This document shows positions 1 to 64,000 of a stretch of DNA of 64,000 nt, one piece after another (position 1 is the stretch's first letter; the number at the start of each line of letters is the position of its first letter). Source of the stretch: Nitrospira sp. ND1 (GTDB lineage Bacteria > Nitrospirota > Nitrospiria > Nitrospirales > Nitrospiraceae). The notes beneath the pieces were generated by a model. That model searched no databases and was not told where the DNA came from. It saw only the letters and a list, made by a program, of their open reading frames with translations. The DNA is taken from contig NZ_FWEX01000006.1 in NCBI RefSeq assembly GCF_900170025.1, positions 1,086,795-1,150,794 on the forward strand, written 5' to 3'. Both the position numbers and the translations under genes were made by a program.

Positions 1-209
1 CTCGGCTCCTTGCCGCAGAGAAAGTGAAGAATCACGCTTTTCCCCTTCCGCTCGACCCCTGTAATTTTGGCCTGACGATACTGCTCCAGAGAAGGCAACC
101 CTTCTCGCACGATGTCCTCACGGCCAATCCAGCAATCACGGACTGTAGCTCCGACGACCCGTTCGCGCAATTGACGCGCGGCGACTTCGGCTTCTGGCAA
201 TTCAGGCAT
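1..209 (-). CDS. Fpg/Nei-family DNA glycosylase, N-terminal part (3' end outside window)
   Basis: Only the first 69 codons are present; the gene runs off the left edge. The protein begins MPELPEAEVAARQLRERVVG. In this family Pro2 is the Schiff-base nucleophile and Glu3 the acid, and both are exposed once Met1 is removed. The rest of the fragment (ITGVERKGKSVILHF near residues 48-62) matches the N-terminal beta-sandwich, including the conserved lysine of the KGK loop. Family members excise oxidised bases in base-excision repair. The fragment cannot separate MutM from Nei-type members, because the C-terminal zinc finger lies outside. The start ATG is at 209. Confidence 0.85.
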   Translation of the reverse strand, partial: MPELPEAEVAARQLRERVVGATVRDCWIGREDIVREGLPSLEQYRQAKITGVERKGKSVILHFLCGKEP

Positions 210-397
210 CGAGCATTCTCGAGGTGGCAGAGAGAACCTACTGAAGGCAAATTACGCCATGGGGCCGAGGCAAAATGCAACTCCGACCTGAGATAGTCCA
301 GGAGACATCAATTTGGATGACTATAACGAGAGCGTCCGGAGAGGGATGAGGAACTGACGAAGAAGGACAAATCGGAATGTCCCTGACAGCGCAGCTT

Positions 398-826
398 CTA
401 AGACGTTGATGAATTCACTTGGGTTTGCCGGCGGCGACAAACATCCTGAATCGTTTCTCGGAGGCGCGGCAACGGCATGCCGCCTGGACGCCTGGTCAAC
501 ACAAGCTTCACCGCATCGGCATAGGCCATTCCCTCGACACAACATAGATAGGCAATTACCACTGACACCGACCGACCCATGCCAACCCGACAACACACCA
601 TCAACCGATTGTCTGCCATATGTGCCGCAATCCATTCCACAGCCTCATATAATGCAGACGCTGCCGGCTCACCAAACTCCTTGAGCGGAATCTTGGCATA
701 GATAACCCGGGAGGGAACTGTCACATTTTGTTCTTCAGCCACCATGAGAACGGCGTTTACCTGGGGGGGAGGATTCCTGGCGTCATCGGCATTGCCGACC
801 AGAAGACGTTTGTTTATCATGTGCAT
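398..826 (-). CDS. Dual-specificity protein phosphatase-like protein
   Basis: A 142-residue protein with the cysteine phosphatase signature CCRVGMGRS, which fits C-x5-R with Cys as nucleophile and Arg binding the phosphate. An upstream Asp-free stretch with an IPLKEFGEP loop precedes it, and a helix-rich end follows (RRPGGMPLPRLRETIQDV). This resembles small DSP/PTP-like phosphatases; the substrate is unknown. MHMINKR offers two ATG starts (826 and 820). The predicted transcription start lies only a few bases upstream, so the mRNA may be nearly leaderless. It is divergent from the zinc-ribbon gene at 948. Confidence 0.75.
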   Translation of the reverse strand: MHMINKRLLVGNADDARNPPPQVNAVLMVAEEQNVTVPSRVIYAKIPLKEFGEPAASALYEAVEWIAAHMADNRLMVCCRVGMGRSVSVVIAYLCCVEGMAYADAVKLVLTRRPGGMPLPRLRETIQDVCRRRQTQVNSSTS

Positions 827-835
827 CGTGTCGTT

Positions 836-863
836 AGTATAGGGGGCGCGTGCTTCCGGTCAA
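836..863 (-). promoter_or_regulatory. Predicted sigma70-type promoter for the phosphatase gene
   Basis: Read on the minus strand: TTGACC (863-858), a 16-base spacer, then TATACT (841-836). Transcription would start near 829, about 3 bases before the ATG at 826, suggesting a leaderless or very short leader mRNA. Confidence 0.5.
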
Positions 864-891
864 GTGAATCCTCGGAATTCGGACAAGGCGG

Positions 892-921
892 TTGAACATC
901 ACTGAAGCCGGTGCGTATACT
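892..921 (+). promoter_or_regulatory. Predicted sigma70-type promoter for the zinc-ribbon gene
   Basis: TTGAAC at 892-897, an 18-base spacer and TATACT at 916-921. The next gene starts at 948 behind a GAGGAGG ribosome site, so the leader would be about 20 bases. Confidence 0.55.
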
Positions 922-947
922 CAACTCCGCTATTCGAGGAGGAATTG

Positions 948-1307
948 ATGGCTCACACGTCGCTTGAAGCGGTAGAAAAACGGCTGGCGAGTGTCCAGTG
1001 CGCAATCTGTAAGACCAATACCTTTGGCGTCGACCGGCGCACATTGCAGCCAGATGGGGAATGTCGGGCGGTCTGCTTGAAATGTCGGTACAATTTTCCC
1101 GTCTACACAGATATGGAGTTTTACCTTCGGACTCAACCGGATGTACCCTATCGCCTAAAAGAGATTTCTTGCCCAAACTGCCAGCATCGAGGCGTGACCT
1201 TGGACTTTCGGATCACCATGTCCGTCCGCGAGGCGATCTATTTCGTCACCTGCAACGCCTGCCAAACACAGTTCCCTGAACGCTCTTCATTGGAAGCGTT
1301 TGAGTAA
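948..1307 (+). CDS. Small zinc-ribbon hypothetical protein with four CxxC motifs
   Basis: The product has 119 residues and four CxxC pairs in order (CAIC, CLKC, CPNC, CNAC). This would support two zinc-ribbon knuckles, one in each half. No enzymatic motif is visible and I do not recognise a named family. The ATG at 948 is preferred over an upstream in-frame TTG at 945 because GAGGAGG (936-942) sits 5 bases before it. A sigma70-like promoter lies just upstream. The repeated metal-binding layout suggests a nucleic-acid or protein adaptor, but that is inference only. Confidence 0.7.
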   Translation: MAHTSLEAVEKRLASVQCAICKTNTFGVDRRTLQPDGECRAVCLKCRYNFPVYTDMEFYLRTQPDVPYRLKEISCPNCQHRGVTLDFRITMSVREAIYFVTCNACQTQFPERSSLEAFE

Positions 1308-1344
1308 CCCTTCCGAGCGCAGTTTCATGTATACTAAGCTTATT

Positions 1345-1539
1345 ATGAGCACCACACAAAAGCCAGACTCCCAGAAAAATCCTACTCCGGTCACTCAGAC
1401 TGAAACGAAGCCCCGGAGGGAAATTCCGCTTATTTCAGTTCCAAACGATCGGGACATGATTGCAGCGGAAATGGCCGAACTCTTCGACGAAGATCGAGTA
1501 TCCCATCAGCACGGTTCCTCAGAACCTGAGGCGGACTAG
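1345..1539 (+). CDS. Small acidic hypothetical protein
   Basis: A 64-residue frame starting MSTTQKPDSQKNPTPVTQTE. The N-terminus is polar and probably disordered, followed by a helix-prone segment (NDRDMIAAEMAELFDEDRV). It begins 38 bases after the zinc-ribbon gene and may be cotranscribed. Starts at 1300 (TTG) or 1327 (ATG) are possible, and none has a strong ribosome site. It is convergent with the methyltransferase gene, with stops 4 bases apart. I do not recognise it. Confidence 0.45.
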   Translation: MSTTQKPDSQKNPTPVTQTETKPRREIPLISVPNDRDMIAAEMAELFDEDRVSHQHGSSEPEAD

Positions 1540-1543
1540 ATCT

Positions 1544-2749
1544 TCACGCAGAGCGAACGATCTCCACGGTGCCGGACGAGATAATCCGGCCCACCATAGC
1601 CGGTCGCCCTTTTCGCTCCTTTCTGACAATGTCGCTCACCCGAATGATGGCCCCGCGATGCCAGCCATCAAAGGCAGTGTTCGACATTGAGCTTTCCTTG
1701 TCCTGGCGTCCAATCTCCGACCTCCCCGTTTGATCGCACAACCAAACCCGTTTTTCGCCTTTCATCACGCGCAACTCACTCACCACGCGGTGGTAGTCCG
1801 GATCTCGTGGCACGAGCGTTTTTCCGTCCTTGCGAAAAATCACATAGGAAAATTTGAGCGCATCCTTGATAAGTCCGACTCGTCGATCCACTTGGGCAAT
1901 CCAGGCCGGATTCTCCCACTTCCGCTCTTCATGGCACCAATCGTCCGGCTTAACTAACGCAGAACAGGGCGCGTCATGGAGACAGGGAGCATAGACAGAA
2001 CAGTGCCGCCCTGCCAGAAGGTTGTCTCGCACCTGGTGCAGTTCCCGAGAAGCAGGCCGCGTGGCTGGCTCGATAAGCATTAGACTCCCTTCAGGGGCCA
2101 AGTAATTCAGGAGTTCCCCTATCAACGCAGTCCGTTGTCCCACGGAATCCATACTCCCCACGAATAACTCTGATAGAAGATTCTGAACAATAATAAGCTG
2201 GTAACCATTCACGCCACCGCCGTCACGGATAGCGGAGGGCAGGGAACGTTCGAGGTTACACTCCACGGTGTTCAACGGTGGGATGGACTGATCCCGCTGC
2301 TGTTCGGAATACGCCCGCCAAATATCAGTAGACACCCTTAAGACATGAGGTGAACGATCAACGGCTATCATACGGAGGGTAGACGGCGGCCTCGCAGACT
2401 TTGAAAGGCACCAATCGAGCACTCCCAGGACGCCTGTTCCAGGCCCGCCACCGAGGTCCAATACTCGAAAATCCTGGTCCTGAGCGACGGGAAGCACCGG
2501 CTGCAGTTCGTCCAAGAGTATCTGCACTTTGGCGAGATTAACAGGCAGATAGTAGACCAAGTAACCGGCACACAACTGAGGGTCCTCGAAGTAAACCCTG
2601 CTTCCCACCTGCCCATTTCGTGTAAACATTTCTGAAAGTCCCGACACCGCCTTAATTATTGATTGGGATGGCCCCTCCGAGTGCTCAAGGAGATTTACTT
2701 TGGCCACCTTCGTGATAGCACTCAAAACTGCCGATGATAGTTGGTACAT
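1544..2749 (-). CDS. Rsm22-type class I SAM-dependent methyltransferase
   Basis: A 401-residue protein. The SAM-binding loop is VLDLGGGPGTGVLGVLDW near residues 97-114, followed by an acidic strand end (MIAVDRS). Further on is the Cys-rich segment CSVYAPCLHDAPCSAL with DDWCHEE, which is typical of the Rsm22 family tied to the small ribosomal subunit. The C-terminal end carries a short OB-like segment (RGAIIRVSDIV). The start at 2749 (MYQLSS) is chosen because the longer frame would run through the divergent gene at 2816. rRNA-linked methylation is a family-based expectation; the target is not visible here. Confidence 0.75.
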   Translation of the reverse strand: MYQLSSAVLSAITKVAKVNLLEHSEGPSQSIIKAVSGLSEMFTRNGQVGSRVYFEDPQLCAGYLVYYLPVNLAKVQILLDELQPVLPVAQDQDFRVLDLGGGPGTGVLGVLDWCLSKSARPPSTLRMIAVDRSPHVLRVSTDIWRAYSEQQRDQSIPPLNTVECNLERSLPSAIRDGGGVNGYQLIIVQNLLSELFVGSMDSVGQRTALIGELLNYLAPEGSLMLIEPATRPASRELHQVRDNLLAGRHCSVYAPCLHDAPCSALVKPDDWCHEERKWENPAWIAQVDRRVGLIKDALKFSYVIFRKDGKTLVPRDPDYHRVVSELRVMKGEKRVWLCDQTGRSEIGRQDKESSMSNTAFDGWHRGAIIRVSDIVRKERKGRPAMVGRIISSGTVEIVRSA

Positions 2750-2815
2750 AGACGAACCCTCGGTTGACCCCCCCGAGCAGGCTGGGGTATTCTCATGAGA
2801 GAAGGAGCACTTCAC

Positions 2816-3064
2816 ATGACTGACCCTATTTTGCAAGCATATCTGGAAGTGGAGATGGCCATGGAGCGCTTCACGCTTGTCCTGCATGACCATGTCGATC
2901 ATCTCCGTAAGACTGAAGCCCCTGGCTCAGACAAGCTGCACCGTATGGCCAACGGCACCAAAGCCATGCGCGATAGCGCATCGATTTACCTATCCTACGC
3001 CAAGTACGTTGCTCACGGGATGCCGGAAAGCCCTGATCTAGTCGAGGAGGATCTTCAGGGCTGA
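2816..3064 (+). CDS. Small hypothetical protein
   Basis: An 82-residue, mostly helical, soluble protein (MTDPILQAYLEVEMAMERF at the start, acidic at the end). The ATG at 2816 has GAAGGAG (2800-2806) nine bases upstream, which makes it better than the ATG at 2795. It is divergent from the Rsm22-type gene with a 66-base gap and converges on the porA gene, separated by a strong hairpin. I do not recognise the family. Confidence 0.6.
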   Translation: MTDPILQAYLEVEMAMERFTLVLHDHVDHLRKTEAPGSDKLHRMANGTKAMRDSASIYLSYAKYVAHGMPESPDLVEEDLQG

Positions 3065-3095
3065 GGAGCCGCACTCAAGCATCTCCCTAAATACA

Positions 3096-3128
3096 CAGGG
3101 CCCGTTCGGTATAACCGAACGGGCCCTG
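3096..3128. terminator. Strong bidirectional hairpin terminator
   Basis: A perfect 15-bp stem (CAGGGCCCGTTCGGT with its complement, 3096-3110 and 3114-3128) and a 3-base loop. It lies between convergent genes ending at 3064 and 3158. A short T-rich stretch follows on the plus strand. It probably ends transcription of both. Confidence 0.85.
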
Positions 3129-3157
3129 CTGTTTCTACCCTGACGTTACTTCTCGGC

Positions 3158-4504
3158 CTAAATGCTGCGCATGAAATGCCCCATGGCCTCATGGTCAGCA
3201 GCTGATGCGCCCATAACTTGTGAAATCGCAACGTTCGTGGACTTCTTTCCGGTCAGACCGGACTCGACTTCGTCCACGATCAATTCCACCGGCATGGACT
3301 GCCCACCGTACACTCTCGGGCCACCGATAATCTTGGCATTTGAGAAACCGTAAATAGCGGTTGCCACTTCTTTTGCTAACCATCCGACATAGTTGAATTC
3401 AGGCACAACAATTAATTTGGCCTTCCCGCAGAGTTTGCGCAACTCCTGAGTCGGGAATGGGCGGAGCGATCGGATCTTGATCAGTCCGATCTTAATGCCT
3501 TTTTCGGCGCAAATACGAACCGCTTCACGTGATTGAGCGGCCGCACTACCTGAAGCGATAATAACCGCCTCCGCATCATCCACATTCTCCGCCGTGAGTA
3601 GTCCACCCATGTACTGGTTGATGTATTTACGGGAACGCTCCACGGCAGCCCACACTTCCTGCTGCCACACCGCGTGAATGTTGTAGGCCATGAAATTGGA
3701 CTTCTGAACGGGAGCATCGCGAGAGAGTCGTGCCGGAGGATTCTCAGCATCAAGCACCGGCACCGCCCCACGCCAAGGTTCGCGTGGGGGAAGCTTCATC
3801 CCACGATCTTGCATACGCACATAGCCACGAGCATGCGTCACAAAAAACCCATCGCAGCACACGCCGACGGGGAGGGTCACATCATTCTTCTCGCTGATAA
3901 TAAACCCAGCCAACGTGAAGTCGTACATGTCCTGCTGATTTTCGGCATGGAACACAATCATGCCGCAATTGAGCAGATAAGAAACTTCGATATTGTCAGG
4001 TTGAATGGCCAACGGTGCGTTCACCACTCGGCAAGTGAACATGGCCACGACTGGCAACCGATGCCCCGGCCAAGAAGCAATCCCCTCCAGCCCTCTCAGC
4101 GTCCCTGGACCCGCCGTTGCAGTATAACACCGCACTCCCGCCCGTGACCCGCCGGCGATAGCCGCCATGACGCCGACCTCTTCTTCGCCACGGTAGTACT
4201 CCTTGACGTACCCTTCACCATACAACACACCGACCAACTGCATAGTTTCACTTTGAGGGGTAATGGGGTACGCAATGGCAAGATCGACGTTTGAGCGGCG
4301 AATAGCCTCTTTTGCGGCCTCGCTGCCAGTGATGAACTCCTTCGTGCGAGGAGCTTCCAGGAACATATACTCAGGAGTGACAACTTTCTGCCGCTTTGCA
4401 TCCGCGTGCGGATCCTTCTTGGTCTCGGCCTTCGGAGCCGACACACTCGTAGTAGGGTCGCCCTCTGGATTGGTCTTTTGTTTGGGTTCCAATGCTTCGC
4501 TCAT
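3158..4504 (-). CDS. porA: 2-oxoacid:ferredoxin oxidoreductase, alpha subunit
   Basis: A 448-residue alpha subunit of a thiamine-dependent enzyme that interconverts a 2-oxoacid with acyl-CoA and CO2 using ferredoxin. The Pyr-domain core is clear: AIAYPITPQSE near residue 77, EEEVGVMAAIAGGSRAG and TATAGPGTLRGLEG. A C-terminal transketolase-like domain follows (IRSLRPFPTQEL). The first 40 residues are a charged extension rich in Lys, Glu and Asp. It is the last gene of the five-gene operon, 38 bases after porE. Whether the substrate is pyruvate or 2-oxoglutarate cannot be read from the sequence. In Nitrospira such enzymes serve the reductive TCA cycle. Confidence 0.9.
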   Translation of the reverse strand: MSEALEPKQKTNPEGDPTTSVSAPKAETKKDPHADAKRQKVVTPEYMFLEAPRTKEFITGSEAAKEAIRRSNVDLAIAYPITPQSETMQLVGVLYGEGYVKEYYRGEEEVGVMAAIAGGSRAGVRCYTATAGPGTLRGLEGIASWPGHRLPVVAMFTCRVVNAPLAIQPDNIEVSYLLNCGMIVFHAENQQDMYDFTLAGFIISEKNDVTLPVGVCCDGFFVTHARGYVRMQDRGMKLPPREPWRGAVPVLDAENPPARLSRDAPVQKSNFMAYNIHAVWQQEVWAAVERSRKYINQYMGGLLTAENVDDAEAVIIASGSAAAQSREAVRICAEKGIKIGLIKIRSLRPFPTQELRKLCGKAKLIVVPEFNYVGWLAKEVATAIYGFSNAKIIGGPRVYGGQSMPVELIVDEVESGLTGKKSTNVAISQVMGASAADHEAMGHFMRSI

Positions 4505-4542
4505 CGTTGCACCTCTTGACTGTATCGCCTTAGCCTAAAACC

Positions 4543-5301
4543 TTAGCCTTCCCGCTTCATCTGCTCAGCTGAGTGGCCAAATGTAGCCGCGCTGCCTGCG
4601 CCTGCAGCGGTAGGCATAAAGGTCATAGGATTCGTATGCGTCTTCCCATTATGGACCTTGGACTGAGTTCCGGTGAATCGCACGTTCTCGCCGTTATCCG
4701 GCAACTTAATGCCCATTTCCTCACGGACCTTCTTGAAGATTTGCGCTGTTCTCTTCAATTTCAACGTGTCCGAATCGCGAATTGTCAGCATGGCGTCCTC
4801 ATGCCCCTGCTCAGCACAAATGGCCATGGTGCAGCAGTTCGTCCCTGCACGAATCATTTTCAGCGTAAGATTGGCATAGTGACAGTGAACGCCGATGAAA
4901 ATACAGGCCTCAATCTTGTTGCCCCAGATCGTGAGATTGGGGTGATTGGGATTGATGACCTCTTCAGGGTCAATTTTGGGGTACTTGGGGCGATAATCCG
5001 GCATGGGAATAATCATCACCTCAGGGATCTGTGCCGCAATTTCCAATACAGCCTTCGCCTTCTCGACAGCATGGTTATTCCAAGCCCACAAGACGAGAGG
5101 TCCCGGAAAAATCGTTGCATTCGGGCTTGTCAGCATTTTCCGAGCCATCTCTTCAATCACTATGTCTTCGTTAGGTTCCAGCAGCCCATAGTACAGTCCT
5201 TCGCCTGGATCAGGCAGCGCGACCCCTAATTGAGCTGCTGATGGAGGATGGAATCCGGCTGGCCCCGGCACGATAATTCTCTCTCTTGTATCTTGCGTCA
5301 T
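4543..5301 (-). CDS. porE: 2-oxoacid:ferredoxin oxidoreductase, epsilon-type accessory subunit
   Basis: A 252-residue protein between the delta ferredoxin and alpha genes. Pro-rich strands (IIPMPDYRPKYPKIDPEEV) and a Cys/His segment (CIFIGVHCHYANL, then GTNCCTMAICAEQGHED) are visible. It fits the extra epsilon subunit known from the five-subunit pyruvate and 2-oxoglutarate oxidoreductases of Hydrogenobacter. Its exact role in those complexes is not settled. The ATG at 5301 is preferred because GGGGAG lies about 11 bases upstream and overlaps the earlier GTG at 5313. Assignment relies mainly on position in the operon. Confidence 0.75.
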   Translation of the reverse strand: MTQDTRERIIVPGPAGFHPPSAAQLGVALPDPGEGLYYGLLEPNEDIVIEEMARKMLTSPNATIFPGPLVLWAWNNHAVEKAKAVLEIAAQIPEVMIIPMPDYRPKYPKIDPEEVINPNHPNLTIWGNKIEACIFIGVHCHYANLTLKMIRAGTNCCTMAICAEQGHEDAMLTIRDSDTLKLKRTAQIFKKVREEMGIKLPDNGENVRFTGTQSKVHNGKTHTNPMTFMPTAAGAGSAATFGHSAEQMKREG

Positions 5302-5328
5302 TCCCACGCCCACTCCCCTTTCTTACGC

Positions 5329-5652
5329 TTACCCGACTACTGGGCTCGCCAAGACCGCTGTCGTACTCTTATCGCTATATGTGATGTTATCGGTCAACGC
5401 AGCCATCGGTAATTGATCAATCATGATCATTTTAATAGCATTGTTCTTCGCCATGTTGTCGCAGACCCACACACATTGCGCGCATCCTTTACAACGATCT
5501 ACAGCCACGTATGCAGACCCGTACTTAAAGCCCTTCTCTTTCCCCATCTCCTCGCTATACTGAATGGTATTAGCCTCAGGACAATACTGAGTACAGAGCT
5601 TACAGCTCTTCGAGGCACAAATTTCAACATCGATATGGGCGACTAAATACAT
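5329..5652 (-). CDS. porD: 2-oxoacid:ferredoxin oxidoreductase, delta subunit (2x[4Fe-4S] ferredoxin)
   Basis: A 107-residue ferredoxin-like subunit. Two cluster motifs are visible: CASKSCKLCTQYCPE near residues 12-26 and CKGCAQCVWVC near residues 54-64. It would pass electrons between the thiamine site in the beta subunit and external ferredoxin. The first motif is slightly widened (C-x4-C-x2-C-x3-CP). About 40 residues after the second cluster form a tail. GGAG lies before the ATG at 5652, 26 bases after porG. Confidence 0.9.
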   Translation of the reverse strand: MYLVAHIDVEICASKSCKLCTQYCPEANTIQYSEEMGKEKGFKYGSAYVAVDRCKGCAQCVWVCDNMAKNNAIKMIMIDQLPMAALTDNITYSDKSTTAVLASPVVG

Positions 5653-5678
5653 TGGAACTCCTTCGTACTAAATCCTGG

Positions 5679-6392
5679 TTAGGCGCTCACAGTCGCACGG
5701 ATTTCCGACCGTTTGACCGTCGGTGCAGCCCAACCGTGGTCGACTGCGTAGTTCCAGCCGGCCTGAATAACCGCGACATTCTTGTCGATCAACTCCTGCT
5801 TCTTTTTAAATTTTCGCTCGACGACACTGTCCAGGGCCGCGGTTCCTCCGGAGACCACAAATCCTTTACCAAGGAACCGATCCTTTACCGACTGCTCCAG
5901 CGCTTCAACAGTAGTCAACCCGGTGATCGCTCCGATGCAACCCATCAAGGCCATATTCGTGCACAAGTCCATGCCCGCCACTTCGAGGGATAGCTTAGTA
6001 GCGGGAAAATAGTAAAGCCTTGCACGACGCTCTTCTAACTCACGAGCCTGATCCCGATGAAGCTTCATCGGACCATCATTATTGATCAACGCGATGCCGT
6101 CTTCCTTCAATCCGAAGTAAAACGGCATCGTATACGATTTTCCGTGAGTAATGACCTGTGGATGGAAAATGATAATGATGTGCGGGAAGGTAATCTCTCC
6201 GATTTCGTAGATGGGCTCGTCTGATACTCGCACATAACTCTCCACCGGAGCCATGCGCTTTTCTGATCCGTAGAATGGAACTATCGTACTTTCCCCACCG
6301 GCATTAATCACCGCAGTACTCAGGATGTGCGAGCCGGTCACAACCCCCTGGCCACCCACACCCGCCATCCGAATGTTGAAACGTTTCGCCAT
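5679..6392 (-). CDS. porG: 2-oxoacid:ferredoxin oxidoreductase, gamma subunit
   Basis: A 237-residue gamma subunit. It opens with the glycine-rich nucleotide-like loop RMAGVGGQGVVTGSHILSTA, the hallmark of the POR gamma family. The segments PFYGSEKRMAPVESYVRVSD and LCTNMALMGCIGAITGL follow. It has a longer C-terminal tail than minimal gamma subunits. The start was set to the ATG at 6392, 8 bases after AGGAGG (6406-6401); an in-frame TTG at 6398 would be too close to that site. It follows porB by 23 bases. Confidence 0.9.
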   Translation of the reverse strand: MAKRFNIRMAGVGGQGVVTGSHILSTAVINAGGESTIVPFYGSEKRMAPVESYVRVSDEPIYEIGEITFPHIIIIFHPQVITHGKSYTMPFYFGLKEDGIALINNDGPMKLHRDQARELEERRARLYYFPATKLSLEVAGMDLCTNMALMGCIGAITGLTTVEALEQSVKDRFLGKGFVVSGGTAALDSVVERKFKKKQELIDKNVAVIQAGWNYAVDHGWAAPTVKRSEIRATVSA

Positions 6393-6415
6393 GCTCAATC
6401 CTCCTTAAACGTTGC

Positions 6416-7315
6416 TCAGGCTTTCGGAAGCCCAGGAGCGGGAGCAGCCGGCTTCGGGAGAAATTCCTTGTAGCCATACCGTTCCGTAAGAAATTGCTTC
6501 GCCTCGTCGGTAATATATTCGGAGAACTGATAGCGATCGTTTTCAACGTTCTTCGCGTCTTCCATGACCTTGTCGGTCGGAATGGCATACTCAATGTTGC
6601 AGGACGTGTACGCCTGAATGTAAGTCGATCCCACCTCTCTGGCGATCAACACGGCTTTCTTAATGACGCTCTCAACACGGCGAGGATTGTTCGGCACCAC
6701 CGTCGCGACGTAGGCGCAGCCCGCAACCTTCGCCATCTGCAGCATATCCATCTTCTCAAACTTCTTCCCCAACGGAGCCATCTTGAGCACGGCGCCGCGA
6801 TTCGTCATGCCGCTCTCCTGCCCGCCGGTGTTCCCATACACTTCATTGTCTAGCATGATCGTGGTGAACCGTTCCTTACGGAACCAGGAGTGGAGGACCT
6901 GCTGAAATCCAATATCAGCCGTACCGCCGTCACCCGCCATGACAACCACATCTTTCGGCTTATCGCCAAAACGAAGGCGCAAGCCACGGGACAACCCGCT
7001 AGCCACACCATTCTGGTCACCATAGTTGCCGTAGACGAATGGGATGGCGGCTTGCGAAATCGCCAAGCGCCCGCAACCGGCTGTTCCAACAGTGATAGTA
7101 TCTTCTGGATTGGGGAAGGCAATCATGGCGAGTCGGATAAAGAGGGTCATCGCACAACCGGCACACATGGGGTGCTCTTCAAGCACTTCTTTGAAGGAGC
7201 CCATCTGTGAAACGGACACCTTTTTGCCGAAAGGACCATGCTCAACCATGTCCCGATATTCTTTCGGCATGAACTTTTCAAAGCCGCTTGAAAACTTGAC
7301 GTAATCAAGGCTCAT
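6416..7315 (-). CDS. porB: 2-oxoacid:ferredoxin oxidoreductase, beta subunit (thiamine diphosphate site)
   Basis: A 299-residue beta subunit and first gene of the operon. It has HPMCAGCAMTL near residue 44 (CxxC for the beta-subunit cluster), GTAGCGRLAI, then the thiamine/Mg motif GDGGTADIGFQQ with a downstream NEVYGNTGGQ loop. A Pro/Ala-rich tail ends the protein (KPAAPAPGLPKA). The ATG at 7315 has GGGAGGGAG upstream; a longer frame to 7363 lacks support. It lies about 155 bases downstream of a predicted transcription start. The order beta-gamma-delta-epsilon-alpha differs from the better-known operons of Hydrogenobacter. Confidence 0.92.
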   Translation of the reverse strand: MSLDYVKFSSGFEKFMPKEYRDMVEHGPFGKKVSVSQMGSFKEVLEEHPMCAGCAMTLFIRLAMIAFPNPEDTITVGTAGCGRLAISQAAIPFVYGNYGDQNGVASGLSRGLRLRFGDKPKDVVVMAGDGGTADIGFQQVLHSWFRKERFTTIMLDNEVYGNTGGQESGMTNRGAVLKMAPLGKKFEKMDMLQMAKVAGCAYVATVVPNNPRRVESVIKKAVLIAREVGSTYIQAYTSCNIEYAIPTDKVMEDAKNVENDRYQFSEYITDEAKQFLTERYGYKEFLPKPAAPAPGLPKA

Positions 7316-7477
7316 AAGGACTCCCTCCCTTTTATAAGCTGAGGACTTTGTTCGGACCAACAACAGCGGCCAGAAAAAGCCAGGTGCAGATTATCTTGAC
7401 GTCATATTGGACTAAACACCGAACTGTGCTCCTGACACGGAACGGAATGTTAGTCTTCTTACTTCGTGTAGTCGCCG

Positions 7478-7507
7478 AGTGTAACAAAGCCCGAAAAAAT
7501 CTGTCAA
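7478..7507 (-). promoter_or_regulatory. Predicted sigma70-type promoter of the porBGDEA operon
   Basis: Minus strand: perfect TTGACA (7507-7502), an 18-base spacer, and TACACT (7483-7478). Transcription would start near 7470, giving a leader of about 155 bases before porB. Confidence 0.6.
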
Positions 7508-7780
7508 TCGCAACCAGCACGGCAAAAGCAAAAGATCCCATCACTTCAGGACAATGGCGAGTCTATAGAGTCCACAAAAGCATTGCAACTTTGCAGAAGG
7601 CCCACACCAGACGAAAGAAGGCCTAGTAGAGATACCCGTGCTAGGCCCTTGGCCCTAAATCCGCTTGAACGCGAAGATTTTACTCCTCTGCAAGTCCGAT
7701 CTGTCACGCAATTCAGTTGCAGTTCACCCGAGAAGCGGGTAAACATTGTTGCTTAACGCGTTTCGGTCTACACTCCGCCT
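7508..7780. other. Intergenic region between the por operon promoter and the MTHFR_C-like gene
   Basis: With the por leader (7316-7477), the gene-free stretch is about 465 bases. Short open frames here overlap the promoter and look non-coding. A 7-bp inverted repeat (GGCCTAG at 7620-7626 with CTAGGCC at 7641-7647) surrounds a 14-base loop. It could be a weak terminator or an operator. Nothing else recognisable was seen. Confidence 0.4.
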
Positions 7781-8029
7781 ATGCCTATACGAGTACTGGT
7801 CCCGGGAGAAGAACATGGCGAGCAGCATGCGGGAGGGGTGCACAAGCGACCACCAATTCCGGATGGCTCGCTCAAGGCCGAGTGCCCAAAATTCATGAGC
7901 CATGGCCCCTGCGGAGGCGTCCGCAAAGGTGGATTCTGTGAGGTCTACCCGGAAATGACCTGTCCGTGGGTCACGCTCTACAATAAATTGAACGAACTGG
8001 GCCAGCTGGAGTGGATGAAGCAAGTCTGA
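7781..8029 (+). CDS. Small standalone methylenetetrahydrofolate reductase C-terminal-domain protein
   Basis: An 82-residue protein whose second half (CPKFMSHGPCGGVRKGGFCE, then CPWVTLYNKL) matches the MTHFR_C-type domain, which occurs fused or beside MetF and is Cys-rich (MetV in acetogens). Four cysteines are conserved in C...GPCGG...C...CPW spacing. It is much shorter than MetV and holds just this core. The metF gene lies 13 kb away at 21275, so any pairing would be in trans. No strong ribosome site precedes the ATG. It is followed after 23 bases by queF. Confidence 0.65.
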   Translation: MPIRVLVPGEEHGEQHAGGVHKRPPIPDGSLKAECPKFMSHGPCGGVRKGGFCEVYPEMTCPWVTLYNKLNELGQLEWMKQV

Positions 8030-8052
8030 CAACAAGAAGGTGGGGGGAGCGG

Positions 8053-8481
8053 GTGACGGCGAAAGGCAGTAAAAAGCGGAAGCCAGCTAGGGCAACGACA
8101 AAGCTGGGATACAACGAGCGGCACGCCAAGAGTGGAATCTCTGCTCCTCTACCCGACATTGAGACATTCCCCAATCAATATAAGGGATACGAAATTACAA
8201 TCGTCATCCCAGAGTACACAGCCATTTGCCCCAAGACCAACCTGCCGGACTTCGGAACTATCACCCTTCACTATAAACCAGACAAGCATTGCCTCGAGCT
8301 GAAGGCTCTCAAAACGTACATCCATGCCTACAGAAATGTAGGAATTTTCTACGAGAATGCCGTCAACCGCATCCTCCAGGACATCGTACGAGCCTGTCGA
8401 CCCATCAAGGCCACGGTAACCGGTGAATTTGCTGCTCGTGGGGGACTGCGGAGCGTAATCGAAGCAAAATATCCGGCATAA
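8053..8481 (+). CDS. queF: NADPH-dependent 7-cyano-7-deazaguanine reductase QueF (short type)
   Basis: A 142-residue unimodular QueF that reduces preQ0 to preQ1 in queuosine synthesis. The catalytic Cys is in TAICPKTNLPDFG (Cys59), followed by the LELKALKTYIHAYRNVGIFY signature and a C-terminal tunnelling-fold strand (KATVTGEFAARGG). The N-terminus is unusually basic (KGSKKRKPARATTK). GTG at 8053 is chosen because GGGGGGAG lies just upstream; a longer GTG start at 8011 would overlap the preceding gene. No other queuosine genes are in the window. Confidence 0.92.
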   Translation: MTAKGSKKRKPARATTKLGYNERHAKSGISAPLPDIETFPNQYKGYEITIVIPEYTAICPKTNLPDFGTITLHYKPDKHCLELKALKTYIHAYRNVGIFYENAVNRILQDIVRACRPIKATVTGEFAARGGLRSVIEAKYPA

Positions 8482-8679
8482 ATTGCCTACTCAACAGCCT
8501 CCACTTTACGCCGTCGACGGGCTACTTATCCCGCTTCACCTCATCACCAGCACACCCATCGCAACTATCCCAGTAACACTGCGGCAGCTCCCTGCGCGCT
8601 ACGCATTACCAATGTTTCTCACTGAAACCGCCTAAAGTCCCACTCAAAATCCACCGACATCAGACAGTCAGGGTGCGGC

Positions 8680-10125
8680 ATGGGTCGGCACAGGCTACCC
8701 GTGCGTCGCAACAAGGTCGCTATCGAGCAGGAAAAGGACACCGCCTTGCGCACGCACTCCATGGGAACAACCATCGTTCAGGCGGCGGTAGGGCTCTTCG
8801 TTGTGATATCGGGAACCAACGACATGTCGGTTCAAACCGCAGAAGCTATCCCCGCCTTTGCGCGGAAATACGCATTGAACTGCACGACATGCCACACGGC
8901 TCCACCACAGCTCAATACATTCGGTGAGCGGTTCCTTGAAAACGGCTATCAGCTTCCGGGAACCGAAGATGGAGGCATCACAGGAAAGAAGAATCTCGGC
9001 GACCTCAGCCTGGATGATTTTGCGAACTACACAGGTGTCCGGCTCCGTGGAAACGTCCTGCGCGCCCACAATTTCAAGCAGCAGAATCCGCCGAGGGCAG
9101 AATCCGGCACGGTCCAAAACAAGAGCGAGCTCGGATTTCCGGAAGTGTTCAGCCTATTCACCGCCGGCACATTGAGCAGAAATATCGGGTTTTTTGCCGA
9201 GCTGGAATCCAATCTCGAAGAAGGGGCAACAGGAATCGAGCGAGCCTTCATTACTTTCAACAATGTTGGAGGTGAGAATATCGCCAACATCCGCATCGGG
9301 AAACTCGATCCTTCGGCCGTATTCTCCTTTTCCACCCTCCGGCAACAACTCGAATTTATCGGTGAGAGCACAAATTCCTCCACCGATGCGGTCCAGCGGG
9401 CAGGGCTCTTCCCGCTTGCCACAGCCGCTAAATTCTACGGTCTGCGCGATCGCTCCGGAGCCGTCATTTCCCCCTATGCTCCCTCGCTCTACAACGCAGT
9501 GGCGGAAACCGGCATCGAAGTTCGCGGGCGTCCGTTCGGCGACTGGTTCATGTATCAGGTCGGTATGCTGAACGGCTCGAACGAGGGCTTTGGAGATTCC
9601 AACAAAGGCAAAGATTTTTATGGCGCCATCCGCCTTGATTACGCCCGCTCGGCCAACTTTTCAGCAAGCCTTTCGGGATTTGCCTATCTCGGAAACAGCA
9701 ATGCCACCGTGTTCGACGGCACACGCACTGTCGATGTGAATTGGAATCGCTACGGCGCCGCCGCGCACCTACGCTACAAGATGCTGGATTTCCATGGGAT
9801 GTACACACTGGATCGAATCAAGCATGTCCCAACAGCGGCCTTGAGCAATTTCGACACCACCGCCAGCGGAGTGACCGTCGCGCTGGATGCCTACGTCACG
9901 AACCGAACCCTGCTCTCGCTACGGTACGACAACATGGATGCCGGGGGAGATCTGACCCAGCGCACATCCCAGAGTTTCGCCGGCATGCAACTCAAGCACT
10001 ACCTACGCTCGAATGTGGCCGTTTACGCCCGACACGACCTCAATTTGCGTCGTGCAGAAGAGGGCAATGCGGCAGCCCACAACCTGAGACATGCAGTTTT
10101 TGTGGGAATCGATATCTCTTACTAG
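8680..10125 (+). CDS. Outer-membrane porin with N-terminal monohaem cytochrome c (Cyc2-like layout)
   Basis: A protein of up to 481 residues. After a signal peptide ending near QTAEA comes PAFARKYALNCTTCHTAPP, one c-type haem site (CTTCH), then LNTFGERFLENGYQL. The remaining ~370 residues alternate short polar and aromatic strands (RLRGNVLRAHNF, GFFAELESN, NIRIGKLDP) and end in ISY, as outer-membrane barrels do. This fused haem-plus-barrel architecture is that of Cyc2-type iron oxidases, but sequence identity to Cyc2 was not checked. The start is uncertain: ATG 8680 or ATG 8761, which begins right before the hydrophobic signal. Cytochrome and cupredoxin genes follow. Confidence 0.7.
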   Translation: MGRHRLPVRRNKVAIEQEKDTALRTHSMGTTIVQAAVGLFVVISGTNDMSVQTAEAIPAFARKYALNCTTCHTAPPQLNTFGERFLENGYQLPGTEDGGITGKKNLGDLSLDDFANYTGVRLRGNVLRAHNFKQQNPPRAESGTVQNKSELGFPEVFSLFTAGTLSRNIGFFAELESNLEEGATGIERAFITFNNVGGENIANIRIGKLDPSAVFSFSTLRQQLEFIGESTNSSTDAVQRAGLFPLATAAKFYGLRDRSGAVISPYAPSLYNAVAETGIEVRGRPFGDWFMYQVGMLNGSNEGFGDSNKGKDFYGAIRLDYARSANFSASLSGFAYLGNSNATVFDGTRTVDVNWNRYGAAAHLRYKMLDFHGMYTLDRIKHVPTAALSNFDTTASGVTVALDAYVTNRTLLSLRYDNMDAGGDLTQRTSQSFAGMQLKHYLRSNVAVYARHDLNLRRAEEGNAAAHNLRHAVFVGIDISY

Positions 10126-10138
10126 ACCGGGAAGAATC

Positions 10139-10912
10139 ATGCATCGCCATGTACTCCGATATCTTGCGATCCTCATCGTGACGGGCTTCTGCGCCACGAC
10201 CGCGCAGGCGCTACTGCCGAAGGACGGGCGGGATACCATTACAGAGGGGCATCGAATCTATGATCGGGCCTGCGCCTGGTGCCATGGCAGCGAAGGGAAA
10301 GGGGACGGGCCATCCGGCTGGTCCATCGGTCGCTACGCAGCCCCTCGTCCTCGCGACTTCACCGCGGAGAGCTACAAATTTCGAAGCACCCCCTCGGGTG
10401 AACTGCCCACGGATCAGGACCTTTTCAGAACCATCACACAGGGTATTCCCGGCTTCATGCCGTCGTACCGATCCTTGAACGAGCAGGAACGATGGCAGGT
10501 CATCGCCTATCTCAAATCGTTGAATCCGGCGTTCGAGCAGGAACAGCCGACGCCGATCGCGCTCCCCTCTCCGCCGCCCCTTCCCTCCGGGAATGGAATC
10601 ACAAACGGCCGGGCGCTGTACGCCAAGTACGAGTGTCGGACCTGCCACGGGGACAACGGTGCAGGTGATGGACCGGAATCGAAGGCCGGGCACCTGCGGG
10701 ACGCCCACAACCTTCCCATCACCGCCACGGACCTGACCGATCCATCCTCATTCAAAAACGGGGCGACGCCTCACGATCTCTATCGAAGCATCATGAGCGG
10801 ACTCGACGGCACCCCCATGCCTGCCTATGCCGATCAATTTGCCGGACAGGAAGAAGCTACATGGGATCTGGTGTGGTACCTCCAGTCCCTATCAGGTCAG
10901 CCGGGGCGATAA
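10139..10912 (+). CDS. Secreted dihaem cytochrome c
   Basis: A 257-residue protein with a signal peptide (YLAILIVTGFCATTAQA) and two class I cytochrome c domains, each with CxxCH: CAWCHGSEGKGDG near residue 45 and CRTCHGDNGAGDG near residue 171. Each domain carries a distal methionine candidate (IPGFMPSY and DGTPMPAYA). A Pro-rich linker (PSPPPLPSG) separates them. Its layout fits periplasmic electron transfer, probably from the haem-porin encoded 13 bases upstream. GGAAGA precedes the ATG at 10139. Confidence 0.88.
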   Translation: MHRHVLRYLAILIVTGFCATTAQALLPKDGRDTITEGHRIYDRACAWCHGSEGKGDGPSGWSIGRYAAPRPRDFTAESYKFRSTPSGELPTDQDLFRTITQGIPGFMPSYRSLNEQERWQVIAYLKSLNPAFEQEQPTPIALPSPPPLPSGNGITNGRALYAKYECRTCHGDNGAGDGPESKAGHLRDAHNLPITATDLTDPSSFKNGATPHDLYRSIMSGLDGTPMPAYADQFAGQEEATWDLVWYLQSLSGQPGR

Positions 10913-10978
10913 TTCGGCGCCATGAAGCACCCACATTTCATACAACCTGCGAATCGGACGCCCAACGAGGAAATGGAG

Positions 10979-11707
10979 ATGCGGTACATGAAACCGATAC
11001 TGCTGACCGTGACGCTGTGCTTGATGCTCGGCCAGAGCGCCCTCCTGAGAGCGGAATCTCCCGCCGGCACACTGGTGGGCCGAATCACCTATGCCGGCCC
11101 GATCGAATCAGGGCAGGTGGTCGCGGTCACACGCGATTCGTCGTTCTGCGGCGCCACCACCGCCATCCACACCGTGACGGTGAATGCGAAGACGCGAGGC
11201 CTTCAAGGTGCAGTCGTCAGCATCGACGGCGACACAGTCCCCATGGCCGATTCGCCACGCCGCCCGCTAGTCCTCACCAATACCCACTGTGCCTTCTCCC
11301 CTCGTATTGTCGCAGGTGAGGTTGGACAGCAACTGGAGATCCGCAACGACGACCCCGTCATGCATAACACCCACATTTCCATGGGGCCGAGAACCTTTGT
11401 GAACGTCGCCATGATCCCCGCGAGCCGACCGGTCGAAAAGCCGCTCAAGCAGCCAGGCATCTATCTAGTCAAATGCGATGCACACAAATTTATGCGCGCC
11501 ACTGTGCTCGCCTTCACGCACCCCTTTTTTAGTGTCACAGACGACACCGGCGCGTTTCAGATTGCCCAACTCACCCCGGGAGAGCACGTTGTGAGGGTAT
11601 GGCACGACACATTAGGAACGTTCCAACAACGAGTCACGATTCCAACCCGCGGCGAAGCCACCATCACGATCGAATACCCCGCTCATGTCGATGCCAATAA
11701 AAAATAG
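10979..11707 (+). CDS. Secreted cupredoxin-like protein with carboxypeptidase-regulatory-like end
   Basis: A 242-residue protein with a signal peptide ([20 protein letters not shown]). The middle part has a possible type 1 copper site: HNTH in [13 protein letters not shown], then KCDAHKFM with Cys, His and Met in close order. The C-terminal part ([30 protein letters not shown]) resembles carboxypeptidase regulatory-like folds. Such proteins are found beside cytochromes and may carry electrons. The start among four close Met codons was set to 10979, 8 bases after GAGG. It overlaps the kinase gene by 23 bases. Confidence 0.65.
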
Positions 11708-14612
11708 GACTGACTGGTTCTGCCGCCCCTGGCGCATCTGGCACGGGAACCTCCGCCTCCGTCTCAGCGTCGGAATGGCGGTCCTGATTACGATCGGCAT
11801 GGCCGGTTTCGCGACCTTCCGGTTAATTGAAATCCGTCAGTCCATCGAACAGGCCACACAAGCTCGGGCGCTGGCGGTCAGCCGCACGTTTTCAATGGTG
11901 GGCGCCGCCGCCGTGTTGGACAATCTCTTTCGCATCCAAGAGGCGTTAGGTCGTTATGCCCAGGATTCGGAGATTCTGAGCATCCTCATCATCGATCCCG
12001 ACAACATGATCGTCGCAGCGACGAATCCTCAGCAAATCGGACAGCAGCTGACGGATGAGACCCTCGCGCAGGCACACGAAACCAAGGCCGAGACCATTTC
12101 CCATGGCCAGACTATGGGCGGCGTGCCGACACTCCTAGTGGCCACGCCGCTCCTGAACGACCAGGACATCGCCGCCTGGGTGCGGATCGAGTTTTCCCTC
12201 GCGGCGATGCAGGAGGAACTCACCCGCGAAGCGCGCCGCCTCTTCCTCCTGTCAGTCTTATTCATGGGGGCCACGATTTCGGTCGCTCAACTCGGGATCA
12301 GGCGCATGTCCGGCCTGTTTCGAGAAACTGCCAAAAAGCTGCAGGAGACCCTCCATACCCTCCATTGCGTCTCGGAACAGGCGCCCTCCGGCGATGAGAC
12401 ATCCGATAACGGCAACTCCCCTGCCTCACCGTCCTGCAAGGGCGAACTGGAGCAAGTAGTCGATCTGGTTGAGACGACCACCACCCTGCTCACCACGCAG
12501 GCACAACGGCTCCAATCCTTCACCGACTCACTGGAGCAGGCTGTACGGGAACGAACCATCGAATTGCGGCAGGCAAAGGAGGCGGCCGAGGCGGCGAATC
12601 GTGCCAAATCACAATTCCTCGCGAATATGAGCCACGAAATCCGCACCCCGATGAACGGCGTACTGGGGATGACGGAACTCCTCCTCACTACAACGCTCAC
12701 GCCGAAGCAACGTTCACTAGCTGACACCCTGCACCGGTCCGGCACCGGGCTCCTGGACATCATCAATCAGATTCTTGATTTCTCGAAGATCGAGGCCGGC
12801 AAACTGAAGTTGGAAATGATCGAGTTCGGCCTCAGACAGACGGTCGAAGATGCGGTGGATCTGTTTGCAGAAACCGCCGGTCGCAAACACCTCGAACTCA
12901 CCTGTTTCGTGCCGCCGAACATCCCGGACACCGTGATCGGAGATCCTGTTCGGCTCCGGCAAATCCTTCTGAATCTCGTCGGCAACGCCATGAAGTTCAC
13001 CCACACCGGCGACGTGGCCGTCACGCTCGAACTCATCACCCACACCACGACGAACCTGACGCTGAAATTCCGCGTCCGTGATACGGGAGTCGGCATTCCC
13101 GAAGCAGCACAAGCACGGCTGTTTCAGGCGTTCTCGCAAGCCGATAACTCCACCACACGGAAATTCGGTGGCACGGGGCTTGGCCTCGCGATTGTGAAAC
13201 AACTCGCCCTCCTGATGGGAGGCGACGTCGGCGTCGACAGCGTGTCCGGCCAGGGATCCACCTTCTGGTTCACCGTCGAACTGGAACGCGCCGCCCAGCG
13301 TACGGCCGCCTCGGGAGCAACCGAAAGACCGTTAGACGGATTCTCCATCTTCATCGTCGATGACAATTCGACGAATCGGCAAATCCTTGAAACGCACTTG
13401 ACCGCCTGGGGCGCCGCAGTGCTGTCCGCCACCTCCGGCCTGGAAGCGTTGGCGTTGCTCGATCGCCAATGCACCGCCCGGCGCAGAATCCATCTGGCCG
13501 TGCTGGACATTCACATGCCGGACATGGACGGCATTACGCTGGCTCGGACCATTAGAGAAGATGCGCGGCTTTCCGGCATGGGGCTCGTCGCGCTCAGTTC
13601 GGTCGACCAGGTCACAGATGAATCCCAGCGGTACCCGTCGCTCTTCAGTGCCTGGCTGAGAAAGCCGGTCCACCAGTCGTTGTTGAAAGATTGCCTCACA
13701 CGCCTGTGCCACCACGTCCCGGCGACCGAGGCACCCGCGCCAACCCAGCCCGACGATCACGCCGTCCCATTCGCCGCCCACGTCCTGCTCGCGGAAGACA
13801 ACCCCGTCAACCGCGAAGTGGCATTCACGATGCTGGAGCTACTTGGGTGCACCACCACCATGGTTGAAAACGGCCGGGAGGCGGTCGAGGCGCTCACGAA
13901 TCGGCCATTCGACCTGGTGCTGATGGATTGCCACATGCCGGAAATGGACGGCCTGACCGCCACCGCCCTGATTCGTGAACAAGAAACGCAGGCCGCGCAG
14001 CCCCGGCACACGACCATCGTGGCCCTCACCGCAAATGCATTGGAAGGAGACCGCGAGCGGTGCCTCGCGGCAGGCATGGATGATTATCTGTCCAAGCCGT
14101 TTACATTGACCACGCTCAAGGAAGTGCTGCACCGCCGGCTTTCGATCAAGGGGCCCTCACGAACAACCGAACCCCTTCTGCGGTCGACACCGCAGGCACC
14201 GCCCCCACAGACGGCACCACCGACCGGACCCGCCGCGCCAGGCGACGACCATGTGGACCTCAATGCGTGGCAGGCGATCCGTGCTCGCCAACGACCCGGC
14301 CAGCCGGATCTTCTCCACAAAGCCCTCACATTGTATGTGCCCCATGCCGACGCCCAGCTTAGTCAGCTCCAGCAGGCCATGGCCGGCGCCGACATCCAGG
14401 CTGTAAAGACCATCGCTCACATGATGAAATCTTCAACGGCGCAGCTCGGCGCACCCCGACTGGCCGACCTGTACGCGAAAATCGAAACAACATGCCGGGC
14501 AGGCGCTGTGGACAATCTTCCCGATCTCTGCGGGCGTCTGATTCCTGAACACCGGGCGGTATGCGACCTGATGCGCGAAGAACTCAACCGGGCAGGACGG
14601 CCGGCGGCATGA
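11685..14612 (+). CDS. Hybrid histidine kinase: membrane sensor, HisKA, HATPase, two receivers, HPt
   Basis: A 975-residue membrane kinase. Transmembrane helices lie near residues 26-46 and 185-206, enclosing a periplasmic sensor of about 135 residues. A linker and coiled coil follow, then the H-box [15 protein letters not shown] (His317), N-box NLVGNAMKF near 430, G-boxes ([20 protein letters not shown]), receiver 1 with Asp608 ([10 protein letters not shown]), receiver 2 with Asp748 ([10 protein letters not shown]), and an HPt domain with His912 (AHMMKSS). All phosphorelay residues are present. It begins inside the end of the cupredoxin gene, so translational coupling to the electron-transfer genes is likely. 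The output partner is not encoded nearby. Confidence 0.92.
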
Positions 14613-14634
14613 TGCACCACCGGAAGGACCAGTC

Positions 14635-17600
14635 GTGACGATGCGTCGGCTCCTGCAACAACTTAGGCAGAGCGTGCGGCGCGCAAGCAGGCAACTCGCG
14701 ACCGACTCAGGCGACTCGAAAACCGAACGCCGGAAGATCCCGCCTTCAAACACGCCTACGTGCCTCGACGAAGGCCACGTACTCGACGCCGTCCTCTGCT
14801 CGCTCGACGAAGGCCTGTGCATCGTCGATACGCAATGGCACATCCTCAGACTGAATCCCCAGGCCGAGATCCTCTTCGGCGCCCCCGCCCGTGACCTGAA
14901 GGGACGCCCCGCGTATCAACTGATTGCTCCCGGCCCGGAGGAATTCCGCCACGAGTGCCTTGTAACCGACAACTCCGTTCCTCCGCTGCAATCCGGGCTC
15001 CCCTACGGGACCGACAATGGTCTCCTGCTCAGACAGGACGGCCAGTTGACGCCAATTTCTCTGACGATCACTCCGATGTCGCATGATGGCGTCGTGAACG
15101 GAGCCGTCCTGACGTTCCGGGATCTCACAGCCCAGAAGGAGGCGGAGTCACATCAGATCGAAAACTCCGCGTTACTCCGCCGCTTACAGACAGGCATGGT
15201 CGGGTTGGCGAGCAATCAGGCAATCTACCGTGGACAATTGTCCGAGGCCTTCCACCTCATCACCCGGGTCACGACACAGAGCCTCCGCGTCGCGCGGGTC
15301 AGCATCTGGTTTTATGCGCCGGACCATGCGGTCCTCCGGTGCGCGGACCTCTATGACCAACCGGGCGATCAACACTCACACGGCATCGAGCAACCCGCGG
15401 CCCTCTATCCACAGTACTTCTCATCGCTCGAGGCGGGAGAGATGATCGTCGCGAACGAGGCGCAGTCGGACCCGCGAACGGTGGAATTTGCAGCACACCA
15501 TCTGCGGCCGCTGGGGATCACCTCCATGCTGAACGTGCCTATCCGCGCCGAGGGCATTCTCGTTGGGGCGCTGCACTGTGAACACATCGGAACGCCCAGA
15601 GTATGGACGACGGAGGAACAGCAGTTTGCGGCCTCAGTGGCGAACACCGTCTCGCTCGCCGTGGAGGCAGCGGATCGGCATAAGGCTGAAACCGAAACGA
15701 AACGTGCCGAACAATTTCTCGACTCGGTGATCGAAAACCTCCCCATCATGGTCTATGTAAAAGAAGCCGACCAGCTCCGGTTCACACGCTGGAATCGAGC
15801 CGCGGAAGAGCTCACAGGATTCAGTCGGGAACTCATCCTCGGCCGGACCAGCCATGATTTTTTCTGCAAAGAAGAGGCCGACCGCTTCACTCGTCATGAT
15901 CGCGAGGCACTCCGCAGCGGCCGCCTCATCGAGGTGGCCTCAGAAGAAATTCACACCCAGCACCGGGGCGTACGACTGCTGCGCACCAAGAAACTGCCTG
16001 TCATGGATGAGCAGGGACGCCCCCGCTTCCTGCTCGGCATCGCCGAAGATATCACCGACCGGACCGCACACGAATCAATTCTGCACGAGAGCGAAAAAAA
16101 GTATCGCGAGCTGTTCGAGTCCTCGCGCGATGCCATCATGATTTTGTCGTCCCCGAACTGGAATTTCACGGCCTGCAACCCGGCGACCATTCAGCTCTTC
16201 GGGGCACGGGACGCCGAGCATTTCACGTCACTCGGACCGTGGGACGTCTCCCCCGAGCATCAGCCTGACGGCGAAGAATCGATGGTCAAGGCGCCGAAGA
16301 TGATTGGGATAGCTCTGCAGGAAGGCTCTCACAACTTCGAGTGGTTGCACAAACGAGTCGGCGGTCCCAGCTTCCTGGCGAGCGTGCAGTTGACCCGCAT
16401 CACGTTGAAAGGGCCCCCCGGACTGCAGGCGACGGTCCGCGACATTACCGAACAACGTCGCAGCGAAGCCGCACTGCAGGCCTATTCGACATTCCAGAAG
16501 GCCATGCTGGACAACGCCGGTCATGCGATCATCTCCTGCAAACCCGACGGCATGATCCAAGTCTTCAATCCGGCAGCGGAAGCCCTGCTGGGATACAGCG
16601 CCGACGAGTTGGTCGGCAAACAGACCCCGGGCATCTTCCACGACTTGGACGAAGTGGTCGCGCGGGCACGTCAATTTTCCAAGGAATTAGGCAGCACGAT
16701 CGAACCGGGCTTCGACGTGTTCGTCGAAAAATGCCGGCGGAATCTCCCCAACGAGCACGAGTGGGCGTACGTGTGTAAGGATGGCACCAGGAAGACGGTA
16801 CTGTTGAATGTCACGGCACTGCGGGAGGCGGATGGCCGGATCACCGGCTACCTCGGCATCGCCTCCGATATCACGCCGCTTAAGTTGGCGGCACAGGAGT
16901 TGGTTTCGGCCAAGGAAGCGGCCGAGGCGGCCAATGTGGCAAAGTCGAGGTTCCTGGCCAACATGAGCCACGAAATCCGCACGCCACTGAACGGCGTCCT
17001 CGGAATGACCGAACTGCTGCTGAGCACCAGCCTGTCGGCCAAACAACAGTCGCTGCTGGAAACCGTCCGCCGCTCAGGCGTGGCCCTCCTCGAAGTCATC
17101 AATGACATTCTGGATTTCTCCAAGATCGAAGCGGGAAAGCTTGAACTCGAGCAGGTGGAGTTCGGCCTGAGACAGGTCGTCGAGGAGGCAGTCGAACTGT
17201 TTGCCGGGTCGGCCGGCAACAAGAACCTGGAGTTGACCTACTTCATCCCCGCCGACGTGCCGGATAGTCTCGTGGGAGACCCTGTACGCCTGCGCCAAAT
17301 TCTGCTCAACCTGATCGGCAACGCCATCAAGTTCACGACACAGGGGGAGGTGACGGTCGCGTTTGCGCTGGCAGAGCAACATGCGGACACCCTCACACTC
17401 GCTTGCCAGGTGCGCGATACCGGCATCGGCATTCCTGACGCCGCTCAGGCCCAACTGTTCACGGCGTTCACCCAGGCCGACGGCTCCACCACCCGGCGAT
17501 TCGGCGGCACCGGGCTCGGCCTGGCGATCGTCAAACAACTGGTACAGCTGATGGGTGGTGAAGTCGGCCTGGTGAGTGCGCTCGGTCAGGGCACGACGTT

Positions 17601-18921
17601 CTCGTTCACATTCACTGTCAGGCTCGGGAGCTCTCAGGCCATATACCTTCCGCTCGCCGGACGGCAGATCCTGATCGTCGATGACACACGGACAAATCTG
17701 GAGATTCTGGCCACCCACCTGCGGAGTTGGGGAGCCACGGTCTTCACGGCGGAGTCTGCCGACGACGCGCTCCTCCAATTAGAGCACTTCCAGCACACGC
17801 AGCATCGAATCGACATGGCCATCCTCTACCTTCGAATGCCTGGGCGGGACGGCGTCGATCTCGCGCGTTCCATCAAACACCAGGCGGCTTATCAGAACCT
17901 CCCCCTGATCGCACTCAGCTCAGTGGAGCGTCTCTCGGACGACAGCGACGTGCCCCACCGGCTCTTTCACAGCTTCCTTCGCAAGCCGGTGCGACAGTCA
18001 CTGCTCAAAGACCGCCTGACGCGAGTGCTCGGGGGGGCCGCCGGACCAGTGCCCCACAGCCCGGAGTCCGCGGCGACCCCGCGTCCGCGCGTCGACGCCC
18101 ACATCCTCCTGGCCGAGGATAACCCCGTCAACCAGGATGTGGCGTCCTCCATGCTGGAGATGCTGGGATGTCGCATCACGATCGCACCCAACGGACGGGC
18201 CGCCGTCGAGGCAGCCACAACCGGCCGGTTCGACCTCATTCTCATGGATTGTCAGATGCCCGAGATGGATGGGTTCACTGCCACAGCAGCCATTCGCCGG
18301 CAAGAAGCGACAGCGAGCGACCGCCGCCATGTGCCCGTCATTGCGTTGACCGCCAATGCCATGGAAGGCGATCGCGCCCGTTGCCTGGCCGCCGGGATGG
18401 ACGACTATCTCACCAAACCGTTTACCGTCGCGCAGCTACACGCCTTCCTCACACAATGGTTGACGCCACAGTCAGCCAAGGCGAGCGAGACCGACCAGGC
18501 CTCCTCCCCCCATACCACCGACGCCGACGAACCGGCCGCCACAGAGGAAGCACCGGTTTCGACAACCATCGACAAGACTGCCTGGGATGCGATTCTGTCG
18601 CTCCAACGCCCGGGACGGCCCGACATCTTAGCCCGCGTGCTGGCAACCTACTTGGATGATTCCCGCCTGCTGGTGGAACAGATTCGCTCCGCCGTGCAGT
18701 CACAGGATTCGGTCGCCCTTTCTCAGGCCGCCCACCGCTTGAAGTCCAGCAGCGCCCAGCTCGGCGTCCTGGCCACCGCCGCCCATTGCAAAGAATTGGA
18801 GACCCTTGGACGGCTTGCCAGGATCGACGAGGCTGCGCACCTTCTGTCGCAACTCATCGAAGCCCATCAGTTCGCCTGCGCCGCGATCACCTCGGAACTA
18901 CGACAGCGCTCCGCCCGATAA
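14635..18921 (+). CDS. Large PAS/GAF hybrid histidine kinase with a degenerate first receiver and HPt
   Basis: A soluble 1428-residue kinase. Order: PAS (about 45-165), GAF (195-345), three PAS (360-485, 485-610, 615-755), HisKA with His779 ([15 protein letters not shown]), HATPase, receiver 1, receiver 2 (Asp1205, MDCQMPEMDG), and HPt with His1367 (AHRLKSS). In receiver 1 the phosphorylated Asp position is Tyr1065 (AILYLRMPGRDG instead of LDxxMP), so it should not take phosphate and may be structural or regulatory. GTG at 14635 has GGAAGGA upstream; ATG 14641 is an alternative. It follows the previous kinase by 22 bases, suggesting one signalling unit with the haem-porin genes. Confidence 0.92.
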   Translation: MTMRRLLQQLRQSVRRASRQLATDSGDSKTERRKIPPSNTPTCLDEGHVLDAVLCSLDEGLCIVDTQWHILRLNPQAEILFGAPARDLKGRPAYQLIAPGPEEFRHECLVTDNSVPPLQSGLPYGTDNGLLLRQDGQLTPISLTITPMSHDGVVNGAVLTFRDLTAQKEAESHQIENSALLRRLQTGMVGLASNQAIYRGQLSEAFHLITRVTTQSLRVARVSIWFYAPDHAVLRCADLYDQPGDQHSHGIEQPAALYPQYFSSLEAGEMIVANEAQSDPRTVEFAAHHLRPLGITSMLNVPIRAEGILVGALHCEHIGTPRVWTTEEQQFAASVANTVSLAVEAADRHKAETETKRAEQFLDSVIENLPIMVYVKEADQLRFTRWNRAAEELTGFSRELILGRTSHDFFCKEEADRFTRHDREALRSGRLIEVASEEIHTQHRGVRLLRTKKLPVMDEQGRPRFLLGIAEDITDRTAHESILHESEKKYRELFESSRDAIMILSSPNWNFTACNPATIQLFGARDAEHFTSLGPWDVSPEHQPDGEESMVKAPKMIGIALQEGSHNFEWLHKRVGGPSFLASVQLTRITLKGPPGLQATVRDITEQRRSEAALQAYSTFQKAMLDNAGHAIISCKPDGMIQVFNPAAEALLGYSADELVGKQTPGIFHDLDEVVARARQFSKELGSTIEPGFDVFVEKCRRNLPNEHEWAYVCKDGTRKTVLLNVTALREADGRITGYLGIASDITPLKLAAQELVSAKEAAEAANVAKSRFLANMSHEIRTPLNGVLGMTELLLSTSLSAKQQSLLETVRRSGVALLEVINDILDFSKIEAGKLELEQVEFGLRQVVEEAVELFAGSAGNKNLELTYFIPADVPDSLVGDPVRLRQILLNLIGNAIKFTTQGEVTVAFALAEQHADTLTLACQVRDTGIGIPDAAQAQLFTAFTQADGSTTRRFGGTGLGLAIVKQLVQLMGGEVGLVSALGQGTTFSFTFTVRLGSSQAIYLPLAGRQILIVDDTRTNLEILATHLRSWGATVFTAESADDALLQLEHFQHTQHRIDMAILYLRMPGRDGVDLARSIKHQAAYQNLPLIALSSVERLSDDSDVPHRLFHSFLRKPVRQSLLKDRLTRVLGGAAGPVPHSPESAATPRPRVDAHILLAEDNPVNQDVASSMLEMLGCRITIAPNGRAAVEAATTGRFDLILMDCQMPEMDGFTATAAIRRQEATASDRRHVPVIALTANAMEGDRARCLAAGMDDYLTKPFTVAQLHAFLTQWLTPQSAKASETDQASSPHTTDADEPAATEEAPVSTTIDKTAWDAILSLQRPGRPDILARVLATYLDDSRLLVEQIRSAVQSQDSVALSQAAHRLKSSSAQLGVLATAAHCKELETLGRLARIDEAAHLLSQLIEAHQFACAAITSELRQRSAR

Positions 18922-18987
18922 ACCAACCGCTCGACCGGCTCTCGCGACTTGCGAATGAACGTCGTCCGCGCTAGTCTGCACGCACTC

Positions 18988-19806
18988 ATGGCTACCTATG
19001 CAATCGGCGATGTACAAGGCTGCTTTGCCTCGCTCAGACAGCTCACCAAGACGGTCGGATTCAATCCGGCAGAGGACCGTCTCTGGTTCGTGGGGGATCT
19101 CGTCAATCGCGGGCCGGACTCGCTTGGTGTCCTTCGCTATATCCGGGACCTCGGGCCGGCTGCGGTCACCGTGCTCGGCAATCACGACCTGTTCCTGCTT
19201 GCCGTGGCGACCGGCCTGACAACCTTTCGGCGCGACGATACGTTGACCCAAATCCTCGATGCCCAGGACTGCGACGAACTCACGGCCTGGCTCAGACAGC
19301 AGCCGTTGCTCTATCGGGAGGGCTCCTATGTACTGGTCCATGCGGGGCTCTTGCCGCACTGGACGATCGAGGAGGCCCAGCAATTCGCCATGGAGGCAGA
19401 AACGGCACTGCGGGGGGAACAGTTCAACACAACGCTCCGCGCCCTCCACCCCAGCGACCATTTACAATGGGCGCCCGATCTGAAAGGCCCGGTGCGCCTT
19501 GCCACCATCATCAAGGTGTTGACCCGGCTACGAACCTGCTCCGACAATGGCATCATGGAATCAACCTTCTCCGGCCCGCCGAAACTCACACCCCAGGGAT
19601 TTCACCCCTGGTTCGATGTCCCAAACCGACGAAGTGCGACCGCCACGATTGTGTTCGGGCATTGGGCGGCGATGGGTCTTCATCTCACACCGAACCTGCT
19701 CGGACTGGACAGCGGCTGCGTGTATGGGCGACGGCTCACCGCGGTGCGACTGGAGGACCGGAAGGTCTTCCAAGTGCGTTGCGAGGAGACGCGTGGAGGC
19801 AAGTGA
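18988..19806 (+). CDS. apaH: Bis(5'-nucleosyl)-tetraphosphatase, symmetrical
   Basis: A 272-residue ApaH that splits Ap4A into two ADP. The metallophosphatase motifs are clear: GDVQGCF at the start, GDLVNRGPDS, GNHD, VHAGLLP, and a terminal GHWAA. The length is usual for the family. The ATG at 18988 begins directly at the conserved MATYAIGDVQG; the longer frame adds residues with no family match. The next gene overlaps its 3' end by 14 bases. Confidence 0.95.
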   Translation: MATYAIGDVQGCFASLRQLTKTVGFNPAEDRLWFVGDLVNRGPDSLGVLRYIRDLGPAAVTVLGNHDLFLLAVATGLTTFRRDDTLTQILDAQDCDELTAWLRQQPLLYREGSYVLVHAGLLPHWTIEEAQQFAMEAETALRGEQFNTTLRALHPSDHLQWAPDLKGPVRLATIIKVLTRLRTCSDNGIMESTFSGPPKLTPQGFHPWFDVPNRRSATATIVFGHWAAMGLHLTPNLLGLDSGCVYGRRLTAVRLEDRKVFQVRCEETRGGK

Positions 19807-20332
19807 GCTGCCGGTCACGATCGATTGGCCCCGCTACAGTAGCAGGGCGCTGCCTACCTACCGATTCCTCCCGGGCCTGACTCCGCATCCACACCGCGAT
19901 CCACTGGGGCATTCCTTCGCAGAGCCGGAGCCGCGCCCGCGCCCGTTTGAACACCACCAATGGTCGAACTCGGAGGACTATCTGCATGCGATCGATCTCT
20001 ACAACTTTTTCTATTGGTGGGAAGCGCACGAAGTGTTCGAGGGTTTATGGCACGCGTGTGGACGCAAGACGACGGCGGGCAATTTCTTCCAAGCCCTCAT
20101 CCAGTTCGCCGCCGCCCATCTCAAACGCGCACTCGGCAATGAAATAGCCGCGCACAACCTTGTCCGTAGCGGGCTCCTGCGCCTGCAGAACAGTCCCACT
20201 CCCTACATGGGGCTTGATACCGTCACATTCGCCGATGACGTCACAGTGTGGATGGAGGACAACAGCCGGCCAGGCGTGCGTATTCGATTGAGACACTATG
20301 GCAACGGGCCATCAGTGAACAAGACCCCCTGA
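19793..20332 (+). CDS. DUF309-family protein
   Basis: A 179-residue protein with the DUF309 core LYNFFYWWEAHEVFEGLW followed by a helical stretch (FFQALIQFAAAHLKRALG). The function of the family is unknown. GTG at 19793 has GAGGAG (19783-19788) 4 bases upstream, and the gene overlaps apaH by 14 bases, so the two are probably translated together. The N-terminal ~65 residues are Pro/His-rich and less conserved. Confidence 0.8.
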   Translation: MEASELPVTIDWPRYSSRALPTYRFLPGLTPHPHRDPLGHSFAEPEPRPRPFEHHQWSNSEDYLHAIDLYNFFYWWEAHEVFEGLWHACGRKTTAGNFFQALIQFAAAHLKRALGNEIAAHNLVRSGLLRLQNSPTPYMGLDTVTFADDVTVWMEDNSRPGVRIRLRHYGNGPSVNKTP

Positions 20333-20486
20333 GCAATTCATCGCTCCTGGTAGGGTCAGGAACGCCCTAGATGGTTCAAGCAGCTCAGCCGACGAGTCCG
20401 CGTTGAGAAGTAAACAGCACCGTCGCTGCTGGCAACGGTAGGGATTGATTCCATCCGGGATCGAAGTTGGGGGGAACGGCAACGGG

Positions 20487-21275
20487 CTAGTGATAACTTT
20501 CAGAATCGGACGGGAAGGTGCCCTGCTCAACCTCATCCTTGTACCGGCGGAGAGCCTGCAGAGCATCGACCTTGAGATGCGCGTAGGGTTTGACGAACTT
20601 CGGCACAAACTCATCGAATAGACCCAGCAGGTCATACAGCACCAACACCTGACCGTCGCAATGCGGGCCGGCCCCGATGCCGATCGTCGGAATCGTGAGT
20701 GCCTCCGTCACGGTCTTCGCCAACCCCGCAGGAATCGCTTCCAGCACGATCCCTACGGCCCCGGCAGCTTCCAACGCCTGCGCGTCTTCAAGCAGTTGCT
20801 GCGCCCGATCCTTGCCCTTCCCCTGAACCTTATACCCGCCGTACTGATGGACCGATTGGGGCGTCATCCCGAGGTGCCCCATCACCGGGACACCAATTTT
20901 CACGATCGCCGACACACGGTCCGCAACCGCAGCTCCCCCTTCCAGCTTCACGGCATGGGCTCCGGCCTGAATGAACCGGCCGGCGTTTCGAAGCGCCTCC
21001 TCCTGGCTGACCTGGTAAGACAGAAAGGGCATATCGCCGATGACCAACGACCGCTGAGCGGCTCCGGCTACAAGCTTCGTGTGGTACAGCATCTCCTCCA
21101 TCGTGACGGAGAGGGTATTCGACTTGCCCTGTACCACCACCCCCAGGGAATCGCCCACCAGGATCACGTCAATCCCGGCCTGCTCGACCATGCGCGCAAA
21201 CAACGCGTCGTACGCGGTGACAACCGCGATCTTCCGCCTGTCGCGCTTGCACTTCTGCAAGTCGGGAACGGTCAT
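20487..21275 (-). CDS. panB: 3-methyl-2-oxobutanoate hydroxymethyltransferase
   Basis: A 262-residue PanB, which transfers a hydroxymethyl group from methylene-tetrahydrofolate to 2-oxoisovalerate in pantothenate synthesis. Conserved motifs include VTAYDALFA, VGDSLGVVVQG (metal and substrate loop), HAVKLEGG, GHLGMTPQSV and TIGIGAGPHCDGQVLV. The length is normal. Its ATG shares one base with the metF stop, so the folate cofactor producer and user are tightly coupled. Confidence 0.96.
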   Translation of the reverse strand: MTVPDLQKCKRDRRKIAVVTAYDALFARMVEQAGIDVILVGDSLGVVVQGKSNTLSVTMEEMLYHTKLVAGAAQRSLVIGDMPFLSYQVSQEEALRNAGRFIQAGAHAVKLEGGAAVADRVSAIVKIGVPVMGHLGMTPQSVHQYGGYKVQGKGKDRAQQLLEDAQALEAAGAVGIVLEAIPAGLAKTVTEALTIPTIGIGAGPHCDGQVLVLYDLLGLFDEFVPKFVKPYAHLKVDALQALRRYKDEVEQGTFPSDSESYH

Positions 21276-22165
21276 TACCCCAGCTCTGCTTTCGTGAGAA
21301 TCTCCGGCAGCCGTTCCGTCGACTTGATCGCCATGATGTGCACTCCGTCGCAGTACGGCCGCACAGCTTTGATGGTGCGCACGGCAATCTCGACACCGAC
21401 ATCGAGTGCCCGCTTGTCCCCCGCCGCGCGCATTTCGTCGATCATGTCCTGCGGCACACAGACGCCGGGAATGTTGGCGTTCATGAATTCTGCCATCTTC
21501 GCGCTACGGAGCAACAGAATTCCGGCCAGCACCTTGACCTTGAATGGACGCACCGCCTCCATGAATTTCTTGAACTGCTCCGGCTGATAAATCGCCTGGG
21601 TTTGAAAGAACTCCGCGCCCGCCCGCACTTTGACCTCGAACTTGACCAACATCGGGCCGAGCGGATCGGCTTCGGGAGTCACGGCCCCGCCGATCGTAAA
21701 AGCGGTGGACCCGTCGAGCTTGTTGCCCGCATAGTCCTTCCCGTTATTCAATCCCGTGACCAGCTGCATGACTTGAACAGAATCCAGGTCGTACACCGGC
21801 TTGGCTTCTTTATGGTCGCCTACGGTGGGATAGTCTCCGGTCAGACAGAGGATGTTCCGGATGCCCAGAATGTGCGCCCCCATGAGATCGGATTGCATCG
21901 CGATCCGATTACGGTCCCGACAGGTCAGCTGCATCACCGGGTCATGCCCCAACTCATACAACACACGGCAGACCGGCAAGGACCCGGCACGCACGATCGC
22001 GGCCGTGTTGTCGGTGACGTTCACTCCATGCACACGTCCGACGAGCGCCTTGGCACTCTCGACCACATGGGTCAGGTTCGTGCCCTTCGGCGGATTATAT
22101 TCCACCGTCACGGAAAATTGTCCCTGGGCCAATACGTCTTTGAGTCGCCGCGGCTCTCGGCTCAT
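21275..22165 (-). CDS. metF: 5,10-methylenetetrahydrofolate reductase (MetF-type)
   Basis: A 296-residue TIM-barrel reductase with the family start FSVTVEYNPPKGTNLTHV, QLTCRDRNRIAMQSDL, ILCLTGDYP (flavin/folate loop) and EFFQTQAIYQPEQF. It makes 5-methyl-tetrahydrofolate. It lacks an attached C-terminal domain; an isolated MTHFR_C-like protein is encoded at 7781. AGGAG lies before the ATG at 22165. It is followed without gap by panB and lies 183 bases after folD on the same strand. Confidence 0.93.
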   Translation of the reverse strand: MSREPRRLKDVLAQGQFSVTVEYNPPKGTNLTHVVESAKALVGRVHGVNVTDNTAAIVRAGSLPVCRVLYELGHDPVMQLTCRDRNRIAMQSDLMGAHILGIRNILCLTGDYPTVGDHKEAKPVYDLDSVQVMQLVTGLNNGKDYAGNKLDGSTAFTIGGAVTPEADPLGPMLVKFEVKVRAGAEFFQTQAIYQPEQFKKFMEAVRPFKVKVLAGILLLRSAKMAEFMNANIPGVCVPQDMIDEMRAAGDKRALDVGVEIAVRTIKAVRPYCDGVHIMAIKSTERLPEILTKAELG

Positions 22166-22348
22166 GCGAGTCTCCTATACATCTCGATCCTTACCTGCCC
22201 TTCTCCACTGTCGCAACGGACAAGCCGCTGGCTCCATACTGCGCACGCCTCGCGAGGGCCTACCGAGGCCGCGCGTGATGCGACGCGAGGAATATCGAGG
22301 TCCCGTCGGCGCCGGCGAGCAAATCAGCCGGCAGCCTCTCGATCAACC

Positions 22349-23209
22349 CTATTTCATCCCTGCCATTCTCTTAGCAGATTCAACCGTATTGTCGAGCAAC
22401 ATCGCAATCGTCATCGGTCCGACACCGCCGGGAACCGGACTGATCCACCCGGCCTTGTGGCTGACCGGCTCGAAATCCACGTCGCCGCAGAGCTTGCCGT
22501 CCGGCAGCTTGTTGGTGCCCACGTCGATCACGACCGCACCCTCTCGCACCATATCCGCCGTCACGAACTTGGCTTTCCCGATCGCCACCAACAGCAGATC
22601 GGCCTCACGGCAGACCGCCGCAAGGTCCTTCGTCTTCGAATGGCAAATCGTAACGGTGGCATTGCGTTGGAGCAACATCAGCGCCAACGGTTTGCCGACG
22701 ATATTGCTCCGTCCGACGACCACGGCGCGCTTGCCTTCGATCGACACGCCGGTCGATTCGATCATCTTGATGACCCCCTTCGGCGTACAGGCTTCGAAGA
22801 CCGGGTTGCCTTCGACCAACCGTCCGAAGTTGTAGGGGTGAAACCCGTCGGCATCCTTATTCGGCGAGACCGCCTCCAGTACCACGCGGCTCTCGATGTG
22901 CTTGGGCAGCGGCAGCTGGACCAAGATGCCGTGAATCTTCGGATCGGCGTTCTTCTTTTCGATCAATGCCAGCAGCTCTGCTTGCGTCGTGCTAGCCGGC
23001 AACTTGTGATCGTCCACATAGATCCCTGCCAATTCGCAGGCCTTCTGTTTATTCCTGACGTACACGTGCGACGCAGGATCGTCTCCCACCAAAATCGTCG
23101 CCAGTCCCGGCTTGACTCCTGTTTTGGCCAGCACCGCGGCCGACTCTACAGCCAGTCGTTCCCGGACTTGCTGTGCCAACGCTTTTCCATCGATAATTCG
23201 AGCTGCCAC
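22349..23209 (-). CDS. folD: Bifunctional methylenetetrahydrofolate dehydrogenase/cyclohydrolase
   Basis: A 286-residue FolD that interconverts methylene-, methenyl- and formyl-tetrahydrofolate. It has YVRNKQKAC with the catalytic Lys, GILVQLPLPKHI, VVGRSNIVGKPLALML (NADP site) and PVPGGVGPMTIAML. GTG at 23209 is chosen: GGGAGGA lies 6 bases upstream and it matches the usual N-terminus (ARIIDGKALAQ). A predicted promoter lies 34 bases upstream. With metF and panB it forms a one-carbon group. Confidence 0.95.
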   Translation of the reverse strand: MAARIIDGKALAQQVRERLAVESAAVLAKTGVKPGLATILVGDDPASHVYVRNKQKACELAGIYVDDHKLPASTTQAELLALIEKKNADPKIHGILVQLPLPKHIESRVVLEAVSPNKDADGFHPYNFGRLVEGNPVFEACTPKGVIKMIESTGVSIEGKRAVVVGRSNIVGKPLALMLLQRNATVTICHSKTKDLAAVCREADLLLVAIGKAKFVTADMVREGAVVIDVGTNKLPDGKLCGDVDFEPVSHKAGWISPVPGGVGPMTIAMLLDNTVESAKRMAGMK

Positions 23210-23249
23210 GATATCCTCCCTGGCCTGAATAGAATCAAAAAGTGTCGGC

Positions 23250-23279
23250 ACCATAGCAGGCAATTTTTCAACAAGTCAA
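23250..23279 (-). promoter_or_regulatory. Predicted sigma70-type promoter of folD
   Basis: Minus strand: TTGACT (23279-23274), an 18-base spacer and TATGGT (23255-23250). Transcription would start near 23243, 34 bases before the GTG start. Confidence 0.5.
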
Positions 23280-23400
23280 CGCTGGCGGCTCCGCGTAGAC
23301 CACCGACAACGCCCCGTTAGGAAGCGATATTCCACCGCTCCTCTCCTGTCGCAGCCACTTCGCAATCAGTCGCGCCTCCATGCACCGACCTGCGGCTTCC

Positions 23401-23430
23401 TTGACAGTCTCCGAGGCCCTTGGCTACGAT
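23401..23430 (+). promoter_or_regulatory. Predicted sigma70-type promoter of the beta-propeller gene
   Basis: TTGACA at 23401-23406, an 18-base spacer and TACGAT at 23425-23430. The next ATG is at 23466. Confidence 0.5.
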
Positions 23431-23465
23431 GCATCTACAGAATCCTCTGTGCGACACCTTCGTTC

Positions 23466-24497
23466 ATGAATTCCAGGACCATCCGCCACAACAGATTCAC
23501 ACGGCTACTGCGCCGCCGCCGTCTCGGTCTGGCGCTCGCTCTGGCCATTGGAATCCTGCTCCATCACCCCTGGGCCTGGGCGCTCCAAGTGAGCGGACTG
23601 GAGTCTCCGCATAGTTTTCTGGCCGACCCGGCGACGAGGTCCTATTACATTTCGAACATCAACGGGGAAGCCGACGCCCGGGATAACAATGGATTCATTA
23701 CCAAGCTGAGCGACGACGGCCGGATCACCGCCTTCAAGTTCATTGAGGGCGGCCGTGGAGACGTCACGCTCCATGCCCCCAAGGGCATGGTGGTCGTCGA
23801 TGACGTCCTCTACGTCACCGACCTGGATACCCTGCGCGCCTTCGACAAGACGACGAGTAAACCCCTCGCTACTCTGGCGCTCCCACGCCCCGCAGCCGGC
23901 GGCGCCGCCCAGTCCCTCACCGATGTGGCCTCCGATGGCCAAGGCCATCTCTACCTAGCCGACCAGGGCAGCAACGCGATCTACCGCGTGGATCTGGGGC
24001 CGACATTGACGTTGTCGTTGTATGTCTCTGGTGCCCACTTGGCCGGCCCCTCCGGAGTCGCCGTGCATCCCAAGACCGGGCATGTGGTGGTGGTCAGTTA
24101 TGATTCCGGAAAGATTTTCGACATCACCCCGGAAGGTGCGCTCACAGAACTGGCATCGAACGGATTTTTTACCGCCCGATTCCAGAATCTCAGCGGCGTG
24201 GATTTCGACCGGTGGGGCAGCATGTATGTCTCGGATGGGACGAAGGGCAAGATCTGGCGCATGCTCCCGAACGGGAAATTCCAGGTGATCGCGGAATACC
24301 TGCCGGGCCCATCCGATGTGGGAATCGACCGAGTCAACCACCTGATTCTCGTCCCCTACCAAGACTCCAATGCCGCCGAGGTGAACGGCCTCGAATCGCC
24401 GACGGCTTCATCGGGTGATCGGGCCAAACGCACACTGGCGGACTATGGATTCGTCGAACCCAAGAAATCCGACAAGGAAGGATCTCCTCGCAAATGA
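23466..24497 (+). CDS. Secreted six-bladed beta-propeller (SMP-30/NHL-like) protein
   Basis: A 343-residue protein with an N-terminal basic signal region (RRRRLGLALALAIGILLHH) and signal cleavage near WAWA. Repeated propeller-type strands follow: GLESPHSFLAD, APKGMVVVDDVLYVTD, GPSGVAVHPKTGHVVVVS, NLSGVDFDRWGSMYVSD and GPSDVGIDRVNHLIL. These match SMP-30/NHL-type propellers. No catalytic assignment is possible. No strong ribosome site was seen before 23466. The gene ends with an ATGA overlap into the next one, so the pair is an operon. Confidence 0.7.
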   Translation: MNSRTIRHNRFTRLLRRRRLGLALALAIGILLHHPWAWALQVSGLESPHSFLADPATRSYYISNINGEADARDNNGFITKLSDDGRITAFKFIEGGRGDVTLHAPKGMVVVDDVLYVTDLDTLRAFDKTTSKPLATLALPRPAAGGAAQSLTDVASDGQGHLYLADQGSNAIYRVDLGPTLTLSLYVSGAHLAGPSGVAVHPKTGHVVVVSYDSGKIFDITPEGALTELASNGFFTARFQNLSGVDFDRWGSMYVSDGTKGKIWRMLPNGKFQVIAEYLPGPSDVGIDRVNHLILVPYQDSNAAEVNGLESPTASSGDRAKRTLADYGFVEPKKSDKEGSPRK

Positions 24498-25192
24498 GCC
24501 GATGTGTCTACTGCAAGCAACGCAAGGGCAAACGTTCCTGTCCCGCCCTCACCGGTTTGATCTGCAGCCAATGCTGCGGGGAACATCGACTGACGAGAAT
24601 CTCCTGTCCTCCTGACTGCGACTATCTCGACACCGGGAGTGACTACCAGCAGAAGCGGTTGGGCGAGCAGTTTGCCCCGGTCCGGCGGGAGCTCTACCGG
24701 CAACTGAGTGTGGCGGGAGGCGAAAAGGCGGCCGCGCTGTTCAACCTCATCGAGGTCGTCACCTTCGGCTATTTCCACGACCGGCGAGACGGCCAGGATG
24801 CCGAAGTCTTTGCCGCCATCCAAGCCCTTCGTCGGACCTTGAGCCCCCTTCATGTGCCGTCGGCCCCGATGCCGGTGTTCGCGGAACGACTCAAGAAGGA
24901 ATACGACACGTTCGTCAAACAACAGCCTCAACAGGTGAGTGATGCTGGTTCAGCCCCGGAAATTCTCGATCGCGCGGTCGCGATCCTCACAGAGTTTTCA
25001 GGCCAGGACTTTCAATCACGCCGCTTCCTGAACGGCATGATCGGCTACGTCAAAACCTTCCACCCCGAGATTGCAGAGCATCTGACCAAACAGCACGAAG
25101 CCGGCCGGATCGTGCTCCCGGGCCAACTGACCCCGCCCCCCCAGGAGCCGACCCATGTTCACGGCCCAGAGTGCCATCACCACCACCACTAA
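24494..25192 (+). CDS. Zinc-ribbon hypothetical protein with natural C-terminal His tail
   Basis: A 232-residue protein. The first 45 residues carry eight cysteines (CVYCKQRKGKRSC, GLICSQCCGEHR, CPPDCDYL), a strong metal-binding domain. A helical middle follows. The end is HVHGPECHHHHH, a natural His-rich tail that could bind nickel, zinc or copper. It overlaps the propeller gene by 4 bases (ATGA) and is therefore translationally coupled. I do not recognise a function; metal binding is inferred from residues only. Confidence 0.7.
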   Translation: MSRCVYCKQRKGKRSCPALTGLICSQCCGEHRLTRISCPPDCDYLDTGSDYQQKRLGEQFAPVRRELYRQLSVAGGEKAAALFNLIEVVTFGYFHDRRDGQDAEVFAAIQALRRTLSPLHVPSAPMPVFAERLKKEYDTFVKQQPQQVSDAGSAPEILDRAVAILTEFSGQDFQSRRFLNGMIGYVKTFHPEIAEHLTKQHEAGRIVLPGQLTPPPQEPTHVHGPECHHHHH

Positions 25193-25385
25193 ACCCGCAT
25201 CTCGTCGGGCCGGCATCCGTCACTGCCCCGCCATGCTCGTCACCACCCGCTCCTATTAATTCCTGTACCTCCCTACGCTCATTTTCTCTTTAGTTTCGGC
25301 TGATTTGTACCGATACAGGCGTGCCAAGGCCTACGACTGCGCGAAAGAGCGCGGCCAGGCGAATCGCCACAACTAACTGAAACTC

Positions 25386-27137
25386 ATGGGCTCTTTCGTT
25401 ATGGATCTGCTGGCAAGTCTGCCCAAGGGAGATGCACTGGCCGAACCGGCATGGAACTCCCGTCACAGGGGAATTCTTTCGATCCTCTGGCTCCACGTGC
25501 TGAGCGTGCCGATGTTCGGTATCTACATGGAGGCAAGTCCCTCCCTCTATCTCGGGGGAGGAGGGCTCCTTGCCTTCATCGCCGTCGCCGCACGGCTTTC
25601 CGTTGTCCGCCGCCGTCTCCAATCTGCCATCGCCACCTGCGGGCTCATGACAGCTTCGGCCCTCCTGGTACACCTCTCCGGGGGTCAAATCGAACTGCAC
25701 TTTCATTTTTTCGTGATGATGTCCGTCATCGTGCTGTACCAGGATTGGTTTCCGTTTCTCGTAGGGCTCCAATTTATCATCCTCGATCACGGGGTGGTGG
25801 GCACGCTCATGCCCGACATGGTGTACGGACATGCCCAAGGGCAAACACACCCCTGGACCTGGGCCTTGATCCATGGCGGTTTCATCCTGGCCGAATGTGC
25901 GGCCCTGCTCTACTTCTGGCGGGTCAATGAACTCGCACAAAATGAGGTCCGGCAAAGCGAGGCCAGAACTCGCATGATCATCGAAACCGCCCTCGACGCC
26001 GTGATCACGTCGGATGCCACGGGGACCATAACCGGGTGGAACACCCAGGCTGAGTTGATGTTTGACGTCCCACGGACCGAGGCGATCGGAAAATACCTGA
26101 CCACCTACGTATCCGCCTCATACCCCTCAACTGAACCAGGCCCCATCACTCCGTACGCGGGGTTAGTCCCCGGAGCCATCCTCAACCGGCGTAGTGAAAT
26201 GCTGGGCCACACCTGCCAGGGAACAAGTTTCCCCGTGGAAATCGCCATGAGCTGTCTGACCGTCGGCGGGACGCAGCAGTTCACCATTTTCGTGCAGGAC
26301 ATTTCCGAGCGAAAGCAACAGGAAGAGCGCCTCCATCGCGCGAAGGAGGCCGCCGAGGCTGCCAGCCTGGCCAAATCCCAATTCCTGGCCAACATGAGTC
26401 ATGAAATTCGAACCCCCATGAACGGCGTCCTCGGCATGACCGAACTCCTCCTGACGACCCCGCTGAACGACAAACAACGCCGATACGCCGACACCGTACA
26501 CAACTCGGGAACCAGCCTGTTGCACATCATCAATGACATTCTGGATTTCTCCAAGATCGAAGCCGGCCGCCTAGTCTTGGAATACATCCCCTTCGGTCTC
26601 CGTCAGATGCTCACCGAAACCATCGGGCTCTATCACGAACAGGCTCGAAAAAAGGGACTGACGCTGAGCGTGACCATTGCGCCGGAATCGCCGGACATGG
26701 TCCACGGCGATCCGCACCGGCTCCGTCAGATTCTGACCAACCTGGTCGGCAATGCCCTCAAATTCACCGAGACGGGAAATGTGGCGGTCTTCGTGCGACC
26801 GGACGATGGCGATCAGGGACGGGTGCGCATTGAGGTAACCGATACGGGCATCGGCATTCCGCTGCATGCTCAGGAAAAGATTTTCGACTCCTTCTCGCAG
26901 GCGGACGGATCGATGACGAGAAAATACGGCGGCACCGGACTTGGACTCGCCATCGTGAAGCAACTGGTCGGCATGATGGGCGGACAACTCGGCCTCACCA
27001 GCACACCCGGACAAGGCACGACCTTCTGGTTCACGATCTCCGTAGACAGGAGCGGCTCACCCGAGACGGAGTCGCAGCCGCACAGGTCCGATGAGACCAC
27101 CCCCACGATGTCCACACGACAGCAACCAGACAACTAG
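25386..27137 (+). CDS. Membrane histidine kinase with multi-helix sensor and PAS domain
   Basis: A 583-residue kinase without receiver. About 170 N-terminal residues form several transmembrane helices with a notable His-rich core (LSGGQIELHFHFFVMM, then LYQDWFPFLV and ILDHGVVG), similar to sensor regions of some other signalling proteins. A PAS domain (about 190-310), HisKA with His339 ([15 protein letters not shown]) and HATPase ([13 protein letters not shown]) follow. It needs an external receiver, and the REC-bearing kinases downstream are candidates. It is 15 bases upstream of the FIST gene. The ligand is unknown; clustered His residues could bind a metal. Confidence 0.85.
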   Translation: MGSFVMDLLASLPKGDALAEPAWNSRHRGILSILWLHVLSVPMFGIYMEASPSLYLGGGGLLAFIAVAARLSVVRRRLQSAIATCGLMTASALLVHLSGGQIELHFHFFVMMSVIVLYQDWFPFLVGLQFIILDHGVVGTLMPDMVYGHAQGQTHPWTWALIHGGFILAECAALLYFWRVNELAQNEVRQSEARTRMIIETALDAVITSDATGTITGWNTQAELMFDVPRTEAIGKYLTTYVSASYPSTEPGPITPYAGLVPGAILNRRSEMLGHTCQGTSFPVEIAMSCLTVGGTQQFTIFVQDISERKQQEERLHRAKEAAEAASLAKSQFLANMSHEIRTPMNGVLGMTELLLTTPLNDKQRRYADTVHNSGTSLLHIINDILDFSKIEAGRLVLEYIPFGLRQMLTETIGLYHEQARKKGLTLSVTIAPESPDMVHGDPHRLRQILTNLVGNALKFTETGNVAVFVRPDDGDQGRVRIEVTDTGIGIPLHAQEKIFDSFSQADGSMTRKYGGTGLGLAIVKQLVGMMGGQLGLTSTPGQGTTFWFTISVDRSGSPETESQPHRSDETTPTMSTRQQPDN

Positions 27138-28044
27138 AAGGAGATCCCTCACATGCATGTCGAGACTTGCGCTATCAAAACCGGCAGTTCCTTCTCTCCT
27201 GCGTCGCTCTCCACACTGGATTCGGAGGAAACCCTCGTCCTGCTCTTCGGAGCCCCGGACTTGATCGATACGCCGCATCGCATCCGCGAGGTCGTCGACG
27301 CCTGCCCCCGGAGTCACGTGATGGGCTGTTCGACGGCAGGCGAAATTCACGGATGCGAAATTTTTGATGACAGCATCGCCGTCGCCGCCGTGCGCTTCGA
27401 CCACACCCCGATCCGCACGGCCCACGCGGCAGTGCACTCCCCAAACGATTCGTACGCCGCCGGACGCGCGATCGCCGCACAGCTCAGACAACCTTCGCTG
27501 CGAGGCGTCCTGGTCCTATCCGACGGCCTGAATGTCAACGGCAGCGAACTCGTGAAAGGACTCAATGACACGCTGGGAGAGGCCGTGGTTGTCACCGGCG
27601 GGCTGGCCGGCGATGGGACTCACTTCAAACGGACATGGGTGTTGAAAGATCGCACGCCCCAAAGCGGCTACGTGACCGCCGTCGGATTCTATGGCGACCA
27701 CATCCGGCTTGGACATGGCTCGAAGGGGGGCTGGGATAAATTCGGCCCGGAACGCCAGGTCACCAAATCGATCGGCAACGTGCTCTATGAGCTGGACGGC
27801 CGCGCCGCACTGGGGCTCTACAAAGAATATCTGGGGGATCGTGCCTCCGGACTGCCCGCCACCGGGCTCCTGTTCCCTCTTGCCATCAGAACCTCGCAGG
27901 CAGAGGGGAAAGTCCTGGTCCGCACCATTCTGGCCGTGGACGAAGCCACCCAATCCATGACGTTTGCCGGAGACATTCCCGAAGGGGTCTTCGCGCAGCT
28001 GATGCGCGCGAATTTCGATCGGCTGATTCAGGGCGCATAGAGGT

Positions 28045-28067
28045 GGCTCCGGTTGGTTGGACAGTGT
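28045..28067 (+). repeat. IS left inverted repeat
   Basis: GGCTCCGG, six mismatched bases, then GGACAGTGT. The reverse complement of 29293-29315 matches this at 18 of 23 positions. Confidence 0.75.
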
Positions 28068-28103
28068 CGGCCCATTCTTAAGTGGCGCCTGGCGGATTGT
28101 TGA

Positions 28104-28934
28104 CTACGCGGCGGTCTGCCGTGTCGTCAGATGGTCATAGTACACCTGGTCTGGTGTCTGACCGTCAAGGGCCTGATGCGGCCGGGTCTGATTATAGAAC
28201 GTCAGATAGCGCGCCACCCCCTGATGCGCGGCCTCGACGGTGTCGTACGCGTGTAGATAGACCTCTTCGTATTTAATGCTCTTCCAGAGTCGTTCCACGA
28301 ACACGTTGTCCCGCCAGCACCCTTTCCCGTCCATGCTGATCTGAATGCCGTGGTGGGTCAGCAGCCCCGTGAACTCCTGGCTCGTGAATTGGCACCCTTG
28401 ATCGGTGTTGAAGATCTCGGGGCAGCCATACTGCGTAATCGCCTCCTGTACGGCCTCGAGACAGAAGTCCGTCGTCAACGTATTGGACAGCCGCCACGCC
28501 AAGACCCGACGACTCGCCCAGTCCAGCACCGCAAAGAGATACAGGAAGCCACGACGCATGGGAATATAGGTGATATCCGCCGCCCAGGCCTGATTCGGAC
28601 GCGAGATGGTGAGATCCCGCAAGAGATAGGGGTAAATCTGATGGGCTGGATGCCGCCGGCTGAGCGACGGTTTGCGATACAGGGCCTCAATGCCCATGCG
28701 GCGCATCAGAGTGGCCACCTGGCGTCGGCCAATGGCGCGGCCCTCGCGTCGCAAGAGATCGCGCAGCATGCGCGCACCGGCAAAGGGATACTGGAGATGC
28801 AGCTCGTCAATCCGACGCATCAGCGCCAGCGTCGTCTCTGAAACCGGCATCGGCTGGTAGTACGCGGTCGAGCGGGCCAGCTTCAGCAGCTGGCATTGCC
28901 GCACAACCGGGAGGGGATGGGTTCGATCGATCAT
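28104..28934 (-). CDS. IS3-family transposase OrfB (DDE integrase domain)
   Basis: A 276-residue protein with a helix-turn-helix-like start (HPLPVVRQCQLLKLARSTAY), an HTH_21 segment, and the rve DDE core: Asp in WAADITYIP, Asp in FNTDQGCQFTS, Glu in DNVFVERLWKSIKYEEVY. The usual end NQTRPHQALDGQTPDQVYY is present. It begins at an ATGA overlap with the orfA stop and is in the -1 frame, so it can also be reached by ribosomal frameshifting in orfA. Confidence 0.95.
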   Translation of the reverse strand: MIDRTHPLPVVRQCQLLKLARSTAYYQPMPVSETTLALMRRIDELHLQYPFAGARMLRDLLRREGRAIGRRQVATLMRRMGIEALYRKPSLSRRHPAHQIYPYLLRDLTISRPNQAWAADITYIPMRRGFLYLFAVLDWASRRVLAWRLSNTLTTDFCLEAVQEAITQYGCPEIFNTDQGCQFTSQEFTGLLTHHGIQISMDGKGCWRDNVFVERLWKSIKYEEVYLHAYDTVEAAHQGVARYLTFYNQTRPHQALDGQTPDQVYYDHLTTRQTAA

Positions 28935-29230
28935 GGCTTTGCGCTCCGCAAGCCCGCCTTGGTGAGCGCCCCGGCTAAAAAATCATTCTCCAGGGCCAGC
29001 TGGCCGATCTTGGCGTGCAGGGTCTTGAGATCGGGCGTCTCTGCTGGCGGGTTCGCTCCGCCAAACACGTCCGCCGCCCGCGCCAGCAATTGCTGCTTCC
29101 ATTCGGTGATCTGGGTGGGGTGAACCTGAAACTGCTCCGCTAAGTCGGCCAGGGTTTTGTCGCCTTTGACCGCCGCCAAGGCCACCTGCGCCTTAAACGT
29201 GGCCCCGTGATTCCGTCTCGTTCTCTTCAT
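28931..29230 (-). CDS. IS3-family transposase OrfA (helix-turn-helix)
   Basis: A 99-residue OrfA beginning MKRTRRNHGATFKAQVALAA with a helix-turn-helix (LADLAEQFQVHPTQITEWKQ) and a coiled-coil end (LHAKIGQLALENDFLAGALT). ATG 29230 is preferred, with AAAGGAG 10 bases upstream. It contains TTTTTTA (28982-28976) near its 3' end, a likely -1 frameshift site. Confidence 0.93.
   Translation of the reverse strand: MKRTRRNHGATFKAQVALAAVKGDKTLADLAEQFQVHPTQITEWKQQLLARAADVFGGANPPAETPDLKTLHAKIGQLALENDFLAGALTKAGLRSAKP
28976..28982 (-). promoter_or_regulatory. Programmed -1 frameshift site (TTTTTTA) for OrfAB fusion
   Basis: Minus strand: the orfA codons GAT TTT TTA contain T TTT TTA, a U-UUU-UUA slippery heptamer. 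After a one-base slip back, the -1 frame is open all the way into orfB with no stop, giving an OrfAB fusion transposase as in other IS3-family elements. Confidence 0.7.
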
Positions 29231-29292
29231 CGCCTCGCTCCTTTGTGTCGCCACCTCGCGGGGGCCTCGGTGAAGCCAGGCTACCACTTAGC

Positions 29293-29315
29293 ACACTGTC
29301 CGAATTTCCGGAGCC
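29293..29315 (-). repeat. IS right inverted repeat
   Basis: Reverse complement of the left repeat: ACACTGTCC, six divergent bases, CCGGAGCC. IS3-family ends extend a few more bases outward. Confidence 0.75.
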
Positions 29316-29592
29316 CCTTCTCATCCGAAGCCGCGACGCTCACGTTCGATCACCACAACGGTTCACACGCCGATTCGCCGACGCTCTCCATCGCCATCAG
29401 CTGTGTCGGCCGGCGCCTGGTGCTTGGTGAGCGGACCGAAGAGGAAATCGAAGCCACACTGGAGATTCTGCCGAAAGGCAGCCGGCAAATCGGCTTCTAC
29501 TCCTATGGCGAAATCTCGCCCTACAAGAGCGGCGCCTGCGACCTGCATAACCAAACCATGACGCTCACGACCATTGCCGAACACTAATATCC

Positions 29593-32500
29593 ATGCATCC
29601 ACTGCTTAAACGACAACTGAAGCGCATCGGGCTGGACGAGGCCACCGTGCCTACCTCGCTCGACGGCTGGCAACAGCTCCTCGAACGGGTGAGCCAGAGC
29701 TATCTGGAATCCGATCAAGGGCGCGAACTTCTGGAGCGCTCCATTGCCCTGTCGTCGCGAGAAATGCAGGAGCTGAATGAGCAACTCCGCCGCACATCGG
29801 AAAGCCAGCTCGCCGGGGAACGGGACAAATTGCAGACGGTCCTCCGCTCCATCGGCGACGGGCTCTGCGTGGTCGATGGACACTGGAATATCGTGCTGTT
29901 GAATCCCGAGGGCGAACGGCTGTGGGGTCTTACTGAAAAAGAGGTCGTCGGTCGCCAGCTGCACGACATGATTTCCTTGTCCTACGGCACGAAGCTGACG
30001 GAACCGATCTTCACCCAGATGCTGCTGGACGATACGACGCAGGGAGGCTCGTTCCGGACCGATGACGGGTTGCTGACCTCGATCACCGGGCATTCGTTTC
30101 CTGTGTCCTGTGTCCTGGCACCGATCGTTCAGGAGAACCGCTCGGCCGGGGCCGTGCTCGTGTTTCGCGACATTACGGAACGTAAACAGACCGAGGACAT
30201 CCGTCGTCACACGGAGAGTTTGCTGCGGCGGCAACAGACCACTCTGCTTGAGCTGACGCGCAACAGCATCATTCAGAGCGGTGTCCTGGAACCGGCGTTG
30301 CAGGAAATTACCCGCGCGACGGCGATGACCCTCGGAGTGAGCCGGACCAGCATCTGGCTGCTGAGTGAAGACCACGGCTCAATCCGATGCAAAGATCTCT
30401 ACGAATCGTCGGAGCACAGCCACTCCTCGGGAATTGAGCTCAAGTCGGCCAACTTTCCTGAATACTTCCGTGAATTGCTTTCCGAGCGCGTGATCGATGC
30501 CGCAGACGCCAGAAGCGACCCTCGCACACGTGAGTTCACCGCCTGCTATCTCGAGCCCCTCGGGATCGGCGCCATGCTGGATATTCCGATTCGCTTCAAC
30601 GGAAAACTCGTGGGGGTGCTCTGCAATGAGCATATCGGCCCGCCTCGCCCCTGGATGCTGGAGGAACAGCAGTTCGGCCATGCGATCGCCTCCCTCGTCG
30701 CCCTGGCCCTCGAAGCCGTCGAACGGCTTCACGCAGAAGGAGCATTGCGCAAGAGCGAAGGCCGGACCAGACTGATCATCGACACTGCACTGAGCGCGGT
30801 GATCGGGATGGACGAGCGAGGCCTTATCATCGGCTGGAATACGCAGGCCGAGCAGATCTTCGGCTGGACCCGCCAGGAGGCCCTCGGCCGTGCGATGACA
30901 GACACCATCATTCCGCATGCGCACCGCGAGGCCCACCAACGCGGGCTTGAGCGGTTCCTCAAGACCGGTGACGGCCCGATCTTGAACAAACGAATCGAGA
31001 TTACGGCGCTGCGACGCGACGGCACAGAGTTCCCGGTCGAGCTGGCCATTACCCCCCTCCGTATCGAAAATGCCTATACCTTCACCGCCTTCGTGGTGGA
31101 TATTTCAGAACGAAAAGAGGCGGAAGAGGCCTTGCGCACGAGCGAAGCACGGTTGACGATGACCGTGCAGGGCTCGCACATCGGGATCTGGGACTGGAAC
31201 CTCACCACAGGCGTGATCTATTTCTCTCCGCAATGGAAGAACCAGCTCGGCTACGACGACATCACGCTCCCCAATAACTTCGACGAGTGGCGGACGCGGA
31301 TCCATCCTGACGACCAACCATTCGTGCAGGAAACCATCCAGACCTGTCTGGATGGCCAACGATCCCAGTTCGAACTTGAACATCGTCTTCGACATCGAGA
31401 CGGCTCTTATCGATGGATCCTGTCCCGCGGCAGTCTGATTCGAGATGTTTATGGCGTAACCGCGCGCATGGTCGGCATCCACATCGATACCACCGACCGT
31501 AAACAGGCTGAGCAGGAGCTCCGTGCCGCGAAGGAAGCCGCAGAGGCCGCCAGCAAAGCGAAGAGCGAGTTTCTGGCCAATATGAGTCACGAAATCCGCA
31601 CTCCCATGAACGGAGTATTGGGCACAACCGAACTGCTGCTCAACAGTGCGCTGACGGACAAACAGCGACATCTCGCGTCGACCGTGCATCGTTCCGGAAG
31701 AACGCTGCTGGCCATCATCAACGACATTCTGGACTTTTCAAAAATCGAAGCCGGGAAACTCGATTTGGAATGCGTCGACTTCGACCTGCAACCGGTGCTC
31801 GAAGAATCGCTCGAGCTGTTCGGCGAAGCGGCCCGTCGGAAACAGCTTCGCCTTTCTCAACACATCGACGACGCGGTCCCGCGCTACCTCAAGGGCGACC
31901 CGGTCCGGTTCCGCCAGATCCTCATGAATCTGCTGAGCAACGCGATGAAATTTACCGAAACAGGGGGCGTCTCGTTGAGCGCCGAGTATGTGGAAGGAAC
32001 CACCACCCAGGCCCTGCTGCGCTTCGCCGTGACCGACACCGGCATCGGCATTCCGCCGGCGGCCAAGTCACGCATCTTCGACGCATTCTCTCAGGCGGAC
32101 GGGTCGACCACCAGACGATACGGCGGGACCGGTCTCGGCCTTTCCATTGCCAAGCAGTTGGTCGGACTCATGGGTGGGACCATCACCGTGGAAAGCACAC
32201 CGGGAAGCGGCTCCACCTTCGCGTTTACGACGCGGTTGGATCTGCAACCCCTGGGGTCGGGCCTCTCCACGAAGCTCGCGCCGTATATGCAATGGGCAGA
32301 GCCCCTTGTCTCGTCCGGACAGACGAGCGACACCCCATGCCCACACGCATCTGAGGCGGGAGCAGCAGCGCCGAGCCCCAAACAGAGCGGGCGAATTCTG
32401 TTGGCCGAAGACAGTCCTGTGAATCGCGAAGTTGCCGTCGGCATGTTGGAGCAACTGGGCTATGAAGTCGAGGTGGCGGAAAACGGCAGGCAGGCCCTCG

Positions 32501-33225
32501 CGGCCGCCGAGCGCGACCGTTTCGACATCGTGCTCATGGACTGCCAGATGCCTGAAATGGACGGGCTCACGGCCACCGGAGAAATTCGCCGTCGCGAAAC
32601 AGCCTCCGGTCGGCGTCGGCTCCCCATCATAGCCTTGACGGCGCATGCCATGCAGGGGGACCGTGAACAATGCCTCACCGCCGGCATGGACGATTATCTG
32701 ACTAAACCATTCACCCAGATGGAGTTGCATGGAATCGTCCGCAAATGGCTGAGTCACCATGAGCCCGCCTCGCAGGCCGTACAGCCGAACGCTGCAGCTC
32801 CCGGAACTCAATCCGTGCCACCCCGAGCCACGACTGAGCCGGCAGCGGACACCCTATCTGCATCGCCCGGCATGGACCTCAAGGCCCTGGAGGGCATCCG
32901 TGCGTTGCAACGTCCCAACCGGCCGAACGTGCTGGCCTCCGTGCTTCGCAAGTATCTCGACAATTCGCGAGAAAGCGTGGATGCACTACGTGACGCCATC
33001 CGCGCCAACGACCCGATGGCCCTGGAAGCAATGGCGCATCGCCTCAAATCAAGCAGCGCGCAACTCGGCGCCATTGCCGTAGCCGCCAGCTGCAAAGAAC
33101 TCGAGGTCATGGGGAACCGAAAACAGCTCGTCGATGCCGACCGAATCTTTGCCCAGTTGGAATCCGACTATCGTGCCGCTTGTACCGTCTTTCGAAATGA
33201 GATCGCCAAGGAGAACCAGACATGA
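29593..33225 (+). CDS. Hybrid histidine kinase with PAS, GAF, receiver and HPt domains
   Basis: A soluble 1210-residue kinase. An N-terminal region (LLKRQLKRIGLDEATVP, then LLERSIALSSREMQELNEQL) resembles that of kinases encoded beside FIST genes. It is followed by PAS (about 75-200), GAF (220-375), two PAS (380-505, 510-640), HisKA with His666 ([15 protein letters not shown]), HATPase (GGTGLGLSIAKQL), a receiver with Asp983 (MDCQMPEMDG) and HPt with His1149 (AHRLKSS). All phosphotransfer residues are present. It starts 6 bases after the FIST remnant and probably once responded to it. The 3' end overlaps the next gene (ATGA). Confidence 0.92.
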   Translation: MHPLLKRQLKRIGLDEATVPTSLDGWQQLLERVSQSYLESDQGRELLERSIALSSREMQELNEQLRRTSESQLAGERDKLQTVLRSIGDGLCVVDGHWNIVLLNPEGERLWGLTEKEVVGRQLHDMISLSYGTKLTEPIFTQMLLDDTTQGGSFRTDDGLLTSITGHSFPVSCVLAPIVQENRSAGAVLVFRDITERKQTEDIRRHTESLLRRQQTTLLELTRNSIIQSGVLEPALQEITRATAMTLGVSRTSIWLLSEDHGSIRCKDLYESSEHSHSSGIELKSANFPEYFRELLSERVIDAADARSDPRTREFTACYLEPLGIGAMLDIPIRFNGKLVGVLCNEHIGPPRPWMLEEQQFGHAIASLVALALEAVERLHAEGALRKSEGRTRLIIDTALSAVIGMDERGLIIGWNTQAEQIFGWTRQEALGRAMTDTIIPHAHREAHQRGLERFLKTGDGPILNKRIEITALRRDGTEFPVELAITPLRIENAYTFTAFVVDISERKEAEEALRTSEARLTMTVQGSHIGIWDWNLTTGVIYFSPQWKNQLGYDDITLPNNFDEWRTRIHPDDQPFVQETIQTCLDGQRSQFELEHRLRHRDGSYRWILSRGSLIRDVYGVTARMVGIHIDTTDRKQAEQELRAAKEAAEAASKAKSEFLANMSHEIRTPMNGVLGTTELLLNSALTDKQRHLASTVHRSGRTLLAIINDILDFSKIEAGKLDLECVDFDLQPVLEESLELFGEAARRKQLRLSQHIDDAVPRYLKGDPVRFRQILMNLLSNAMKFTETGGVSLSAEYVEGTTTQALLRFAVTDTGIGIPPAAKSRIFDAFSQADGSTTRRYGGTGLGLSIAKQLVGLMGGTITVESTPGSGSTFAFTTRLDLQPLGSGLSTKLAPYMQWAEPLVSSGQTSDTPCPHASEAGAAAPSPKQSGRILLAEDSPVNREVAVGMLEQLGYEVEVAENGRQALAAAERDRFDIVLMDCQMPEMDGLTATGEIRRRETASGRRRLPIIALTAHAMQGDREQCLTAGMDDYLTKPFTQMELHGIVRKWLSHHEPASQAVQPNAAAPGTQSVPPRATTEPAADTLSASPGMDLKALEGIRALQRPNRPNVLASVLRKYLDNSRESVDALRDAIRANDPMALEAMAHRLKSSSAQLGAIAVAASCKELEVMGNRKQLVDADRIFAQLESDYRAACTVFRNEIAKENQT

Positions 33226-34469
33226 ACCCGCTGATACCAGGACGAGCACCCTATGCACTGATTTCGGACGACGATATCATCATCCGTATGTTCGCTCGGG
33301 AGGCACTGGAGCAAGCCGGGTGGGTGGTCGAGGAGGCTCAAAACGGAATTGAAGCCTGCGAAATTTTTCAGAAGTGTCCGCCGGACGTGGTGCTGCTGGA
33401 CGTCATGATGCCCGGGATGGACGGGTTCGCCACCTGCGCGGCATTACGCCGGCTGCCGGGTGGCGAACATACCCCCATTCTCATCATGACCGGACTGGAC
33501 GACTTTGAGTCGATTACGAAAGCCTACGATGCCGGCGCGACCGATTTTATCGTCAAACCACTGAATGCGATGCTGTTGACCCACAGGATTCGCTATATGG
33601 TGCGCGCCGCCCAAGTCCTCCAGGAACTCCTGGAGAGTCAGGCCACCCTCACGCAAGCTCGCGATGCCGCAATTGAAGGCGCCCGACTCAAATCCGAATT
33701 TCTCGCCACCATGAGTCACGAAATTCGCACCCCGATGAACGGCGTCCTGGGCATGACAGATTGGTTGCTGGACACACCCCTTACCGCCGAACAGCTTGAC
33801 TGCGCCCAGACGATCCGCTCATCGGGCGATGCCTTGATGGTCATCATCAACGACATTCTGGATTTCTCCAAAATCGAATCCGGGAAACTGTCCCTTGAAC
33901 TGCTGGACTTCGACTTGCCCACATTTCTAGACCGTGTCCTGGCACTCTTTGGAGAACGAGCACAACGGAAGGGTTTGTTGCTGACTTCGCGGATCGCCGA
34001 GGACGTGCCAAGCGGCCTGTGTGGTGACCCGGCGAGACTGCAACAGATCCTCAGCAATTTGCTCGCGAACGCCATCAAGTTCAGTGAGCACGGATCCGTC
34101 TCCGTCCTGGTGGAACTCGATCAGCGACCAGCCGAACAAGGCCTTGAGTTTCCTGCGACCAGGTATGGCGAACTGTCGGCGCAGCAGGAGCGGGTGACGC
34201 ATATCCGATTTTCCGTCTCGGACAATGGAATCGGAATTGAACCCAGCGCCTTTTCAAAATTATTCCAGCCGTTTGTGCAGGCTGACGGGTCCACCACCAG
34301 GAAATATGGCGGAACTGGGTTGGGACTGGCCATCTGCAAACAGCTTGTTGAATTGATGGGTGGGCATATCGGAGCGGAAAGCGAACCAGGGTCCGGTTCC
34401 GTCTTTCGATTCACCGTGCCGCTTCAACAACAATTACCGAACAGCCTCTCCACTAGACAGGCGGCCTGA
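33222..34469 (+). CDS. Receiver-histidine kinase (REC-HisKA-HATPase)
   Basis: A 415-residue soluble kinase with an N-terminal receiver (Asp60 in LLDVMMPGMDG, conserved Lys in FIVKPLN), a short coiled linker, HisKA with His166 ([15 protein letters not shown]) and HATPase ([13 protein letters not shown]). It may accept phosphate from the hybrid kinase encoded just upstream. The ATG overlaps that gene's stop (ATGA), so both are made together. No DNA-binding output is visible. Confidence 0.92.
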   Translation: MNPLIPGRAPYALISDDDIIIRMFAREALEQAGWVVEEAQNGIEACEIFQKCPPDVVLLDVMMPGMDGFATCAALRRLPGGEHTPILIMTGLDDFESITKAYDAGATDFIVKPLNAMLLTHRIRYMVRAAQVLQELLESQATLTQARDAAIEGARLKSEFLATMSHEIRTPMNGVLGMTDWLLDTPLTAEQLDCAQTIRSSGDALMVIINDILDFSKIESGKLSLELLDFDLPTFLDRVLALFGERAQRKGLLLTSRIAEDVPSGLCGDPARLQQILSNLLANAIKFSEHGSVSVLVELDQRPAEQGLEFPATRYGELSAQQERVTHIRFSVSDNGIGIEPSAFSKLFQPFVQADGSTTRKYGGTGLGLAICKQLVELMGGHIGAESEPGSGSVFRFTVPLQQQLPNSLSTRQAA

Positions 34470-34801
34470 GCACCAAGCCTCAAGGCTCCCATAGCACCTC
34501 ATTTCCCCTCAGCCTATCAGCGCACCAATCATCACCTCATCACCACGCATGGGTGTATCTATTAAGATACTCGATGCGTGAATTCGATGATACGGTCGCG
34601 CGAAGTATGCCCGCCTATAATTGCTATCAGATTGAAATGCTTAGCTAAAGTGCATGGCTTAAACTTTGCTTTACTTCGTCCTGCGCACATAGTATACAAA
34701 GCGGTCGAAAAGATCTTCTTGGTAGCCTTCTTCAGCATGCATATGGCAGCTCTTACTTTTCTCGCTTAGTAGGCAAAACCCTACACCCAAGGATCACACC
34801 A
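34470..34801. other. AT-richer gap after the kinase array with a strong hairpin
   Basis: 332 bases with no convincing gene; a 63-codon frame at 34578 has no ribosome site and looks spurious. The stretch is visibly less GC-rich than its neighbours. A long dyad (CACGCAT 34544-34550 with ATGCGTG 34574-34580; GTATCT 34555-34560 with AGATAC 34565-34570; loop ATTA) could be an operator or RNA hairpin; it lacks a T-run. Confidence 0.55.
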
Positions 34802-35695
34802 GTGCATTGCCTGACATTCGACATCGAAGAACACTTTCAAGTTTCCCGTTTCGATTCCCCAATTCGTCGACGGCACTGGGGATCATTTGAAAGTCGAGTC
34901 ACTCCAAACACCTGCAAGGTGCTGGATCTCCTCGCCCGCTACCAGACCAGGGCAACCTTCTTCGTCTTGGGATGGGTTGCGGAGCGTCATCCCGGGCTCA
35001 TTAAGCAGATCGCCGAATGCGGCCATGAAATTGCCTCACATGGGTACGGCCATGAGCTGGTCACCGCCCAGACGCCTGAATTGTTTCGTGCAGACGTGAG
35101 AAAAGCCAAACAGATCCTGGAAGACCTTACGGGCTCTCCGGTCCAGGGCTATCGCGCGCCGGGCTTCACCATTACACGTGAAACGCTGTGGGCCTTGCCG
35201 ATTCTGGCGGAGGAGGGTTACACCTACGACTCCAGCATCGTCCCGATCCGGCACGACCATTGCGGCCTGCCCGGGTCCGATCCCTGGCACCATCTGAGAC
35301 AGACCTCTTCCGGCCCCATTTGGGAAATCCCCCCATCCACGGTGAACCTCGGCGGAGTGCGACTTCCCATTGCCGGTGGCAGCTACTTCCGGCTGCTCCC
35401 CTTCCCGGCGCTCTGCGGGCTGTTGCGACGGACTGAACAAAAAGGTCGTCCCCTGGTCATGTATTTCCATCCGTGGGAACTCGATCCTCTACAGCCGCAC
35501 ATGGAAGGACCGCTGCTCTCGCAATTCCTCCACTATCTCAACCTCGACAAGATGGAGTTCCGGATTTCTACATTAATGAATACGTTCCGATTCGGCCCCA
35601 TCGCCGAACAGATCGATCTGTCGCCGATCATGCCTCTCGATCCGACGATCTTCCCAGCTCTTCCTCCTGCCGAAATCGCGCAAGACGTGGCGTAG
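34802..35695 (+). CDS. Polysaccharide deacetylase (NodB type, with DUF3473-like end)
   Basis: A 297-residue soluble NodB-fold deacetylase. The metal and catalytic residues are in LTFDIEEHFQ near the start (Asp-Glu-Glu) and in ASHGYGHE (two His). The pattern GYRAPGFTITRETLWALP and the end VMYFHPWELDP match the XrtA/PEP-CTERM-type deacetylase family. No exosortase gene is in the window. GTG at 34802 follows AAGGA by about 10 bases. It may trim N-acetyl groups on an exported polysaccharide. Confidence 0.82.
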   Translation: MHCLTFDIEEHFQVSRFDSPIRRRHWGSFESRVTPNTCKVLDLLARYQTRATFFVLGWVAERHPGLIKQIAECGHEIASHGYGHELVTAQTPELFRADVRKAKQILEDLTGSPVQGYRAPGFTITRETLWALPILAEEGYTYDSSIVPIRHDHCGLPGSDPWHHLRQTSSGPIWEIPPSTVNLGGVRLPIAGGSYFRLLPFPALCGLLRRTEQKGRPLVMYFHPWELDPLQPHMEGPLLSQFLHYLNLDKMEFRISTLMNTFRFGPIAEQIDLSPIMPLDPTIFPALPPAEIAQDVA

Positions 35696-35853
35696 TCACG
35701 TCGATACTTCCCACGCAGGCATTGCCCGACCCACCGGCAGCAGTGCACCATTGCTCACGCTGCGCCAAAGTAGGGATTGCAGTGTGTATGCGGTTTCAGT
35801 ACGGTAGGGGTCGCCTGAACGAATCCAGCACAACGCCCTCACGGAGACTGACC

Positions 35854-36429
35854 ATGCATCACGGGAGTAGGAACCGGCGACAGCAGTCGCCCAACACAAC
35901 GGGCCTGGCATGGGCACTAGCCTGCATTATTTTATTACCCGCAGCGGCCGCCGGACAGAGCCTGGATGACACCGTGCAGTTCATCAGCGACATGGCCAAT
36001 ACTCACGGCTTTGTCAGGAGCCTGAGTTGCAGAAATCCGAAGGCGGGAAAACCGACGAAAATTACCGAGATCTACAGTGTCATTCCAACCGGAACCAAAC
36101 TCGGCACGATCGAACTCAATCACGGACATGATGAGGTCAATACGGGCTTCACGCACTTCGATCTGCACGATATCGACACGATCGAGTATCAGGGCCAAGA
36201 CACGAAAGAGAACAACCTGGTCCTGTATGGCGTCCGCATCACGTGCAAGAGCAGCGGCCCCTGCATCATGAAGACCAGTTTCTGTACCGGAGCCGTCACC
36301 GAACTCGAAGCACAGTTCCCTGAAGATACCTTGCTGTTTCGCTCCGCCTCTCATGCCGAGCGAATGACCAAGGCGCTCGCTCACTTCTTAGGGTTGGTCC
36401 GCGCCCAACAGCAGAACCAACCCTTCTGA
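35854..36429 (+). CDS. Secreted hypothetical protein
   Basis: A 191-residue protein with a signal peptide (GLAWALACIILLPAAAAGQS). Two cysteine pairs in the mature part (CRNP, then CKSSGPC and SFCTG) could form disulfides. I do not recognise a family. GGAG lies 8 bases before the ATG at 35854. A perfect palindrome and a hairpin follow the stop. Confidence 0.55.
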   Translation: MHHGSRNRRQQSPNTTGLAWALACIILLPAAAAGQSLDDTVQFISDMANTHGFVRSLSCRNPKAGKPTKITEIYSVIPTGTKLGTIELNHGHDEVNTGFTHFDLHDIDTIEYQGQDTKENNLVLYGVRITCKSSGPCIMKTSFCTGAVTELEAQFPEDTLLFRSASHAERMTKALAHFLGLVRAQQQNQPF

Positions 36430-36441
36430 CCGATATCGGTC
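36428..36441. repeat. 14-bp perfect palindrome
   Basis: GACCGATATCGGTC starts inside the stop codon of the secreted hypothetical gene. It may act with the following hairpin as transcript end or protein site. Confidence 0.5.
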
Positions 36442-36444
36442 TGC

Positions 36445-36478
36445 TCCGGGCCGACACTCGTGAAGAGATCGGCCCGGA
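36445..36478. terminator. Hairpin terminator-like structure between convergent genes
   Basis: A perfect 10-bp stem (TCCGGGCCGA, 36445-36454, with TCGGCCCGGA, 36469-36478) and a 14-base loop. It lies between a plus-strand gene ending at 36429 and a minus-strand gene ending at 36495. No T-run follows. Confidence 0.6.
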
Positions 36479-36494
36479 CACACCGCTGTCTCAC

Positions 36495-37145
36495 CTACTC
36501 AATAATCGTCACAGTCATTTCAACCCGATCGATCGGGTTGTCGCATGGCCCCTTATCCGCAGGACTCGGTGCGCCGGTCTGGCACATGACTCGCGGCAGC
36601 GCCACGATCTTGTCCGCCACCCCGATGCCTTTGACGACCTCGCCGAAGATCGTATATTTACGATCTAAGAACCGGGACTCCTCGACGACGACAAAAAACT
36701 GGGATCCTGCGCTGTCCGGATCCTGCGCCCGCGCCATGGATACCACGCCACGCTTGTGAGGGAGATCGCTAAACTCGGCTTTGACATTGTGCCCCGGGCC
36801 GCCCTGGCCATACGCCCCCTTCTTCAGCGAATCCTTTGTGTTGGGATCGCCTCCCTGGATCATGAATCCCGGGATCGCCCGGTGGAAAATCGTACCGTTA
36901 TAGAACCCCGACTTGGCCAACTTGATGAAATTCTCGACATGCTTCGGGGCGACGTCCGGAAGAAACTTGATCTCGATATCGCCGAACTTCGTCTTGATGA
37001 CCGCACGCGCGTTACTCGCACTGACAGATTCGCTTCCGGCCGGAGCGGCATCGGCGGCCAGGCCGATTCCCGCGATCCCGACTGTCATGAACAGACTCAT
37101 CATTCCCGCGATTCTTAAACGATTGCTCCATCGCTGCTGCGCCAT
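36495..37145 (-). CDS. Periplasmic cyclophilin-type peptidyl-prolyl isomerase
   Basis: A 216-residue protein with an N-terminal signal (MMSLFMTVGIAGIGLAADA) and a cyclophilin domain: FHRAIPGFMIQGGDP near residue 86, SQFFVVVEESRFLDRKYTIF near the centre. It catalyses proline isomerisation in folding of exported proteins. The start at 37145 lies 7 bases after AGGAGG; an ATG at 37151 would be too close. It is the last gene of the long minus-strand run, 37 bases after rnc. Confidence 0.92.
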   Translation of the reverse strand: MAQQRWSNRLRIAGMMSLFMTVGIAGIGLAADAAPAGSESVSASNARAVIKTKFGDIEIKFLPDVAPKHVENFIKLAKSGFYNGTIFHRAIPGFMIQGGDPNTKDSLKKGAYGQGGPGHNVKAEFSDLPHKRGVVSMARAQDPDSAGSQFFVVVEESRFLDRKYTIFGEVVKGIGVADKIVALPRVMCQTGAPSPADKGPCDNPIDRVEMTVTIIE

Positions 37146-37182
37146 CACCATGCCTCCTTCTAGTCGGTCCGCGACCTCTTGC

Positions 37183-37887
37183 TCACGCCAACTGCGTCAA
37201 CGCTTCCTTCGCCGCCATTTGCTCTGCTTCTTTCTTACTGCGACCACGCCCGATCCCTCGCATGACTCCCTGAATGGTCAGCTCGACCTCAAAGACTTTC
37301 TCATGATCAGGACCCGATTCCCGAACCGTCTCATACTGCGGCAAACTTTCATACCGTTTCTGACAGACCTCCTGCAGCTGCGTTTTGTAATCCTCCATTC
37401 CCGGCCGGGCCTGCTCAGCGCGCGTCGCCAGCAATTCCTCCTCCAGCACCTGCAAGGTGAATTTTCTGCTGGCCTCAAGCCCACCGTCCAGGTAGATGGC
37501 GGCAATCAGCGCTTCGAGCGCGTCGGCTAACAGCGAATGCTTCTCGCGCCCTTTCGAAAGTTCTTCGCCTTTCCCCAGACGCAACAGCCGACCCAGCTTC
37601 ATGCGCCTGGCCGCCTTCGCGAGCGAAGCCTCGCTGACCAGATGCGCTTTGAGCTTGGAAAGCCCGCCCTCGTTGCTACCCGGAAACTCGGCCGCGAGAT
37701 ACTCGCTCATGACAAGCGAGAGCACCGCGTCGCCGAGAAACTCCAGGCGTTCGTTCTGGGTTCGATCTTTGCTGCGCCGTTCGTTTGAGTAGGACTTGTG
37801 AGTCAGAGCTTCTTCCAACAGACGAGGCTGATGGAAGCGGTAGCCGAGAAGGCGCTGGACCGCCTCAATTGACGTTGCCGGCGTCAT
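37183..37887 (-). CDS. rnc: Ribonuclease III
   Basis: A 234-residue RNase III with the catalytic signature NERLEFLGDAVLSLVMSE and a second metal-site stretch (SLLADALEALIAAIYLD), followed by a double-stranded RNA-binding domain (DYKTQLQE to KKEAEQMAAKEALTQL). It cuts dsRNA, notably the rRNA precursor. It is 27 bases downstream of fabF, an order seen in other bacteria. Confidence 0.96.
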   Translation of the reverse strand: MTPATSIEAVQRLLGYRFHQPRLLEEALTHKSYSNERRSKDRTQNERLEFLGDAVLSLVMSEYLAAEFPGSNEGGLSKLKAHLVSEASLAKAARRMKLGRLLRLGKGEELSKGREKHSLLADALEALIAAIYLDGGLEASRKFTLQVLEEELLATRAEQARPGMEDYKTQLQEVCQKRYESLPQYETVRESGPDHEKVFEVELTIQGVMRGIGRGRSKKEAEQMAAKEALTQLA

Positions 37888-37914
37888 ACGACCTGACTCG
37901 CGCCCTGAAGTGGA

Positions 37915-39165
37915 TTACTGAGCACACCGGCGAAAGAGCAGGCAGGCGTTCACCCCGCCAAAACCGAAGGAGTTTGAAAGGACCACCTGCGTCTGGACGG
38001 AACGCGCTGTATTGGGCACGTAGTCAAGATCACAGGCGGGATCGGGATGATCAAGGTTGATCGTGGGAGGCAAAATGCCATGGTGCAGCGCCAAAATGCT
38101 AAACACCGCCTCAATACCGCCGGCCGCACCCAAGAGGTGTCCCGTCATGGATTTCGTCGAACTGACAGGAATCCGGTAGGCTTGCTCCCCAAACACATGT
38201 TTGATGGCCTTGGTCTCGATGGCATCCGCCATGGTAGATGTGCCGTGGGCGTTGATATAACCGATGTCCGTCTTGGCCACACCCGCATCCTTCAATGCCA
38301 TTTCCATACAACGGACCGCCCCCTCCCCTTCTTCAGGCGGGGCGGTAATGTGGTACGCGTCGCTGTTCATGGCGTACCCGATCACTTCGGCATAGATGCG
38401 GGCGCCACGCGCGCGGGCATGCTCAAGTTCTTCAAGCACCACCACGCCGGCCCCTTCACCCAATACGAACCCATCTCGATCCTTGTCGAACGGACGGCTG
38501 GCCTTCGTCGGGTCGTCATTTCTGAAAGAGAGGGCTTTCGCCGAGGCAAACCCTGCCACGCCGAGCGGCGTAATCGCCGCCTCAGCACCGCCGGCAATCA
38601 TCACATCCGCATCGTCACGCTGAATGAGTCGATAGGCATCGCCGATACAGTGATTACCGGTGGCACAGGCCGTCACGGCGCAGGAGTTCGGCCCTTTGGC
38701 GCCGACCCGAATCGCCACCTGCCCGGAGGCGAGGTTGATGATCGTCATCGGGATGAAAAACGGAGAGACCCGCCCGGGGCCCTTTTCCCTGAGTACGTCG
38801 TGGTAATGTTCGATCGACCCCAGCCCGCCGATACCGGACCCGATGTAGACCCCGACCCTCGTGGCTTCTTCAGGCGCCACCTTGAGTTTCGCATCGTCCA
38901 CCGCCAGCTGACTCGCCCCCACCGCATAGTGGATGAAGGTGTCCATCTTCTTGATTTCTTTTTTCTCGATGAACTGAGCCGGGTCGAAATCCTTCACCTC
39001 TCCGGCAATCTGCGCATCATAGCCGGTCGGATCGAATCGCGTGATTCGGCCGATCCCCGACTCTCCGGCGCACAGCGCTTTCCAGGTCTTCTCCACCCCG
39101 GTTCCAAGCGGAGTTACCAGTCCGAGACCGGTCACCACCACACGTCTGGCAGGTCGATCGTGCAT
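37915..39165 (-). CDS. fabF: Beta-ketoacyl-ACP synthase II
   Basis: A 416-residue condensing enzyme that elongates fatty acids. It has [13 protein letters not shown] at the start, the active-site Cys in [17 protein letters not shown] with the first catalytic His, and [11 protein letters not shown] with the second. The length is usual. The start at 39165 (MHDRPARR) lies 13 bases after acpP. The longer frame starting upstream overlaps acpP and is unlikely. Confidence 0.96.
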
Positions 39166-39178
39166 ACCTACGGTTCCG

Positions 39179-39412
39179 TTATGCCTTCTCTTTAATATAA
39201 TCCAGCGCTTTGCCGACGGTGAGGATCTTCTCGGCATCCTCATCGGGGATCTCGATCTCGAACTCTTCTTCGAGAGCCATCACCAATTCGACCGTGTCGA
39301 GCGAATCGGCGCCCAAATCCTCGACGAAATGGGCCTCGAGCGTCACTTCTTCTTCCTCGACCCCCAACTGCTCGGCAATAATTTTCTTCACCCGTTCATC
39401 TACTGTTGCCAT
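39179..39412 (-). CDS. acpP: Acyl carrier protein
   Basis: A 77-residue ACP with [20 protein letters not shown]; the Ser of DSL carries phosphopantetheine. It is very acidic, as expected. ATG 39412 has AGGAGGTG upstream, one of the strongest ribosome sites here, in line with its abundance. It lies between fabG and fabF. Confidence 0.98.
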
Positions 39413-39511
39413 GGACTTGCCCACCTCCTTCCCCATCTTACTTGACCTCCACATTCCTCACCGGGAGATTCCGGATCGAGGACACCAACCCGGACACCCG
39501 ACCTGACTCAC

Positions 39512-40255
39512 TTATACCATGAGCATGCCACCGTTCACGTGCAACACTTGCCCCGTGATATACGACGCTGCATCCGACACCAGAAACCGAACCGCCGCCG
39601 CAATGTCGGAGGGAAGCCCCAGGCGTCCCAGCGGAATCTGCTTCTGCAACGCTTCCTTGACCTCCGGCGACAGCCCCTGGGTCATCGCCGTATCGATAAA
39701 GCCCGGCGCCACCGCATTCACCGTCACCGCACGGCTCGCATACTCACGCGCGACCGTCTTGGTAAACCCGATCACCGCCGCTTTGGACGCCGCATAATTC
39801 GCCTGTCCCACATTCCCCATCGCCCCGACGATCGAGGCAATGTTGACGATCCGCCCGTACCGTTGTTTCGTCATCGGGAGCAGGACCGCTTTCGTGCAAT
39901 GAAAGGTCCCGTTCAAATTGACCTGCAGAACCAGGTTCCAATCTTCTTCTTTCATTCTAAGCAACAATCCATCACGGGTAATACCGGCGTTGTTGACTAG
40001 AATATCAATCTTCCCCCACTCCTGCATCACCTGATCGGCCATGGCCTTGGCATCATTCCAATCGGCCACGTTCACCTTCACACTGAGCGCCCGTCGCCCT
40101 AACTTCTGGATCGCCGCCACGGCCTCCTGCGAACGCGCCGGATCGAGGTCGGCAACCGCAATGTCTGCCCCATCTTCGGCCAACGCTTCTGCAATGGCCC
40201 GTCCGATCCCCTGGGCTCCACCGGTGACAATCGCCACTTTTCCCTGTAATGACAT
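39512..40255 (-). CDS. fabG: 3-oxoacyl-ACP reductase
   Basis: A 247-residue short-chain dehydrogenase. Visible are the NADPH loop TGGAQGIGRA, NNAGITRDGLLLRM, active-site Ser (NIASIVG) and YAASKAA (Tyr and Lys). It ends INxx-like with GQVLHVNGGMLMV. It reduces 3-oxoacyl-ACP. It sits in the fab gene row between fabD and acpP. Confidence 0.96.
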   Translation of the reverse strand: MSLQGKVAIVTGGAQGIGRAIAEALAEDGADIAVADLDPARSQEAVAAIQKLGRRALSVKVNVADWNDAKAMADQVMQEWGKIDILVNNAGITRDGLLLRMKEEDWNLVLQVNLNGTFHCTKAVLLPMTKQRYGRIVNIASIVGAMGNVGQANYAASKAAVIGFTKTVAREYASRAVTVNAVAPGFIDTAMTQGLSPEVKEALQKQIPLGRLGLPSDIAAAVRFLVSDAASYITGQVLHVNGGMLMV

Positions 40256-40284
40256 CAGCCTGCTCCCCGCAATCTCAACTCGTC

Positions 40285-41235
40285 TTACGCCTGACTGTTC
40301 ACGCCCAGCATTGTGAGCGTCGCCTCCAGCGACTTCGGATCATTGACGTTGGCCGTGACAGCCCCCGGAAGAATCCTCTTCACCAACCCCGTCAGCACGG
40401 TTCCCGGCCCGATCTCGACGAAGGTCGTCACGCCGAGCTTGGCCATCGTCTGCACCGACTCTTCCCACCGCACCGATGACGGCAACTGCCGAACCAGTGA
40501 GGCCCGGATGTCTTCGGATCGTTGCAGGGCCGTTGCTTCAGCATTATTCACCAACGGCACGGTCAAATCACGCCAGACCACTCCACCGAACTCCCCTGCG
40601 AGTCGGTCTGCTGCCTTCTGCATGAGCGGCGTATGGACCGGGACACTGACCGGGAGTGGAATCGCCTTCTTACATCCCTTGGTTTTGGCAATCTCAATGG
40701 CCCGTTCGACGGCGGCCTTTTCTCCGGCGATGACGACTTGGCCGGGAGAATTAAAATTCGCGGCCGCCACCACACCGACCGAAGCGGCCTCCTGACAGAC
40801 CGCCTTGACCACGGCCGCAGAAAGCCCCAGTAGCGCGGCGACGAGTCCGGTTCCAGGCGGAACCGCTTCTGACATATAGCGTCCTCGCTTCTGCACGAGG
40901 GCCACCGCATCTCGAAACGACACCCCGCCGGCCGCATAGACCGCCGAATATTCACCGAGACTATGCCCTGCCACAGCCACCGGCTTCAACCCGGCCGGCT
41001 CCAATGCCTTGAGCGCCGCCGCGCTACTCACCAGCAACGCCGGCTGGGTATTCTCCGTCAAATTCAACCGTTCAGCCGGACCTTCAAAACAGAGCTGGGC
41101 GACGTCGTATCCAAGAATCGAGGAGGCCTCATCGTAGACCGCCTTGACCGCCGGAGACGCCTCGTAAAACCCGCGCCCCATTCCTACAGACTGCGACCCC
41201 TGTCCGGGGAACAAAAACCCAATTTGTGACGCCAT
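40285..41235 (-). CDS. fabD: Malonyl-CoA:ACP transacylase
   Basis: A 316-residue FabD that loads malonyl groups onto ACP. It starts MASQIGFLFPGQGSQSVGMG and has the active Ser in VAGHSLGEYSA, the partner Arg in VQKRGRYM, and His in VPVHTPLM. The ATGs at 41238 and 41235 are adjacent; the second matches the family start. The ribosome site is weak. It follows fabH by 109 bases. Confidence 0.96.
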   Translation of the reverse strand: MASQIGFLFPGQGSQSVGMGRGFYEASPAVKAVYDEASSILGYDVAQLCFEGPAERLNLTENTQPALLVSSAAALKALEPAGLKPVAVAGHSLGEYSAVYAAGGVSFRDAVALVQKRGRYMSEAVPPGTGLVAALLGLSAAVVKAVCQEAASVGVVAAANFNSPGQVVIAGEKAAVERAIEIAKTKGCKKAIPLPVSVPVHTPLMQKAADRLAGEFGGVVWRDLTVPLVNNAEATALQRSEDIRASLVRQLPSSVRWEESVQTMAKLGVTTFVEIGPGTVLTGLVKRILPGAVTANVNDPKSLEATLTMLGVNSQA

Positions 41236-41344
41236 CATAGCCGCGTAAGGTATCGTAGAAACCACGCTCAATGTCAACGGGAAAAAGCTGAACGAGCCCC
41301 GCGCGTCAGTAGCGACCGACCGACCCCGACCAGGCGTTTCCCGA

Positions 41345-42322
41345 CTACCAGCGGACCAATGCGGAGGCCCAGGTTAGTCCCGCCCCGAAGGCGCCGAACA
41401 TCACCAACTGCCCCTCTTTGACCCGTCCATCCCGCACCGCTTCATCCAGGGCGATGGGAATCGACGCGGCGGAGGTGTTGCCGTATCGATCCATATTCAA
41501 CACCACTTTTTCCAGCGGCAGATTCAGGCGGTCGGCAACCGCTTTAATGATCCGTAAGTTTGCCTGATGGGGGATATAGACATCGAGTTCATCGACCGAC
41601 AGGTGATGCGCCGCAAGTGTCTCCCGCGCCACTTCCTCAAGAGTCCGCACCGCCACCTTGAACGTTTCATTGCCCTTCATCTTAATGTACTGCGAGCGCT
41701 CGCTCACCATGGCCTCTGACGGGGGAATGCGCGTTCCACCACCGGGCACCACGATCAAATCAGAGAGGCTTCCATCCGAATGCAAGTGAGTGGAGAGCAC
41801 CCCGCGCTCACCTTCCGATGCACTCACGACCGCCGCACCAGCGCCGTCCCCGAACAGAATACAGGTGTTGCGATCCGTCCAATCCGTGATCGTCGACATC
41901 ACTTCCGACCCTACGACCAGAATATGCCGCATACCGGTTCGAATATAGGCATCGGCCACACCAAGCGCGTAGACGAATCCGCAGCAGGCGGCAGACACAT
42001 CACAAGCCGCTGCGCGGGTCGCTCCTAGCCGGTGCTGGAGCAGGCAGGCAGTGGAGGGTAACGGCATATCCCCCGTGCAGGTGGCCAGGAGGATCATGTC
42101 GAGTTCATCGGCGGAAATGCCTGCGGCTTTCAAGGCGCGTTCCGCGGCAATCAGGCCCAAGTCGGAACAGGCCTGCCCCTCGGCGGCAATGCGACGTTCG
42201 CGAATGCCCGTGCGCTCGCGAATCCACTCATCGGACGTCGCGACCAGCTTCTCCAAATCGGCATTGGTCATCACCCGTTCAGGGGCATAGGACCCGGTTC
42301 CGGTGATTCGCGCTCGTATCAC
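41345..42322 (-). CDS. fabH: Beta-ketoacyl-ACP synthase III
   Basis: A 325-residue initiating condensing enzyme. The active-site Cys is in CDVSAACCGFVYAL near residue 113, His in YIPHQANLRI, and Asn in NMDRYGNTSAASI. It uses acetyl-CoA and malonyl-ACP. The GTG start overlaps the plsX stop (GTGA), so they are coupled. It has normal length. Confidence 0.96.
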   Translation of the reverse strand: MIRARITGTGSYAPERVMTNADLEKLVATSDEWIRERTGIRERRIAAEGQACSDLGLIAAERALKAAGISADELDMILLATCTGDMPLPSTACLLQHRLGATRAAACDVSAACCGFVYALGVADAYIRTGMRHILVVGSEVMSTITDWTDRNTCILFGDGAGAAVVSASEGERGVLSTHLHSDGSLSDLIVVPGGGTRIPPSEAMVSERSQYIKMKGNETFKVAVRTLEEVARETLAAHHLSVDELDVYIPHQANLRIIKAVADRLNLPLEKVVLNMDRYGNTSAASIPIALDEAVRDGRVKEGQLVMFGAFGAGLTWASALVRW

Positions 42323-43350
42323 GCCTGCTTCCCTTCCGGTCGTTCGTCCTGGTGCCGTCTCAGGCTTTCTTCAATGTCACGCTGGATCAATTCGTCCAGC
42401 CTGGTCTCGGCTAAGCCCTTCGCGCGGCGAATCGCATTCTTGATCGCTTTGGCTGATGAACGGCCATGGCAGATCATAGTGGTCCCATTCACTCCGAGCA
42501 GAGGCGCCCCCCCGAACTCGGCATAATCGATCTTCCGTTTCAGATTCAGCAACGGCTTCGCAATCAGCGGATAGGCTAATCGCCCGAGCCAGGAGCCGGA
42601 TATCTCCTTCATCAACAACTTCTTGATGACGTCCGCAACCCCTTCGGAGATCTTGAGCGCCACATTACCGATGAATCCATCGCAGACCACCACATCGGCA
42701 TTGCCGCTGTACACTTCCCGTCCCTCGATGTTGCCGATGAAATTCAGCGGACTGGCCTTCAGCAGTTTAAAGGCTTCTTTGGTGACCTCGTTGCCCTTGC
42801 TGTCTTCCTCGCCGATGCTCAAGAGCCCTATGCGCGGATTCTGCTTGGCGTACACGTGCTTGGCGAACTCGTTCCCCATCAGGGCGAATTGCTCAAGATG
42901 CTGTGCCGTGCAGTCGACATTCGCGCCGACATCGAGCATCACCGCGCTGCCCGTCAAGGTGGGCAGCATGGTGGCGATCGCCGGGCGTTCCACACCTTTG
43001 ATCAATCCGAGCACAAAAAACGAGGCAACCATGCTCGCGCCGGTATTCCCCGGACTCACCACCGCATCGGCTTCACCGGATTTCACCAACTCCGTCGCCA
43101 CCCAGATGGACGAGTCACGCTTCTTCCGTGCCACGGTCGCCGGCGACTCGTGCATCTCCACCACCTGCGGGGCATGGTGGATCGTGATCCGCGTATCGGT
43201 GCAATTAAGTTTTTGACATGCGGCGGCCAGCTCATCCTGCTTGCCGACCAGAATGATCCCGACACCCAGTTCTTGCGCGGCTTGCATCGCGCCTTCAATG
43301 ACCGGGGCCGGTCCGTGGTCTCCGCCCATCGCATCGACGGCAATCTTCAT
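42319..43350 (-). CDS. plsX: Phosphate acyltransferase PlsX
   Basis: A 343-residue PlsX, which makes acyl-phosphate from acyl-ACP for phospholipid synthesis. The sequence starts MKIAVDAMGGDHGPAPVIEG and has DAVVSPGNTGASM, MLDVGANVDC and VVCDGFIGNVALK. The C-terminal tail (RRHQDERPEGKQA) is short and basic. It links the ribosomal-protein genes upstream to the fab genes. Upstream of it, about 150 bases separate it from rpmF. Confidence 0.96.
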   Translation of the reverse strand: MKIAVDAMGGDHGPAPVIEGAMQAAQELGVGIILVGKQDELAAACQKLNCTDTRITIHHAPQVVEMHESPATVARKKRDSSIWVATELVKSGEADAVVSPGNTGASMVASFFVLGLIKGVERPAIATMLPTLTGSAVMLDVGANVDCTAQHLEQFALMGNEFAKHVYAKQNPRIGLLSIGEEDSKGNEVTKEAFKLLKASPLNFIGNIEGREVYSGNADVVVCDGFIGNVALKISEGVADVIKKLLMKEISGSWLGRLAYPLIAKPLLNLKRKIDYAEFGGAPLLGVNGTTMICHGRSSAKAIKNAIRRAKGLAETRLDELIQRDIEESLRRHQDERPEGKQA

Positions 43351-43501
43351 GTGCGGTTAGCGGTCCACGGATAGAGATGTGAAGAATCGTGTAGAGACGC
43401 CTTGCCGGCTAGGACCTGAACGGCCTCACGCATGACATAGCGTCGGATCGTGATCACGGTGCGCAATTGTACCCGAATCACGTCTGGAAAATAAAACTCG
43501 G

Positions 43502-43687
43502 CTAGCTTTCCTCGACGACGATGACGGCCTTCCCTTTGTAGGTCCCGCAATTCATGCACGTATAGTGCGGCAGCTTTAATTCGTGACATTGCGGGCACAG
43601 CGAAAACCCAGGGGGAACCAGCCTGGTCTTGGCCGTTCGCCGCATATCTCGCCGGGACCGTGAATGTTTGTGTTTTGGATTTGCCAT
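43502..43687 (-). CDS. rpmF: 50S ribosomal protein L32
   Basis: A 61-residue L32: [18 protein letters not shown], then two CxxC pairs (CPQC, CMNC) forming a zinc ribbon. GGAG precedes the ATG at 43687. It lies 38 bases after yceD, the classic rpmF-yceD partner, and before plsX. Confidence 0.97.
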
Positions 43688-43725
43688 GACGACTCCTTAC
43701 AACGGGTACATGCCCGGTTAACAGA

Positions 43726-44331
43726 CTATGCGTTTCCACCCTTGGATAGGCGCCCCCGCAGCACACGAAAGGGACTCGGCCCTTGCTCCGGCGGGCAGCC
43801 ACAGCGACGCTCATTGAGATTCTGGCCGCACTGCGGACAGAGACCAAGGCAATCTTCCCGACATAACGGCTGCATCGGAGCAGCCAGGATCATCTGCTCG
43901 CGCACCATTGGCACCAGGTCGAGGTGTTCGCCCTGATACAGATAGACTTCGTCCGCCTCTTCCGCCTCTTCAACAGGCTCAACCGGCTGGGCACCGCGTC
44001 TCGGCCCTCTCCGGCCCTGTTCCGCCGGAGCCGGCTTGGTCGCCAGGCCCGCCTGCGGAAGATACTCAGCATAGAGATTCACAAAGAGCGGATCGGAATA
44101 TTCCGTGAGGCAGCGGACACACTGACGGATCGCCGTCCCTTCCAACGTGCCGGTCACCGTGATCGGACCGTCGTGTTGGACAAGTTCCAGTTGAATCGTA
44201 AGCGGCCCCTCACACTTCTCTTCCGGCTCATCCAAGCCGAGTTCAGGCCCCGTGGCCGTGCACGACAGAGACAGTCCTTCTGGGGCGATATCGACAATCG
44301 CTGGCTTGAGCGTATCCATCAGCACCGTCAT
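43726..44331 (-). CDS. yceD: YceD/DUF177 family protein
   Basis: A 201-residue protein of the YceD family, needed for normal 23S rRNA or large-subunit accumulation in other bacteria. It has RQCVRCLTEYSDP, DLVPMVREQMILAAPMQPLC, and CPQCGQNLNERRCGC. A charged linker (GRRGPRRGAQPVEPVEE) is inserted. The start is uncertain (44331 or 44319). The order yceD-rpmF is conserved in many phyla. Confidence 0.85.
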   Translation of the reverse strand: MTVLMDTLKPAIVDIAPEGLSLSCTATGPELGLDEPEEKCEGPLTIQLELVQHDGPITVTGTLEGTAIRQCVRCLTEYSDPLFVNLYAEYLPQAGLATKPAPAEQGRRGPRRGAQPVEPVEEAEEADEVYLYQGEHLDLVPMVREQMILAAPMQPLCREDCLGLCPQCGQNLNERRCGCPPEQGPSPFRVLRGRLSKGGNA

Positions 44332-44415
44332 GACGGGAAGAGCCGCCTCCGAACAGAGCGGGAGACAGACTGCCCGGCTACTTGATCCAAGACTCACCAA
44401 AACCTATCCCTCGCC

Positions 44416-44673
44416 CTATCGCTCTTCAGCGAAACTAACCAAGGCGATCTGGCGCGCCCGCTTTACCGCCACCGTCAACACGCGCTGGTGCTGCAGGCAA
44501 TTTCCGGAAATGCGGCGTGGGACGATTCGTCCGCGCTCAGTCAGAAAATTCCGCAACAGGCCGACATCCTTGAAGTCAATCGGCGCCTTATCGACACAAA
44601 ACCGGCACGGCTTGCGGCGCTGAAAAAACCGACCGCCTCCGCCCCCGCCATTCCCGCGATCTCCTCGTTCCAT
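44416..44673 (-). CDS. rpsR: 30S ribosomal protein S18
   Basis: An 85-residue S18. A Gly-rich start ([20 protein letters not shown]) is followed by the S18 core ([36 protein letters not shown]). GGAGG lies before the ATG at 44673. It follows ssb by 15 bases. Confidence 0.97.
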
Positions 44674-44688
44674 ACTCGCCTCCGTCTG

Positions 44689-45081
44689 CTACAGCTGTTC
44701 GTCTTCGTAAGAAGGTTCTTCGTGTAGGCCGCCGCTCTCGCCTCCTGCCTCGCCCCGCTTCGGTAGGAAGGTCACGCCTTGGGCCACGACTTCATGTTTA
44801 CTGCGTTTCTGTCCGTCTTCGGTCTCCCAGCGTCGCTGCTGGAGCCGGCCATCGATAATGACGCCGTTGCCCTTGCTGAGATACTGCCCGCAATGTTCCG
44901 CCTGTTTCCCGAACACCACGATGTCGATGAAACAGACTTCTTCCTTGAGTTCATCCCCCTGCTTAAACCGCCGGCTTGTCGCCAACCCGAAGCTGGCAAC
45001 CGGCGTTCCGCTGGGCGTATAACGCAACTCGGGATTGCGGGTCAGGTTCCCGACCAGAATGACTTTATTGAACCCCGCCAA
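44689..45081 (-). CDS. ssb: Single-stranded DNA-binding protein
   Basis: A 130-residue SSB with an OB-fold (FNKVILVGNLTRNPELRYT, YLSKGNGVIIDGRLQQRRW) and an acidic end (EEPSYEDEQL) rather than the classical DDIPF tip. The start is TTG at 45081, 7 bases after AAGGAG; the longer ATG frame overlaps rpsF more and lacks family match. The gene overlaps rpsF by 17 bases. Confidence 0.93.
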   Translation of the reverse strand: MAGFNKVILVGNLTRNPELRYTPSGTPVASFGLATSRRFKQGDELKEEVCFIDIVVFGKQAEHCGQYLSKGNGVIIDGRLQQRRWETEDGQKRSKHEVVAQGVTFLPKRGEAGGESGGLHEEPSYEDEQL

Positions 45082-45418
45082 CGGTGGCTCCTTGTGGTGC
45101 GACCACGGGGGCACCTCTGGGCGGAGCAGGCTCCTGCTCCAACTTCACGGTCAGAAATTTAATGATCGAATCTTCAAGCCGGTAGGCGCGTTCGAGCTCA
45201 GCGATGACCGCTCCGGGCCCCTTGAAGTAGAAGTAGACATAGGTGCCCTTGCGCTCGCGCTTGATCTCGTAGGCGAGTTTCTTGCGGCCCCAATTCTCGG
45301 CCCGCTCGAGCGAGGCTCCGTTCTTGGTCACGGTGCCCTTCATTTTTTCAATCAACGCAGTGGTTTCTTCGTCGCTTAAGGTCGGACGAATGATAAACAG
45401 GGACTCGTAGAGTTCCAT
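45065..45418 (-). CDS. rpsF: 30S ribosomal protein S6
   Basis: A 117-residue S6: YESLFIIRPTLSDEETTALI, NWGRKKLAYEIKRERKGTYV, with a Pro/Val-rich tail (APPRGAPVVAPQGAT). GGAGGA precedes the ATG at 45418. It is the first gene of the long operon rpsF-ssb-rpsR-yceD-rpmF-plsX-fabHDG-acpP-fabF-rnc, with a promoter 83 bases upstream. The usual rplI gene is absent after rpsR. Confidence 0.97.
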   Translation of the reverse strand: MELYESLFIIRPTLSDEETTALIEKMKGTVTKNGASLERAENWGRKKLAYEIKRERKGTYVYFYFKGPGAVIAELERAYRLEDSIIKFLTVKLEQEPAPPRGAPVVAPQGATVGGVQ

Positions 45419-45500
45419 GCAGAATCCTCCTGGGCATCGGCCCCCATTCACAGATGGGAGCGAGGTGTAGGTACGCCGGACAAGCCGGGACGAGCTGGCG

Positions 45501-45530
45501 AAGGTAGCACAGCTTCAAAGAATGTGTCAA
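45501..45530 (-). promoter_or_regulatory. Predicted promoter of the rpsF operon
   Basis: Minus strand: TTGACA (45530-45525), an 18-base spacer, and TACCTT (45506-45501) preceded by TGC (extended -10). Transcription would start near 45494, about 76 bases before rpsF. Confidence 0.55.
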
Positions 45531-45660
45531 ACAGGTGGGCGGCTTTTCCCGCGATGCCGAGACCGGCACGCCCCAATGCGAGGGCCCACATCCTGTGGCC
45601 TGCCGTCGCAGGAAGCAACAGCACAGGAACCATGCGGTGGCTTCGCGATGACACCCAGGC

Positions 45661-46026
45661 TCACAATTTTTTCTTGAACTGCGGGGGTGCGTGAGGCGGG
45701 AGTGACGGACGAGGGCCAGGCGTGCCGGATGGAGGACGCGCTGCGCCGAAGCCGCCATACCCACCATACCAGCCGAACCCGAGCGGCCCGTAGGGACCGC
45801 CATAATACCCGAGCGGATGTCCCCAATAGCCGGGACCATATCCAATCCCATACCCGGGCCCGTATCCGGGACCGGGCCAGTAGGAATAGGACTGACTGCC
45901 GGCATAGCCGGGATCCACCAGAAAATCACTCTGTGCCAACCGCTCCGCCTGATGGACTGATTGCGCACAACCCGCCAGGAGCAGGATGACGCAGAGCACG
46001 ATGAACCCGGGCACGAATCGAGTCAT
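45661..46026 (-). CDS. Gly/Tyr/Pro-rich lipoprotein
   Basis: A 121-residue protein with a lipoprotein signal (FIVLCVILLLAGC). The mature part is low complexity and aromatic (YSYWPGPGYGPG, YYGGPYGPLGFG) and ends PPHAPPQFKKKL. Its end and layout match the neighbour at 46091, so the two are paralogues. GAGGA precedes the ATG at 46026. An outer-membrane or surface role is inferred from the signal only. Confidence 0.7.
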   Translation of the reverse strand: MTRFVPGFIVLCVILLLAGCAQSVHQAERLAQSDFLVDPGYAGSQSYSYWPGPGYGPGYGIGYGPGYWGHPLGYYGGPYGPLGFGWYGGYGGFGAARPPSGTPGPRPSLPPHAPPQFKKKL

Positions 46027-46090
46027 GGCTGCGTCCTCAACGACTGACCACGTCACGCTCCTTCATTCAGACACAGACGCTCGCATCGAA

Positions 46091-46393
46091 TCAATATTTC
46101 TTCTGAAATTGCGGCGGCGCATTGGCCGGTGGTGTCGGACGTGGTGCGGGTGCGTTCGACTGCTGACTGCCGATGCCATAGCCGCCCCCATACCACCCAT
46201 AGCCGGAACCATAGTAGCCGAACGGATTCCACCAGAATCCAGGGCCGTTCCAATAGGACGGTGATTCGGGATAACCGGGATTCATGTGGGCGCCCACAGA
46301 TCCAAGACGCTCTCCCTGGTGAAACGATTGCGCACAGGCCGTCAGGAGCAACAGAGCGCTTGCGACGAAGAGGGAACCGATCGATCGCGTCAT
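46091..46393 (-). CDS. Gly/Tyr-rich lipoprotein, paralogue of the neighbour
   Basis: A 100-residue protein with a lipobox (ASALLLLTACAQS), similar AQSFHQGERL after it, an aromatic Gly/Tyr stretch (NPFGYYGSGYGWYGGGYG), and an end PPANAPPQFQKKY nearly the same as its paralogue's. AGGAGGTG lies before the ATG. It is 11 bases after the barrel gene and may be cotranscribed with it. Confidence 0.75.
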   Translation of the reverse strand: MTRSIGSLFVASALLLLTACAQSFHQGERLGSVGAHMNPGYPESPSYWNGPGFWWNPFGYYGSGYGWYGGGYGIGSQQSNAPAPRPTPPANAPPQFQKKY

Positions 46394-46404
46394 GGCTGCA
46401 CCTC

Positions 46405-47046
46405 CTAAAAATGATAGGACAGGCCCACAAAGAGTTGATGTGCCCGATAGGTCGCATCAAAGCCGCCGACCGGTCCGAACGCCCCGCCGAAACGAAACGT
46501 AGAGTCCGTATATTTGTATTCGGTGAACAACGCCACCTTCGGCGTGACGAATGCTCGAATTCCGACGAGGACATTCCCGCCGACCGACACTTGCGTATCA
46601 CTCTCCGTGGTCGAGGAGCGGCCGAGTCGCGCGACAAGCAACGCCGGCCCCCCGCCGATATAGGGCTGCCAGGTCACGCCGGGATAGCGCAACACCACAT
46701 GGGCACCGATGTTGGTTACGGAGAGATGGGTCCCCGGCACATCGTCGAGGTTCTTGATATGCGGGGTACTGTGCGAGACGTCCAGCTCAATCCCGAACAA
46801 TCCATGGCCGGGAAAGACACCCAGCTTGCCTCCGAAGGCAGGGCTTGTTTTTAGATTGAAATTCGGAGCATCCAGACCAGCCAGGGTCCCGCTCCCTCGG
46901 ACATTCCGGAGGGGATCGGCAAAGTTTGCCCCAAGCTGCGCGGCCACATACCATTCAGCGCGGATCGGTGAGGGAGAGCACAATAGAAGCACGAAGCCCA
47001 ACAACCCGGCACTCAACCTGCTGCACACAAACCTAGTCCACACCAT
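46405..47046 (-). CDS. Small outer-membrane beta-barrel protein
   Basis: A 213-residue protein with a signal peptide (LLGFVLLLCSPSPIRAEW) and alternating strands: YVAAQLGANFADP, FGGKLGVFPGHGLFGIELD, PYIGGGPALLVARLG and VALFTEYKYTDSTF. The last residues HQLFVGLSYHF end in Phe, as recognised by the BAM machinery. It fits an OmpA/OmpW-like 8-strand barrel. ATG 47046 has GGAG 8 bases upstream. It precedes two surface lipoproteins. Confidence 0.75.
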   Translation of the reverse strand: MVWTRFVCSRLSAGLLGFVLLLCSPSPIRAEWYVAAQLGANFADPLRNVRGSGTLAGLDAPNFNLKTSPAFGGKLGVFPGHGLFGIELDVSHSTPHIKNLDDVPGTHLSVTNIGAHVVLRYPGVTWQPYIGGGPALLVARLGRSSTTESDTQVSVGGNVLVGIRAFVTPKVALFTEYKYTDSTFRFGGAFGPVGGFDATYRAHQLFVGLSYHF

Positions 47047-47208
47047 GGTGCTGACTCCATGGGCGAGGCCTATCTGGATCTTATCAGGCAATCTGCGCGG
47101 CAGACTGGACAACTTTGGTGTGAGCGAACGAGGGATGTCCAATGCGTCACGGACGGAACGCTATTCGCTCGGGTGCTGGGATGTTGAGAGAGTTATTTCG
47201 ATCTCCTG

Positions 47209-47421
47209 CTACGGCTCATTGCGGGCGGAGGAATTATAGAGCAGGTACAATGCGATCCCGCCGGCCACGGCAATGCCCACCCCCGCCAGAGCACGTGTAC
47301 CGAAACTCAGCGGCCCCACGACAAACTCCGCTGCACGAGGCAATGCCACCGTCGCGATAATGACCAGCAGTAACGCAAGCAGATGAATCCAGAGGTAGAT
47401 GGGTTCGCCGGGTTTTCGCAT
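47209..47421 (-). CDS. Small membrane protein with two helices
   Basis: A 70-residue protein with hydrophobic stretches LWIHLLALLLVIIATVAL and GVGIAVAGGIALYLLY. No family is recognised. The ATG is at 47421. It stands alone between the barrel gene and the dioxygenase gene. Confidence 0.5.
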   Translation of the reverse strand: MRKPGEPIYLWIHLLALLLVIIATVALPRAAEFVVGPLSFGTRALAGVGIAVAGGIALYLLYNSSARNEP

Positions 47422-47510
47422 AAATCAGCGTGACGCTTCACGCAGTGTACGAACTCTGGCCCCATTATTCCACTGTAGAACAAGGGGCGTCAGGAGCGCA
47501 GGCCTGAGGC

Positions 47511-48716
47511 TCAATCGAGTGTGAACCGCTTCGTCTCTTCAAGGTGCTTGCTCAGGTAGGGCATGAAGGGCGTGCCGCCGGTGCCGACAGCGGTGGGATT
47601 GCTGGCGTGCGACTGGTGTTGCCGGAAGATATACCGCTCGGCGTACCCGATGTGAATGTCTCGAAACTGCGCGAGTAAATCCACACAAGTACAAAAGGCT
47701 TTCCATAGATCAGGATGCGTCGCTTTGCGATCGCGCGCATAGCCGTAGAGCAACGGGCGCTGCTGCTCATCCGTGCGTGCTTCGAGCGCCGCCAGAAACG
47801 TCCGGTGGCGCGGAGGCATATAGTCACGCATCTCCACGAGGTACTGCGTCAGCGGGTCGTCCGCATGAGGGATTCCAAGGCCGGCATCCAGCGCCGGCAC
47901 AATCGAGCTTTGCGAGCCGGTTTCCCCGCGGAATTGTTGAGGTCGCTGCGCGTAGTCCGCGACCCCTTCGTAGACGACTCCCTGAGGCAATGACGGGCTG
48001 TTCTTCCAGCCATGGATATAGGGCCGCACGCGGCTGTAATAGATGTACGGATCACAACGCTCGGGCATGCGAAGCAGCGTCTCCCGCATCGCTTCCTGCG
48101 CGGCTGCCAGCGCATGGAGTCCTTGCAACACATCGTCGGGCTTATTGGCTCGCGCAGCATTGTGAGCTTGAACCAATCCCACCAACCCCGGTCCTGCCTT
48201 CGCCTCAATGTCGATATGGATCAGGACAAACCATTCTTCATCCAGGCCCCCAAGAAAGTTCTGCAGGAGCACCACGTTGCCCAACTCAATGGGCTTCTGC
48301 GGATCGAGGCGCCGCCAGTTGTGCAGGGCATAGGAAGCATAGGACAGCACGGGCGGCCGGCCGAGCTGTTGCGCAACGGCACACCACGGCAGGGCCAGAC
48401 TGGCCGGGATGAGTGACGCGGGGTGGTCGGGATCTTCCCAGACAAATGCGTGACCGACAAAGGAGAGGGTGCGCATCGCGCAACGAAAGACATCGAGGCC
48501 CCAGTCATCTGCCACCGGCCCCATGACCTCTCGATGGTCATTGACGAAAGATCGAAACTGTCGCGCCGTCAGGAATTTTGGAAGCTCCGCGCCGATCTGA
48601 TTCAAGATCGGCTCATCCGGGAGCTGCGCCAACGGATCTGTCGCCGGAAGGAACCCGCGGTCAGGTGAAAGATCGAACTGCGCAAGTGAGAGAAGCTGAT
48701 GGCTAGATGTCGTCAT
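47511..48716 (-). CDS. Indoleamine 2,3-dioxygenase-like haem enzyme
   Basis: A 401-residue IDO-family protein. Conserved features: RPPVLSYASYALHNWR, FRGETGSQSSIVPALD (ring-binding region), YMPPRHRTFLAAL, and the proximal haem His355 in FRDIHIGYAERYIF, followed by GTGGTPFMPYLSKHLEET. IDO opens the indole ring of tryptophan to N-formylkynurenine using O2. Length equals that of the animal and fungal enzymes. No kynureninase or formamidase gene is nearby. GGAAG lies before the ATG at 48716. Substrate is inferred from family. Confidence 0.85.
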   Translation of the reverse strand: MTTSSHQLLSLAQFDLSPDRGFLPATDPLAQLPDEPILNQIGAELPKFLTARQFRSFVNDHREVMGPVADDWGLDVFRCAMRTLSFVGHAFVWEDPDHPASLIPASLALPWCAVAQQLGRPPVLSYASYALHNWRRLDPQKPIELGNVVLLQNFLGGLDEEWFVLIHIDIEAKAGPGLVGLVQAHNAARANKPDDVLQGLHALAAAQEAMRETLLRMPERCDPYIYYSRVRPYIHGWKNSPSLPQGVVYEGVADYAQRPQQFRGETGSQSSIVPALDAGLGIPHADDPLTQYLVEMRDYMPPRHRTFLAALEARTDEQQRPLLYGYARDRKATHPDLWKAFCTCVDLLAQFRDIHIGYAERYIFRQHQSHASNPTAVGTGGTPFMPYLSKHLEETKRFTLD

Positions 48717-48843
48717 GGTCGCTTCCACGGGAGACGCACACAATTCACTCTACCACAGTGCAACGATTTCCAGCGCAGCACCGCACTGCGCCCGGCTCGA
48801 GTGAATCCACCGGGGGACTGAAAGGCAGTTCTTGACAGGAGCT

Positions 48844-49434
48844 CTAACTCGGGCGCTCGCCGCCCTCGGCTTTTTCCCGCACGTTGAATTGATTCATCGC
48901 CGTGGCGACATCGCGGTTGAGGAGCAATTCGAGGGCATCGACGGCTCGCTCCAGGCAGGGGACATAGATCGCCCGCTCTTCAGGTGAAACCTGTTCCAGC
49001 ACGTAGTCGGCCGTATCCTGCCTTGGTGCCGGACGACCGACGCCGATCTTCAGCCGCACGAACTTCGGCGTGCCCAATGCTTCAATGACAGATTTGATGC
49101 CGTTGTGGCCGCCGCTGCCGCCGTCTTGCCTGATCCGCAAACGACCCGGTTCTAGATCCAGATCGTCCTGCACGACCACCAGGGCTTCCGGAGTCAGGCC
49201 TAGTTCGCGGAGGAGTCCCTTGAGGGGAGGACCACTGAGATTCATCCAGTCGAGGGTACTGGCGAGTTCGACGAGTTTGGAACCGGCGCGACCCGAGCCT
49301 CGCTGGGCCGCGCCTTTCCTGGTGAGCCGTATCGACCAACGCGCGGCCGCCCGTTCGATCACCCAACAACCGATATTATGCCGTGTGTCGGCATAGTCGG
49401 CTCCGGGATTGCCCAATCCAACGAGCAGGCGCAA
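48844..49434 (-). CDS. pth: Peptidyl-tRNA hydrolase
   Basis: A 196-residue Pth that frees tRNA from stalled peptidyl-tRNA. The catalytic His is in DTRHNIGCWV, with VVVQDDLDLEPGRLRI and GGSGGHNGIKSV. The start is TTG at 49434, 5 bases after the rplY stop; no ATG lies in a better place. Coupling with rplY is likely. Confidence 0.93.
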   Translation of the reverse strand: MRLLVGLGNPGADYADTRHNIGCWVIERAAARWSIRLTRKGAAQRGSGRAGSKLVELASTLDWMNLSGPPLKGLLRELGLTPEALVVVQDDLDLEPGRLRIRQDGGSGGHNGIKSVIEALGTPKFVRLKIGVGRPAPRQDTADYVLEQVSPEERAIYVPCLERAVDALELLLNRDVATAMNQFNVREKAEGGERPS

Positions 49435-49439
49435 CGCAA

Positions 49440-50207
49440 CTACTTCTTCTTTTCCGCTTCCTTCTTCGCAGGCGCTGCTCCGGCCTTGGGCGCGGCAGCC
49501 CCAGCCTTCGCGTCTCCCGCCTTGCCGGCCTCCGCACCCGCCGCTCCTTCAGCCACCGCTTTGCCCTTCACCGCCACTTCGGGCTCCTTGGCCCCCTCAG
49601 CGCCAGGTGCTCCGGCTGTGAGCAACGCTTCGAGCTTGGCATCGGTCATCGGCGCAGCCACACTCACGACCATGTGCTCGAGGTCATCCAAAAACCGCAA
49701 CCCCTCGGTCTTCGGAATGTCCTTCAGGTGGATGCCCTGGTTGATTTGGAGCTGCGATGCATCGACCTCGATGAAATCGGGCAGGACAGACGGGAGACAT
49801 TCGATGTGCAGCTGACGCAACACATGATGCAGCACCCCGCCTTCTTTCAGCCCAAGCGGCTGACCACCGGTCAAGTGCACCGGCACTTTGACGCGAATCG
49901 GCTTATCCATCGCCACTTCAAAAAAATCCGCGTGCAGGACGCTGCCCGTAATCGGATCGACCTGGAACTCCCGCAGCAACGCAGTACGCTTGGCCTTGCT
50001 CTTCGCGCCGTTGATGGCGAGGGAAATGAGCGCGGTGGATCCGGCTTGAGAGCGCAGAATTTTCACCAACTCATCGGGCTTGACTGAGAGCAGGAGACAT
50101 TCCCCCTGCCCGTACAACACGGCCGGGACCCGACCTGCACGACGAAGTTGACGCGCGGGACCCTTGCCCCCACCCTCTCTGCTTTCAACGGTTAAATCGA
50201 ATTTCAT
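49440..50207 (-). CDS. rplY: 50S ribosomal protein L25 (CTC type)
   Basis: A 255-residue L25/CTC protein. The N-terminal L25 domain (LTVESREGGGKGPARQLRRA) is followed by the TL5 domain (DFFEVAMDKPIRVKVPVHLT) and a long Ala/Lys/Pro-rich tail (from about residue 190). It binds 5S rRNA. GAGGAGGAG precedes the ATG at 50207. It lies between prs and pth. Confidence 0.96.
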   Translation of the reverse strand: MKFDLTVESREGGGKGPARQLRRAGRVPAVLYGQGECLLLSVKPDELVKILRSQAGSTALISLAINGAKSKAKRTALLREFQVDPITGSVLHADFFEVAMDKPIRVKVPVHLTGGQPLGLKEGGVLHHVLRQLHIECLPSVLPDFIEVDASQLQINQGIHLKDIPKTEGLRFLDDLEHMVVSVAAPMTDAKLEALLTAGAPGAEGAKEPEVAVKGKAVAEGAAGAEAGKAGDAKAGAAAPKAGAAPAKKEAEKKK

Positions 50208-50244
50208 AATACTCCTCCTCGACCAGTCGCTCGACGCGGACGGC

Positions 50245-51186
50245 CTACACGAATAACGAACTTACTGATTCATCTTCATGGATACGTCGAATAGCTTCCC
50301 CGAAGAGAGGCGCCACCGACAACACCTTGAGTTTCGGACACTTCTGTTCCTTGCCACGCAGGGGAATCGAATCGGTCACCAGCACTTCCGTCAGACCGGA
50401 CTGTTGGAGCCGCTCCAATGCGGGCCCCGATAACACGCCATGTGAACAACCGGCCCACACCTCACGCGCGCCTTTATCCAGGCAGGCCTGGGCGCCCTGC
50501 ACGATCGTTCCTGCGGTATCGATCATATCGTCGAGGAGCAAGGCGCTCTTTCCCTGCACATCGCCGATGATATTCATCACCTGCGCCTGATTCGGTCCTT
50601 CGCGGCGCTTGTCGATAATGGCGAGGTTGGTCTGTAACCGTTTGGCAAACGCCCGGGCGCGCTCCACCCCTCCGGCATCCGGCGACACGACGACCAGATC
50701 TGCAATCTTCCGTTTCGTAATGTAGTCCATCAGAACAGGCAAGGCGTAGAGGTTGTCGACCGGAATATTGAAAAAACCTTGGATCTGGCTCGCATGGAGA
50801 TCCATCGTCAACACCCGGTCGGCGCCGGCGGTGGTAATGATGTCTGCGACCAGTTTCGCGGAGATCGGCACACGCGGCTGATCCTTGCGGTCCTGCCTGG
50901 CGTAACCGAAATAGGGAATCACCGCCGTGATGCGGTTGGCGGACGAGCGTTTCAAAGCATCGATCATGATGAGCATTTCCATGATCGAGTCGTTCACCGG
51001 AGCACAGCAGGATTGGACGAGAAACACGTCCGCCCCACGGACATTCTCTTCTACACGAACCCGGATTTCCCCGTCGCTGAACGAGGATACCGTAGCCGCG
51101 CCGAGGGGCAGGTCGAGATACGAGCAAATCGCCCGCGCAAGCGCAGGATTGGCGCCGCCCGAAAAGAGCTTGAGTTCCCTGTTCAT
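50245..51186 (-). CDS. prs: Ribose-phosphate pyrophosphokinase
   Basis: A 313-residue PRPP synthase. It has [20 protein letters not shown], the flexible loop [56 protein letters not shown], and the PRPP loop [13 protein letters not shown]. It supplies PRPP for nucleotides and amino acids. GAAGGGGTGG precedes the ATG. A predicted promoter lies upstream in its own leader. Confidence 0.97.
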
Positions 51187-51339
51187 TCCACCCCTTCGAT
51201 GCCGTACGAGGCGATGCCGATGCTGTAACGGTGCTTGTCGAATTCGTAAAAAAAAACGGTGGGCACGGACAGGACCCGCTGTGAGCCCCGCTGACCTCGC
51301 GCACTTGTCAGGACAAGAGGACGCCTACCCAAGCACAGC
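51187..51339 (-). other. Leader of prs with a nine-T run
   Basis: The stretch between the prs start and its promoter, about 145 bases. It has a T9 run on the minus strand (51259-51251) after GC-rich sequence with a weak GGGT/GCCC hairpin. This could pause or attenuate transcription. The rest of the 301-base gap to ispE holds the promoter and an open frame without start codon (51366-51490). Confidence 0.35.
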
Positions 51340-51369
51340 ACAATAGCGAAAACGCTGGGAAGTTGTCAA
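51340..51369 (-). promoter_or_regulatory. Predicted sigma70-type promoter of prs
   Basis: Minus strand: TTGACA (51369-51364), an 18-base spacer and TATTGT (51345-51340). Confidence 0.6.
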
Positions 51370-51487
51370 CCAATCTGCGGCAGGCGAAGCGTCCACCGTG
51401 CGATGTGGGTGGGGCGCTCAGCCACCTTTTGATAGATCGTGGCCTTGCCCTCTCTGGCCTTGCCCTTGAGGACTACGGTCTCAAGAC

Positions 51488-52387
51488 TCAGACCGCGCTC
51501 GTGACCGGAGTACCCGCCGCCGGTACGGCGTAGGCCTTCATCTTCGGGTCAAGGGCAAACACAGAGGCAGCCCGCTCCGCATCGGCCTGCCCGGGAAATA
51601 CCCCGAACATCGTGGCACCGCTCCCGGACAACAGGGCCACTTCAGCTCCCTGACTCAGCAATTGGCTCTTAATCTGGGCCAATACCGGATACTGCAAAAA
51701 AACGGGCGCCTCAAAATCATTCTCTACCAGGGGAATGATCTCGGACCAATCCACTGCAGCACGGCTGCCCAGTTGCTGCAATGCCGGAGAGAGAGGACGC
51801 ACCCCCGCCCTGGTGGCAGACAGCTGCTGATAGGCCCACCTTGTTTCAACAGGAAAACCGGGATTCACCAGCACGATCCAGCGAGTGCCCGTCATCTGCA
51901 TTGATCGCACCTGTTCACCTCGACCGGTGACGCAGGCGGCGGGCCCCATAAAAAAGAACGGCACGTCACTTCCCAGCTGTTGCCCCAACTCCGCCATCTG
52001 CTCAATCGGCCAGTTCAATCCCAACAGGCGAGTCAAGCCAAGAATGGTTGCCGCCGCGTCGCTGCTGCCGCCCCCCAAGCCGGCCCCCAGCGGGATGCGT
52101 TTGGTCAGGCTGATCGACAGATCGACGGGTCGATCGATTCGCGCCAACACGAGCTGCGCGGCTCGATAGACAAGATTACTCTGATCGGCCGCCAGTGCGG
52201 CATGGTCGCAGCGCAAGGCAATACGGGAGGTCGTGCCGGGCTGGACGGTAAGAGTCAGCTCATCGTCGAGTCCGACCGTGTGCATCAGCGACCAGATCGC
52301 GTGAAAGCCGTCAGGACGCCGTTCAAGCACGCGGAGGATCAGATTCACTTTCGCAGGAGTCAGAACACGCAGGCTGGTAGAGTTCAC
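51488..52387 (-). CDS. ispE: 4-diphosphocytidyl-2-C-methyl-D-erythritol kinase
   Basis: A 299-residue GHMP kinase of the MEP isoprenoid pathway. It has TPAKVNLILRVLERRPDGFH at the start, the ATP loop IPLGAGLGGGSSDAAA, GSDVPFFF and LLSGSGATMFGVF. GTG at 52387 is chosen because it lies just after the pilR stop and matches the family start; the longer frame would run into pilR. The ribosome site is weak. The same strand continues into prs after 301 bases. Confidence 0.95.
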   Translation of the reverse strand: MNSTSLRVLTPAKVNLILRVLERRPDGFHAIWSLMHTVGLDDELTLTVQPGTTSRIALRCDHAALAADQSNLVYRAAQLVLARIDRPVDLSISLTKRIPLGAGLGGGSSDAAATILGLTRLLGLNWPIEQMAELGQQLGSDVPFFFMGPAACVTGRGEQVRSMQMTGTRWIVLVNPGFPVETRWAYQQLSATRAGVRPLSPALQQLGSRAAVDWSEIIPLVENDFEAPVFLQYPVLAQIKSQLLSQGAEVALLSGSGATMFGVFPGQADAERAASVFALDPKMKAYAVPAAGTPVTSAV

Positions 52388-52407
52388 TCGCAGATTACTG
52401 GGCGGCG

Positions 52408-53771
<1,364 letters not shown>

Positions 53772-53787
<16 letters not shown>

Positions 53788-55580
53788 GGTTCCCTTCCTT
53801 CATGCCGGAGCCGGACACCCGTCTCTGCGGACTGCGGGAGACACACGACGAACCGTGCCCCGTGCCCGACCTCGCTCTCGACCTTGATCCACCCCTCGTG
53901 CAACTCCACAATGCGATGAACCTGGGCCAGCCCCAACCCGGAGCCTTCTTTTTTCGTCGTAAAAAACGGCAGAAAGATCTTGTCGAAATTCTGTTTGAGA
54001 ATGCCTTCCCCGTTATCCTGGAACGCGATTTCGATGACGTCGGATCGGCGACCACCGACCTCCACCCGCCGCACTCCGGTGGCGATCGTCAGCGTCCCTC
54101 CGGCGGACATCGCATCGAAGGCGTTGGTGGCTAAATTCCAGAAGACCTGCTTCAGCTGGTCTTGATCGACCTGTGCCATGAGTTGGTTCGGCGCCATGCG
54201 GGAGACGATGGTGATGCCGGTTCGAGACCGCGCTTCATGTTGGATCAGATCCAATGTATCGGCAAGGACTTTGTTCAAATCGTGCTCGGCCAAATTCAAC
54301 GCGGGGGGGCGGGCATATTGCAGAAACTCGGTGATGATATTGTCGAGCCGCTTGGCTTCCCGAATCGCGATATCCATCAAGCGCTGACTGGTGTCGTCTG
54401 ACCCGACATCCTGCCGCAGCATCTGCATCGCCCCCGCAAGCGCGCCGAGCGGATTGCGGATTTCATGCGCCATGCCCGCCGACATTTCACCGAGATTGGC
54501 CAGCCATTCCCGCCGGCGCATCTCCTGCTCCAAGTAGCGGAGTTGCGTTAGATCCTTGAATACACAGACCAGGCCGCGCTGCGTGCCCTGTTCATGTAGC
54601 GGAGATACCGTCATTCCAAGTACCAAGCGGCTGCCGTCCGCATGCGAACATTCCACTTCAAATCGCAAGGGAGAGAGGGACGTCAAGGCGGCTTCCTCGG
54701 AGGGGGTACCGGGGTGCCAATTGAAGACATCCCGCCAGAGGCGCCCCTGCACGTCGGCAAAGGCATAGCCGGTGACTTCATGCGCCGCGGGGTTGAAGGA
54801 CGTGATCCGCCCCTCCTCATCGGTCGTGAACACCCCGCTGCTGATACTTCGCACGATACTCTCGTGAAACACCTGCAGCCGGTTGAGCCCCTGTTCCTTC
54901 TCGCGCAACGACTGATCCGCATGACGAAGCTGGTCCGCCAACACTCCGCTTAAAAATCCCACCACCAGAAATGCCAACCCGTAGACCCCGAAGGTTTGCA
55001 GTGTCTCGGCGCCTTCCAGCCGGCTCGCAGGCAGCCAGCCGGAGGCATGCAGCAGCCCGAAATATTGGACCGCCGTGACCAGACCGAAGAGGAGCGTGCA
55101 ACCGGCGCCGGTGACCAGCCCCACGCGTCGATGCGGGACGAGACTGGCGACGGTCACCGTAATGACATAGAGCACCGCAAAGGGACTTTCGATCCCCCCG
55201 GTCCTCGCGACCAGGACAGTCTCCAGGACAAAATCCAGCCCCACCTGCACCCATGTAAACGCCGTGAGCGCAGCGGGGGCGCTCAGCCGTCTCAGTAAGA
55301 GCGCGTAGGCGATGGTGGTGGCATAGGTGAGGATGATCAGGGCGGAGAAGGTCGGCACCAGTTCGCCGCGAGTGGACTGAAACGCCAGGGACAGCCCCAG
55401 CATCAGCGTCACCACGACCACACGAAGCCCCATGAGCCAATGGAGTCTGGTCTTCAGCTCAGGCATCGAGCGCTCGCCCGGCGACGTCCGGTACGGATCT
55501 GTCAGTGGCGATGTCTGGGAGGTCGAGCTGGAGGACGGCTCAGCACCGGTGGTTCGAACTGGAAGGGTCGAGGACAGCAT
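53772..55580 (-). CDS. pilS: Membrane sensor histidine kinase (PilS type)
   Basis: A protein of up to 602 residues. Six hydrophobic segments lie between residues about 45 and 225, as in PilS, followed by a PAS domain (about 250-365), HisKA with His372 (GMAHEIRNPLGALAG) and HATPase (GSGLGLAQVHRIVEL). The first 38 residues are a polar Ser/Thr-rich extension; an alternative start at 55466 (MPELKTRLHW) would remove it. It is directly followed by its regulator. PilS senses pilin levels in other bacteria; its stimulus here is not known. Confidence 0.85.
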
Positions 55581-55672
55581 GGGGGGCGCGTTGCCCTGAT
55601 GGATGTGCAGCGCATGGCCCGTTTCGAAGATCGGACCATGCGCCGGAGAACGGACGCGACGGTGCAGCGTCG

Positions 55673-56890
55673 CTATTGGATGGCCTGCGCCATCGTGAAG
55701 ATCGGAAGATACATCGCAATGACGATAAATCCGATGATGGTACCCAACACCACCATCATGATCGGTTCGAGCAGCGAGGTCAGCGTCTCGACCGCCTGAT
55801 CGACTTCGTCCTCATAAAAGTCGGCGATCTTGCCCAGCATGGCATCGAGCGCGCCGGTGGACTCGCCGACCGCGATCATGTGCGTGACCATCTTGGGAAA
55901 CACGTTACACTTGGCCAACGGTTCGGAGATCGTTTTTCCGCCGCTGATGCTCACCCGAGCATTCATCAGCGCTTCCTCGATCACCTTGTTGCCGGAGGTC
56001 TTGGCGCAAATGCTCAACCCCTCGAGCAACGGCACACCGCTGGTGATCAAGGTTCCCAGGGTGCGGGTAAACTTCGCGACGGAGGCTTTTCTGATCAGAT
56101 CTCCGACAATCGGAACCTTGAGCAACAGCCGGTCGATCACCACACGCCCATTCACGGTGGCATAGTACCGCTTGATCGCAATGGCCGCGGCCACCATGGC
56201 CCCGCCCATGGCATACCAGTAGCTCTGGAAAAAATTACTCACGTTGATCACGATCTGGGTCGGACCAGGCAATCCGACTTTTCCGCCCGACATTTCCAGA
56301 AACATCTGGGCAAACACGGGAATGACCCACACCATCAAGACACTGATGATGATGACGGCCACCCCGACGATCGCGGTGGGATAGACCATGGCCGACTTGA
56401 TCTGCCCCTTCAGCTTCATCGCCTTTTCGATGTGCTTGGCCAGACGAGTCAGAATCGTATCGAGCAGACCGCCGACCTCACCGGCATGGATCATATTCAC
56501 ATAGAGGTCGTCGAACACTTTCGGGTGTCGCTTCAACGCATCGGAGAATGTGGATCCTGCTTCCACGCTGTTTTTCACATCGCCGACCGTTTCTCGCAGC
56601 ACTTTATTTTCGGACTGGGTGGAGAGAATATCGAGACATTGGATCAGGGGCAATCCGGCATTGATCATTGTGCCGAATTGACGGGTGAAGACCACGAGAT
56701 CCTTGTCGGTCAGGCCGCTCCCCAGGCTAAACTTGAACTTTCCGCCCATGCCCGACTTTTCTTCCAGGCTGGTCACGACGACCTGCTGCTTGCGAAGCTG
56801 GTCCACCGCCTCATCTCGGGTCTTGGCGGTGAGCTCCCCCTTCTTCACAGCACCCTGGCGGTTCCGTCCGACATAGGCGAATGTACTCAT
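55673..56890 (-). CDS. pilC: Type IV pilus inner-membrane platform protein PilC
   Basis: A 405-residue GspF/PilC-family protein with a soluble start (MSTFAYVGRNRQGAVKKGEL), two T2SSF repeats (FTRQFGTMINAGLPLIQCLD and FTRTLGTLITSGVPLLEGLS) and transmembrane helices (AIVGVAVIIISVLMVWVIPV, and a last one ending MYLPIFTMAQAIQ). It anchors the pilus motor in the inner membrane. It has its own predicted promoter and is followed by pilS and pilR. No pilin or PilB/T gene is in the window. Confidence 0.93.
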   Translation of the reverse strand: MSTFAYVGRNRQGAVKKGELTAKTRDEAVDQLRKQQVVVTSLEEKSGMGGKFKFSLGSGLTDKDLVVFTRQFGTMINAGLPLIQCLDILSTQSENKVLRETVGDVKNSVEAGSTFSDALKRHPKVFDDLYVNMIHAGEVGGLLDTILTRLAKHIEKAMKLKGQIKSAMVYPTAIVGVAVIIISVLMVWVIPVFAQMFLEMSGGKVGLPGPTQIVINVSNFFQSYWYAMGGAMVAAAIAIKRYYATVNGRVVIDRLLLKVPIVGDLIRKASVAKFTRTLGTLITSGVPLLEGLSICAKTSGNKVIEEALMNARVSISGGKTISEPLAKCNVFPKMVTHMIAVGESTGALDAMLGKIADFYEDEVDQAVETLTSLLEPIMMVVLGTIIGFIVIAMYLPIFTMAQAIQ

Positions 56891-56957
56891 AACGCGGTTT
56901 CCACTCCTTTGAACACCAGGCAGGATACGTACGGATGCAGCGGAAAACTATGATCGA

Positions 56958-56986
56958 AGTCTATAAGACGACCTAAAAACTGTCAA
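56958..56986 (-). promoter_or_regulatory. Predicted promoter of pilC
   Basis: Minus strand: TTGACA (56986-56981), a 17-base spacer and TAGACT (56963-56958). Confidence 0.5.
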
Positions 56987-57050
56987 ACGAATGCACGAAA
57001 GCGGACCCGCAGAAGAACATGAAAGAAGCGGCACCCAAAGCGGCGGCGCG

Positions 57051-57593
57051 CTATACCTGGCTGGACGTGATGCGGCAATAGCCGCGGGAGAGATAGTGCA
57101 GGCCGGACATCAGGGTCACCCCGCCCATGAGATACAGGAGCGGGTCAAGCGTGGCAAGATCAAGACGGCGAGAGGCAAAAAAGATAATGGCCACCAGCGT
57201 CGCGAGCTGAACCAAGGTGGTGCCCTTCCCCAGTACAGTCGGCGAAATATCGACCTGGGTATGGGTGAAATGGGCAACGGCCGCCCCCAGCATCAACATC
57301 AAATCACGGCTGACCACCAGAATCGTGAGCCAAAGCGGGACGAGATGCATCACGGAGAGCGTAATAAACCCCGTGGTCAGCATGAGTTTATCCGCCAGGG
57401 GATCCAGGACTTCTCCGAGTCTGGTCCGCTGATCGGCCACACGCGCGATGATTCCATCAAGCGCATCCGTCAATCCGGCAATGAAGAGCGTCGCCAGCGC
57501 ATAGTCGAATTGCTCATAGTTGAGCAACCCCACATACACCGGGATCAACAGGATGCGCAGCATCGTCAGACTGTTGGGAACGTTCATGTTCAT
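57051..57593 (-). CDS. pgsA: CDP-alcohol phosphatidyltransferase (PgsA type)
   Basis: A 180-residue membrane enzyme with the CDP-alcohol signature DALDGIIARVADQRTRLGE followed by VLDPLADKL (conserved Asp residues bind metal and substrate). Several membrane helices surround it. It probably makes phosphatidylglycerophosphate. ATG at 57593 without strong ribosome site. Another family member (PssA type) cannot be fully excluded. Confidence 0.88.
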   Translation of the reverse strand: MNMNVPNSLTMLRILLIPVYVGLLNYEQFDYALATLFIAGLTDALDGIIARVADQRTRLGEVLDPLADKLMLTTGFITLSVMHLVPLWLTILVVSRDLMLMLGAAVAHFTHTQVDISPTVLGKGTTLVQLATLVAIIFFASRRLDLATLDPLLYLMGGVTLMSGLHYLSRGYCRITSSQV

Positions 57594-57689
57594 CGAAACA
57601 GCTGGTGTTTGAATCGGCCCCTCGACTGGCGAACGATGTCACGCGAATCGCGCATCATAGAAACCCCTGGAGAACCTTGTCAACGACGG

Positions 57690-57718
57690 TTGCACTCCGG
57701 AAGGGAGGTCCCTATAAT
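57690..57718 (+). promoter_or_regulatory. Predicted sigma70-type promoter, near-consensus
   Basis: TTGCAC at 57690-57695, a 17-base spacer and a perfect TATAAT at 57713-57718. It drives the gene at 57764. Confidence 0.7.
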
Positions 57719-57763
57719 CGAGACGCGTAAGACGCTCCCAGCAGATGATAGACGGAGGTTTGT

Positions 57764-58084
57764 ATGAGTGGACTCCCCCTCCTCTTTAAGAAAGAGGGCT
57801 TAATCGAACGGCATCAAGTCGAGGGGATCGACCCGAGCGACCGATATTTTAATCGAGCGGTGCTCGTCAGTCGTGTGGCGGCGGGCTATACGGGGAAAGT
57901 CACCTATGAGGCCTATGCTGTCGAAGGCTCCGCTCACTCCACCACGGGTGCTGCCGTCAAGGCCGTCGTCGAGAAGTTGATGGGAGTCGGGTTTACCCGA
58001 TTGCGCACTCGCCTGAACTTCAAGGGCAACCGCTACCTGGCCGAAAAAGAAACCTGGACCGACTATCCGGACCTGCCAGCCTAA
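57764..58084 (+). CDS. Small conserved-looking hypothetical protein
   Basis: A 106-residue soluble protein (MSGLPLLFKKEGLIERHQVE). GGAGG lies before the ATG, and the promoter upstream is near consensus, so it should be well expressed. Alternating strands (NRAVLVSRVAAGYTGKVTYE) and a charged end (YLAEKETWTDYPDLPA) give no family match. Its stop overlaps that of the serine hydrolase gene on the other strand. Confidence 0.65.
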   Translation: MSGLPLLFKKEGLIERHQVEGIDPSDRYFNRAVLVSRVAAGYTGKVTYEAYAVEGSAHSTTGAAVKAVVEKLMGVGFTRLRTRLNFKGNRYLAEKETWTDYPDLPA

Positions 58085-59208
58085 TCTCCCAGAAATTCCC
58101 GGCAAATCAGATCGTGAATGAGCGGACGGAATGTCTTGATCCGTTCATTTTTCCTCGTCGGATGTACCCGGTTGGACAGCAGCACTACCTCCAATTCCTT
58201 AACCGAATCAATCCATAGCGAAGTCCCGGTATAGCCGAGATGCCCGAATGATTCGGGCGTGAAGCGCGTTCCGGAAGAAGACGGGGCTGACGGCGTATCC
58301 CACCCCAAAGCCCAGCCGGCATTCGGTATTCCCTGCTGACGGGTCGTAAACAGGGTGACGAGGTCAGGCTGTAGCAATCCCGTCTTCCCGCGCCGGCCAT
58401 CCATCCACGCCTTCGCCACCGCGAGTACCGCGCGCGCCGTGCCGAACAACCCGGCATGGCCGGCCACACCGCCCAGAGCAAAGGCATTCTCGTCGTGCAC
58501 TTCGCCGCACAACATGCGTCCCCTCCAAGGATCGTCTTCAGTCGGAGCGATCGCATGTGATTCCAATGAGGCGGCAGGCATGGCCTGCGACTCGCGCGGG
58601 ACGTACGCAAGCGGCTGTGCCTCCAGCGGGCGATAGATCTGGTTGTTGCAAAATTGGTCCAGCGACTCACCTGCCAGCCGCTCCACCGCCCATCCCAGCA
58701 GCATGAACCCCAGGTCGCTATACAGACTGCGAGAGCCTCGTTCATAGACCAACGCTTCTTGTGCGATATACCCCAGCACTGCCTCGCGCGCCGCCGTACG
58801 TCCCGGAAATCCGGCCTGTCCTGCCTCAAGCGAAGCCAGCCGCTCGTAATAAGGTCGCCACCCGGGAAGCCCTGAGCTATGCGTGAGCAATTGATGAATA
58901 GAGGCCGCCCCCGCTGCACTGCCCTGCAGCGCAATCAAGATGCGATCGATCCGATCATCCAGCGTCAGCTTGCCGCGCTGCATCAGCAACAGCAACGCCG
59001 TGGTGGTCGCCAGCACCTTGGTCAAAGAGGCCAGGTCGTAGCAGGTGTGGATCGTCACCCCCTCGCCCGGAATCTGCGGGGACAGGCGGCCGACAGCACC
59101 TTCATAGATCAACGTTCCTCGCAATCGGACAGCCAACACCGCGCCGGGAAAGGCGCCGTCGTCGACGGCTGCCTGTAGGGCAGCCTGAAGGGGATTTGTT
59201 GTGGCCAT
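58081..59208 (-). CDS. Beta-lactamase-family serine hydrolase
   Basis: A 375-residue class C-type serine hydrolase (penicillin-binding fold). The SxxK motif is SLTK in CYDLASLTKVLATT; the Tyr partner is in YSDLGFMLLGWAVE; and a third motif region is near HLGYTGTSLW. Such proteins include esterases, D-Ala peptidases and anhydromuropeptide amidases, so the substrate is unknown. There is no obvious signal peptide. ATG 59208 is preferred over the longer frame. Confidence 0.8.
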   Translation of the reverse strand: MATTNPLQAALQAAVDDGAFPGAVLAVRLRGTLIYEGAVGRLSPQIPGEGVTIHTCYDLASLTKVLATTTALLLLMQRGKLTLDDRIDRILIALQGSAAGAASIHQLLTHSSGLPGWRPYYERLASLEAGQAGFPGRTAAREAVLGYIAQEALVYERGSRSLYSDLGFMLLGWAVERLAGESLDQFCNNQIYRPLEAQPLAYVPRESQAMPAASLESHAIAPTEDDPWRGRMLCGEVHDENAFALGGVAGHAGLFGTARAVLAVAKAWMDGRRGKTGLLQPDLVTLFTTRQQGIPNAGWALGWDTPSAPSSSGTRFTPESFGHLGYTGTSLWIDSVKELEVVLLSNRVHPTRKNERIKTFRPLIHDLICREFLGD

Positions 59209-59322
59209 GAATACGCGCCTACGTGTGATGCACAGGGAGATGGAGGGAGAACGGAAGGGCGGAGCCCCCTTGGTAGCCCCCGCTCGCAGGCGGAGATGGA
59301 CGCCCAAGGGAGTGCAGAATGC

Positions 59323-59835
59323 TCAACGCGCCGTGCTTGATTCGCCGGTTAACTTCCCTTCGACCGAAGCCGCATCCGACTGATACGCGTCGCTTTCTTC
59401 CACTTCCAACATACGTTCAAACGATCGCAGGGTTGAACGGAATCGCTCCACCATCATCAGACGCTGTTTCTGGAGATCCGCGAGACCACGTTGCATGTCG
59501 GAGAGACTCACCCGCGCCTGCCGGATGATCTCACTCGCCTTCAGCTCCGCTTCCTTCACAATCAGGTCGGACTCGCGCTGCGCAGACCGTTTCACATCCT
59601 CGGCCAACGTCTGGGCTGAGACCAAGGTATTCGAGAGCGTCGTCTCCGTGCGTCGCAAGTCGGTGACCTGCTGCTCGGTTGCGGTCAGCTTTTCACGAAG
59701 CGCACTGTTCTCTCGATTCAAGTTCTCGACGGTCAATGCCAGCTCCTCGAGGAACCGGTTCACTTCGTCCCGGTCATAACCCCGGAACTTGACCTGAAAG
59801 ACCATCTGCTGAATGTCGATGGGAGTGATTTTCAT
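59323..59835 (-). CDS. divIVA: DivIVA-domain coiled-coil protein
   Basis: A 170-residue DivIVA protein starting MKITPIDIQQMVFQVKFRGY with DRDEVNRFLEELA, followed by a long coiled coil. DivIVA sits at poles or septa and recruits partners. AAGAGGTG precedes the ATG. It ends the division-gene row ftsA-ftsZ-pgeF-yggS-proC-yggT-divIVA. Confidence 0.93.
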   Translation of the reverse strand: MKITPIDIQQMVFQVKFRGYDRDEVNRFLEELALTVENLNRENSALREKLTATEQQVTDLRRTETTLSNTLVSAQTLAEDVKRSAQRESDLIVKEAELKASEIIRQARVSLSDMQRGLADLQKQRLMMVERFRSTLRSFERMLEVEESDAYQSDAASVEGKLTGESSTAR

Positions 59836-59856
59836 ACGACACCTCTTCCCCGACGG

Positions 59857-60153
59857 TTAATGCATCCGCACGGCGATATCCCGTAACGATTGAACCACGG
59901 CATATTGCAAAAAGACAAGAATCAGAATCGCGATCATCGGCGACAGATCCATGCCCATGCGCCATCCTACCAGCCGACGGATCGGCGTGAGCACGGGCTC
60001 CGTCGCGCGCTCCAAAAACTGCACGATCGGGTTCCACGGATCCGGATTGACCCACGAAATCAACGCGCGGGCGATGATGACCCACATGTACAGCCACAAC
60101 ACCGTATCCAACACCGTGGCAGTCCCCTGCAGCACATTGCTCATCACAAACAT
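59857..60153 (-). CDS. yggT: YggT-family membrane protein
   Basis: A 98-residue membrane protein with two YggT-type helices (LDTVLWLYMWVIIARALISW and MIAILILVFLQYAVVQSL) around the conserved NPDPWNPIVQFLERATEPVL. Function in cell envelope or osmotic response is suggested for the family but not settled. Its ATG overlaps the proC stop by one base. Confidence 0.9.
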   Translation of the reverse strand: MFVMSNVLQGTATVLDTVLWLYMWVIIARALISWVNPDPWNPIVQFLERATEPVLTPIRRLVGWRMGMDLSPMIAILILVFLQYAVVQSLRDIAVRMH

Positions 60154-60959
60154 CAGCGTCCCAACTCCTGTGAACGTTTTGTGGCCGCCTCGACGGCCGC
60201 CATCAGACAGCTCCGCAGCCCACCGGCCTCCAATTGATATAACCCGGCAATCGTGGTGCCGCCCGGCGACGCCACTTGGTCTTTCAACTTGGCCGGATGT
60301 TCGCCCTGCTCCAAAACCATCCGCGCAGCTCCCAGGACCGTCTGCGCAGCCAGGAGTTCCGCGGTCGCCCGCGGTAAGCCCATCCGGACGCCGCCGTCGG
60401 CCAATGCTTCAATCGCGACGAATACATAGGCGGGTCCGCTTCCGCTCAGACCGGTCACCGCATCCATGAGTCGTTCCTCGACCGACACGACCGACCCGAC
60501 CGCCTCAAATAATGTCCGCACCGCAGCCAGATCGTCAGATTGGAGATCAGGCTGACAGGTCAACGCCGTCACTCCTTCTCGCACGAGGGCCGGCGTGTTG
60601 GGCATCGCCCGTACGATTCCTCTGGGCGTCACGATCCGCTCGCGAATCCAGGCGGTCGTCACACCGGCGGCGATGGAGACGACCAATTTCCCGGCGCAGG
60701 CCTGCCCCGCATCACTGAGCACCGCCGGCATCGCCTGCGGTTTCACCGCGAGAACCACCAGATCGGCCTCCCGAACAGCCTTCGCATTCTCATCGCCGAC
60801 GCGAATGCCGAAGCGCGATTTCAACGCATCGCGACGCGCGGCGACCGGATCCGTCGCGCAAATGAACGCAGGCTCACAGGCCCCCGCGGCCAGCAGCCCG
60901 CCGATCAGGGCCTCCGCCATTTGCCCGCCTCCGAGGAATGCAATCGGTTTTGTCAGCAT
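60153..60959 (-). CDS. proC: Pyrroline-5-carboxylate reductase
   Basis: A 268-residue ProC, the last step of proline synthesis. It has the NADPH loop FLGGGQMAEALIGGL, VVLAVKPQAM, RAMPNTPALVREGVTAL, and GLSGSGPAYVFVAIEALADG. GAGGTGAG lies before the ATG at 60959. The longer frame to 61031 overlaps yggS and is unlikely. Confidence 0.96.
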   Translation of the reverse strand: MLTKPIAFLGGGQMAEALIGGLLAAGACEPAFICATDPVAARRDALKSRFGIRVGDENAKAVREADLVVLAVKPQAMPAVLSDAGQACAGKLVVSIAAGVTTAWIRERIVTPRGIVRAMPNTPALVREGVTALTCQPDLQSDDLAAVRTLFEAVGSVVSVEERLMDAVTGLSGSGPAYVFVAIEALADGGVRMGLPRATAELLAAQTVLGAARMVLEQGEHPAKLKDQVASPGGTTIAGLYQLEAGGLRSCLMAAVEAATKRSQELGR

Positions 60960-60963
60960 CGAA

Positions 60964-61671
60964 CTACTCACCTCGCGCTCCGAAAATCGCCGTTCCGACT
61001 CGCACGTACGTCGCCCCCTCCTCAATCGCAACGGGATAGTCGTGCGACATGCCCATCGAGAGTTCCTGCATATTAATGTTCCTGTGCCCCCGCGCTGTCA
61101 ATGTCTGAGCGAGGGTCCGGAGTTGTCGAAAGTAGGGACGCGCGTCTTCCGCCGTCGGAGTGGGTGGGGGAATGGCCATGAGGCCGCGAATATCCAGATG
61201 CTCAAGCCCGTTCAGGGATTCCAGGGCCGCCCCCAGTGTCGTCGACTCAAATCCTCCCTTGCTGGCTTCTCCAGCAAGATTCACTTCCAGCAGAACACGT
61301 TGCCGCAGCCCCGCGGCCTTCGCCTGTCGGTCGATCTCTTCCGCCAGGGCGAGACTATCGACGGAATGAATCGTCTCAAATCGCCCGATGACCGATTTCA
61401 CCTTGCGCCGTTGCAGGCTGCCGATAAAGTGCCACACGACCCCTTCGCGCCCTAACGTGTCGATTTTCGGCAAGGCCTCCTGGAGACGGTTTTCTCCAAG
61501 ATGTCGGATGCCGGCGTCCACTGCCTGACGCAATCGTTCAACTGACACGGTCTTGGACGCGGCGATGAGACGAACAGACTCCGGCGGGCGCCCCGCACGG
61601 GCGGCCGCACGTTGCATTTCGTCGAACACCGTTCGAACCCGGTCCGCAATCGTTCCCAGCGCTGCATCCAT
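60964..61671 (-). CDS. YggS-family PLP-binding homeostasis protein
   Basis: A 235-residue alanine-racemase-fold protein. The PLP lysine is in LIAASKTVSVERL, followed by HLGENRLQEAL, WHFIGSLQRRK and LSMGMSHDYPVAIEEGATYV. The family buffers pyridoxal phosphate and keeps amino acid pools balanced. The yggS-proC-yggT order is widely conserved. The gene ends 4 bases before proC. Confidence 0.95.
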   Translation of the reverse strand: MDAALGTIADRVRTVFDEMQRAAARAGRPPESVRLIAASKTVSVERLRQAVDAGIRHLGENRLQEALPKIDTLGREGVVWHFIGSLQRRKVKSVIGRFETIHSVDSLALAEEIDRQAKAAGLRQRVLLEVNLAGEASKGGFESTTLGAALESLNGLEHLDIRGLMAIPPPTPTAEDARPYFRQLRTLAQTLTARGHRNINMQELSMGMSHDYPVAIEEGATYVRVGTAIFGARGE

Positions 61672-61771
61672 CCTGCCGCCTTGCGGATTGCTCCACGTGT
61701 ACTATCACCCGATGCCGCCGTGAAGACGCAATAGGACAGGCTCCGGGAATGAAGTCCGTAACGAGTCGATC

Positions 61772-62515
61772 TCAACCCGGCCGGCGAGGCAGGAGAGCAA
61801 TGCCACTCACCATCGTCGCCTTGACCACGCCTTCGCGACGATAACTATAAAATCGCTCGGGCTGACAGATGGTACAGGCATCAACCGTGGCGACCCGCTC
61901 TGCGGCCAACCCGTCAGCCAACGCTTGCCGGCGCACAAAGGCGCGCAGATCCAGATGCGCCTTCTGGCTACTCACCGGTTTCACGACAGATCGCCACTCG
62001 GGAAAGACCTCCCGCAGTCGCGCAAGGACCGGCTCATCCACTTCGTAACAGCAGGAACCAGCGGAAGGACCGATCGCCATCTGCAGCCGATCCACGGTCG
62101 CCCCGAACCGGCTCACCATCAAGGCCACCGTCTTCGGCACAATACCGGCCACCGCACCCCGCCAGCCTGCATGGATCGCCGCAACCACCCGTCGCTCCGG
62201 ATCGTGCAGGAGCACAGGCACGCAATCCGCGGTCCGCACGGTCACCATCAGCCCCGGCTGATCGGTCACCAACGCGTCCCAGCCTCCTTCGAAAGCGTCG
62301 CCCTCCTCGACCGGCCGATCGACGATCAGCGCATCCGTCCCGTGAACCTGTTTGACGGACAGAATGACGCTCGCGCCCCGCTCGCGATGCAGAGCCCCTG
62401 GCACAGCGGCACGACCCGGTGTCACCGAGACGGACGACAACCGGGTGCCGAAAAAATGTTCCACCCCATCCGCAGGCGTCGCAAACGACGGCGCGGTGAT
62501 GACCTCTGACACCAT
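61772..62515 (-). CDS. pgeF: PgeF/YfiH-type multicopper-like purine nucleoside phosphorylase
   Basis: A 247-residue protein of the laccase-domain (COG1496) family, with RTADCVPVLLHDP, VVAAIHAGWRGAVAGI, GPSAGSCCYEVDEPV and ACTICQPERFYSYRREG. The Cys/His set binds zinc in related purine phosphorylases. E. coli YfiH (PgeF) acts on peptidoglycan editing. ATG 62515 is chosen; it lies 40 bases after the ftsZ stop. Confidence 0.9.
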   Translation of the reverse strand: MVSEVITAPSFATPADGVEHFFGTRLSSVSVTPGRAAVPGALHRERGASVILSVKQVHGTDALIVDRPVEEGDAFEGGWDALVTDQPGLMVTVRTADCVPVLLHDPERRVVAAIHAGWRGAVAGIVPKTVALMVSRFGATVDRLQMAIGPSAGSCCYEVDEPVLARLREVFPEWRSVVKPVSSQKAHLDLRAFVRRQALADGLAAERVATVDACTICQPERFYSYRREGVVKATMVSGIALLPRRPG

Positions 62516-62555
62516 CCCCGTTCCAGACCTCGCAGTGACCGATACCGCTCCGTGC

Positions 62556-63758
62556 TCAGTCGGCCTGCTTCCGTAGGAAGGTCGGCACATCCCATTCGTC
62601 ATCGCCGACCACCGCGATCCGCTCCACGGCTTCCCGGGTCTCGCCCATGCGGCGAAGGAAGGTCGGACGATCCAGGTCTTTATGAGGCCGATCCGATCCC
62701 GCGGCATGCACGCCGGTCAGCACCTGTTGCGCCGGGCGTCCATTGGGGGTCCGCGCCGCGGGACGTTCGGCCGTGACGGTCGGTCGCGCAGTCGCTTGTT
62801 CTTCGCGCTCGAAGCCGGTCGCAATCACGGTCACGATCAGATCATCACCGATCTCAGGATTGATGACCTGTCCGACGATGATGTTCGCTTCGGCATCCGC
62901 CGCATGCTGAACGATCGAGGCCGCTTCTTCCACTTCATGCAGCGACATATTCGGGCCGCCTGTGATATTCAGCAGCACTCCACGGGCACCTTCGACACTG
63001 CCCTCTTCCAACAAGGGACTGCAAATCGCCTTCTGCGCCGCTTCCTGCGCCCGGTTGGCGCCGCGTCCGATGCCCATCCCCATCACCGCGCGCCCCGTGT
63101 GGGCCATGATGGTCCGCACATCGGCGAAATCCACGTTGACCAACCCGATGGTCGTAATCACGTCCGCAATGCCCTGGATCGCCTGACGCAGCACATCGTC
63201 CGCCACCTTGAACGCATCCAGCAACGGGGTGGCCTTGTCCACGATTCCCAGCAACCGTTGGTTCGGGATAATCAGGAGCGTATCGACATGCCTCCCGAGA
63301 TCGCGAATGCCTTCCTCGGCGTGGCTCATCCGCCGGTGTCCTTCATACTGGAAGGGTTTGGTCACGACCGCGACGGTCAGGATGCCCAGTTCACGCGCAA
63401 TGCTGGCCACGATCGGAGCCGCGCCCGTCCCGGTGCCGCCGCCCATGCCGGCGGTGACAAACACCATGTCGGCGCCGACCAGACTCTCGCGAATCTCATC
63501 TTTACTTTCCAACGCGGCGTCGCGTCCCACTTCAGGCTTGGCACCGGCGCCGAGGCCGCGAGTCCGTTCCGGACCGATCTGAATCTTATACGACGCCTGG
63601 GACCGCTCGAGTGCCTGCACATCCGTATTCGCGGCCACGAAATCGACCCGGCACAATCCGCCGGTGATCATCGTATTGACGGCGTTGCACCCCGCTCCTC
63701 CGACACCGATCACTTTGATGCGAACGGGCGATTGCGGCTCCTCTTGAAATGAAAACAT
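62556..63758 (-). CDS. ftsZ: Cell division protein FtsZ
   Basis: A 400-residue tubulin-like GTPase that forms the division ring. The GTP loop [12 protein letters not shown] is present, as are the N-terminal [18 protein letters not shown] and T7 region NVDFADV. After the GTPase domain the linker ends in two related peptides, RPTFLRRMG and [10 protein letters not shown]; the second is the normal C-terminal tip that binds FtsA. GGGAGGTG lies before the ATG at 63758. It is 54 bases after ftsA. Confidence 0.96.
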
Positions 63759-63812
63759 CGTGGCACCTCCCTTGACGATGGTGCGGACGTGGTCTTAAGC
63801 CGTCCGCAAAAG

Positions 63813-64000
63813 TTAGAAAAACTCGAACATCCACGATCGCATGCGATCGAACACTTTCCCCAACCCTTTGCCATGACGGATGCCGGCGGCCTCCAAGTTG
63901 TCGGCATGTTGACGTGCATGCAACAACAGCCCAACACCGGTCGCGTGCATCGGGTTGCTGACGATATCGCGCAGCCCACCGATGCCCGTCGGCATGCCGC
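63813..64000 (-). CDS. ftsA: Cell division protein FtsA, C-terminal part (5' end outside window)
   Basis: The last 62 codons of FtsA: PTGIGGLRDIVSNPMHATGV (the actin-fold end, with GxPxxIGGL-like loop), then LLLHARQHADN, and the amphipathic membrane-targeting tip FDRMRSWMFEFF. FtsA tethers FtsZ to the membrane. The start lies beyond 64000. The ftsA-ftsZ order is classical. Confidence 0.85.
   Translation of the reverse strand, partial: GMPTGIGGLRDIVSNPMHATGVGLLLHARQHADNLEAAGIRHGKGLGKVFDRMRSWMFEFF

Follow-up and report, generated by a model that had tools for sequence, protein, structure and literature searches.

The window, a 64,000-nucleotide stretch of the Nitrospira sp. ND1 genome (4.45 Mb, 6 contigs), encodes a bacterial indoleamine 2,3-dioxygenase (IDO), a relative of the human tryptophan-cutting enzyme whose haem binding and activity are predicted from its sequence and modelled structure. 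The gene adds a member to a known family and sits in a conserved, puzzling orphan setting. Our best reading, to which we assign a probability of roughly 0.55, is that the gene encodes a working haem dioxygenase that would turn L-tryptophan, or an indole resembling it, into N-formylkynurenine without serving the kynureninase route; haem loading, substrate, product and cellular role are all things that we infer. A working IDO is favoured because of its family, fold, tryptophan-anchoring residues, purifying selection, genus-wide presence and descent within one clade. A role outside the kynureninase route is favoured because the genus has no recognised kynureninase or tryptophan 2,3-dioxygenase (TDO), NadA is present, IDO occurs independently of the other two enzymes in the order, and no operon partner is constant. 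In soils, waters and sewage plants, Nitrospira species count among the chief nitrite oxidisers. Most genomes in the family to which the window belongs retain IDO while lacking a recognised kynureninase for its product. If N-formylkynurenine is made, these autotrophs may release or use an overlooked tryptophan-derived metabolite; if the function is another one, the conserved pocket loop offers an easy way of testing how specificity evolved among IDOs.

An earlier sequence-only reading of this DNA had called the gene an IDO with the main family motifs and the haem-binding histidine, and both parts of that call were confirmed (Table 1). The protein matches the Pfam profile PF01231 with 287 bits against a cut-off of 26, over 387 residues and profile positions 2–411 of 412, and a phmmer search of solved structures returned human IDO2 and IDO1 as the sole matches. 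No NCBIfam model matched the protein, and the TDO profile PF03301 matched nothing in the own genome, the IDO gene included, while two control genomes were positive. A GGAAG motif lies 5 nt upstream of the ATG start, and an alternative TTG start at 48743 would lengthen the protein by 9 aa. An AlphaFold model built from 24 aligned IDO proteins (that of the window and those of related loci) had a mean pLDDT of 82.9, and its best matches among known structures were all IDO2 or IDO1 (Z 45–48). The closest was IDO2 (Z 47.6, rmsd 1.9 over 379 residues); IDO1 reached Z 45.9. Confidence was low at the N-terminus and in two further stretches: residues 266–268, overlapping the pocket loop, and residues 368–381, overlapping the flexible loop that runs up to GTGGT.

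Table 1. Coding sequence and predicted active-site codons of the window IDO (window positions)
Feature	Position	Strand	Observations
IDO coding sequence, 401 aa	47511..48716	-	ATG start at 48716; PF01231 E-value 2.4e-85; match to the IDO1/IDO2 fold; omega 0.06-0.11
His167 codon, distal haem pocket	48216..48218	-	Invariant in 92/92 Nitrospirales rows; position of Ser167 in human IDO1 and His76 in human TDO (PMC5758539)
Arg231 codon, predicted carboxylate binder	48024..48026	-	Invariant; role from PMC5758539
Glu265-Thr266-Gly267 codons, pocket loop	47916..47924	-	Position of Gly262-Ser263-Ala264 in human IDO1; E-T-G in 92/92 Nitrospirales rows
His355 codon, predicted proximal haem ligand	47652..47654	-	Aligned and conserved; position of His346 in human IDO1
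GTGGT loop codons, residues 378-382	47571..47585	-	Aligned and conserved; Thr379 at the position of Thr379 in human IDO1 and Thr342 in human TDO (PMC5758539)

The predicted active site is close to uniform among the Nitrospirales proteins aligned. In human IDO1 numbering, all 92 aligned Nitrospirales rows have Tyr126, Tyr129, Phe163, His167, Tyr226, Arg231, Ile234, Glu262, Thr263, Gly264, Gln266 and Asp274; His346 is found in 91 rows and Thr379 in 89, the remainder being gaps. In human TDO the counterparts of Ser167, Arg231 and Thr379 of human IDO1 are His76, Arg144 and Thr342, which anchor, in this order, the indole NH, the carboxylate and the ammonium group of tryptophan (PMC5758539). As the equivalents of these three anchors are conserved, the window protein would offer all three TDO-type contacts within an IDO fold. 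The distal histidine is not special to Nitrospira, since haloarchaeal and alphaproteobacterial IDOs have it too. With this pocket, L-tryptophan or a closely related indole alpha-amino acid would be the most likely ligand of a haem-b IDO: Arg231 would bind the carboxylate, Thr379 in the GTGGT loop would contact the amino group and His167 the indole NH, and O2 would be inserted across the C2–C3 bond to give an N-formylkynurenine-type product.

The pocket loop is where the IDO rows divide. An E/Q-T-G loop is found in those of Nitrospirales, Armatimonadota, Bacteroidia, Aquisalimonas, Sphingobium and Methylocystis, and no kynU neighbour was seen for any of them, whereas all seven haloarchaeal rows, which are kynU-linked, have A/G-S-G. 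Three hosts of the E/Q-T-G loop (one Fimbriimonadia and two Bacteroidia) encode a kynureninase elsewhere in the genome, so the loop tracks gene linkage and not the presence of kynureninase. The contrast may also mirror ancestry, the kynU-linked rows being haloarchaeal without exception. The invariant E-T-G loop and the Tyr129 and Tyr226 of the orphan group, set against the small-serine loop of the kynU-linked IDOs, lend some weight to an alternative that we regard as unlikely but worth keeping in view: the Glu265-Thr266 loop and the tyrosine-rich pocket would select an indole other than free L-tryptophan, or the protein would catalyse different haem chemistry, for instance mono- or peroxygenation of indole. 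Human IDO1 also acts as a monooxygenase on tryptophan and its analogues (PMC12921851), work on indole peroxygenation is cited in the same paper, and two IDOs from outside the mammalian and fungal branch, those of Erythrobacter litoralis and Neptuniibacter caesariensis, are reported to be very slow with tryptophan (PMC4217691). However, the residues that contact the amino-acid moiety of tryptophan, Arg231 and Thr379, are conserved, and no neighbouring gene suggests a different substrate. The slow turnover by these two proteobacterial enzymes is also a caution for our best reading, and the invariant Glu265, foreign to human and kynU-linked IDOs, counts against it. On a broader scale, Nitrospira-type IDOs, with their distal histidine and invariant Glu-Thr-Gly loop, could conceivably make up an enzyme group of their own, found in nitrifiers and other bacteria, with a substrate or product unlike that of the kynurenine pathway, a proposal that we put forward only tentatively.

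The sequence-only reading had noted that no kynurenine genes lie nearby, and indeed genes for TDO, kynureninase and 3-hydroxyanthranilate 3,4-dioxygenase (3-HAO) were not seen near the window IDO. The same picture emerged at genome scale. Kynureninase (kynU) had no match in the own genome, not even a weak one, or in the genomes of N. defluvii and N. moscoviensis, and same-genus genomes gave none but one 29-bit fragment; controls were positive. TDO was likewise absent from the own genome and from every genus genome searched, those of a larger draw from the order included. A search for 3-HAO gave no match, but its controls gave none either. The single formamidase candidate found in the own genome was a PF04199 cyclase (L124:8787-9599); of 25 same-genus genomes searched for this family, 22 had a match. 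Its assignment as KynB is weakened by a signal-peptide-like start and a score of 87.9 bits against the TIGR03035 arylformamidase cut-off of 223. NadA scored above its cut-off, so NAD is most likely made from aspartate. The proposed product would bypass kynureninase and would not be needed for NAD; it might be released, used as such or processed by some other enzyme. Among the titles and abstract openings surveyed, which covered few subscription journals, no paper on IDO in Nitrospira was recognised.

We then compared the occurrence of the three enzymes across 216 genomes of the order. TDO was found in 13 genomes, and these 13, with no others, also carry a KynU-like gene (Fisher p 4e-21), and the two genes were adjacent in all seven genomes compared by coordinates (G123, G135, G199, G248, G288, G445 and G450). 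The KynU-like proteins score below the NCBI cut-off, and their role is assigned because of this linkage to TDO; the TDO of G123 exceeds the equivalog cut-off, and those of G248 and G199 are family matches that fall short of it. In statistical terms IDO varies independently of TDO and the KynU-like gene: it occurs in 7 of the 13 TDO-KynU genomes and in 113 of the 203 others (Fisher p = 1; these tests treat genomes without regard to relatedness). Published work holds that IDO and TDO exclude each other in bacteria (PMC4191572), and the first 41 genomes hinted at the same, but the full set of 216 overturned it. Seven genomes carry IDO alongside TDO-KynU (G248, G199, G288, G432, G445, G450 and G240), contradicting mutual exclusion. 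In G248, a single contig, the IDO and TDO-KynU loci (L155, L160) lie far apart, and contamination is unlikely there.

The gene neighbourhood gives IDO no constant partner. In the window, pth, rplY and prs lie to one side of it and a gene for an outer-membrane barrel to the other. Within the lineage of the window, IDO follows pth, with two opposite-strand genes between them in close relatives; over much of lineage II, metK-ahcY precedes it at a distance of about 190–1,200 nt or more, and other genomes have other neighbours. Both pth and metK-ahcY were dropped as operon partners, being separated, distant or changing. Two adjacent small ORFs in the window (45661-46056 and 46091-46393) encode lipoprotein-like, Tyr/Gly/Pro-rich proteins (containing LLLAGCAQS and LLLTACAQS) with no Pfam match and look like a tandem duplication. 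Elsewhere in the window are a subunit of a 2-oxoacid:ferredoxin oxidoreductase and, at 11685-33225, a series of genes for large sensor histidine kinases and response regulators (PF00512, PF02518, PF00072), several of them encoding PAS and GAF domains. Just upstream of IDO, several Armatimonadota (chiefly Fimbriimonadales) encode a small, secreted-looking protein of about 126–160 aa (L098:7438-7920, L106:5874-6254, L108:7544-7942 and L110:2871-3251).

One family of the order, f2, has a different arrangement, in which IDO follows MeaB at the end of an acyl-CoA catabolic cluster (L088:80-9197, L152, L153 and L159). In NPIRA02 the cluster encodes methylmalonyl-CoA mutase, a carboxyltransferase, enoyl-CoA hydratase and HMG-CoA lyase, and a gene for a secreted-looking 420-aa protein with no Pfam match stands between MeaB and IDO; in another genome, G410, the gap between MeaB and IDO is about 17 nt. 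These neighbours hint at catabolism in f2 and count against our best reading. They fit an ordinary catabolic role, in which IDO feeds the kynurenine route and the later enzymes are too divergent for detection, as do the PF04199 cyclases of the genus and the haloarchaeal plasmids, where IDO adjoins kynU and mostly also an alpha/beta hydrolase and trpB (L138, L139, L140 and L149). Still, we think such a role quite improbable for the window gene: its genome lacks a kynureninase match even at weak scores, the order-mates that do have KynU pair it with TDO, and the own cyclase combines a signal-peptide-like start with a low arylformamidase score.

The surmise that the genome is that of a chemolithotroph proved right, its nearest named relative being Candidatus Nitrospira defluvii (about 91% identity for IDO, 95–99% for most housekeeping neighbours, conserved gene order). 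Across the phylum, 87 of the 395 genomes gave an IDO match above the cut-off. In the order IDO was found in 120 of the 216 genomes, among them all 27 of the same genus, most of the window's family and parts of two other families, f2 and f3. In the tree the Nitrospirales rows form one clade with support 100/100; nearest to it are Armatimonadota, two Bacteroidia and Aquisalimonas (enclosing branch 85/83). Families f1, f2 and f3 are poorly separated from one another at the deeper branches, and the outgroup rooting is unsure because the human branches are long. The simplest reading of the tree is vertical descent since at least the ancestor of the order, with repeated losses within it; an older transfer, before the radiation of the order, is possible. 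A phage origin or a recent mobile one was rejected, as phage records gave no match and plasmid matches stayed below 45% identity. Of the two explanations that the sequence-only reading had offered, acquisition by transfer therefore finds no support for the window genome, while a role outside tryptophan breakdown is favoured by the lack of kynureninase and TDO in the genus and the independence of IDO across the order. It had also named two findings that would speak against it, of which vertical inheritance was found and a complete kynurenine pathway was not.

Two further alternatives fare worse than those above. That IDO is a nitrite-, NO- or oxygen-reactive haem protein, its dioxygenase fold reused in nitrite oxidisers, seems very improbable to us: the substrate-anchoring residues are kept, and the same IDO group occurs in Armatimonadota, Bacteroidia, Aquisalimonas and Methylocystis, which to our knowledge are not nitrite oxidisers. 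The sole point in its favour in our data is the nitrite-oxidising host of the clade, alongside a report of human IDO1 as a nitrite reductase (Lim et al. 2019, as cited in PMC9246256). Broken or partial copies in lineage II (G036, G115, G043, G272, G324 and G070), some of which may be assembly faults of metagenome-assembled genomes, would fit a low-activity relic on its way to loss, but this has little likelihood for the window gene, given that no same-genus genome is without an IDO match and that IDO in the window's lineage is under purifying selection similar to that on its neighbours (omega 0.06–0.11; flanking genes 0.02–0.18).

Our best reading, a working dioxygenase outside the kynureninase route, can be set beside several known systems. 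The window protein resembles the bacterial IDOs of Yuasa et al. 2011 (Gemmatimonas and Streptomyces; Erythrobacter and Neptuniibacter) in being a bacterial IDO itself. With human IDO2 and IDO1 it shares, besides the fold, 27–34% identity, the proximal histidine, Arg231, the GTGGT loop, Tyr126 (as in IDO1) and Phe163; it differs in Tyr129, Tyr226 and Ile234, in His167, where IDO1 has Ser and IDO2 has Thr, and in the Glu-Thr-Gly loop, which is Gly-Ser-Ala in the human enzyme. The IDO1 chain used in this residue alignment was the S167H mutant. TDO has equivalents of its distal histidine, carboxylate-binding arginine and loop threonine, but belongs to another family, and in Nitrospirales TDO adjoins a KynU-like gene whereas IDO does not. 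The IDOs of haloarchaeal plasmids (Haladaptatus, Natronosalvus and Natronococcus) are alike in the distal histidine, Arg231 and Thr379, at 34–35% identity; they differ from the window protein in their kynurenine gene cluster, their A/G-S-G pocket loop and the Gly or Ala at residue 227.
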